Part shown: one piece after another, positions 1 through 32,803 of the stretch | Layout of the letters: each line of letters opens with the position of its first letter | Numbering within the stretch: the stretch's first letter is position 1 | DNA from: Lachnospiraceae bacterium | Lineage (GTDB): Bacteria > Bacillota > Clostridia > Lachnospirales > Lachnospiraceae | Reading direction: 5' to 3' | Length of the DNA: 32,803 nt | Assembly (NCBI GenBank): GCA_017436865.1 | Contig: JAFSCH010000029.1 | Coordinates: 1-32,803, forward strand | The notes under the pieces: model-generated | Told to the model about the DNA's origin: nothing | Database searches by the model: none | The model's input: only the letters and a program-made list of their open reading frames with translations | Program-made: the position numbers and the translations under genes

Positions 1-3
1 AAG

Positions 4-54
4 TTTTCCACAAAAAAATAAAATTGGATAACTATAACTATAGGATGTGGATAA
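4..54. promoter_or_regulatory. Pair of DnaA-box-like 9-mers at left edge
   Basis: TTTTCCACA at 4-12 fits the relaxed DnaA box TTWTNCACA, and TGTGGATAA at 46-54 is a perfect TTATCCACA on the minus strand. They flank an A/T-rich stretch. Base matches are certain; DnaA binding is inference. Positions 55-155 show nothing else I recognise. Confidence 0.35.
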
Positions 55-155
55 CTTTTGTGTTTTATCGCAAGTGCAAAACATATGTTTGGTTTTGCTG
101 AAAAGGCAGGCTATAGATAAATTTACCTTTCATTGCTGCTATTTTGAGGGATTTG

Positions 156-185
156 TTGCAATATATGGAATAATTGTGATATTAT
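156..185 (+). promoter_or_regulatory. Sigma-A type promoter for the 269 gene
   Basis: TTGCAA (156-161), an 18-nt spacer and TATTAT (180-185), with a TG one base before the -10 (extended -10 style). It lies about 80 nt before the start codon at 269. The same TTGCAA -35 is used upstream of rpsJ and rpmJ. Confidence 0.5.
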
Positions 186-268
186 AGACATATGATGATT
201 ACTTGTAAGGATTCAGAACAGCATGTACTGAGTACTTTAAACTAATTTTGTGAGGGAGGATACAAACC

Positions 269-589
269 ATGGATAACAACAATACATTTAATCAAGAGCC
301 ACAGAATGTGCAGATACAACAGCCGTATCAGCAGCCATATCAGAATGATAATTTAGAAGAGCCGGTAAGCTTTGGCGACTGGATGCTCTCCTTATTACTT
401 ATGATGATTCCTTGTGTAAATATCGTTATGATGTTTGTGTACGCATTTGGAAATGGCAAGAAGAGTAAGTCAAACTTCTTTAAGGCATATCTTGTATGGA
501 TGTTAATTTCTGTTGTTTTAAGTGTTATCATCATTGCTATATTTGGTGCATCTATGGCAGCTATGATGGCTTCAATGGGAGCGTATTAA
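269..589 (+). CDS. Small two-TM membrane protein, Q/N/P-rich N-terminus
   Basis: A 106-residue protein of unknown function. Residues 1-35 are rich in Gln, Asn, Pro and Tyr and probably disordered. Two hydrophobic segments follow, about residues 38-60 and 73-97, separated by a short basic loop (GKKSKSN), so both ends may be on the same side of the membrane. The start is supported by GGGAGGA at 254-260. The gene is monocistronic: its own promoter lies upstream and a strong intrinsic terminator follows 20 nt after the stop. Similar small clostridial proteins carry a proline- or glutamine-rich head before two helices, but I cannot assign a role. Confidence 0.75.
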   Translation: MDNNNTFNQEPQNVQIQQPYQQPYQNDNLEEPVSFGDWMLSLLLMMIPCVNIVMMFVYAFGNGKKSKSNFFKAYLVWMLISVVLSVIIIAIFGASMAAMMASMGAY

Positions 590-608
590 TACATAAGGTA
601 GATATGAT

Positions 609-644
609 AAAAAAGCAGATATCGAATTTGATATCTGCTTTTTT
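609..644 (+). terminator. Intrinsic terminator of the 269 gene
   Basis: GCAGATATC (615-623), loop GAATTT, GATATCTGC (630-638), preceded by an A-run and followed by six T. The A and T runs extend the stem. The repeat copy at 646 begins right after it. Confidence 0.9.
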
Positions 645-645
645 A

Positions 646-738
646 GTAATAGGAAATTGCTGTAACATAGTGGTGGTTAAACAAGAATTTCGACAGAAAT
701 TCTTGCTAGAGATTGCCGCTGGGCAATCTCTTTTTTAT
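646..738 (+). repeat. Two-hairpin dispersed repeat, copy A (type I)
   Basis: A 93-bp unit beginning GTAATAGGAAATTGCTGTAA. It has a conserved single-stranded-looking segment (TAGTGGTGGTTAAA), hairpin 1 CAAGAATTTC-GACA-GAAATTCTTG (682-705), hairpin 2 AGAGATTGCC-GCTG-GGCAATCTCT (708-731), then a T-run and AT. It abuts copy B without a gap. The 3' hairpin plus T-run resembles an intrinsic terminator, but no gene ends directly before it. Confidence 0.85.
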
Positions 739-832
739 GTAATAGGAAATTGCTGTAACGTAGTGGTGGTTAAACAAGAATTTCGCAAGAAATTCTTGCC
801 AAGGTGCGTGCGCTGGCACGCACTATTTTTAT
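739..832 (+). repeat. Two-hairpin dispersed repeat, copy B (type II)
   Basis: Same 5' half as copy A. Hairpin 1 is CAAGAATTTC-GCAA-GAAATTCTTG (775-798), now closed by a GNRA tetraloop. Hairpin 2 has a different stem, (G)GTGCGTGC-GCTG-GCACGCACT (803-824), with the same GCTG loop, followed by ATTTTTAT. It ends 7 nt from the stop of the convergent methyltransferase gene. Confidence 0.85.
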
Positions 833-839
833 GTTATTT

Positions 840-1706
840 CTATTTATCGCCAATCCAACGGCCACTTGCACCACAAGGGAGAACGAGTCCATTTGAAGAA
901 ACCGGAAGACCGATTTCAGAAGCTTCGACATGTCCACCAAAGTGGGAACAGATAGCGGTTTCTATCATATAGGTTAAGACTGCAGGCTGTAAGCCTGTTG
1001 TGTAAGAGTTAACCAAAAAGAATAAAGGCTTGTCTGATAAAATCTGAGTAGTCAATTCAATAAATGGGAAAATGGATTCTTCAATTTTCCAGATTTCACC
1101 CTTTGGACCACGTCCATAGGAAGGGGGATCCATAATAATTGCGTCGTATTTGTTGCCACGGCGGATTTCACGTTCTACGAACTTTACACAGTCATCTACG
1201 AGCCAGCGTATAGGAGCATCTTTTAAACCAGAGGAAACAGCATTTTCCTTTGCCCATGCAACCATACCCTTAGAAGCATCCACGTGAGTAACCTGTGCAC
1301 CTGCTGCGGCAGCACTAAGTGTTGCGCCACCAGTATAGGCGAAAAGATTTAAAACTTTAATTGGTCTGCCGGCATTGCGAATCAGCTCTGAGAACCAATC
1401 CCAGTTGACAGCCTGCTCAGGGAACAAACCTGTATGTTTAAAACTGAAAGGCTTAAGGTTGAATGTGAGTTCTCTGTAATGAATACTCCATTCTTCCGGC
1501 AAGTTGAAAAATTGCCATTCACCACCACCCTTTGCACTTCTGTGATAATGTCCATTTTTCTTTTTCCAGCCCTTTTGCGTTTTCGGTGTGTTCCAAATGA
1601 CCTGTGGGTCAGGTCTTACTAAGATATAATCACCCCAACGTTCCAGCTTTTCACCGGATGAGGTGTCTATGACTTCATAATCTTTCCAATTATTAGCTAT
1701 CCACAT
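840..1706 (-). CDS. Class I SAM-dependent methyltransferase, RlmI-like (COG1092 type)
   Basis: 288 residues. Motif I is VLNLFAYTGG (about 118-127) followed by an Ala-rich helix and the acidic residue of HVDASKG; motif IV is DPPSYGRG (193-200). The N-terminal ~85 residues look like the small beta domain that precedes the catalytic domain in 23S rRNA cytosine methyltransferases such as RlmI, but the PUA domain is absent. This makes it a short family member whose RNA target I cannot name. The ATG at 1706 is preferred to a TTG at 1718 because the TTG lies inside TTGGAG, which itself is a good ribosome binding site six bases before the ATG. It is convergent with the 269 gene; the tandem repeats fill the gap. 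Confidence 0.8.
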   Translation of the reverse strand: MWIANNWKDYEVIDTSSGEKLERWGDYILVRPDPQVIWNTPKTQKGWKKKNGHYHRSAKGGGEWQFFNLPEEWSIHYRELTFNLKPFSFKHTGLFPEQAVNWDWFSELIRNAGRPIKVLNLFAYTGGATLSAAAAGAQVTHVDASKGMVAWAKENAVSSGLKDAPIRWLVDDCVKFVEREIRRGNKYDAIIMDPPSYGRGPKGEIWKIEESIFPFIELTTQILSDKPLFFLVNSYTTGLQPAVLTYMIETAICSHFGGHVEASEIGLPVSSNGLVLPCGASGRWIGDK

Positions 1707-1738
1707 AATATACTCCAATCTGTATTTGTTTCTTCCTT

Positions 1739-1767
1739 ATAATATAGGATTATATCATTTGTGTAAA
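1739..1767 (-). promoter_or_regulatory. Promoter of the methyltransferase gene
   Basis: On the minus strand TTTACA (1767-1762), a 17-nt spacer and TATTAT (1744-1739), each one mismatch from consensus. It lies about 32 nt upstream of the ATG at 1706. Confidence 0.55.
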
Positions 1768-1800
1768 TGATAGGAAAGGGCTTTTGTGTAGAATATTTAG

Positions 1801-1830
1801 TTGACAGAATGTAATTTGTTAATGTATATT
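1801..1830 (+). promoter_or_regulatory. Promoter of the 1922-3680 operon
   Basis: Perfect TTGACA (1801-1806), an 18-nt spacer and TATATT (1825-1830). The start codon is about 90 nt downstream. Confidence 0.6.
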
Positions 1831-1921
1831 ACAACAGTATGTAATGCGCAAGGGCATGTGAAGATACAGTGGGTTGTGTGTTGCATATAAAAAATAAAGC
1901 TTTATAAAGGAGAGCAGAATA

Positions 1922-2332
1922 ATGCAAAAGACAAAATTAGGTATTACAATTGGGATGTTAAGTGCGGTAGTTTATTTTACGGCATTGGCAGGAGGATATA
2001 CGCCCCTATTTTTATTGGTAGGATATATTTTGTTATTTGAACAAAATGATTGGCTAAGAAGAGTATGCTACAAGGCTGTTGCGTTAACAATTGCATTTTC
2101 GGGTGCAATGATGATAGTTAATCTTGTTCCACAGGCTTTTGGATGTCTTTCCAATTTCCTTGGCATTTTTAATGGATATCTTCCTTATGGTGTCATTTCT
2201 TCTATTGTATCATTTATCACAAGTGTAATTAGTTTAGTAGAAACTGCACTGTTCTTATTGTTGGCATTAAAAGCAATCAAGTTACAGGATGTTAAAGTGC
2301 AAAAGATTGATAATTTTATTGATACGTTATAA
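1922..2332 (+). CDS. Hypothetical four-helix membrane protein
   Basis: 136 residues, mostly hydrophobic, with likely membrane segments around residues 6-24, 26-40, 52-70 and 88-120 and a short polar C-terminal tail. No catalytic motif is visible. AAAGGAGAG (1907-1915) supports the ATG. The stop codon overlaps the ribosome binding site of the next gene (AAGGAG, 2331-2336), so it is probably co-transcribed and translationally coupled with the zinc-ribbon protein. The pair may form a membrane unit, but that is only inferred from spacing. Confidence 0.7.
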   Translation: MQKTKLGITIGMLSAVVYFTALAGGYTPLFLLVGYILLFEQNDWLRRVCYKAVALTIAFSGAMMIVNLVPQAFGCLSNFLGIFNGYLPYGVISSIVSFITSVISLVETALFLLLALKAIKLQDVKVQKIDNFIDTL

Positions 2333-2342
2333 GGAGAAAAGG

Positions 2343-3680
2343 ATGTTTTGTAGAAATTGTGGTACGCAGTTACCTGAGGGAGCTACCCATTGTGTACAGT
2401 GTGGTTATGCAGTAGAGCAGGAAAATGTGAAAGAGACCAAGAGTGTTTCTGGAGTTGATGTTAAGGAAAAGATTCAAAAGAATCGAAAGGGCTTGCTGGT
2501 TGCAGGCGCGGTTGTCGTTGTGGCATTGCTTGTCATTGTATTGTTTGTTACAAAGAAGACTACGATTAATTTAAATGATTATGTTACTATTGAGTTTTCT
2601 GGTTATGATACATTAGGAAAAGCTACTTATGAATTTGACGAAGATGCTTTTTGTGATGACTATGAAGATAAAGTGAAAATGAAAAAGCAAAAGATGGATA
2701 GTGAGTTAGAAGAGTTATATTCTTACTTATCTGATGATATGGACTGTGAGATTCTTTTGTATAGTTGCGTGGATGGAAAATTGAAAGATGCAAGTGGATT
2801 ATCCAATGGCGATACTGTTGTATATACATGGGATTGTAATGATGAACTTGCAAAAGAGAATTTCAATGTCAAATTCAAATACAAAGATATAGAAGTTAAG
2901 GTTGAAGGGCTGGAAAAGGCAAAACTGGTTAATCCATTTGAGTCAATCAATATTGTTTATACAGGTATTGCTCCAAACGGAAGTGTACAAGTTGAGAAGA
3001 ATTCTAATGAGCCGATTATCAAGAATATTTATTTTGAAATAACACCTAATTCAGGATTGAAGAATGGGGATGAAGTTACAGTTCGCGTACAAAATGCAGG
3101 AGATGCTTCTTATTATGTAGAAAATTACGGAGTAATTTTAGCAGAAACAGAAAAGACATATACAGTTGAGGGATTAGATTGTTATGTACAAGGTGCTGCA
3201 GAGATTTCAGAAGATGTTCTTGAAAAAATGAAAAAGCAGGCAGAAGATAGTTTTTATGCGAAAACTGCAAAATGGGATGAACGTGTAAGCGCTACAAATG
3301 TAAGTTATATAGGAAACTATTTCCTGAAGCCTAAATTTAATGGCGGCGGTTCTTATAATAATTATATATATCTTATCTATAAGATTGATACAACATTTGA
3401 AAATGATATGTATAGCGAAAATGTTTCTTTCTATTATTATGTTAAATTTTCTAACATAATGAAACTTTCAGATGGATCATGCTCAGTAGACTTGTCAAGT
3501 TATGATACTGCTTCTGAATGGAATGGATTCAATCATGAATTCAAATGGGGAGAGGCATGGAATGAAAGAGTTACTCTGACTTACCCAGGTTATGAAAGTA
3601 TTGATACTATGTTCAATAAGCTCGTAACAGCTGTAGTAAGTGATTATGAATATGAGAACAATGTGGTTGAAACAGAGTAA
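2343..3680 (+). CDS. Zinc-ribbon, single-TM protein with large extracytoplasmic part
   Basis: 445 residues. The N-terminal zinc ribbon has Cys3-x2-Cys6 and Cys17-x2-Cys20. A charged linker leads to one membrane helix (about 50-69), then roughly 375 residues outside the cell. The outer part contains two or more beta-rich stretches beginning NLNDYVTIEF and NIVYTGIAPNG, followed by a Tyr/Asn-rich C-terminal domain. This cytosolic zinc ribbon plus outer domain plan resembles the YvbJ/TcaA-type proteins of Firmicutes; function unknown. The ATG at 2343 is chosen for its AAGGAG at 2331-2336; an in-frame upstream start at 2289 would overlap the previous gene and lacks a ribosome binding site. Confidence 0.8.
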   Translation: MFCRNCGTQLPEGATHCVQCGYAVEQENVKETKSVSGVDVKEKIQKNRKGLLVAGAVVVVALLVIVLFVTKKTTINLNDYVTIEFSGYDTLGKATYEFDEDAFCDDYEDKVKMKKQKMDSELEELYSYLSDDMDCEILLYSCVDGKLKDASGLSNGDTVVYTWDCNDELAKENFNVKFKYKDIEVKVEGLEKAKLVNPFESINIVYTGIAPNGSVQVEKNSNEPIIKNIYFEITPNSGLKNGDEVTVRVQNAGDASYYVENYGVILAETEKTYTVEGLDCYVQGAAEISEDVLEKMKKQAEDSFYAKTAKWDERVSATNVSYIGNYFLKPKFNGGGSYNNYIYLIYKIDTTFENDMYSENVSFYYYVKFSNIMKLSDGSCSVDLSSYDTASEWNGFNHEFKWGEAWNERVTLTYPGYESIDTMFNKLVTAVVSDYEYENNVVETE

Positions 3681-3771
3681 ACATACACTTAAAATATTGA
3701 TGCCTAAATAGAGGAAAGAGATAATTAATTTATAAGACCTTAATAATTTGAGCATTTTCATCTTTTCTTAA

Positions 3772-3804
3772 AGACCCATCAATCGTTACGATTGGTGGGT
3801 TTTT
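3772..3804 (+). terminator. Intrinsic terminator after the zinc-ribbon gene
   Basis: ACCCATCAATCG (3774-3785), loop TTA, CGATTGGTGGGT (3789-3800) with one T-G wobble, then a T-run. It separates this operon from the S10 promoter. Confidence 0.9.
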
Positions 3805-3873
3805 AAAATAGTGTTTAGAATACTAGGGATTGTTTTGTATTTCAAAAAAAACAATGTTTTTTAGTAAAAACAC

Positions 3874-3902
3874 TTGCAAATCACATAAGCCTACGCTATA
3901 CT
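3874..3902 (+). promoter_or_regulatory. Main promoter of the S10-spc ribosomal operon
   Basis: TTGCAA (3874-3879), exactly 17 nt, TATACT (3897-3902). Transcription should begin near 3909 and produce a leader of about 275 nt before rpsJ. Confidence 0.8.
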
Positions 3903-3908
3903 ATCAAT

Positions 3909-4184
3909 TGCTGTGACATGATAGCGTTGAAACGAGAGGTTGCTACTGTAAGGTAGGTTTTCCGTGGAGCGAATGTCAAGTTAGGAAACTGGCGACAAGT
4001 CACTGTACAAAGCAAAAAAGTCTACTGATATTACAGAAGTAGAAACGACGTGTAAAGTAATGCAATATCGAAAGAGGTATGCCTATATGTTTGGGCGTAA
4101 AATGCATGACACACACGGGAGAGTGTACAGTCACCGCTTGTCGTACTTAGAAATGAAAAGTGCGAAAAGGAGGCGACTTTTTTT
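3909..4184 (+). ncRNA. Structured leader of the S10 operon (candidate r-protein autoregulatory leader)
   Basis: Visible pairings are: TGACAT (3914-3919) with ATGTCA (3973-3978); a long-range stem GCGACAAG (3992-3999) with CTTGTCGT (4137-4144), continued after an internal loop by CTGTAC (4003-4008) with GTACAG (4125-4130); GATATT with AATATC inside it; and an SD-containing hairpin at the end. In E. coli the S10 leader is bound by L4 (rplD); whether L4 or another protein acts here is inference. The region also contains a short open frame at 4087-4200. Confidence 0.7.
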
Positions 4185-4200
4185 ATGGCAAGTCAGGTAA
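4087..4200 (+). other. Possible 37-codon upstream ORF overlapping rpsJ start
   Basis: An ATG at 4087 preceded by AAAGAGGT (4071-4078, 8-nt spacing) opens a 37-codon frame, begins [14 protein letters not shown], is very basic, and ends with TAA at 4198-4200, 16 nt inside rpsJ in another frame. It runs through the long-range stem and the rpsJ SD hairpin. It may be chance in a structured leader. Confidence 0.25.
4156..4184 (+). promoter_or_regulatory. SD-in-loop hairpin with T-run before rpsJ
   Basis: AAAAGT-G-CG (4156-4164) pairs with CG-ACTTTT (4174-4181) around a loop AAAAGGAGG (4165-4173), the rpsJ ribosome binding site. Seven T follow, running straight to the ATG. The same element looks both like a ribosome-site presenter and like a weak intrinsic terminator. 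Confidence 0.5.
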
Positions 4201-4502
4201 TGAGAATTACATTAAAAGCTTATGATCATCAGTTAGTTGATGCATCTGCCAAAAAAATCATCGAAACAGTTAAAAAGAATGGATCACAGGTAAGTGGACC
4301 AGTACCTCTTCCTACAAAGAAGGAAGTTGTAACAATTTTAAGAGCTGTACACAAGTACAAGGACTCTAGAGAGCAGTTCGAGCAGAGAACTCATAAGAGA
4401 TTGATTGATATCATCACACCGACACCTAAGACTGTAGATGCGTTACAGAGATTAGAAATGCCGGCTGGTGTTTACATCGATATCAAAATGAAGAACAAAT
4501 AA
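4185..4502 (+). CDS. rpsJ: 30S ribosomal protein S10 (NusE)
   Basis: 105 residues, full length for S10. The family signature [10 protein letters not shown] begins at residue 6, and the conserved VSGPVPLPT and THKRLIDI blocks are present. S10 sits in the 30S head and, as NusE, pairs with NusB in antitermination. The start is fixed by AAAAGGAGG at 4165-4173, with an unusually long 11-nt spacing made of the T-run that ends the leader hairpin. It is the first gene of the S10 operon, followed after 59 nt by rplC. Confidence 0.98.
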
Positions 4503-4561
4503 GACCCCTACTAGTATGAACGACTAGCTCGTTCCGCTGTAGAACAAATGGAGGTAAAGAA

Positions 4562-5245
4562 ATGAAGAAAGCTATCTTAGCTACAAAAGTCGGAATGACT
4601 CAAATCTTCAACGAAGACGGTTCTTTAATTCCAGTAACCGTACTTCAGGCTGGACCTTGTGTAGTAACACAGGTTAAGACAGTAGAAAATGATGGATACA
4701 AGGCTGTGCAGGTCGGCTTTGTAGACAAGAAAGACAAGATTGTTAACAAGGACAAGAGTGGTAAGAAGGAAGTTATCCACAGACATGGTGTTAACAAGGC
4801 TCAGAAGGGACACTTTGACAAGGCAGGCGTTTCTTCTAAGAGATATTTAAGAGAGTTCAAGTTTGAAAATGCAGAAGAGTATGCATTAGGAAATGAAATC
4901 AAGGCTGACATTTTTGCAGCTGGCGATAAAATTGATGCATCTGCAATTTCTAAAGGTAAAGGATTCCAGGGTGCAATTAAGAGACATGGTCAGCACAGAG
5001 GACCTATGGCACATGGTTCTAAGTTCCATCGTCATCAGGGTTCAAACGGTGCATGTTCTTCTCCTTCAAGAGTATTCAAGGGCAAGGGTATGCCAGGTCA
5101 TATGGGCTGCGTAAAGGTTACTGTTCAGAATCTTGAGGTTGTAAGAGTAGACGCTGAGAAGAATTTACTTTTAGTAAAGGGTGCAGTACCAGGACCTAAG
5201 AAAGCTTTAGTAACAATCAAAGAAACCGTTAAGGTTCAGGCTTAA
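4562..5245 (+). CDS. rplC: 50S ribosomal protein L3
   Basis: 227 residues, slightly longer than the usual 205-212; the extra residues are in the Lys-rich stretch around residues 56-80. The conserved start [12 protein letters not shown] and the tail [12 protein letters not shown] are clear. L3 organises 23S rRNA near the peptidyl transferase centre through its extended loop ([13 protein letters not shown]). The Gln that PrmB methylates in E. coli L3 appears to be Ala here (GSNGACSS). GGAGGT at 4550-4555 supports the start. The 59-nt gap upstream can form either CTAGT/ACTAG or GAACGA/TCGTTC hairpins, which exclude each other. Confidence 0.98.
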
Positions 5246-5270
5246 TTAGGACGAAAGGAGGACCACACAG

Positions 5271-5891
5271 ATGGCAAAAGTATCTGTTTATAATATGGAA
5301 GGCAAGGAAGTTGAAACTATCGACTTAAACGATGCTGTCTTCGGTGTTGAAGTGAATGAGCACTTAGTACACATGGCAGTTGTTCAGCAACTTGCAAATA
5401 TGCGTCAGGGTACACAGAAAGCAAAGACTCGTTCTGAAGTATCCGGTGGTGGAAGAAAACCTTGGAGACAGAAGGGAACAGGTCATGCAAGACAGGGTTC
5501 AACAAGATCTCCACAGTGGACAGGTGGCGGTGTAGTATTCGCTCCAGTACCAAGAGATTATTCTTTCAAGTTAAACAAGAAGGAAAAGAGAGCAGCATTA
5601 AAGTCTGCATTAACAAGTAGAGTTCAGGAGAACAAGCTTATCGTTATCGATGAGTTAAAGTTCGAAGAAATCAAGACAAAGAACTTCAAGAACGTTATGG
5701 ATAACTTAAAGCTTGCAAAGGCATACGTTGTTCTTAACGAGAATGATGAAAAGGTTGTTATGTCAGCAAAGAATCTTCCTAACGTACAGACAGCATTAAC
5801 AAATACAATTAATGTTTACGACGTTATGAAGGGTGGTACAGTAGTTCTTACAAAGGATGCTGTTAAGACTATCGAGGAGGTGTACGCATAA
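5271..5891 (+). CDS. rplD: 50S ribosomal protein L4
   Basis: 206 residues, normal length. The long tunnel loop, with [20 protein letters not shown] around residues 63-82, is intact; in other bacteria macrolide-resistance changes cluster here. L4 lines the exit tunnel, and in E. coli it represses its own operon through the S10 leader, so it is the leading candidate ligand for the leader at 3909-4184. AAAGGAGG precedes the ATG. Its TAA overlaps the rplW ATG by one base (TAATG). Confidence 0.98.
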
Positions 5892-6190
5892 TGGCAGATA
5901 TTAAGTATTATGATGTAATCCTCAAACCAGTTATTACAGAAAAGAGTATGGCTGGTATGGGCGAAAAGAAGTATACATTCTTAGTTCATACAGAAGCAAA
6001 CAAGTCTCAGATTAAGGAAGCTGTTGAGAAGATGTTCGAAGGAACAAAGGTTAAGAAAGTTAACACAATGAACATGGACGGCAAGACAAAGAGACGTGGT
6101 GCTGTTTATGGAAAGACAGCTAAGACTAAGAAGGCAATCGTACAGTTGACAGAAGATAGCAAGGATATTGAGATTTTCTCAGGACTGTAA
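5891..6190 (+). CDS. rplW: 50S ribosomal protein L23
   Basis: 99 residues, full length. L23 lies beside the tunnel exit and is the docking point for trigger factor and SRP; the docking Glu is in KPVITEKS (residues ~12-19). Its start is coupled to rplD by a one-base TAATG overlap with AGGAGG just upstream inside rplD. A 72-nt gap follows before rplB. Confidence 0.97.
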
Positions 6191-6262
6191 GAAGCGGCTC
6201 ATAAGAGCAGAGCAACTATACACAATCAAGTGTGATAATAAAAAAGCAAAGGAGATATTACA

Positions 6263-7105
6263 ATGGGAATTAAAACATATAACCCATATACACCTTCCAG
6301 AAGAAATATGACAGGTTCTGATTTCTCTGAGATCACAAAGAAAACTCCTGAAAAGTCTCTTTGTGTATCTAAGAAGAAGAATGCTGGACGTAATAATCAG
6401 GGTAAGATTACAGTTAGACACCATGGTGGTGGACATAGACAGAAATATAGAATCATCGATTTCAAGAGAAATAAAGATGGTATCGCAGCAAAGGTTATCG
6501 GTATCGAGTACGATCCAAACAGATCTGCTAATATCGCATTAATCTGCTACGAAGATGGTCAGAAAGCATACATCATCGCTCCAGAAGGATTAACAGATGG
6601 AATGAAGGTTATGAATGGACCAGAAGCAGAAGTAAGAGTTGGTAACTGCTTACCACTTTCTGAGATTCCAGTTGGTACTATGGTACACAACGTTGAATTA
6701 TATCCAGGCAAGGGCGGACAGTTAGTACGTTCTGCAGGAAACAGTGCACAGTTAATGGCTAAAGAAGGAAAATATGCAACACTTAGACTTCCTTCAGGTG
6801 AAATGAGAATGGTGCCTATCGTTTGTAGAGCATCCATCGGTGTTGTAGGTAACGGTGATCACAACCTTATCAAAATCGGTAAAGCAGGACGTAAGCGTCA
6901 CATGGGTATCAGACCTACAGTTCGTGGTTCCGTAATGAACCCTAATGACCATCCACACGGTGGTGGTGAAGGTAAGACTGGTATCGGTCGTCCAGGTCCA
7001 TCTACACCTTGGGGCAAGCCAGCTCTTGGATTAAAGACAAGAAAGAGCAAGAAAGCTTCTAACAAGTTAATCGTAAGAAGAAGAGATGGAAAAGCTATCA
7101 AATAA
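6263..7105 (+). CDS. rplB: 50S ribosomal protein L2
   Basis: 280 residues, typical. L2 supports subunit association and the peptidyl transferase centre. The functional loop [13 protein letters not shown], with the conserved His, is intact, and the basic C-terminal tail ([16 protein letters not shown]) is present. Start supported by AAAGGAG about 10 nt upstream. Followed after 41 nt by rpsS. Confidence 0.98.
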
Positions 7106-7146
7106 TAGCTGAAACAGTTTATCGATAATAAGGAGGAACAAACCTA

Positions 7147-7428
7147 ATGGCTAGATCATTAAAAAAAGGTCCATTCGCAGATGAAAGCCTGTTAAAAAAG
7201 GTAGATGCAATGAATGCGTCTGGAAGCAAATCAGTAATTAAGACATGGTCCCGTCGTTCTACAATTTTCCCTGCATTCGTAGGTCATACAATTGCAGTTC
7301 ATGACGGAAGAAAACATGTGCCTGTATACGTAACAGAAGATATGGTTGGACATAAGCTTGGTGAATTCGTTGCAACCAGAACTTATAGAGGACATGGCAA
7401 AGACGAAAAGAAATCTAAGGTAAGATAA
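7147..7428 (+). CDS. rpsS: 30S ribosomal protein S19
   Basis: 93 residues, complete. It starts [10 protein letters not shown] and has the conserved [10 protein letters not shown] and [10 protein letters not shown] blocks. S19 forms a head complex with S13, encoded downstream at 17661. AAGGAGG lies upstream. The stop is 21 nt before the rplV ATG. Confidence 0.98.
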
Positions 7429-7449
7429 AATTTGAAAGGAGGTTCAACC

Positions 7450-7845
7450 ATGGCTAAGGAAAAATACAGCAGAACTGGTTATAAAAGAAAAAGAAATTTA
7501 GAAAATAGAGAAACAAGACCATCAGCAAAGCTCTCTTACGCTAGAGTATCTGTTCAGAAAGCTTGCTTCGTATTAGATGCCATCAGAGGTAAGGACGTAC
7601 AGAGCGCACTTGCACTTCTTGAGTATAACCCAAGATATGCTTCTAGCATCATCAAGAAGTTATTAGAGTCTGCAATTGCTAACGCTGAGAATAACAATGG
7701 TATGAACGCTGAGAACCTTTATATTGCAGCTTGTTTTGCAAATAAGGGACCTACAATGAAGAGAGTAAAACCTAGAGCACAGGGTAGAGCTTATAGAATC
7801 GAGAAGAGAATGAGCCACATTACAATCGTGCTCGACGAGAGATAG
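7450..7845 (+). CDS. rplV: 50S ribosomal protein L22
   Basis: 131 residues from the ATG at 7450, which has AAAGGAGG (7435-7442) at proper spacing. An in-frame TTG at 7432 is rejected because it lies before that ribosome binding site. The N-terminus (about 25 residues of Lys/Arg/Asn-rich sequence) is longer than in E. coli L22. The tunnel beta-hairpin [18 protein letters not shown] is intact. L22 and L4 together form the tunnel constriction. Confidence 0.97.
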
Positions 7846-7855
7846 GAGGAAGAAA

Positions 7856-8512
7856 ATGGGACAGAAAGTTAATCCTCACGGAATAAGAGTCGGCGTTATT
7901 AAGGACTGGGATTCTAAATGGTACGCTGATGCTGAATTCTCTGATTATTTAGTAGAAGATTATAACATTAGAAAGTTTTTAAAGAAGAAGTTATACAGCG
8001 CAGGTGTTTCTAAGATTGAAATTGAAAGAGCATCTGACAGAGTAAAGGTTATCGTTTTCACAGCTAAGCCTGGTGTTGTTATCGGTAAGGGCGGTGCAGA
8101 AATCGAAGTTACTAAGAAAGAACTTCAGAAGTTAACAGGTAAGAATGTTCTTGTTGATATTAAGGAAATTAAGAGACCTGACAAGGATGCACAGTTAGTT
8201 GCTGAGAATATTGCATTGCAGCTTGAGAACCGTGTATCTTTCAGAAGAGCTATGAAGTCTTGCATGGGTAGAACAATGAAGTCCGGAGCTCTTGGTATCA
8301 AGGCTGCATGTTCAGGACGTCTTGGTGGAGCTGATATGGCTCGTACAGAGTTCTACAGCGAGGGTACAATTCCTCTTCAGACACTTAGAGCAGATATTGA
8401 TTATGGTTTCGCAGAAGCAGATACAACCTATGGAAAAGTTGGTGTAAAGGTATGGATCTACAAAGGCGAAGTACTTCCTACTAAAGGAAATAAGGAAGGG
8501 AGCGATAAATAA
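7856..8512 (+). CDS. rpsC: 30S ribosomal protein S3
   Basis: 218 residues. The KH domain carries GKGG in the loop [10 protein letters not shown] (around residues 75-84), and the C-terminal domain has the S3 signature around [15 protein letters not shown]3 sits at the mRNA entry site with S4 and S5 and contributes to helicase activity. AGGAGG precedes the ATG by 7 nt. Its TAA overlaps the rplP ATG by one base. Confidence 0.98.
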
Positions 8513-8949
8513 TGTTAATGCCAAAGAGAGTTAAACGTCGTAAACAGTTCCGTGGTACTATGACCGGAAAAGCTCAGAGAGGTAATACAATTACTTACGG
8601 TGAGTATGGTATCGTAGCAATGGAACCATGTTGGATTAGATCTAATCAGATTGAAGCTGCCCGTATCGCTATGACACGTCATATTAAGCGTGGTGGTAAG
8701 GTTTGGATTAAGATTTTCCCAGATAAGCCAGTTACAGCAAAGCCTGCTGAAACCCGTATGGGTTCCGGTAAAGGAACACTTGAATACTGGGTGGCAGTAG
8801 TTAAACCAGGTCGTGTAATGTTTGAAATCAGCGGTGTAGCTGAGGATGTAGCAAAAGAAGCTTTACGTCTTGCAACACACAAGCTTCCTTGTAAGTGTAA
8901 GATCGTTTCTAAAGCAGATTTGGAAGGCGGTGCAGTAAATGAAAACTAA
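8512..8949 (+). CDS. rplP: 50S ribosomal protein L16
   Basis: 145 residues starting [15 protein letters not shown], the canonical L16 N-terminus, so the first ATG is used even though a second lies two codons later. [14 protein letters not shown] marks the loop near the A-site tRNA. The gene is coupled at both ends: one base overlaps rpsC, and the last 11 bases overlap rpmC. Confidence 0.98.
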
Positions 8950-9148
8950 TAAGTATGTAGAAGATTTAAGAGCAAAATCAGCTGCAGATTTATCACAGGA
9001 ATTAGTAGCTGCAAAGAAAGAACTTTTCAATTTGAGATTCCAGAATGCAACAAATCAGTTGGATAATACAGCAAGAATCAAAGAAGTAAGAAGAAATATT
9101 GCTAGAATTCAGACTGTTATGGCTGCTAATCTTAAGAATGTAGAGTAG
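8939..9148 (+). CDS. rpmC: 50S ribosomal protein L29
   Basis: 69 residues, two long helices as usual for L29, with the signature [19 protein letters not shown]29 contacts L23 at the tunnel exit. The start overlaps rplP by 11 nt; the upstream GGAAGGCGG inside rplP is an imperfect ribosome binding site, so coupling to rplP translation is likely. Confidence 0.96.
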
Positions 9149-9161
9149 GAGGAAATTAGTC

Positions 9162-9416
9162 GTGGAAAGAAATTTAAGAAAAACACGTACAGGCAAGGTT
9201 GTTAGCAACAAAATGCAGAAAACTATCGTAGTTGCTGTTGAAGATCACGTTAAGCATCCTCTTTACAATAAAATCGTTAAGAGAACTTACAAATTAAAGG
9301 CACATGACGAGAACAATGAATGCAACATTGGCGATACAGTAAAAGTAATGGAAACAAGACCATTATCTAAAGATAAGAGATGGAGACTTGTTGAGATTAT
9401 CGAAAGAGTAAAATAG
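9162..9416 (+). CDS. rpsQ: 30S ribosomal protein S17
   Basis: 84 residues from a GTG start, with AGGAGG at 9147-9152 overlapping the end of rpmC. The OB-fold signature [17 protein letters not shown] and the [13 protein letters not shown] block identify S17, a primary binder of the 5' domain of 16S rRNA. A 62-nt gap with a small hairpin precedes rplN, the traditional S10/spc boundary. Confidence 0.97.
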
Positions 9417-9444
9417 ATTTTAAAAATTGCGCAAGTCGTAATTA

Positions 9445-9463
9445 AAATCACAAAATGTGATTT
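9445..9463 (+). promoter_or_regulatory. Small hairpin abutting the rplN ribosome binding site
   Basis: AAATCACA-AAA-TGTGATTT, a perfect 8-bp stem, sits directly before GGAAGGAG. It lies at the S10/spc boundary and has no T-run. Role unknown; it could be a processing or translation element. Confidence 0.4.
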
Positions 9464-9478
9464 GGAAGGAGAATTAGC

Positions 9479-9847
9479 ATGATACAACAGGAAAGCAGAC
9501 TTAAGGTCGCTGATAATACTGGTGCTAAAGAGTTACTTTGCATCAGAGTTATGGGCGGTTCTACAAGAAGATATGCAAGCATCGGCGATGTAATCGTAGC
9601 TAGCGTTAAAGATGCAACACCAGGCGGCGTTGTAAAAAAAGGCGATGTAGTGAAAGCTGTAGTTGTACGTTCTGTAAAGGGCGCTCGTCGTAAAGACGGT
9701 TCTTATATTAAATTTGATGAAAATGCTGCTGTTATTATTAAAGATGACAAGACTCCAAGAGGAACACGTATTTTTGGACCAGTAGCAAGAGAGCTTCGTG
9801 AGAAACAGTTTATGAAGATTGTTTCTTTGGCTCCAGAAGTATTATAA
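9479..9847 (+). CDS. rplN: 50S ribosomal protein L14
   Basis: 122 residues, exact family length, starting [19 protein letters not shown]14 forms intersubunit bridges and is the docking site for RsfS. Here it is the first spc-type gene, but no promoter is visible in the 62-nt gap, so it probably continues the S10 transcript. GGAAGGAG precedes the ATG. Confidence 0.98.
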
Positions 9848-9859
9848 GGAGGTGCTGGA

Positions 9860-10171
9860 ATGTCTACAATGAAGATTAAGAAGGGTGATACTGTTAAGGT
9901 TATCGCTGGTAAAGACAAAGATAAAGAAGGCAAGGTTTTATCTGTAGATTCTAAGAATTCTAAGGTTGTTGTAGAAGGTATTAACATGGTAACAAAGCAT
10001 GCTAAGCCATCTGCTGCAAACCAGAACGGTGGAATCATTCAGAAAGAAGCTCCTATGGATATTTCAAATGTTATGTATCTTCACAAAGGAAAAGCTACAA
10101 GAGTTGGCTTTAAGATGGATGGAGATAAGAAAGTTCGTTTCGCTAAGACAACTGGTGAAGTGATTGATTAA
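9860..10171 (+). CDS. rplX: 50S ribosomal protein L24
   Basis: 103 residues with an N-terminal KOW motif ([20 protein letters not shown]). L24 is an assembly initiator of the 50S subunit. The first ATG is used because AAGGAGG (9846-9852) is spaced 7 nt from it; a second ATG is three codons on. It is 12 nt after rplN. Confidence 0.97.
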
Positions 10172-10195
10172 TTCTAAGGAAGGAGGTCTAGACTG

Positions 10196-10735
10196 GTGAG
10201 TAGACTTAAAGATATGTATAAAGACGAGATCGTAGCAAATATGATCAAAAAGTTTGAATATAAAAATGTCATGGAAGTACCAAAGCTCGATAAGATCGTT
10301 ATCAACATGGGCGTTGGTGAAGCTAAGGATAATGCAAAGTCCCTTGAATCTGCTGTAAAGGATCTTGAGACAATTGCAGGACAGAAGGTTGTTACTACAA
10401 AGGCTAAGAAGGCTGTCGCTAACTTCAAGATTCGTGAAGGTATGGCTATTGGATGTAAGGTTACTCTTCGTGGTGAGAAGATGTATGAGTTCCTTGATCG
10501 TCTTGTAAACCTTGCATTACCTCGTGTACGTGACTTTAGAGGTGTAAACCCTAATGCATTTGATGGTAGAGGTAACTATGCACTTGGTATTAAAGAGCAG
10601 ATTATCTTCCCTGAAATCGAATACGATAAGGTAGATAAGGTAAGAGGTATGGATATCATCTTCGTTACTACTGCTAAGACAGATGAAGAAGCACGTGAGC
10701 TGTTAACACAGTTCAACATGCCTTTCGCTAAATAA
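10196..10735 (+). CDS. rplE: 50S ribosomal protein L5
   Basis: 179 residues, full length, from a GTG start with GGAAGGAGG (10178-10186). Signatures are [14 protein letters not shown] and [18 protein letters not shown]5 binds 5S rRNA with L18, encoded downstream. In E. coli the S8 repressor site lies at the start of this gene; I did not see an obvious equivalent here, and strong hairpins occur instead before and after rpsH. Confidence 0.98.
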
Positions 10736-10753
10736 TTAAGGAGGTAAATTCTC

Positions 10754-10939
10754 ATGGCTAAAACATCTATGAAAATCAAGCAGAAGCGTAATCCTAAGTT
10801 TTCTACACAGGAATACTCACGCTGCAAAATTTGTGGCCGTCCACATGCTTACTTAAGAAAATATGGAATCTGCAGAATCTGCTTCCGTGAGTTAGCATAC
10901 AAAGGTCAGATCCCTGGCGTTAAGAAAGCTAGTTGGTAA
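10754..10939 (+). CDS. rpsZ: 30S ribosomal protein S14, zinc-binding type Z
   Basis: 61 residues, the short S14 form. Zinc ligands are in [10 protein letters not shown] and CRICFR (two CxxC pairs). Gram-positive genomes often carry a second zinc-free S14 used under zinc limitation; none is in this window. AAGGAGG lies upstream. A 93-nt gap with two hairpins follows before rpsH. Confidence 0.98.
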
Positions 10940-10947
10940 ATATAACG

Positions 10948-11000
10948 TATCGGCTTATTATAAGCCGATAGGTTAGCAATAAATGCGTAGTATTCACGCA
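10948..11000 (+). promoter_or_regulatory. Two hairpins between rpsZ and rpsH
   Basis: TATCGGCTTA-TTA-TAAGCCGATA (10948-10970) is a perfect 10-bp stem; TGCGT (10984-10988) pairs with ACGCA (10996-11000). Neither has a T-run, so they are not terminators. Possible translational control or processing site for rpsH. Confidence 0.5.
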
Positions 11001-11032
11001 ATGTATAGGAAATCCAGAAGGAGGAAACTTAA

Positions 11033-11434
11033 ATGACAATGAGCGATCCGATTGCAGATATGCTTACAAGAATTCGTAATGCAAATACTGCAAAACACGA
11101 TACAGTAGATGTTCCTGCATCTAAAATGAAGTTAGCTATTGCCCAGATTCTTTTAGATGAAGGTTATATTAAGAAATTTGAAGTAATCGAAGATGGTGTT
11201 TTCAAGACAATCCATATTACTTTAAAGTACGGCGCAGATAAGAACGATAAGATCATCACAGGTTTAAAGAGAATTTCTAAACCAGGTCTTCGTATCTATG
11301 CTGGTAAGGATGAATTACCTAAGGTTCTTGGCGGACTTGGTATTGCTATCATTTCCACAAACCAGGGTGTTATCACAGATAAAGAAGCAAGAAGACTTCA
11401 GGTTGGCGGCGAAGTATTAGCATTTGTGTGGTAA
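11033..11434 (+). CDS. rpsH: 30S ribosomal protein S8
   Basis: 133 residues, full length, with [14 protein letters not shown] at the N-terminus and the C-terminal [10 protein letters not shown]8 binds helix 21 of 16S rRNA and in E. coli represses the spc operon. GAAGGAGG (11017-11024) fits the first ATG (11033). It is flanked on both sides by folded intergenic RNA, which fits an autoregulatory role but does not prove it. Confidence 0.98.
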
Positions 11435-11445
11435 TAAGCCCACAT

Positions 11446-11504
11446 AGCGAGAAAACAAAAAGCAACATTGTTGCGACAGATGCGTAGCATCTGGTTTTCG
11501 AGCT
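11446..11504 (+). ncRNA. Three-way-junction RNA fold between rpsH and rplF
   Basis: P1: AGC-GA-GAAAAC (11446-11456) with GTTTTC-GA-GCT (11494-11504), containing a GA/GA mismatch pair of the tandem sheared type. P2: GCAAC-ATT-GTTGC (11462-11474). P3: CAGATGC-GTA-GCATCTG (11477-11493), which abuts P1 without a linker. No T-run follows. Pairing is read directly; function is unknown. Confidence 0.6.
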
Positions 11505-11544
11505 GTCACTGTAGTAAATAATTAAATTAATAGGAGGTACGGGC

Positions 11545-12087
11545 ATGTCACGTATAGGAAGAATGCCAATCGCGGTTCCTGCAGGCGTAACTGTAGAAAT
11601 TGCAGAAAATAACAAAGTGACTGTAAAAGGTCCTAAGGGAACACTTGAAAGAGTGTTACCAGCTGAAATGGAAATTAAGCTTGAAGATTCCCAGGTAGTA
11701 GTAACAAGACCAAACGACTTAAAGAAAATGAAGTCCTTACATGGTCTTACAAGAACACTGATTAATAACATGGTTGTTGGTGTAACAGCTGGTTACGAGA
11801 AGAAGCTTGAAGTAAACGGTGTTGGTTACAGAGCAGCTAAGTCTGGAAATAAATTAACATTATCTTTAGGATATTCTCATCCAGTAGAGATGATTGATCC
11901 TGAAGGTGTTGAAACAGTACTCGAAGGACAGAATATTATCATCGTTAAGGGTATTGATAAAGAAAAAGTTGGCCAATTCGCAGCTGAAATCAGAGATAAG
12001 AGAAGACCTGAACCATACAAGGGCAAGGGTATTAAGTATGCTGATGAGACAATCAGACGTAAAGTTGGTAAGACTGGTAAGAAGTAA
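11545..12087 (+). CDS. rplF: 50S ribosomal protein L6
   Basis: 180 residues, starting [15 protein letters not shown], with the C-terminal signature [14 protein letters not shown]6 lies near the factor-binding stalk base. AGGAGGT precedes the ATG. It is separated from rpsH by 110 nt, the largest gap inside the spc segment, almost filled by the three-way junction at 11446-11504. Confidence 0.98.
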
Positions 12088-12105
12088 ATAAGGAGGGCGT
12101 AGAAA

Positions 12106-12474
12106 ATGGTTAGTAAGAAATCAAAAGCAGCATTGCGTGAAAAGAAACACATGAGATTGCGTAACCGTCTTAGCGGTACCGCTGAAAGACCACGTTTAGC
12201 AGTCTTCAGAAGCAATAATCATATGTATGCTCAAATTATTGACGATACAGTTGGAAATACTTTAGTATCTGCTTCAACTCTTGAGAAAGAGATTAAAGCT
12301 GAACTTGAGAAGACCAATGACGTTGATGCAGCAGCATACGTTGGTAAAATCGTTGCTAAGAGAGCAATCGAAAAAGGTATCACAGAGGTAGTCTTTGATA
12401 GAGGCGGCTTTTTATACCATGGAAAAATTGAAGCATTAGCTGAGGCAGCAAGAGAAGCTGGCTTAGTATTCTAG
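12106..12474 (+). CDS. rplR: 50S ribosomal protein L18
   Basis: 122 residues, typical. The basic N-terminus leads into [20 protein letters not shown], the 5S rRNA-binding region, and the C-terminus carries [27 protein letters not shown] lies upstream. It is 18 nt after rplF and 16 nt before rpsE. Confidence 0.98.
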
Positions 12475-12490
12475 GAAGGGAGAAAATTGC

Positions 12491-13000
12491 ATGAAACGTA
12501 CAATCATTGATGCTAGTCAGTTAGAATTGACAGATAAGGTTGTTACCATCAAACGAGTAACAAAGGTTGTTAAGGGCGGAAATAACATGCGTTTTACAGC
12601 TTTAGTTGTAGTTGGTGATGGCAATGGTCATGTTGGTGCCGGTTTAGGAAAGGCAAAGGAAATCCCTGAAGCTATCCGTAAGGGAAAAGAAGACGCTATG
12701 AAGAATCTTATCACTGTTGCTATGGATGAGAATGCTTCCGTAACACATGATTTCATCGGCAAGTATGGTTCCGCTTCTGTACTTCTTAAGAAGGCTCCAG
12801 AAGGTACCGGTATCATCGCTGGTGGTCCTGCTCGTATCGTTTGTGAGCTTGCAGGTATCAGAAATATTCGTACAAAGTCTTTAGGCTCCAATAATAAACA
12901 GAACGTTGTACTTTCCACAATTGCAGGTTTAGCTTCATTAAAGACTCCTGAAGAAGTAGCTGCAAAGCGTGGTAAATCTATCGACGAGATTATGGCTTAA
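12491..13000 (+). CDS. rpsE: 30S ribosomal protein S5
   Basis: 169 residues. The double-stranded-RNA-binding-like N-terminal domain has the conserved RVTKVVKGG loop, where spectinomycin-resistance changes arise in other bacteria, followed by [22 protein letters not shown] (12476-12482) supports the ATG. Its TAA overlaps the rpmD ribosome binding site. Confidence 0.98.
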
Positions 13001-13014
13001 GGAGGTAGATGAAT

Positions 13015-13197
13015 ATGGCAAAGACATTAAAAGTTACTTTAGTTAAATCAACAATTGGTGCTGTTCCAAAGAATAAAGCAACTGTTGAAGCTATGGGATT
13101 AACAAAGCTTAACAAGACAGTTGAACTTCCTGATAACGATGCAACAAGAGGTATGATTCGTAAAGTAAGTCATTTAGTAAAAGTTGAAGAAGCATAA
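13015..13197 (+). CDS. rpmD: 50S ribosomal protein L30
   Basis: 60 residues with the L30 signature LVKSTIGAVPKNKATVEAMG. The ATG at 13015 is 9 nt from AAGGAGG (12999-13005); an in-frame ATG at 13009 is only 3 nt from it and is rejected. Confidence 0.97.
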   Translation: MAKTLKVTLVKSTIGAVPKNKATVEAMGLTKLNKTVELPDNDATRGMIRKVSHLVKVEEA

Positions 13198-13212
13198 TAA
13201 GGAGGTGTCAGA

Positions 13213-13653
13213 ATGGAATTATCTAATTTAAGACCTGCTGAGGGCTCTAAACATAGTGATAATTTTAGAAGAGGCCGTGGACACGGTTCAGGAAACGGCA
13301 AGACAGCTGGTAAGGGTCATAAGGGTCAGAAGGCTCGTTCAGGAGCTCCAAGACCAGGCTTTGAAGGTGGTCAGATGCCTTTATACAGACGTATTCCTAA
13401 GAGAGGTTTCACAAATAGAAACACAAAGGAAATCGTTGGAATTAATCTTGAGGCATTAGAAGTATTCCAAAACGGTGCTACTGTATCCGTAGAGACTTTA
13501 ATTGAACAGGGAATTGTTAAGAACCCTAGAGACGGCGTAAAGATTCTTGGTAGAGGAGAATTAACAAAGAAGCTCAACGTTCAGGCAAATGCATTCAGTG
13601 CATCTGCAAAGGAAAAGATTGAGGCTCTTGGCGGAACAGCAGAGGTGATCTAA
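13213..13653 (+). CDS. rplO: 50S ribosomal protein L15
   Basis: 146 residues. The basic, Gly-rich N-terminus ([20 protein letters not shown]) threads into 23S rRNA; the globular C-terminal domain ends [16 protein letters not shown] precedes the ATG. The TAA overlaps the secY ATG by one base. Confidence 0.98.
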
Positions 13654-14966
13654 TGTTTACTACACTAAAGAACGCGTTTAAGATTAAAGAAATCAGAATG
13701 AAGTTACTGTTTACATTCCTGATGCTGTTCGTGATTCGATTCGGTTCTCAGCTCCCGGTACCGGGAGTGAGAACTGAAGAGTTTTCAGCTTGGTTTCAGG
13801 CTCGTACAGGTGGAGCATTTGGATTTTTTGATGCTTTTACGGGTGGTTCATTTGAAAGAATGTCCATTTTTGCATTAAATATCACACCATACATTACATC
13901 ATCCATTATTATGCAGCTCTTGACAATTGCTATTCCTAAGCTGGAAGAGATGCAGAAGGAAGGTGAAGATGGCAGAAAGAAAATTGCTTCCATCACACGT
14001 TATGTAACAGTTGCTCTTGCTTTAATTGAAAGTACTGCAATGGCAATTGGCTTTGGTAATCAGGGACTTTTAAGAGAATATAATGCTCTGAATGTTATAA
14101 CAGTAGTTGCTGCATTAACAGCAGGTAGTGCGTTCCTTATGTGGATTGGTGAAAGAATTACGGATAAGGGTGTTGGAAACGGTATTTCTGTTGTACTCGT
14201 TATCAACATCATTTCCCGTATTCCAGATGATTTTAGCAGTTTGTATGAACAGTTTGTTGCTGGAAAGAGTATTCCATTAGCTGTTGTTTCTGCACTTGTT
14301 ATTATCGCTATTATTCTGGCAATGATCATCATCGTTGTTGTATTAAACGGCGGTGTGCGTAAGATTCCGGTTCAGTATGCCAAAAAGATCCAGGGGAACA
14401 AGATGGTAGGAGGTCAGTCAACATTCCTTCCATTAAAGGTTAATACAGCAGGTGTTATTCCAATCATCTTTGCATCATCATTGATGCAGTTCCCGATCGT
14501 TATTTCTACATTGGTAGGATATCAGGGTACTGGTGTTTGGAGACAGATTTTAAATGGATTAAATCAGGAAAACTGGTGCAAGCCTGATCAGTTAATTTAC
14601 TCAATTGGCTTGTTGGTATACATCGTATTAACCATATTCTTTGCATATTTCTATACATCATTGACATTCAATCCGTTAGAAATTGCAAATAATATGAAGA
14701 AGCAGGGTGGTTTTATTCCAGGTATTCGTCCAGGAAAGCCAACCAGCGATTATCTGGCAAAGGTATTGAATTCCATTATCTTTATCGGAGCAGTCGGATT
14801 AATCATAATTGCTGTTATACCATTTTTCTTTAATGGTGTATTCGGTGCTTCTGTTTCATTCGGCGGAACGAGTTTAATCATTATTGTCAGCGTAGTATTG
14901 GAGACAATGAAACAGATTGAATCTCAAATGTTAGTACGTAATTATAAAGGCTTTTTGAATGATTAA
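13653..14966 (+). CDS. secY: Protein translocase subunit SecY
   Basis: 437 residues with ten expected membrane helices. The first follows a short cytosolic head, and the plug region lies just after residue 45. The conserved cytosolic loops include KIPVQYAKK and PGIRPGKPTSDYL, which contact SecA and the ribosome. SecY is the channel of the Sec pathway. The start is coupled to rplO by a TAATG overlap. It ends the first transcription unit: a long stem and T-run follow, and its own stop codon lies inside that stem. Confidence 0.98.
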   Translation: MFTTLKNAFKIKEIRMKLLFTFLMLFVIRFGSQLPVPGVRTEEFSAWFQARTGGAFGFFDAFTGGSFERMSIFALNITPYITSSIIMQLLTIAIPKLEEMQKEGEDGRKKIASITRYVTVALALIESTAMAIGFGNQGLLREYNALNVITVVAALTAGSAFLMWIGERITDKGVGNGISVVLVINIISRIPDDFSSLYEQFVAGKSIPLAVVSALVIIAIILAMIIIVVVLNGGVRKIPVQYAKKIQGNKMVGGQSTFLPLKVNTAGVIPIIFASSLMQFPIVISTLVGYQGTGVWRQILNGLNQENWCKPDQLIYSIGLLVYIVLTIFFAYFYTSLTFNPLEIANNMKKQGGFIPGIRPGKPTSDYLAKVLNSIIFIGAVGLIIIAVIPFFFNGVFGASVSFGGTSLIIIVSVVLETMKQIESQMLVRNYKGFLND

Positions 14967-15034
14967 TCATATGCATGGTATGGGAAGCAAAGCTTATGCT
15001 TTGCTTCTAACCATGGATAGATTAACCTTTTTTT
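14963..15034 (+). terminator. Long imperfect terminator hairpin after secY
   Basis: TTAATC (14963-14968, including the secY stop), CATGGT (14974-14979) and GAAGCAAAGC (14984-14993) pair through a TTAT loop with GCTTTGCTTC (14998-15007), ACCATG (15010-15015) and GATTAA (15020-15025), then CC and seven T. The asymmetric internal loops suggest partial rather than complete termination. Confidence 0.65.
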
Positions 15035-15080
15035 GTTTTAAAACAGATAAAATTATTGTATGATGATAATAGTATGTGTT

Positions 15081-15110
15081 TTGAAGTAAAGAAAGTGGTA
15101 ACCATATAGT
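15081..15110 (+). promoter_or_regulatory. Possible promoter before adk
   Basis: TTGAAG (15081-15086), 18 nt, TATAGT (15105-15110). A competing -10-like TATGAT is at 15059-15064 without a good -35. If the secY terminator is efficient, adk needs a promoter in this gap. Confidence 0.35.
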
Positions 15111-15146
15111 TAAAAAACATATAAATATTTACTAGGAGGATGAGTT

Positions 15147-15791
15147 ATGAAAATTATTATGTTAGGTGCTCCAGGAGCGGGAAAAGGTACACAGGCAAAG
15201 ATGATTGCAGAGAAATTTGAGATTCCTCATATTTCTACAGGAGATATTTTCCGTGCAAATATTAAAAATGGTACAGAGCTCGGAATGGAAGCTAAGAAGT
15301 ATATGGATCAGGGATTATTAGTTCCAGATGAGCTTACTGTAAAGATTTTACTTGACAGAGTAGCACAGGATGATTGTGCAAAGGGATATGTACTTGATGG
15401 ATTTCCAAGAACAATTCCGCAGGCAGAAGTTCTTGATAAGGCATTAACAGAACTTGGCGATAAGATTGACTATGCAATTAATGTAGATGTTCCAGATGAG
15501 AATATTATTAATAGAATGTCAGGAAGACGTGCATGTGTTACATGTGGTGCTACCTATCATTTAGTACATATTCCACCAAAGACAGAAGGTATCTGTGATA
15601 CTTGTAATTCAGAGCTTATCTTAAGAGATGATGATAAACCAGAGACAGTAAAGAATAGATTAGATATTTATCATAAGCAGACACAGCCTTTGATTGATTT
15701 CTACACAGAGAAGGGTGTTCTTGAATCTGTGGATGGTACTGTAGACATGAAGGATGTATTTGCAGCAATCGTTACTGTTTTAGAGAAATAA
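15147..15791 (+). CDS. adk: Adenylate kinase
   Basis: 214 residues, long (bacterial) form. The P-loop GAPGAGKGT is at 7-15, and DGFPRT (84-89) is the family signature. The lid carries Cys130-x2-Cys133 and Cys150-x2-Cys153, the structural zinc site typical of Gram-positive enzymes. It makes 2 ADP from ATP plus AMP in the cytosol. AGGAGG supports the ATG. It lies between secY and map, the usual Firmicute position. Confidence 0.98.
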
Positions 15792-15810
15792 ATATAATGT
15801 GGAGGTAATA

Positions 15811-16563
15811 ATGGCTGTTACAATTAAATCAGAGCGAGAAATCGATTTGATGCGTAAGTCATGTCAGATATTGGCAAAGGTTCATCACGAGCTTGGTCAA
15901 GCAATAGAACCAGGAATGTCTACTTTGGAGATTGACAGATTAGGCGAAAAGCTTATACGTGGATATGGGTGTATTCCTAATTTTCTGCATTATAATGGTT
16001 ATCCTGCGTCTGTTTGTGTTTCTGTAAATGATGAAGTTGTACATGGGATTCCAAGATCCGATAGGATTCTTCAAGAAGGTGATATAGTTAGTCTAGATGC
16101 TGGATTGATTTACAAAGGATATCATTCTGATGCAGCAAGAACCTATGGTGTAGGTAAAATTAGTCAGGAGGCACAACAGCTGATTGACGAGACAAGAAAT
16201 AGCTTTTTTGAGGGAATAAAGAAGGCAAAAGCTGGAAATCATTTACATGATATATCAAATGCGATCGATGCCTACATCTCAAAGTATGGCTATGGTATTG
16301 TGCGTGATTTGGTAGGACACGGAATAGGCACTTCTCTTCATGAAGATCCACAGATTCCTAATTTTGCGCAACGCAGAAAAGGAGTAAAGCTTCAGCCTGG
16401 AATGACATTGGCGATAGAGCCAATGATAAATATGGGCAGATGTGATGTGGAGTGGCTTGATGATGACTGGACAGTTGTAACAGAAGACGGTTCCTTATCA
16501 GCGCATTATGAGAATACCATACTGATTACAGATGGTGAGCCGGAAATACTGACATTGTTATAG
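15811..16563 (+). CDS. map: Methionine aminopeptidase, type I
   Basis: 250 residues. The dinuclear metal ligands are all visible: Asp96 (LDAG), Asp107 (HSDAAR), His170 (GHGIG), Glu203 (IEPM), Glu234 (YENT), with substrate His79 (VVHGIP). It removes the initiator Met from new proteins. The ATG at 15811 has GGAGGT at 15801-15806; an in-frame GTG at 15799 would overlap that site and is rejected. There is no N-terminal zinc extension. Confidence 0.97.
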   Translation: MAVTIKSEREIDLMRKSCQILAKVHHELGQAIEPGMSTLEIDRLGEKLIRGYGCIPNFLHYNGYPASVCVSVNDEVVHGIPRSDRILQEGDIVSLDAGLIYKGYHSDAARTYGVGKISQEAQQLIDETRNSFFEGIKKAKAGNHLHDISNAIDAYISKYGYGIVRDLVGHGIGTSLHEDPQIPNFAQRRKGVKLQPGMTLAIEPMINMGRCDVEWLDDDWTVVTEDGSLSAHYENTILITDGEPEILTLL

Positions 16564-16592
16564 AGAACGATGTGAAAGGACTGGTTTTTAAT

Positions 16593-16874
16593 ATGACAGG
16601 TTTATTAGCATATTCTCTTGCAGGTCATGATAAAGGAAAAATTTACTTTATTGTAAAAGAAGAAAGAGATTACTTTTGGTTGGTTGATGGAGAAGTAAGA
16701 CCGCTCGAGAATCCGAAGAAAAAGAATAAAAAGCATGTACAGATTATAAAAAGAAATATATCCGTTAGGCTTAAAGAAGACACAGTAGAAAGTGATATAG
16801 GGCTGAAATCTGTAACGAATGAAAGCATTAAGAGAACTATTAAATTATATTGCAAAGACATTCAGGAGGTATAA
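16593..16874 (+). CDS. KOW-domain RNA-binding protein (L14e-like)
   Basis: 93 residues. The N-terminal KOW-type segment [17 protein letters not shown] is followed by a basic linker ([11 protein letters not shown]). Proteins of this type are found between map and infA in many clostridia and resemble the KOW domain of eukaryotic/archaeal L14e; a ribosome- or RNA-associated role is inferred. The start is uncertain: the ATG at 16593 is 12 nt from AAAGGA (16575-16580), while a GTG at 16572 would begin before that site and adds seven residues. The stop lies 2 nt before infA, with the infA ribosome binding site inside this gene. Confidence 0.8.
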
Positions 16875-16876
16875 TA

Positions 16877-17095
16877 ATGTCAAAATCTGATGTAATTGAA
16901 ATCGAAGGAACTGTTGTAGAAAAGCTTCCAAATACTATGTTTCAGGTAGAACTTGAAAATGGTCATAAGGTACTCGCCCATATCAGTGGAAAGTTAAGAC
17001 AGAATTTTATTCGTATCTTACCGGGCGACAAAGTAACATTAGAATTATCCCCATATGATTTATCTAAGGGAAGAATCATATGGAGAGATAAATAA
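16877..17095 (+). CDS. infA: Translation initiation factor IF-1
   Basis: 72 residues, exact family length, a single S1-type OB fold ([20 protein letters not shown]; ends GRIIWRDK). IF-1 occupies the A site during initiation. The ATG at 16877 has AGGAGGT just upstream inside the KOW gene, so coupling is likely; upstream in-frame codons are not the start. Confidence 0.98.
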
Positions 17096-17152
17096 GTATT
17101 GTTGCTGGAGCAAGGCGACAGTGATGATAAATAAAATATTTACGTTTAGGGC

Positions 17153-17181
17153 TTGCAATTGGTATATATGCATGCTATAAT
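17153..17181 (+). promoter_or_regulatory. Strong promoter before rpmJ (alpha operon)
   Basis: TTGCAA (17153-17158), 17-nt spacer, perfect TATAAT (17176-17181) preceded by TGC (extended -10). It would start an rpmJ-rpsM-rpsK-rpsD-rpoA-rplQ transcript near 17188, about 25 nt before the rpmJ ATG. Confidence 0.8.
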
Positions 17182-17213
17182 GTAAAACGGTCTTTTTGAA
17201 AGGAGGGTTTAAC

Positions 17214-17327
17214 ATGAAAGTTAGATCATCAGTAAAACCTATTTGCGAAAAATGCAAGATTATCAAGAGAAAAGGAAAGATCAGAGTAATCTGTGAAAAT
17301 CCAAAACACAAACAGGTACAGGGTTAA
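17214..17327 (+). CDS. rpmJ: 50S ribosomal protein L36
   Basis: 37 residues beginning [15 protein letters not shown] and ending KHKQVQG. The zinc ligands are Cys11, Cys14, Cys27 and His32, so this is the zinc-type L36. AAAGGAGGG precedes the ATG by 7 nt. It is the first gene after the alpha promoter and is separated from rpsM by 333 nt of strongly folded sequence. Confidence 0.97.
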
Positions 17328-17370
17328 TTTTAATTAATCAAAGTGCTATTAAGATGTGCGGCTGAAGCAG

Positions 17371-17587
17371 GTATTCTTATATATCATGAGATATCCGTCA
17401 AAAGAATACTTACTATGAAATATATGACAGATATATAATTTGTCGTGTGTTTACTTCTTGATACCGAGAAAAGTTTCGCAGGAAACAGGCAGGAAAAACA
17501 AGACTACCTGCCAACATCTGGTTCACCAGATGCCGATGCAGTATCGGACAAATCGGATTAATATCCGATTGGGTATAGAGTATACCC
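17371..17587 (+). ncRNA. Run of hairpins in the rpmJ-rpsM gap (candidate S4-type leader)
   Basis: Successive stems are: GTATTCTT (17371)/AAGAATAC (17402) enclosing ATATC-ATGA-GATAT; GTTTC-GCAG-GAAAC (17473-17486); GGCAGG (17488)/CCTGCC (17507); CATCTGG-TTCA-CCAGATG (17515-17532); CCGAT-GCAGT-ATCGG (17533-17547); AATCGGAT-TAAT-ATCCGATT (17551-17570); GGGTATA-GAG-TATACCC (17571-17587). The last two can re-pair, because GATT plus GGGTATA matches TATACC(C)CAATC. In E. coli S4 binds just before rpsM; S4 (rpsD) is in this operon too. The gap 17588-17660 is AT-rich with the rpsM GGAGG. Confidence 0.6.
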
Positions 17588-17660
17588 CAATCAATTAGTT
17601 TACTATTAATAATGTAATAAGAGATAATCTTGTTACAAAGCAAAATGGAGGAATTTTAAC

Positions 17661-18029
17661 ATGGCTCGTATTGCTGGTGTTGACTTACCAAGAGAAAAAC
17701 GTGTAGAAATCGGTTTGACTTATATCTACGGAATCGGTAGAGTGAGCTCCGAGAAGATCTTAGCACAGGCAGGAGTTAATCCTGATACTCGTGTTAGAGA
17801 CTTAACAGATGATGATGTTAAGGCAATTAGTGCTGTAATTGATGAGAGCTACCTTGTAGAAGGTGATCTTAGAAGAGAAATCGCTCTTAATATTAAGAGA
17901 TTACAGGAAATTGGATGCTATCGTGGTATCCGTCATAGAAAAGGACTTCCTGTTCGTGGTCAGAAGACAAAGACAAATGCAAGAACAAGAAAAGGTCCTA
18001 AGAGAACAGTAGCAAATAAGAAGAAGTAA
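17661..18029 (+). CDS. rpsM: 30S ribosomal protein S13
   Basis: 122 residues starting [20 protein letters not shown], with the helix-two-turn-helix [15 protein letters not shown] and the basic tail [15 protein letters not shown] reaching the P-site tRNAs. S13 forms intersubunit bridges and pairs with S19. GGAGG lies upstream. It is preceded by the hairpin array and followed by a 96-nt gap with two hairpins. Confidence 0.98.
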
Positions 18030-18030
18030 G

Positions 18031-18078
18031 CTCGGCTTGTAGCTGAGTTGTTCCGGATGTAAAGTATAATCTTTACAT
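18031..18078 (+). promoter_or_regulatory. Two hairpins between rpsM and rpsK
   Basis: CTCGGCT-TGT-AGCTGAG (18031-18047, one G-T wobble) and ATGTAAAG-TATAAT-CTTTACAT (18057-18078). No T-run follows either. They precede rpsK, whose ribosome binding site is imperfect. Confidence 0.45.
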
Positions 18079-18125
18079 GTTGCAGGTAACACAAAGTTTA
18101 ATTGAGAAAGTAGGTTAGTTTAGAA

Positions 18126-18521
18126 ATGGCTAAGAAAGTTACAAAAAAAGTGACAAAAAAGCGTGTTAAGAAAAACGTTGAACGCGGACAGGCACATATC
18201 CAGTCTTCTTTTAACAATACAATTGTTACATTGACAGATACAGAAGGAAATGCTCTTTCATGGGCAAGTGCAGGTGGTCTAGGATTTAGAGGTTCAAAGA
18301 AATCTACTCCATATGCTGCTCAGATGGCAGCTGAAACAGCTACAAAGGCAGCTTTAGTACATGGTTTAAAGTCTGTAGATGTTATGGTTAAGGGTCCTGG
18401 TTCAGGTAGAGAAGCTGCAATTCGTGCACTTCAGGCATGTGGTCTTGAAGTAACCAGTATCAAGGATGTAACTCCGGTACCACACAACGGATGTCGTCCA
18501 CCAAAGCGTCGTAGAGTTTAA
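18126..18521 (+). CDS. rpsK: 30S ribosomal protein S11
   Basis: 131 residues with a Lys-rich head ([16 protein letters not shown]), the core signature [16 protein letters not shown] and the tail [11 protein letters not shown]11 lies on the platform near the Shine-Dalgarno helix. The ribosome binding site is AAAGTAGGT (18107-18115), one mismatch from the ideal AAAGGAGGT and weaker than those of its neighbours. The spacing is about 10 nt. Confidence 0.98.
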
Positions 18522-18538
18522 TTTAGGAGGATAAAAAC

Positions 18539-19132
18539 ATGGCAGTTAATAGAGTTCCTGTACTTAAAAGATGCAGATCTCTTGATTTGGATCCTGTATT
18601 CTTAGGATATGATAAGAAGTCTAATAGAAAGTCACCAAGAGCTGGTAAGAAAATGAGCGAGTATGGTCTTCAGTTAAGAGAGAAGCAGAAAGCTAAGTTT
18701 ATCTACGGCGTTCTTGAGAAGCCTTTCCGTAACTATTATGAGAAGGCTGATAGAATGAAGGGTATGACTGGTGAAAACCTTATGATTCTTCTTGAGAGAA
18801 GACTTGATAACGTAGTTTTCAGAATGGGCTTCGCTAGAACAAGAAGAGAAGCAAGACAGGTTGTAGGTCATAAGCATGTATTAGTAAATGGACAGATTAT
18901 CAATATTCCATCATACTTAATCAAGGCTGGTGATGTAATTGAAATCAGAGAAAAGTCTGTAAGCATGCAGAGATTCAAAGATATCGCAGAAGTAACTAAC
19001 GGTAGATTAGTTCCTGAATGGATTGATGTAGATCAGGAGAACTTCAAGGGAACAGTTAAGGAACTTCCTTCAAGAGAAGCTATCGATGTTCCTGTAGACG
19101 AAATGCTTATCGTCGAGTTATATTCTAAGTAA
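18539..19132 (+). CDS. rpsD: 30S ribosomal protein S4
   Basis: 197 residues. The N-terminal region has a single Cys ([10 protein letters not shown]), so this is the zinc-free form. The S4 RNA-binding domain is at [20 protein letters not shown] and continues through [20 protein letters not shown]4 initiates 30S assembly and in E. coli represses the alpha operon. Unlike in Bacillus, rpsD is here inside the alpha operon, which is the gene context in which the classical S4 feedback site works. AGGAGG precedes the ATG. Confidence 0.98.
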
Positions 19133-19149
19133 TTAGCATATTGTTTTGT

Positions 19150-19185
19150 GATAATAGAAAGTGCGCGTGCGTACTTTCTATTATC
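19150..19185 (+). promoter_or_regulatory. 16-bp hairpin between rpsD and rpoA
   Basis: GATAATAGAAAGTGCG (19150-19165), loop CGTG, CGTACTTTCTATTATC (19170-19185): fifteen Watson-Crick pairs and one G-T. No T-run follows, so it is not a standard terminator. It could be an RNase III-type cleavage or stability element setting rpoA expression apart from rpsD. Confidence 0.55.
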
Positions 19186-19224
19186 GACATTATAACATCA
19201 CATTCATAAAGGAGGGTATTTACA

Positions 19225-20190
19225 GTGTTAGCATTTGATTTTGACAGTCCGAACATTGAAGTGGCGGAAATCTCTGAAGACAAAAGGTACGGTAAATTTA
19301 TAGTAGAACCTTTAGAAAGAGGTTATGGAATTACACTGGGTAATTCTCTTAGAAGAATTATGCTGGCGTCCTTACCCGGTGCAGCTGTAAGTCAGGTTAA
19401 GATTGATGGTGTTTTACATGAATTCAGTTCCATTCCTGGAGTAAAGGAAGATGTTACTGAAATTATTATGAATCTTAAGAGTCTGGCTATTAAGAACAAC
19501 TGTGAAACAGATGAAGTTAAGAAAGCTATTATCGACTTTGAAGGAGAAGGTGTTGTTAGAGCATCTGATATTCAGGTTGATCAGGATATCGAGATCATGA
19601 ATCCTGATCAGGTAATTGCAACTCTGAACGGTGGCAAAGATAGTAAGCTTTACATGGAAATTATGATTTCCAGGGGAAGAGGATATATCAGCGCTGATAA
19701 GAATAAGAGTGAGGATTTACCAATTGGTGTAATTGCAGTAGATTCTATCTTTACTCCTGTAGAGAGAGTAAATGTTACTGTTGAAAATACCCGTGTAGGT
19801 CAGATTACCGATTATGATAAATTGACATTAGATGTTTATACTGATGCAACTCTTGCTCCAGATGAAGCAGTTAGTCTTGCAGCTAAGGTATTAAGTGAAC
19901 ACCTTAAGTTGTTTATCAATCTTTCTGAGAATGCAAAGAATGCAGAAGTAATGATAGAGAAGGAAGATGACGAGAAGGAAAAGGTACTTGAAATGAGTAT
20001 CGATGAATTAGAGTTATCTGTTCGTTCTTATAACTGCTTAAAGAGAGCAGGTATCAATACAGTTGAAGAATTGACAAACAAGACTTCAGAAGATATGATG
20101 AAGGTTCGTAACTTAGGACGTAAGTCATTGGATGAAGTTTTAGCAAAATTAAAGGAATTAGGTCTTCAGTTAAATCCGTCAGAGGAATAA
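19225..20190 (+). CDS. rpoA: RNA polymerase alpha subunit
   Basis: 321 residues from a GTG start with AAAGGAGGG (19208-19216). The N-terminal assembly domain has [20 protein letters not shown]; an acidic linker (KEDDEKEKV, about 246-254) leads to the C-terminal domain with [13 protein letters not shown] and [12 protein letters not shown], which hold the residues that contact UP elements and activators. Cytosolic core enzyme. A strong hairpin precedes it and a 190-nt folded gap separates it from rplQ. Confidence 0.98.
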
Positions 20191-20380
20191 TCTGTAGGAG
20201 TTATGAGGATTTAATCAAGGCAGTTGGGGTAATTCCAAAGCGTGCACAACTGTTCTCATAAATGGAAAGTATTAATTAACATTTGATAAGTGAGTCCAAA
20301 AGGCATTGTCATTTGTTCCACAAAGTGAGGGAAGTCTACATAAATGTAGAGCTTGTGTCCTCGAGCGAAAGGAGCCAAAC
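20191..20380 (+). promoter_or_regulatory. Folded leader between rpoA and rplQ
   Basis: TTATGAG (20201-20207) pairs with CTCATAA (20255-20261) and encloses CAGTTG (20221-20226) with CAACTG (20247-20252). Nearer rplQ, CTACAT-AA-ATGTAG is flanked by CACAA/TTGTG and AAG/CTT. No promoter or T-run is obvious. The ribosome binding site of rplQ (AAAGGAG) is free of the stems. Confidence 0.5.
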
Positions 20381-20917
20381 ATGGCAGGTTATAGAAAGCT
20401 TGGCAGAACAGCTAGCCAGAGAAAAGCATTATTAAGAAATCAGGTAACAAATCTTTTATATAAGGGTAAGATTGTTACTACTGAAGCAAAGGCAAAGGAA
20501 GTTCAGAAAATTGCTGAAGGTATCATTGCATTAGCTGTAAAGGAAAAGGATAACTTTGAAATGGTTAAGGTTACAGCTAAGGTTGCTAAGAAGGACAAAG
20601 ATGGCAAGAGAGTAAAAGAAGTAGTAGATGGTAAGAAAGTTACTGTTTATGAAGAAGTTGAAAAGGAAATCAAGAAGGATCTTCCTTCCAGACTTCATGC
20701 AAGAAGACAGATGCTTAAAGTATTATATTCTGTAACAGAAGTTCCAACTGAAAATGCAGGAAAGAAGAGAAATACTAAGGAAGTAGATCTTGTTGCAAAG
20801 CTCTTTGATGAAGTTGCTCCAAAGTATGCTACACGTAATGGTGGTTACACAAGAATCATCAAGATTGGTCAGCGTAAGGGTGACGGTGCAATGGAAGTTG
20901 TACTTGAGTTAGTATAA
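20381..20917 (+). CDS. rplQ: 50S ribosomal protein L17 with central insertion
   Basis: 178 residues against about 113-130 for most bacterial L17. The N-terminus (YRKLGRTASQRKALLRN) and C-terminus (RNGGYTRIIKIGQRKGDGA) are canonical. The extra ~45 residues, about 58-104, are Lys/Glu/Val-rich (VKVTAKVAKKDKDGKRVKEV) and sit between the first domain and LPSRLHARRQ. Larger L17 proteins occur in clostridia, so this is a lineage insertion and not an error. The ATG at 20381 has AAAGGAG; in-frame codons upstream lie in the leader. Last gene of the alpha operon. Confidence 0.95.
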   Translation: MAGYRKLGRTASQRKALLRNQVTNLLYKGKIVTTEAKAKEVQKIAEGIIALAVKEKDNFEMVKVTAKVAKKDKDGKRVKEVVDGKKVTVYEEVEKEIKKDLPSRLHARRQMLKVLYSVTEVPTENAGKKRNTKEVDLVAKLFDEVAPKYATRNGGYTRIIKIGQRKGDGAMEVVLELV

Positions 20918-20940
20918 TAAGCAATTGATTATATATTTTA

Positions 20941-20970
20941 AAAACCACGTCACATATGACGTGGTTTTTT
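20941..20970 (+). terminator. Intrinsic terminator of the alpha operon
   Basis: AAAACCACGTCA-CATA-TGACGTGGTTTTTT: a perfect stem (CCACGTCA/TGACGTGG plus A/T extension) with a T-run, 23 nt after the rplQ stop. Repeat copy C begins at the next base. Confidence 0.95.
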
Positions 20971-21064
20971 GTGGTAGAAAAGAGCTGTAACGTAGTGGTG
21001 GTTAAACAAGAATTTCGACAGAAATTCTTGCCAAAGTGCGTGCGCTGGCACGCACTATTTTTAT
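20971..21064 (+). repeat. Two-hairpin dispersed repeat, copy C (type II)
   Basis: 94 bp, nearly identical to copy B from CTGTAACGTAGTGGTGG onward. Hairpin 1 has the GACA loop; hairpin 2 is AGTGCGTGC-GCTG-GCACGCACT followed by ATTTTTAT. It is a solo copy in the same orientation as the upstream gene. The remaining gap to 21200 is AT-rich and I see no clear promoter in it. Confidence 0.85.
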
Positions 21065-21200
21065 ATTATTGCAGAACTTAAGGTGAATGTGTATAATATT
21101 ATGTAAAGTGGGGAAGTTATAAGGGTAATTGTGAAAAGATATAATGGAGTTAGTTCTGAATATAGGCAATTACAAAGAATGAGGAAAAGGGTAGTGGGGT

Positions 21201-21779
21201 ATGGAAGTAAAACATATTATGTCGCGACAAGAGGCTTGCCATTTCTTAGGGATAACAGAAAATGCTACAGAAGAAGAAATTAAGAGAGCATATCGAATGA
21301 TGGCAAAACAATATCATCCGGATGCAAATAGAGCTATAGAGGCTGGAGAAGTTTATTATAAAATTCAGGAAGCATATGATTTTTTGTTAGAACATCCATA
21401 TGTAGCACCAGTAATGCGTCAGCCAAGAATATTTCAGACAGATGCGCATGTACGTGAGCAATATCAAAAGCAGAAACGTTTTGAAGAAGAACGTAAAAAA
21501 GTTTTACAGAAGGAAGAAATATTGAAAAGGCAGGAAAGAAAAAATGCTACTATGCAGAGCAATAAATCAGAAGCAAGAAAGAAAACATTAGAAGAAGAAG
21601 CGTTAGAGAAAATTCGAGCAATCTGGATTGCAGAAACGATTCATCGTCAGATAGAGCAGGATAAAGCGCAGAAAGAGGCAGAAAACAAAAGAAAACTATA
21701 TCAGGCGTTTATGCAACAGAAAATAAATGAGGAAGAGGAACAAAAAGAGCAAAAAAGTTTTTGGCGGAAAATTAAATAG
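21201..21779 (+). CDS. J-domain (DnaJ-like) protein with charged coiled-coil tail
   Basis: 192 residues. The N-terminal J domain (about 8-62) has EEIKRAYRMMAKQYHPDAN with the HPD tripeptide at 39-41, needed to stimulate Hsp70 ATPase. There is no Gly/Phe region or zinc-finger domain. Residues ~75-192 are almost entirely Glu, Lys, Arg and Gln and should form a long helix or coiled coil. It is probably a specialised DnaK co-chaperone; client unknown. The ribosome binding site is poor (GTGGGG near 21194-21199), and an ATG six codons on is an alternative start. It is monocistronic, with repeats on both sides. Confidence 0.8.
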   Translation: MEVKHIMSRQEACHFLGITENATEEEIKRAYRMMAKQYHPDANRAIEAGEVYYKIQEAYDFLLEHPYVAPVMRQPRIFQTDAHVREQYQKQKRFEEERKKVLQKEEILKRQERKNATMQSNKSEARKKTLEEEALEKIRAIWIAETIHRQIEQDKAQKEAENKRKLYQAFMQQKINEEEEQKEQKSFWRKIK

Positions 21780-21805
21780 AACAAACAAGAAATTTATTTG
21801 AGAGG

Positions 21806-21832
21806 AAAGACCATGTGAATGTGGTCTTTTTT
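21806..21832 (+). terminator. Intrinsic terminator of the J-domain gene
   Basis: AAAGACCA (21806-21813) with TGGTCTTT (21822-21829) and a T-run. Repeat copy D starts at 21834. Confidence 0.85.
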
Positions 21833-21833
21833 C

Positions 21834-21924
21834 GTTAGGAAAGTGCTCGAAATGTAGTAAGTGTTATACAAGAATTTCGCAAGAAATTCTTGCTAGAGAT
21901 TGCCCTGGGCAATCTCTTTTTTAC
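21834..21924 (+). repeat. Two-hairpin dispersed repeat, copy D (diverged type I)
   Basis: The 5' third is diverged from copy A, but hairpin 1 (CAAGAATTTC-GCAA-GAAATTCTTG) and hairpin 2 (AGAGATTGCC-CTG-GGCAATCTCT) are intact, then a T-run and AC. It is followed without a gap by GTAATAG, the start of another unit. Confidence 0.8.
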
Positions 21925-21957
21925 GTAATAGAAAATTGATGTAACGCACTACTTTTA
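21925..21957 (+). repeat. Internally deleted repeat remnant, copy E
   Basis: GTAATAGAAAATTGATGTAA matches the repeat 5' end at 18 of 20 positions and is joined directly to CGCACTACTTTTA, which resembles the type II 3' end CGCACTATTTTTA. Both hairpins would be lost. The stretch 21958-22081 shows only AT-rich sequence. Confidence 0.5.
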
Positions 21958-22081
21958 GAACAATGAAAGAAATAATTATACAAAACATTTGTGCATACAG
22001 AAGCATATTCTTTGTTCTTGTATTTAGAGGATGAATTTAGTACAATAAAACAGATAAAATTGTATATAAAAGCAATTATTT

Positions 22082-22111
22082 TTGAATGATATGAAAATGT
22101 TGTAATATAAC
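22082..22111 (+). promoter_or_regulatory. Possible promoter of the ecf operon
   Basis: TTGAAT (22082-22087), 18 nt, TATAAC (22106-22111), about 50 nt before ecfA1. Confidence 0.4.
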
Positions 22112-22161
22112 GATTAAGGAATCAAAGTTAAGGAGCAAGCATTTTCAAGTGGTGATAGAAT

Positions 22162-23022
22162 ATGGGAATTATTAAGATTAAGGATTTAATTTTTGAATAT
22201 ATAAGGAGAGATGAGGAAGGTAATGTAGAAGGCATTACAAAGGCTGTTGATGATGTCAATATGGATATAAAACAAGGTGATTTTGTAGCAATTCTAGGAC
22301 ATAATGGTTCAGGAAAATCGACACTTGCAAAGCATATGAATGCGATATTATATCCTTCAGAGGGAACCGTATGGGTGGATGGTAAGGATACTATGGATGA
22401 AGAATATGTATGGGATATTAGACAGACAGCAGGAATGGTTTTTCAGAATCCTGACAATCAGATTATCGGACAAATTGTTGAAGAAGATGTTGGGTTTGGG
22501 CCAGAAAATATGGGAATCAAGACAAAGGAAATATGGGAACGCGTGGAGGAAAGTCTTAAGGCGGTGGGAATGTATGAATTTCGCAAACATTCCCCTAATA
22601 AGCTTTCAGGAGGACAAAAGCAAAGAGTTTCCATAGCAGGAGTTATTGCTATGCATCCAAAGTGTATTATATTGGATGAACCAACAGCAATGCTTGATCC
22701 GAAGGGACGTAAGGAAGTAATTCGTGCAGTAAGGGCGCTTAATGATGTTGAGAAGATTACAATTATTTTGATTACACATTATATGGAAGAGGTAATCTAT
22801 GCAGATAAGGTATATGTTATGGATAAAGGAAAAGTAACTATGCATGGAACACCAAAGGAAGTTTTTTCTAGAGTGGAAGAACTTAAAGAACTTCGTTTAG
22901 ATGTACCCCAAGTAACGCTTCTTGCACATGAATTGCGTAAAGAAGGATTTCCAATTCCTCGGGGAATACTTACTAAAGAAGAGTTTCGAGAGGCGATTTT
23001 AAACTGTAAAAAAGAGTTTTAG
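22162..23022 (+). CDS. ecfA1: Energy-coupling factor transporter ATPase EcfA1
   Basis: 286 residues. Walker [10 protein letters not shown] (46-54), Q-loop FQNPDNQ, signature LSGGQKQR, Walker [10 protein letters not shown]-loop and the switch His in LITHYM. With EcfA2 it forms the ATPase pair that drives EcfT and exchangeable S subunits importing vitamins or metal ions. No S subunit is in the window, as expected for a shared (group II) module. The ribosome binding site is modest (GGTGAT). ecfA2 follows after 75 nt. Confidence 0.95.
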
Positions 23023-23097
23023 AATACGGTGATAGAAAGGATGTAACTATTCAGGATAGGTTAAATGCACGGAATAATTACGAAGGGATTATGATAG

Positions 23098-23973
23098 ATG
23101 TCAATAATTGTAGACCACATTAGTCATGTTTATGGGGAAGATACTGCTATGGCAGTGCAGGCCTTAAAGGATGTCAGTCTTGTGATTCCGGATGGACAGT
23201 TTATTGGTTTGATAGGCCATACCGGTTCGGGAAAATCTACATTAGTACAGCACTTGAATGGACTTATGAAGGCCACTAGTGGAAATATATACTTTAATGG
23301 TGAAGACATAGATAGTGATGATTTTAACAAGAAAATGTTACGAAGTAAAGTAGGACTTGTTTTTCAATATCCAGAGCATCAATTATTCGAAACGGATGTT
23401 TTTTCCGATGTTTGTTTTGGCCCAAAGAATTTGGGGCTTTCGCAAAAAGAAGTACAACTTCGTGCGTATGAAGCGTTAAAACAGGTTGGCTTGGAGGATG
23501 AATGTTTTTATCAATCACCATTTGACCTTTCAGGAGGTCAGAAGAGAAGAGTGGCAATAGCAGGAGTGCTTGCGATGAAACCTGATGTATTAATATTGGA
23601 TGAACCTACAGCCGGACTTGATCCAAAAGGAAGAGATGAGATTTTAGACCAGATTGCCAAGCTCCAGAAGGAAACAGGAATTACAGTAATTCTAGTATCA
23701 CATAGTATGGATGATGTAGCAAAATATGTGGATAGAATAATTGTAATGAATAAGGGAAGCGTTATGTACGATGATGAGCCGAGAGAGGTATTTCGTCATT
23801 ATATAGAGTTAGAAGAGATTGGATTGGCTGCACCGCAGGTAACCTATATTATGAAGGATTTGCAAAATCAGGGAATTATGGTCAGTGATGATGTAACAAC
23901 TATTGAAGAGGCTAAGGATGAAATAAAGAATTATTTTGTACGCCTTGCACAAAGTAAACGTCATGGTATATAA
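23098..23973 (+). CDS. ecfA2: Energy-coupling factor transporter ATPase EcfA2
   Basis: 291 residues. Walker A GHTGSGKST (40-48), Q-loop FQYPEHQLFE, signature LSGGQKRR, Walker B VLILDEPT, switch His in VSHSMDD. The FQYPEHQ Q-loop and its position after EcfA1 mark it as the second, non-equivalent ATPase. The ATG at 23098 has AAGGGA nine nt upstream; an ATG at 23091 is out of frame and closes after ten codons. ecfT follows after 12 nt. Confidence 0.95.
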   Translation: MSIIVDHISHVYGEDTAMAVQALKDVSLVIPDGQFIGLIGHTGSGKSTLVQHLNGLMKATSGNIYFNGEDIDSDDFNKKMLRSKVGLVFQYPEHQLFETDVFSDVCFGPKNLGLSQKEVQLRAYEALKQVGLEDECFYQSPFDLSGGQKRRVAIAGVLAMKPDVLILDEPTAGLDPKGRDEILDQIAKLQKETGITVILVSHSMDDVAKYVDRIIVMNKGSVMYDDEPREVFRHYIELEEIGLAAPQVTYIMKDLQNQGIMVSDDVTTIEEAKDEIKNYFVRLAQSKRHGI

Positions 23974-23985
23974 GAGGAAAGAAAA

Positions 23986-24795
23986 ATGCTTAGAGATATT
24001 ACATTAGGACAATATTATCAGACGGATTCCGTAATACATCGGCTTGATCCAAGAGTAAAGCTTACAGCGACAATTGCTTATATTATCTCATTGTTTGTTT
24101 TTGATGGAATCGCAGGATATATAGTAGCGGCACTATTTTTGACATTAGTCATTAAATTGTCTCGGGTTCCATTCAAATTTATGGTAAAGGGTATGAAGGC
24201 CATTATATTTTTGCTTTTGATTACGGTTACGTTTAATATGTTTTTGACACCGGGAGAAACGCTTATTACATTATGGAAGTTAACCATCACCAAAGAAGGT
24301 GTAAAAATAGCAGTAACTATGGCGATACGTTTAGTATTTCTTGTGATTGGTTCTTCTGTTATGACACTGACAACAACACCAAATCATCTGACAGATGGCA
24401 TGGAAAAAATGATGAGTCCGCTCAAAAAGATAAAAGTTCCGGTTCATGAGATTGCAATGATGATGTCAATTGCTTTACGATTTATTCCTATTTTGTTGGA
24501 AGAAACGGATAAAATTATGAAGGCGCAGATTGCACGTGGAGCAGATTTTGAAAGTGGCAATCTGATAAAAAAAGCGAAAAGTATGGTACCTCTTCTTGTA
24601 CCACTTTTCATTTCAGCATTTCGAAGAGCTAATGACTTGGCAATGGCAATGGAAGCACGATGCTATCGTGGTGGAGAACATCGTACCAAGATGAAGCCAT
24701 TGCAATACGAACGCAGAGATTATATCGCATATCTTGTTATAATAAGTTATTTCATCTTAGGAATTGCGATAAGAAAGATAGTAGGAATGATATGA
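23986..24795 (+). CDS. ecfT: Energy-coupling factor transporter membrane subunit EcfT
   Basis: 269 residues. Hydrophobic helices cover about 27-60 and 70-128, with another at the C-terminus (~247-266). The coupling region contains the Ala-Arg motifs QIARGADF (181-188) and MEARCYRGG (222-230), which engage the two ATPases; the second reads ARC where ARG is common. It transmits ATPase motion to the S subunit. Its TGA overlaps the truA ATG (ATGA). Confidence 0.93.
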   Translation: MLRDITLGQYYQTDSVIHRLDPRVKLTATIAYIISLFVFDGIAGYIVAALFLTLVIKLSRVPFKFMVKGMKAIIFLLLITVTFNMFLTPGETLITLWKLTITKEGVKIAVTMAIRLVFLVIGSSVMTLTTTPNHLTDGMEKMMSPLKKIKVPVHEIAMMMSIALRFIPILLEETDKIMKAQIARGADFESGNLIKKAKSMVPLLVPLFISAFRRANDLAMAMEARCYRGGEHRTKMKPLQYERRDYIAYLVIISYFILGIAIRKIVGMI

Positions 24796-25544
24796 AAAGA
24801 GTTATGTTGACGGTGGCTTATGATGGTACGGGGTATCATGGATGGCAATTGCAACCAAATGTAATTACAGTGGAATCTGTGTTAAATGAAAAGCTAAGTG
24901 AATTGTTTGGGGAGGAGATACGAGTAATCGGTGCATCGAGAACAGATACTGGAGTGCATGCATTAGGGAATATTGCTGTTTTTGATACGAATGCACGTAT
25001 GCCTGCAGAAAAGGTGTCTTATGCATTGAACCAAAGACTGCCCGAAGATATTCGAATCCAAAAGTCAATAGAAGTGCCCATAGATTTTCATCCAAGACAT
25101 CAAAATAGTAGGAAAACATACGAGTATAAGATATTAAATCGAGAGTTTCCACAACCGATTCAGAGATTATATGCTCATTTTACTTATGTGCCACTTGATA
25201 TAGAAAGAATGCAGAAGGCGGCCGATTATTTCGTTGGAGAACATGATTATAAAAGCTTTTGCAGTGTGAATACTGTAGCAGAGACTACAGTCCGTACCAT
25301 ATATGCTTTAACGGTAGAAAAACAGGATGAAATGATTACTATTCGCGTAACTGGATCGGGGTTCTTATATAATATGGTTCGTATTATTGCAGGAACGCTA
25401 ATGGAGGTTGGAAGAGGAAATCTGGAGCCTGAGAATATACCAGATATCCTGAATGCACTTGATAGAACAAAGGCAGGACCAACAGCACCTGCGTGTGGAT
25501 TAACGTTAGTGAAATATCAGTATGAAGATGAGATGTTATTATAA
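24792..25544 (+). CDS. truA: tRNA pseudouridine synthase A
   Basis: 250 residues. The catalytic Asp52 is in ASRTDTGVHALGN, and the family start YDGTGYHGWQ is at 10-19. It makes pseudouridine at positions 38-40 of tRNA anticodon stems. The ATG at 24792 overlaps the ecfT stop in an ATGA; the frame is open further upstream but only inside ecfT. The ribosome binding site is weak (AGGA), so coupling to ecfT is likely. The ecfA1-ecfA2-ecfT-truA-rplM-rpsI order is shared with Bacillus. Confidence 0.96.
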   Translation: MKRVMLTVAYDGTGYHGWQLQPNVITVESVLNEKLSELFGEEIRVIGASRTDTGVHALGNIAVFDTNARMPAEKVSYALNQRLPEDIRIQKSIEVPIDFHPRHQNSRKTYEYKILNREFPQPIQRLYAHFTYVPLDIERMQKAADYFVGEHDYKSFCSVNTVAETTVRTIYALTVEKQDEMITIRVTGSGFLYNMVRIIAGTLMEVGRGNLEPENIPDILNALDRTKAGPTAPACGLTLVKYQYEDEMLL

Positions 25545-25584
25545 TAAAAGACGGGAAATCTTTACAGAAAAATACAAAAAGATG

Positions 25585-25613
25585 TTGACACGCTAGAAGG
25601 CGTATAATATAAT
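25585..25613 (+). promoter_or_regulatory. Consensus promoter of rplM-rpsI
   Basis: TTGACA (25585-25590), 17 nt, TATAAT (25608-25613), the only perfect sigma-A consensus pair in the window. The transcript should begin near 25620, leaving a leader of about 178 nt. Confidence 0.9.
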
Positions 25614-25619
25614 AATTCA

Positions 25620-25797
25620 ATGTGACAGCGTATGTTTATATGATACCAAAGCCCCGGTGTTATGTAACAAGCGATGTCGGATGTATCTTGGTTGCCTGTG
25701 GATTTAGAAAGTACGGCCGGACATTCCGTAGTGAACGAGTTCAGACAGGAGTACCAGTTATAGGAAAGCCCATGGCTTATAATATGGAGGTAACATA
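25620..25797 (+). ncRNA. Structured rplM leader (candidate L13 leader)
   Basis: GATACCAA (25642-25649) can pair either through GATAC with GTATC (25683-25687) or through ACCAA with TTGGT (25688-25692), two mutually exclusive choices. AAGCC-CAT-GGCTT lies just before the rplM GGAGG. Firmicute rplM leaders are a known autoregulatory RNA class (L13 leader); assignment here rests on position and the visible switchable pairing. Confidence 0.6.
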
Positions 25798-26226
25798 ATG
25801 AAAACATTTATGGCTAGCCCAGCTACAATTGATAGAAAATGGTATGTAGTAGATGCTACAGGAATGACATTAGGACGTTTAGCATCAGAAGTTGCTAAGG
25901 TTTTAAGAGGAAAGAACAAGGCAATCTTTACACCACACATCGATACAGGTGATTATGTAATTGTAATCAACGCTGAGAAGATTACTGTAACAGGTAAGAA
26001 GATGGATCAGAAGATTTATTATCATCATTCAGACTATGTTGGTGGTATGAAAGAAGCAACTTTAAGAGAAAAGTTAAACAAGAAGCCTGAAGAGGTTATT
26101 GAACATGCTGTTAAAGGTATGCTTCCAAAGGGACCTTTAGGAAGAGAAATGTACAAGAAACTTTTCGTATACGCAGGACCAGAGCACAAGCATGCAGCTC
26201 AGAAACCTGAAGTATTGACATTTTAA
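25798..26226 (+). CDS. rplM: 50S ribosomal protein L13
   Basis: 142 residues, full length, with [19 protein letters not shown] and the C-terminal [18 protein letters not shown]. An early 50S assembly protein. GGAGG precedes the ATG by 9 nt. It forms an operon with rpsI 29 nt downstream, driven by the consensus promoter at 25585. Confidence 0.98.
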
Positions 26227-26255
26227 TCAAAGGGACAAAAAAGGAGGATATTAAA

Positions 26256-26660
26256 ATGGCAAAGGCAGCAAATGCTTCAAGATTTTACGGCACAGGTAGA
26301 AGAAAGAAATCTATCGCTAGAGTATATTTAGTACCTGGTACAGGTAACATTACAATTAATAAGAGATCTCTTGACGAGTACTTCGGATTAGAGACATTAA
26401 AGACAATCGTTCGTCAGCCATTAGTAGCAACAGATACAGTAGAGAAATTTGATATTCTTGTTAATGTATGTGGTGGTGGTTATACAGGACAGGCTGGAGC
26501 AATCAGACATGGTATCTCTAGAGCGTTATTACAGGTTGATGGAGAATATAGACCAGTTCTTAAGAAAGCAGGCTTCTTAACTCGTGATCCTCGTATGAAG
26601 GAGAGAAAGAAGTACGGTTTAAAGGCAGCTCGTCGTGCTCCTCAGTTTTCAAAGAGATAA
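26256..26660 (+). CDS. rpsI: 30S ribosomal protein S9
   Basis: 134 residues. [20 protein letters not shown] marks the N-terminus, [19 protein letters not shown] the core and QFSKR the C-terminal tail, whose final Arg reaches the P-site tRNA. AAGGAGG lies upstream. Last gene of the rplM operon, followed by a terminator shared with the convergent cyclase gene. Confidence 0.98.
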
Positions 26661-26699
26661 TTTCTTTAAATTTTTTAATAAACATAAACAGCAGCTTAA

Positions 26700-26730
26700 A
26701 AATCCCAAAACTTTGTGTTTTGGGGTTTTT
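26700..26730. terminator. Probable bidirectional terminator between rpsI and cyclase gene
   Basis: AAATCCCAAAAC, loop TTTG, then GTTTTGGGG (one T-G wobble) and six T on the plus strand. On the minus strand the same stem is followed by GATTTTTAA, so it can also end the convergent gene at 26752. Confidence 0.85.
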
Positions 26731-26751
26731 TATGCAACGAAAAAGAGAAGC

Positions 26752-28440
26752 CTATCGACCGGCTTCTCCTTTTAGTTCTAATTTCCTCTTATACATTTGT
26801 TCGTCTGCACGTTTCATAGTATCGTGTAAGTTTATATCTGTTGAAGAATTGTAGATTGCAAAACCGGATGAAACTTGCATAGCTGGAGAAGTGTAGCCTT
26901 GTTGTGCAAGCATATGTTCTTCTAATGTAAATTGCAATTCGATAAATTGTTGTTCTGACAAATTTGTTGTGATAACACAGAATTCATCACCGCCGATACG
27001 ATAAATAGTACCCCAAGGAGAAAAAATAGTATGAATAAATTTGCTTGCAGTCACGATATATCGGTCGCCTGCGTCATGTCCTTGGTGGTCATTGAATTCC
27101 TTTAAATTATTTAAATCAAGAATAATAATTCCATGATTTTTGAAATGATATTTCGATTTCTTTTTCATATCTTTTTCAAACTGAGCGCGATTATAAAATT
27201 TCGTCATAGAATCCAAAGAGGCTTCTTCTCGAATGATGGCTGCTTTATGTCCCATTTTAATGAGGTATACAAAATCAAGAAATAAGGAGAAGGTAATGGA
27301 AACAATATAAATCATATCACCAATTCGGCTGTATTTAGCAACATCCGGTGAGTTAGTTGTATAATACCGGAACATATCAATAAGTGATGTTAGAACGATG
27401 ATAAAGGTTCCACATAGTTGAGCAAAGTAAGTGTTTTTCCGTTTATAGCTAAGCAACAGTATGGAATTGTTTTTTTGGTGATATAGAAAAAGAAATACAT
27501 CTACACAGACATAAATTCCACTAAACATAAGAATAGTATGTGTTAGAAAAACAGTATTTGCAAAATCTACAATTCCAAGTATCTGAAGAATAAAGGTACC
27601 AAAAAAATCGAGTAATGATAAAAGTGTTAAAAGGTGAAGGAGTTTATTTTTGCTATCGTGAAAGGAAGTATTAAAAAAATATAAGTAAGTAATAACAGCG
27701 AATTTCAAAGTTAGATAAGAAAGCTGGCTTATAAGTAGTAATCTGGGTAGGAAGAAGGAGTAAGTATTACCTTCTATGGTGCCCCAGACACCTCGCGAGA
27801 TAGCAAACAGGGCAAGCCAGTGTAAACCACGTGCCATATCTCTTTTATTGCGGTAAACAAGGCATAAAATACCAATTAGAAGACCAAACAAAATGACAGT
27901 AAGGCTAATAAATATTCCAGGTGTTTCCTTTTTAAGATAGTTTAAAACGATACTAGCTTGTGTTCCGTAATAAATAGTAGGAATCGTAACGCGATTTTTG
28001 GAATAGCATTGAAATATGTGAATGCTAATTGTTTTTCCATTATCATTTTCGTTTAATGGAATAAAGTTCCACCTATTTCCAGGTGTATTACTATTTGAAT
28101 AACTGGCAGGAAGAAATTCATATATAATTTGGTCATCTAGTAAAACTTGAATCTGCTGCTGAAACGAAAAGAAACCAAGGCAACTACCATTTGTAACGTT
28201 ATCCAATTTTTTTTGAATGTAAATATCCTGCTTGTTGTTTTGAGTGTAAAAAAATGACGGAAGTACATCATAGGACTGCAATTCATTTGCGGTTTCGATG
28301 ACCCAATTTCCGTGATAGATATTGCAGGAGTGCAATCCTTGCCAAAGATTGCTATGTATGTCTGGTATAAATAGGATGGTAAAAATTGAAAATAGAAATA
28401 AAATTAATATCTGAATATAAACAATTTTGCCTTTTTGCAT
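26752..28440 (-). CDS. 7TM sensor diguanylate cyclase (7TMR-DISM/GGDEF type)
   Basis: 562 residues from the preferred start. An N-terminal anchor or signal (about 5-26), an extracytoplasmic domain (about 27-170) with the 7TMR-DISMED2-like ending FIPLNENDNGKTISIHIF, seven helices (about 175-393), then a C-terminal GGDEF domain with MTKFYNR, LDLNNLKEFNDHQGHDAGD and an intact RIGGDEF (GGDEF at 483-487). It should make c-di-GMP in response to an outside signal. The inhibitory I-site RxxD before GGDEF is absent (SPWG). The start is uncertain: ATG 28440 is 13 nt from GGAAAGG and ATG 28452 only 1 nt; a GTG at 28551 has no ribosome binding site. Confidence 0.85.
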   Translation of the reverse strand: MQKGKIVYIQILILFLFSIFTILFIPDIHSNLWQGLHSCNIYHGNWVIETANELQSYDVLPSFFYTQNNKQDIYIQKKLDNVTNGSCLGFFSFQQQIQVLLDDQIIYEFLPASYSNSNTPGNRWNFIPLNENDNGKTISIHIFQCYSKNRVTIPTIYYGTQASIVLNYLKKETPGIFISLTVILFGLLIGILCLVYRNKRDMARGLHWLALFAISRGVWGTIEGNTYSFFLPRLLLISQLSYLTLKFAVITYLYFFNTSFHDSKNKLLHLLTLLSLLDFFGTFILQILGIVDFANTVFLTHTILMFSGIYVCVDVFLFLYHQKNNSILLLSYKRKNTYFAQLCGTFIIVLTSLIDMFRYYTTNSPDVAKYSRIGDMIYIVSITFSLFLDFVYLIKMGHKAAIIREEASLDSMTKFYNRAQFEKDMKKKSKYHFKNHGIIILDLNNLKEFNDHQGHDAGDRYIVTASKFIHTIFSPWGTIYRIGGDEFCVITTNLSEQQFIELQFTLEEHMLAQQGYTSPAMQVSSGFAIYNSSTDINLHDTMKRADEQMYKRKLELKGEAGR

Positions 28441-28736
28441 AATAATACCCATGCCTTTCCGATACCTACAAACTTTGGAGCATAGCTGTAAAGTTGCGTG
28501 TGAAAAAAACGCACTAGATCCTTGTTTGTTAGAAAATGAAGAACTATTCACACATAGATAAATATATTATCTCACAAAAACGAAAAAAAAACCATTAAGA
28601 CAATGAAAAAATATGAATAGGAGAAATCATCTTCCTTATGTTATCTTTGATATGATATACTTAAAATACAGGTGCGAGCGAATTAATAAAAATTTATTGT
28701 ATGCTTAAGTGTGTGGTAGGTGAAAGGGGAAAGCCT

Positions 28737-29033
28737 ATGAATAATTGGGGAGAGATTGTATTAGTAGTATTGGCGCTAGGAATGACAATTTTTATTCAAC
28801 TTCGTGTTTCTAAAATGCGATCGTCGATTTTGGGGTTGATATTGCCTTTTTTGTTTTTGGTAATTTCCTTGTGTATTTTAGGGAATGATTTACAGCGCAT
28901 TAAAAATGGAATGGAGGAAACACTGACAAATATAACAGCGTTTCTGTATTTTGCATGTTATAATATTCCGACAATATTACTGTTATGTATCTATAATTAT
29001 TATCAAAGAGCGAGATTGGTTAAACATAGATAA
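28737..29033 (+). CDS. Hypothetical three-TM membrane protein
   Basis: 98 residues, with hydrophobic stretches at about 4-22, 29-50 and 64-86 and a basic C-terminal tail (YYQRARLVKHR). No family recognised. AAAGGGG (28723-28729) with 7-nt spacing supports the ATG at 28737. The stop lies 19 nt before the SDR gene, whose ribosome binding site follows at once, so the two are probably co-transcribed. No convincing promoter was found in the 185-nt gap to the divergent cyclase gene. Confidence 0.65.
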   Translation: MNNWGEIVLVVLALGMTIFIQLRVSKMRSSILGLILPFLFLVISLCILGNDLQRIKNGMEETLTNITAFLYFACYNIPTILLLCIYNYYQRARLVKHR

Positions 29034-29052
29034 AGATTGGGAGGTGTGGTAT

Positions 29053-29775
29053 ATGGAGAGAAAAAAGGCTCTGATTACAGGAGCGTCGCGAGGAATTGGA
29101 AAAGCTATAGCACAGGCTTTTGCGAGGTCAGGGTATGATTTGTATCTAACCTGTCATACGAATATTGCACTATTAGAGGAAATAGGAAGAGAGTTGGAAA
29201 AAGAGTATCAAGTATCTTGCAAATGTTATTGTTTCCCCATCAGTGAGGAAAAGTCTGTGATAGAAATGTATCAAAGCATCGGGACATTAGATGTCTTGGT
29301 AAACAATGCAGGGATTTCTTATATAGGCTTGCTTGCAGATATGTCTTATGGTGATTGGAAGAAAATTATAGATACGAATTTGGGTGGTTGTTTTTTGACT
29401 TGTCGTTATGCAGTTCCGGGTATGGTTAGCAGGAAAAAGGGAAAAATAATTAATATTTCTTCGGTGTGGGGAAGGGTAGGAGCTTCCATGGAAGTTGCTT
29501 ATTCAGCATCCAAAGGAGGAATCAATGCATTTACGAAGGCGCTTGCTAAGGAATTGGGACCAAGTAATATACAAGTAAATGCGATTGCATGTGGTATCAT
29601 AGATACGGATATGAATAAATGCTTTGATGAAGAAGAATTAGGGGTATTAATACAGGAGATTCCTATGGATCGTTTAGGAAAACCGCAGGAGGTAGCAAAT
29701 CTTGTATTGCAACTTTGTGAAGGTAATGAATATCTGACAGGTCAGGTTATTACATTGGATGGCGGATGGTTATAA
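29053..29775 (+). CDS. Short-chain dehydrogenase/reductase, FabG- or YmfI-like
   Basis: 240 residues. Cofactor motif TGASRGIG (9-16), NNAG (84-87), catalytic Ser (INISS, ~136-137), Tyr150 and Lys154 (YSASK). The segment INISSVWGRVGASMEVAYSA resembles what I recall of YmfI, which reduces the aminopentanone group on elongation factor P, more than typical FabG. No fatty-acid genes are nearby, which weakens a FabG role. From memory of the family, not a search. GGGAGGTG supports the ATG. trxB follows after 12 nt. Confidence 0.75.
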   Translation: MERKKALITGASRGIGKAIAQAFARSGYDLYLTCHTNIALLEEIGRELEKEYQVSCKCYCFPISEEKSVIEMYQSIGTLDVLVNNAGISYIGLLADMSYGDWKKIIDTNLGGCFLTCRYAVPGMVSRKKGKIINISSVWGRVGASMEVAYSASKGGINAFTKALAKELGPSNIQVNAIACGIIDTDMNKCFDEEELGVLIQEIPMDRLGKPQEVANLVLQLCEGNEYLTGQVITLDGGWL

Positions 29776-29787
29776 GGAGAGATAAAA

Positions 29788-30693
29788 ATGTATGATTTAT
29801 TGATAATAGGTTCGGGACCAGCTGGATTAGGAGCTGCAATATATGGAGTTCGAGCAGGTCTTAATCTTGCTGTAATAGACAGAAGTCCGATTAGTGGAGG
29901 ACAAGTACTTACGACTTATGAAGTAGATAATTATCTTGGATTACCGGGAATAAGTGGAAGTGATATGAGTGAGCGCTTTCGTGAGCATGCGGATAAGTTA
30001 GGTGTTCCTTTTCTAATGGCAGAGGTAGAGTCTGTTGAGGATTGTGGAGAGAAAAAGCTTGTTCATACCGATGAGGGGGATTACGAAGCAAATGCGGTGA
30101 TTTTGGCAACAGGTGCAACGCATGCCATGCTTGGTGTAGAAGGTGAAATGAAGCTTGCAGGTATGGGAGTTTCGTATTGTGCAACTTGTGATGGCGCCTT
30201 TTTTAGGGGGAGAACAGTAGCGGTTATAGGTGGAGGAGATGTAGCAGTAGAGGATGCTATTTTTTTGGCAGGACTTTGTAAAAAGGTGTATCTTGTTCAT
30301 AGAAGAGAGGCGCTGAGAGCTGCTGAGAGTCTTCAAAGGAAGCTGAGATCTATGGCCAATATAGAAATAGTATGGAACAGTGAAGTGACCCAAATCCAAG
30401 GTGAGGATATGGTAGAAGCAATTGTAGTATATAATAATCAAACCAAAGAATCACATAGCTTGGATGTAATGGGGGTGTTTATAGCAGTGGGAGTTATTCC
30501 AAATACAGAAATGTTCAAAGGATTTGTGAATATGGATGAGAAGGGGTACATTCTTGCAGATGAAACCTGCACTACATCTGTTCCTGGAATTTTTGCGGCA
30601 GGAGATATTCGTAAAAAAGCATTGAGGCAGATTATTACGGCAGTTGCAGATGGCGCTAATGCTGTAAATTCGGTACAGTCTTATCTTATATAA
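29788..30693 (+). CDS. trxB: Thioredoxin-disulfide reductase
   Basis: 301 residues, typical of the low-molecular-weight form. FAD motif IIGSGPAGLGAA (6-17), redox CATC (131-134), NAD(P)-binding GGGDVAVE (148-155) and HRREALRA, the pattern for NADPH preference, plus C-terminal FAAGDIRKKALRQI for FAD. It reduces thioredoxin in the cytosol. AAGGAG overlaps the SDR stop. No thioredoxin gene is adjacent. A ferredoxin- or flavin-linked relative is possible but the HRRxxxR motif argues for NADPH. Confidence 0.93.
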   Translation: MYDLLIIGSGPAGLGAAIYGVRAGLNLAVIDRSPISGGQVLTTYEVDNYLGLPGISGSDMSERFREHADKLGVPFLMAEVESVEDCGEKKLVHTDEGDYEANAVILATGATHAMLGVEGEMKLAGMGVSYCATCDGAFFRGRTVAVIGGGDVAVEDAIFLAGLCKKVYLVHRREALRAAESLQRKLRSMANIEIVWNSEVTQIQGEDMVEAIVVYNNQTKESHSLDVMGVFIAVGVIPNTEMFKGFVNMDEKGYILADETCTTSVPGIFAAGDIRKKALRQIITAVADGANAVNSVQSYLI

Positions 30694-30770
30694 ATAAGGT
30701 TTTCGTAATAATATACAAAAAAGTTAACATAATTTTGGTACCGATGGTAAAAAATAGATAACAACTGTTC

Positions 30771-30799
30771 TTGACATTTGTTTTTGAATGTGATAATTT
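30771..30799 (+). promoter_or_regulatory. Promoter of the NlpC/P60 gene
   Basis: TTGACA (30771-30776), 17 nt, TAATTT (30794-30799); an alternative -10 is GATAAT at 15 nt. A hairpin TTTATTAC (30797-30804) / GTAATAAA (30811-30818) lies at the expected 5' end of the mRNA. Confidence 0.45.
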
Positions 30800-30849
30800 A
30801 TTACTCGGGTGTAATAAAATCGTAACAAATCACACTTCAAGGAGAAAAT

Positions 30850-32241
30850 ATGAAAAAGAACAGCTTAAGAATTGCAGCGTGTGCTTTTGCTGGAACCTTA
30901 GCTCTTTCCGGATATCATACTTCCTTACAAGCGAGGATAGCTACACCATCCTTAGTACCGGCAGCCGGTATTGCAGTAGTTCTTGAAGAAAGAGCTACCA
31001 TTCAGGATTTGACACAGGAAGTGATTCAAAATATAGCGTATTTGGAAAGTGTTTCAGGTATTCAACCGAATATTGTTATTGCATCAGAAAAGGTTGCTAA
31101 GGCAGAAACGCCGGCAGTAGATGATAGTAATGATAAAAAGAAAAACGTTGAATTAAGAACCAGCGCAGGCTTTTCAGTATCAGAGCTTTCTACAAAGGGA
31201 ACAGCATCAGATATAGAAGGGGAAAAGGCACAGGCAGAAGAGACAGAAGAAACAACCGTAGAAGAGAAAACTACAGAAGAAGAACAGGATTTTAGCAGTT
31301 TAGTTATTGCTCAGGTAAATAATTACGTAAATGTAAGAAGTATGCCGAGTGAAGAAGGTGAAATTGTTGGAAAGCTTTATGATGATTCTGTGGGAGAATA
31401 CATAGAAGAAAAAGACGGATGGTATAAAATTGTATCCGGAAAATGTGAAGGCTATGTAAAGGCAGAGTATTGTGTGACAGGTGATGCAGCACAGAAACTT
31501 GCCAAGGAAATAGGAACAACCTATGCTGTTGTTAATACAACAACATTAAAAGTAAGAAAAGAAGCAAGTACGGAATCGGCAGTGCTTGGTCTTGTACCAA
31601 TTGAAGAAGAGCTTGTTGTAAAGGAAGAGCTTGATGGATGGGTTAAGATTGAGATTGAAGAAGGCGATGGTTATGTTTCTAGAGATTATGTGAATTTGAG
31701 AACAGATTTTGTACATGCTGAATCTAAGGAAGAAGAGGAAGCAAGGTTAGCAGAGGAAGCGCGTGAACGTGAAGCGGCTAGAGCAGCAGCACAAGCAGCA
31801 GAAGCGGCTAGGGCAGAAAAACTTGTACAGAAGCAACAACAAAATCAGGCAGCTGTCGAAGCGGCACAGAGCACAGTTGGGGCAGCGCAAGGAAGTGAGA
31901 TTGGTAAGGCAGTAGCTGATTATGCGTTACAGTTTGTTGGCAATCCATATGTATATGGAGGAACCAGTTTGACAAATGGAACAGACTGTTCGGGATTTGT
32001 TATGAGTGTATATGCGAACTTTGGAGTAGGCTTACCACATTCTTCATCAGCTCAGAGAAGCAAAGGTTATGAAGTGGGTGGTATTGCGAATGCACAGCCT
32101 GGTGATATCGTATGCTATTCTGGCCATGTTGGAATTTATATTGGTAATGGTCAGATTGTACACGCAAGTTCAGCCAAAACAGGTATTAAGATATCGACGG
32201 CAACCTATAAAAATATTTTAGCGGTAAGAAGAATATTCTAA
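30850..32241 (+). CDS. Secreted cell-wall hydrolase: two SH3b domains plus NlpC/P60
   Basis: 463 residues. Sec signal peptide (1-28, cleavage near LQA), a mixed region (30-150) with an acidic Glu/Thr stretch at ~128-147, SH3b-type domains at ~151-209 (NVRSMPSEEGEIVGKLYD) and ~225-284 (KVRKEASTESAVLGL), an Ala/Glu/Arg-rich helix (292-345), and a C-terminal NlpC/P60 peptidase (352-463) with Cys380 (TDCSGF), His426 (GHVGIY) and His438 (VHAS). Probably a gamma-D-Glu-diamino acid endopeptidase acting on peptidoglycan. AAGGAG before the ATG; own promoter and terminator. Confidence 0.92.
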   Translation: MKKNSLRIAACAFAGTLALSGYHTSLQARIATPSLVPAAGIAVVLEERATIQDLTQEVIQNIAYLESVSGIQPNIVIASEKVAKAETPAVDDSNDKKKNVELRTSAGFSVSELSTKGTASDIEGEKAQAEETEETTVEEKTTEEEQDFSSLVIAQVNNYVNVRSMPSEEGEIVGKLYDDSVGEYIEEKDGWYKIVSGKCEGYVKAEYCVTGDAAQKLAKEIGTTYAVVNTTTLKVRKEASTESAVLGLVPIEEELVVKEELDGWVKIEIEEGDGYVSRDYVNLRTDFVHAESKEEEEARLAEEAREREAARAAAQAAEAARAEKLVQKQQQNQAAVEAAQSTVGAAQGSEIGKAVADYALQFVGNPYVYGGTSLTNGTDCSGFVMSVYANFGVGLPHSSSAQRSKGYEVGGIANAQPGDIVCYSGHVGIYIGNGQIVHASSAKTGIKISTATYKNILAVRRIF

Positions 32242-32262
32242 CATAAGGTATATAGTATTAAG

Positions 32263-32296
32263 AGAAGGGATATCATATTGATATCTCTTCTTTATT
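32263..32296 (+). terminator. Terminator-like hairpin after the NlpC/P60 gene
   Basis: AGAAGGGATATCA (32263-32275), loop TAT, TGATATCTCTTCT (32279-32291), 13 bp with one G-T. It is followed by TTATTTG, a broken T-run. Confidence 0.7.
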
Positions 32297-32404
32297 TGTC
32301 TAACATTATCAATATTTATGCAGACAGAATGTAATCGACAATATGCACAAAAAACATGGAGAATAGAAAAGGAATAATACAGTCATTTTTTATATGTTCA
32401 CAAG

Positions 32405-32476
32405 ATATCCACACCTTTGAGGCGTGAAAAAAGTCTTAATATTGACTTATACACTGAGTTATCCACATTATCCACA
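32405..32476 (+). promoter_or_regulatory. DnaA-box cluster upstream of hpf
   Basis: ATATCCACA (32405-32413, one mismatch) and two perfect TTATCCACA boxes directly joined (32459-32467, 32468-32476), plus a weak inverted TTGTGGAAG at 32495. The rest of 32297-32650 is AT-rich without a gene; a TTGACA at 32573 has no matching -10. Confidence 0.5.
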
Positions 32477-32650
32477 GAGTTTAGGGTGTTTTAGTTGTGG
32501 AAGATAGAGAGTGAAAAACAAACAACTGTTTTGTTCATATACTATAAAACATACAAAAAAAGGAAAAAGTCGTTGACAACAATAATGTCGCAAAAGAAAT
32601 AAGAGGGCTAATAATAATTCTTAAAAAATAATATATTGTTGTAAAAAATA

Positions 32651-32678
32651 TTGAAAAAATCAGATAATATGTTATAAT
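32651..32678 (+). promoter_or_regulatory. Promoter of hpf
   Basis: TTGAAA (32651-32656), 16 nt, TATAAT (32673-32678), about 35 nt before the ATG. Confidence 0.6.
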
Positions 32679-32712
32679 CATTATACAATATGAACGAAGG
32701 GATGTGTACATC

Positions 32713-32803
32713 ATGAAATTTATTATCAGCGGAAAGAACATCGACGTTACACCAGGTTTAAAGGCAGCAGTAGAAGACAAAATCGGCAAGCTGGAAAAAT
32801 ATT
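32713..32803 (+). CDS. hpf: Ribosome hibernation promoting factor (5' part)
   Basis: Only the first 30 codons lie in the window. They read MKFIISGKNIDVTPGLKAAV then EDKIGKLEKY, the canonical N-terminus of HPF/YfiA, which binds the 30S subunit and silences or dimerises ribosomes in stationary phase. AAGGGATG (32697-32704) precedes the ATG. Whether it is the long form with the C-terminal dimerisation domain cannot be seen. Confidence 0.92.
   Translation, partial: MKFIISGKNIDVTPGLKAAVEDKIGKLEKY

Follow-up and report, generated by a model that had tools for sequence, protein, structure and literature searches.

A small, probably mobile repeat family sited at intrinsic terminators in Lachnospiraceae

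The repeats described here probably belong to a small mobile element that is non-autonomous and homes to intrinsic terminators, a reading to which we assign a probability of about three in four. The copies are dispersed, and in some genomes identical copies stand at differing positions. They are placed on the same strand as a T-run, which in most cases is part of a terminator, and adjoin its 3' end; tandem units start at the T-run of the preceding unit. The DNA in which the element was recognised is a 32,803-nt contig stretch (the window) from a 4.2-Mb Lachnospiraceae assembly (G000) of a gut bacterium. A sequence-only reading of the window had described the repeats and their hairpins and overlooked their most informative feature, namely that they insert just where intrinsic terminators end on the 3' side.

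Each intact copy is a gene-free unit of about 90 bp in which a lead of about 35 nt is followed by hairpin 1, which is perfect, hairpin 2 and a T-run (Table 1). The four copies and the remnant reported earlier were all found in their places, and the remnant is better described as a 3'-truncated fifth copy behind the T-run of copy D. The proposed units are real, but the lead is not their best start: boundaries are best drawn where the upstream T-run ends on its 3' side (645, 737, 20971 and 21833). A host terminator is present immediately 5' of every first copy in the window (A, C and D), and the genes adjoining the copies are unrelated. The hairpin-1 pattern gave four exact matches in the window, compared with 0.01 expected from shuffles. 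The stem of hairpin 2 is AGAGATTGCC/GGCAATCTCT in copies A and D and GTGCGTGC/GCACGCAC in copies B and C, and its loop reads GCTG in A, B and C and CTG in D. RNA folding gave z-scores of -5.5, -4.7, -2.6 and -3.5 for A to D, with 0, 0, 3 and 1 of 200 shuffles folding equally well, and in a terminator scan of positions 590-840 hairpin 2 plus T-run was terminator-like in both A and B. Inspection of the ORF list by eye agreed with the earlier statement that the window holds no transposase. The family was also rightly placed outside the catalogued ones: no Rfam family matched the element in the window at gathering score, and the weak matches in 590-840 were all below the cut-offs. The sole Rfam match of the window at gathering score was an S10-Clostridia ribosomal protein leader (RF03136) at 3919-3998.

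Table 1. Element copies and the host terminators preceding them in the window.
Feature	Position	Strand	Details and basis
Host intrinsic terminator, target of copy A	615..644	+	Stem GCAGATATC/GATATCTGC, T-run 639-644; sequence and terminator test
Copy A	645..736	+	Lead, hairpin 1 at 682-705, hairpin 2 at 708-731, T-run; sequence, pattern, terminator scan, folding
Copy B, tandem, begins at 3' end of the T-run of A	737..830	+	Hairpin 1 at 775-798, hairpin 2 at 804-823; sequence, pattern, terminator test and scan, folding
rplQ intrinsic terminator, target of copy C	20944..20970	+	Sequence, terminator test; orthologous site empty in G014
Copy C	20971..21062	+	Hairpin 1 at 21007-21030, hairpin 2 at 21036-21055, T-run; sequence, pattern, empty-site comparison, folding
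Terminator 3' of DnaJ-like ORF, target of copy D	21806..21832	+	Sequence, terminator test; empty in G014
Copy D, diverged lead	21833..21922	+	Hairpin 1 at 21869-21892, hairpin 2 at 21895-21917 with CTG loop; sequence, pattern, empty-site comparison, folding
Fifth copy, 3'-truncated, lead only, directly behind the T-run of D	21923..21957	+	Sequence

Both stem types proposed for hairpin 2 are present, but they are two of many. Among 107 distinct copies, the 83 in which both hairpins could be analysed (copies without a detectable hairpin were excluded) contained 42 different strings for hairpin 1 and 40 for hairpin 2, a part of which differ just in the loop or in counted length. When hairpin 2 was cut to eight pairs, 23 distinct cores remained, with two to four Watson-Crick types at each position. 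The cells of hairpin 2 were paired in 98.9% of cases, compared with a mean of 48.3% (maximum 67.4%) when the 3' arms were dealt randomly, and those of the 10 hairpin-1 cores in 98.8%, compared with 65.7% (maximum 83.8%); these percentages are high partly by construction because copies without a detected hairpin were left out, which does not affect the range of pair types. The compensated stems thus uphold the earlier proposal that pairing itself is kept through sequence change. The RNAalifold consensus on a MAFFT alignment contained 6 pairs only because the stem types fall out of register, and pairs were therefore counted by script. Some loops occur in both orientations (GCAA/TTGC, GATA/TATC) and one hairpin 2 carries CAGC for GCTG (including L017:2819-2912), which suggests hairpin inversion.

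A shorter form that lacks hairpin 1 was found at nine places, four in G021 (L166-L169), three in G014 (L165, L170, L171) and two in G011 (L177, L178). By eye, these one-hairpin forms are mostly located behind terminators, less clearly so for L165 and L170. Because this form recurs, hairpin 1 looks dispensable.

The element is short, non-coding and multicopy. A BLAST search of the window's own assembly gave 59 matches at E<=10, the last four of which were weak. The covariance-model search that had been suggested as a check did reveal further copies with many compensated stems: a model built from 41 copies of four species, for which E-values are rough, gave 152 matches at E<=0.01 in G000, a number that is near the ceiling since about 150 candidates were scored and that counts C and D twice via a repeated contig. 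At E<=0.001, close relatives had 35 (G011), 24 (G014) and 19 (G021) matches. Model matches occurred in 16 of 37 genomes, a set to which three genomes of other genera (G067, G092, G148) had been added since an earlier draw had shown matches there; within the same genus 13 of 34 genomes had matches, with up to 23 per genome. A one-per-genus draw of the family Lachnospiraceae gave matches in 4 of 150 genomes, including the window's own. As a sign of recent spread, identical twins of 80 nt at another position, tandem neighbours included, were found for 20 of 60 copies in G000, 4 of 15 in G011 and 3 of 5 in G067, and for none of the sampled copies of G014, G021, G027, G029, G348 and G520. No match to the element was found in plasmids, and viral contigs gave no exact match to the lead pattern.

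An artefact of assembly or contamination has a negligible probability. The assembly has 7.68% contamination and one of its contigs (C159) repeats 14.5 kb of the window's end, but the same pattern is present in independent assemblies of other species, and a search of named genomes with the DNA pattern gave 10 stretches in six MAG assemblies, all labelled "Lachnospiraceae bacterium" and four of them from goat gut by contig name. We considered C159 as a strain polymorphism and rejected this, as it simply repeats the window's end at 99.97% identity.

The position of the copies relative to terminators is the property that characterises the family. No more than a few bases separate the start of a copy from a T-run, which is usually part of a same-strand intrinsic terminator, and the copies' own end is terminator-like. 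Since the element ends in its own terminator, tandem copies follow one another. For G000, the target was analysed in the window plus 20 stretches that were picked because they bear copies (397 kb in total), which contained 69 profile hits, of which 63 scored >=30 bits. A strict stem search detected a terminator before 39 of the 50 first copies and 11 of the 13 tandem copies; at random positions the figure was 39 of 4000, and at random positions behind a T-run it was 176 of 1500. Fold energies were calculated for the 62 copies with enough upstream sequence, 14 classed as tandem and 48 as first. All 48 first copies had a T-run within 9 nt upstream, and the upstream hairpin reached -5 kcal/mol or lower in 39 and -10 kcal/mol or lower in 30 of them. 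Control T-runs elsewhere in the same DNA reached these energies in 1985 of 10,137 and in 2.9% of 10,137 cases, respectively, and the opposite side of the element, read on the opposite strand, in 1 of 63 and 0 of 63. A T-run with a hairpin of -5 kcal/mol or lower was also found before 15/15 copies in G011, 12/16 in G014 and 10/17 in G021, and, in smaller samples, 3/5 in G029, 3/5 in G027, 2/2 in G004 and 3/5 in G067. The association has exceptions: nine of the 48 first copies in G000 lack an upstream hairpin at -5 kcal/mol, and among 26 further, mostly diverged matches several have no upstream terminator by eye (for example L113, L116, L118, L127, L130, L133).

Comparison of filled and empty sites points the same way. 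At the rplQ site, the window reads GTGG-TTTTTT, element, T-run, ATATTATTGCAG; in G014 the site reads GTGG-TTTTTT-ATGTTATTGCAG and has no element, which is also missing in G021. This one clean empty site shows that insertion took place at the T-run. In G014 the element is missing from site D as well, but the downstream flank of that site has diverged, and other filled/empty comparisons are blurred by divergence. Other repeats occur near the same gene: behind the same rplQ terminator in G011 there is a different small palindrome, TTTTCTTACATTATAGGAT...TCCGATAATATAAGAAAA (L057), and in several species of the genus (for example L069, L070, L072, L079, L082) a palindromic repeat of the ATTCAGAAgTATAGGA...TTTCTGAAT type lies a short distance past the rplQ terminator.

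Three sites, which come from G000 stretches picked for holding copies, are filled in both G014 and G000, with a similar lead and different hairpins. At these orthologous terminators hairpin 1 or hairpin 2 differs between the two species (L145 vs L202, L038 vs L197, L035 vs L189), reflecting separate insertions or local replacement; local conversion may therefore also act. Such differences would fit a process with no dedicated enzyme, in which a terminator-associated RNA or backup terminator spreads by recombination and gene conversion and is kept at terminators by selection. The terminator-like ends of intact copies and the safety of a location behind terminators fit it too. We nevertheless regard this as quite unlikely: one would not expect selection acting alone to put the left end only a few bases from the T-run, the genes beside the window copies are unrelated, and identical copies at different positions need a copying step.

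The ends of the element bear on its class. Terminal inverted repeats are absent, the mean best end match being 7.94 of 20 compared with 7.61 with shuffled left ends (81 copies). No clear target duplication was found either: for k = 3-8 and at either boundary, 0-3 of 81 copies scored, at or near shuffled levels, and the largest excess was 2 of 81 at k = 5 (shuffled mean 0.12, maximum 2). A T-run stands at each end. The suggestion of a MITE/REP-type element or mobile RNA module therefore holds as far as a mobile repeat is concerned but not for a classical MITE, which is ruled out by the lack of inverted ends and of clear target duplication.

A larger element shares the left end. The pattern TTTT-N5-ATAGGAAATTGC occurred in 26 of 392 genomes of the order, including G000, and in 18 of 173 genera, with the highest counts in G000 (51), G348 (22) and G520 (17). 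A reversed control pattern gave single hits in four genomes, and some single hits of the left-end pattern look like chance. In G348, G520 and other genomes, from further genera of Lachnospiraceae (L265-L284, L239-L264), the pattern marks the start of an element of about 150 nt that contains a palindrome, ATAGGAAA...TTTCCTAT, further hairpins and a terminal terminator-like hairpin. The foot of the palindrome is an A-run that faces the host T-run; in L270 an interruption of the host T-run (TATTTT) is mirrored by a matching change in the A-run opposite it (AAAATA). An upstream hairpin at -5 kcal/mol was present for 4 of 11 copies in G348, 7 of 8 in G520 and 13 of 15 in other genomes. The T-run itself is not independent evidence in this family because the search pattern required TTTT. 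The 12-nt left end and the position suggest that the larger and the 90-nt families have a common origin. In eight larger-family loci, Rfam gave no match within the elements at gathering score; a tmRNA and a group II intron lie beside them. We also followed up 45 viral stretches with the short left-end pattern as a possible phage link, which was rejected: the palindrome arm occurred in 0 of 45 and a GTAGTGG-like chance word in 1 of 45, so that the viral matches are taken as chance.

To explain these properties, we propose that an enzyme acting in trans would recognise a hairpin plus T-run on a single strand. The same structure would serve both as the target and as the element's own right end, and the left end with its conserved TAGGAAATTGC core would be joined to the T-run without target duplication. 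The right end would then require structure and not sequence, so that hairpin-2 stems could drift by compensated change, and the lead core would stay conserved. Host cost would be low because the site lies past the gene's stop signal and the element re-creates one.

For the enzyme class we lean tentatively toward IS200-like Y1 (HUH) transposases, which, acting in trans, would mobilise the element as single-stranded DNA and cleave the target at its T-run. G000 has four Y1_Tnp matches, two of them full length. The absence of target duplications and terminal inverted repeats and the same-strand insertion fit this enzyme class. Upstream sequence could be read for 18 Y1 loci. Seven of them have a left hairpin of the ACCACC.GCTA.GC type, and six of the IS200-like elements at those seven (L217, L218, L220, L221, L298, L299; not L222) are, by eye, located directly behind an intrinsic terminator. 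On the other hand, L215, whose ACCACCGCC hairpin is related, has no terminator in front of it, and the only likeness seen between the ends of the element and those of the resident IS200-like elements is a weak TATAGG-like one, judged by eye. Y1 transposases normally use a left hairpin, which is lacking in the one-hairpin form. Furthermore, Y1_Tnp was present in several copy-bearing genomes besides G000 but missing in eight of those tested (G009, G011, G014, G021, G027, G067, G515, G520). A search for an autonomous parent with the same ends gave partial hits that, on inspection, were 3'-truncated copies or short forms.

The alternative of an RNA route, in which a reverse transcriptase that chooses its targets as group IIC introns do would insert a self-terminated transcript at terminators, making the element a bacterial analogue of a SINE, is less favoured and we consider it unlikely. 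The right end of the element is shaped like an RNA 3' end and G000 has five RVT_1 matches, but RVT_1 was missing in ten of the tested copy-bearing genomes (G004, G011, G014, G021, G027, G031, G067, G069, G438, G537). None of the 51 hairpin-2 hits in G000 is a 5'-truncated copy: lead and hairpin 1 are present in 45, and of the remaining six rows five come from three host terminators and one is an antisense reading. Group II intron RNA domains had no match in the window at gathering score and were not among the weak 590-840 matches.

The copies do not follow the distribution of either Y1 transposase or reverse transcriptase in a survey of a subset of copy-bearing genomes that are drafts and may miss genes. 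Both were absent in G011, G014, G021, G027 and G067, and of these G011 and G067, the latter just 67% complete, have identical copies. For the larger family, G515 and G520 have RVT_1 without Y1, and G069, G438 and G537 have Y1 without RVT_1. What these two routes leave of the probability falls to another enzyme. It is possible, if doubtful, that the family forms a new terminator-homing class in Lachnospiraceae, in which a minimal lead and one terminator hairpin are sufficient, the terminator is both right end and target, a single left end is common to related forms of about 66, 90 and 150 nt, and the machinery is neither Y1 nor reverse transcriptase.

Several known systems share features with the element. 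REP/REPIN and RAYT systems likewise comprise many small extragenic hairpin repeats, but here the target is a terminator and no element copy was found in nine stretches around long RAYT-like Y1 genes. Two such long Y1 genes have GAGCCCTAGGGACGGAGGTTAGGGCTCA-type repeats nearby (L289, L290). Non-autonomous derivatives of IS200/IS605 resemble the element in having hairpins, same-strand insertion and no terminal inverted repeats or target duplications; they differ from it in that no matching parent was found and that its hairpin 1 looks dispensable. IS608 reportedly chooses its target by base pairing. MITEs, according to a review, are short, intergenic and gene-free with stable stem-loops (PMC10969869), as is the element, which lacks their terminal inverted repeats and clear target duplications.

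The nearest known systems are SPRITE, with regard to the terminator-like body, and group IIC introns, with regard to the target. SPRITE of Streptococcus pneumoniae is a small dispersed terminator-like repeat enriched near gene 3' ends, with one 18-bp duplex, a U-rich tract and AAAA/TTTT ends, for which target duplication is not established (PMC3049150). The element is likewise small, dispersed and terminator-like, but by description SPRITE is set apart by one long duplex instead of two short hairpins behind a conserved lead, and insertion at existing terminators is not among the features given for it in the passages covered (PMC3049150). Group IIC introns are reported to insert at intrinsic-terminator motifs (PMC4424553), a class IIC-like feature found also in the element; they have catalytic RNA and usually a reverse transcriptase, whereas the element has about 90 nt and neither of these. 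In the literature covered, with most subscription journals outside its scope, we found no description among work on terminator-targeting repeats or REP sequences in Lachnospiraceae, and only one of five DNA words was found there, in a single unrelated paper.

Elements that choose intrinsic terminators can land safely in a compact genome, and they alter how genes end. If confirmed, the family would tie the spread of small repeats to transcription termination and would provide a natural set of terminators differing by compensated stems. It may also reveal a new enzyme that reads a hairpin plus T-run.
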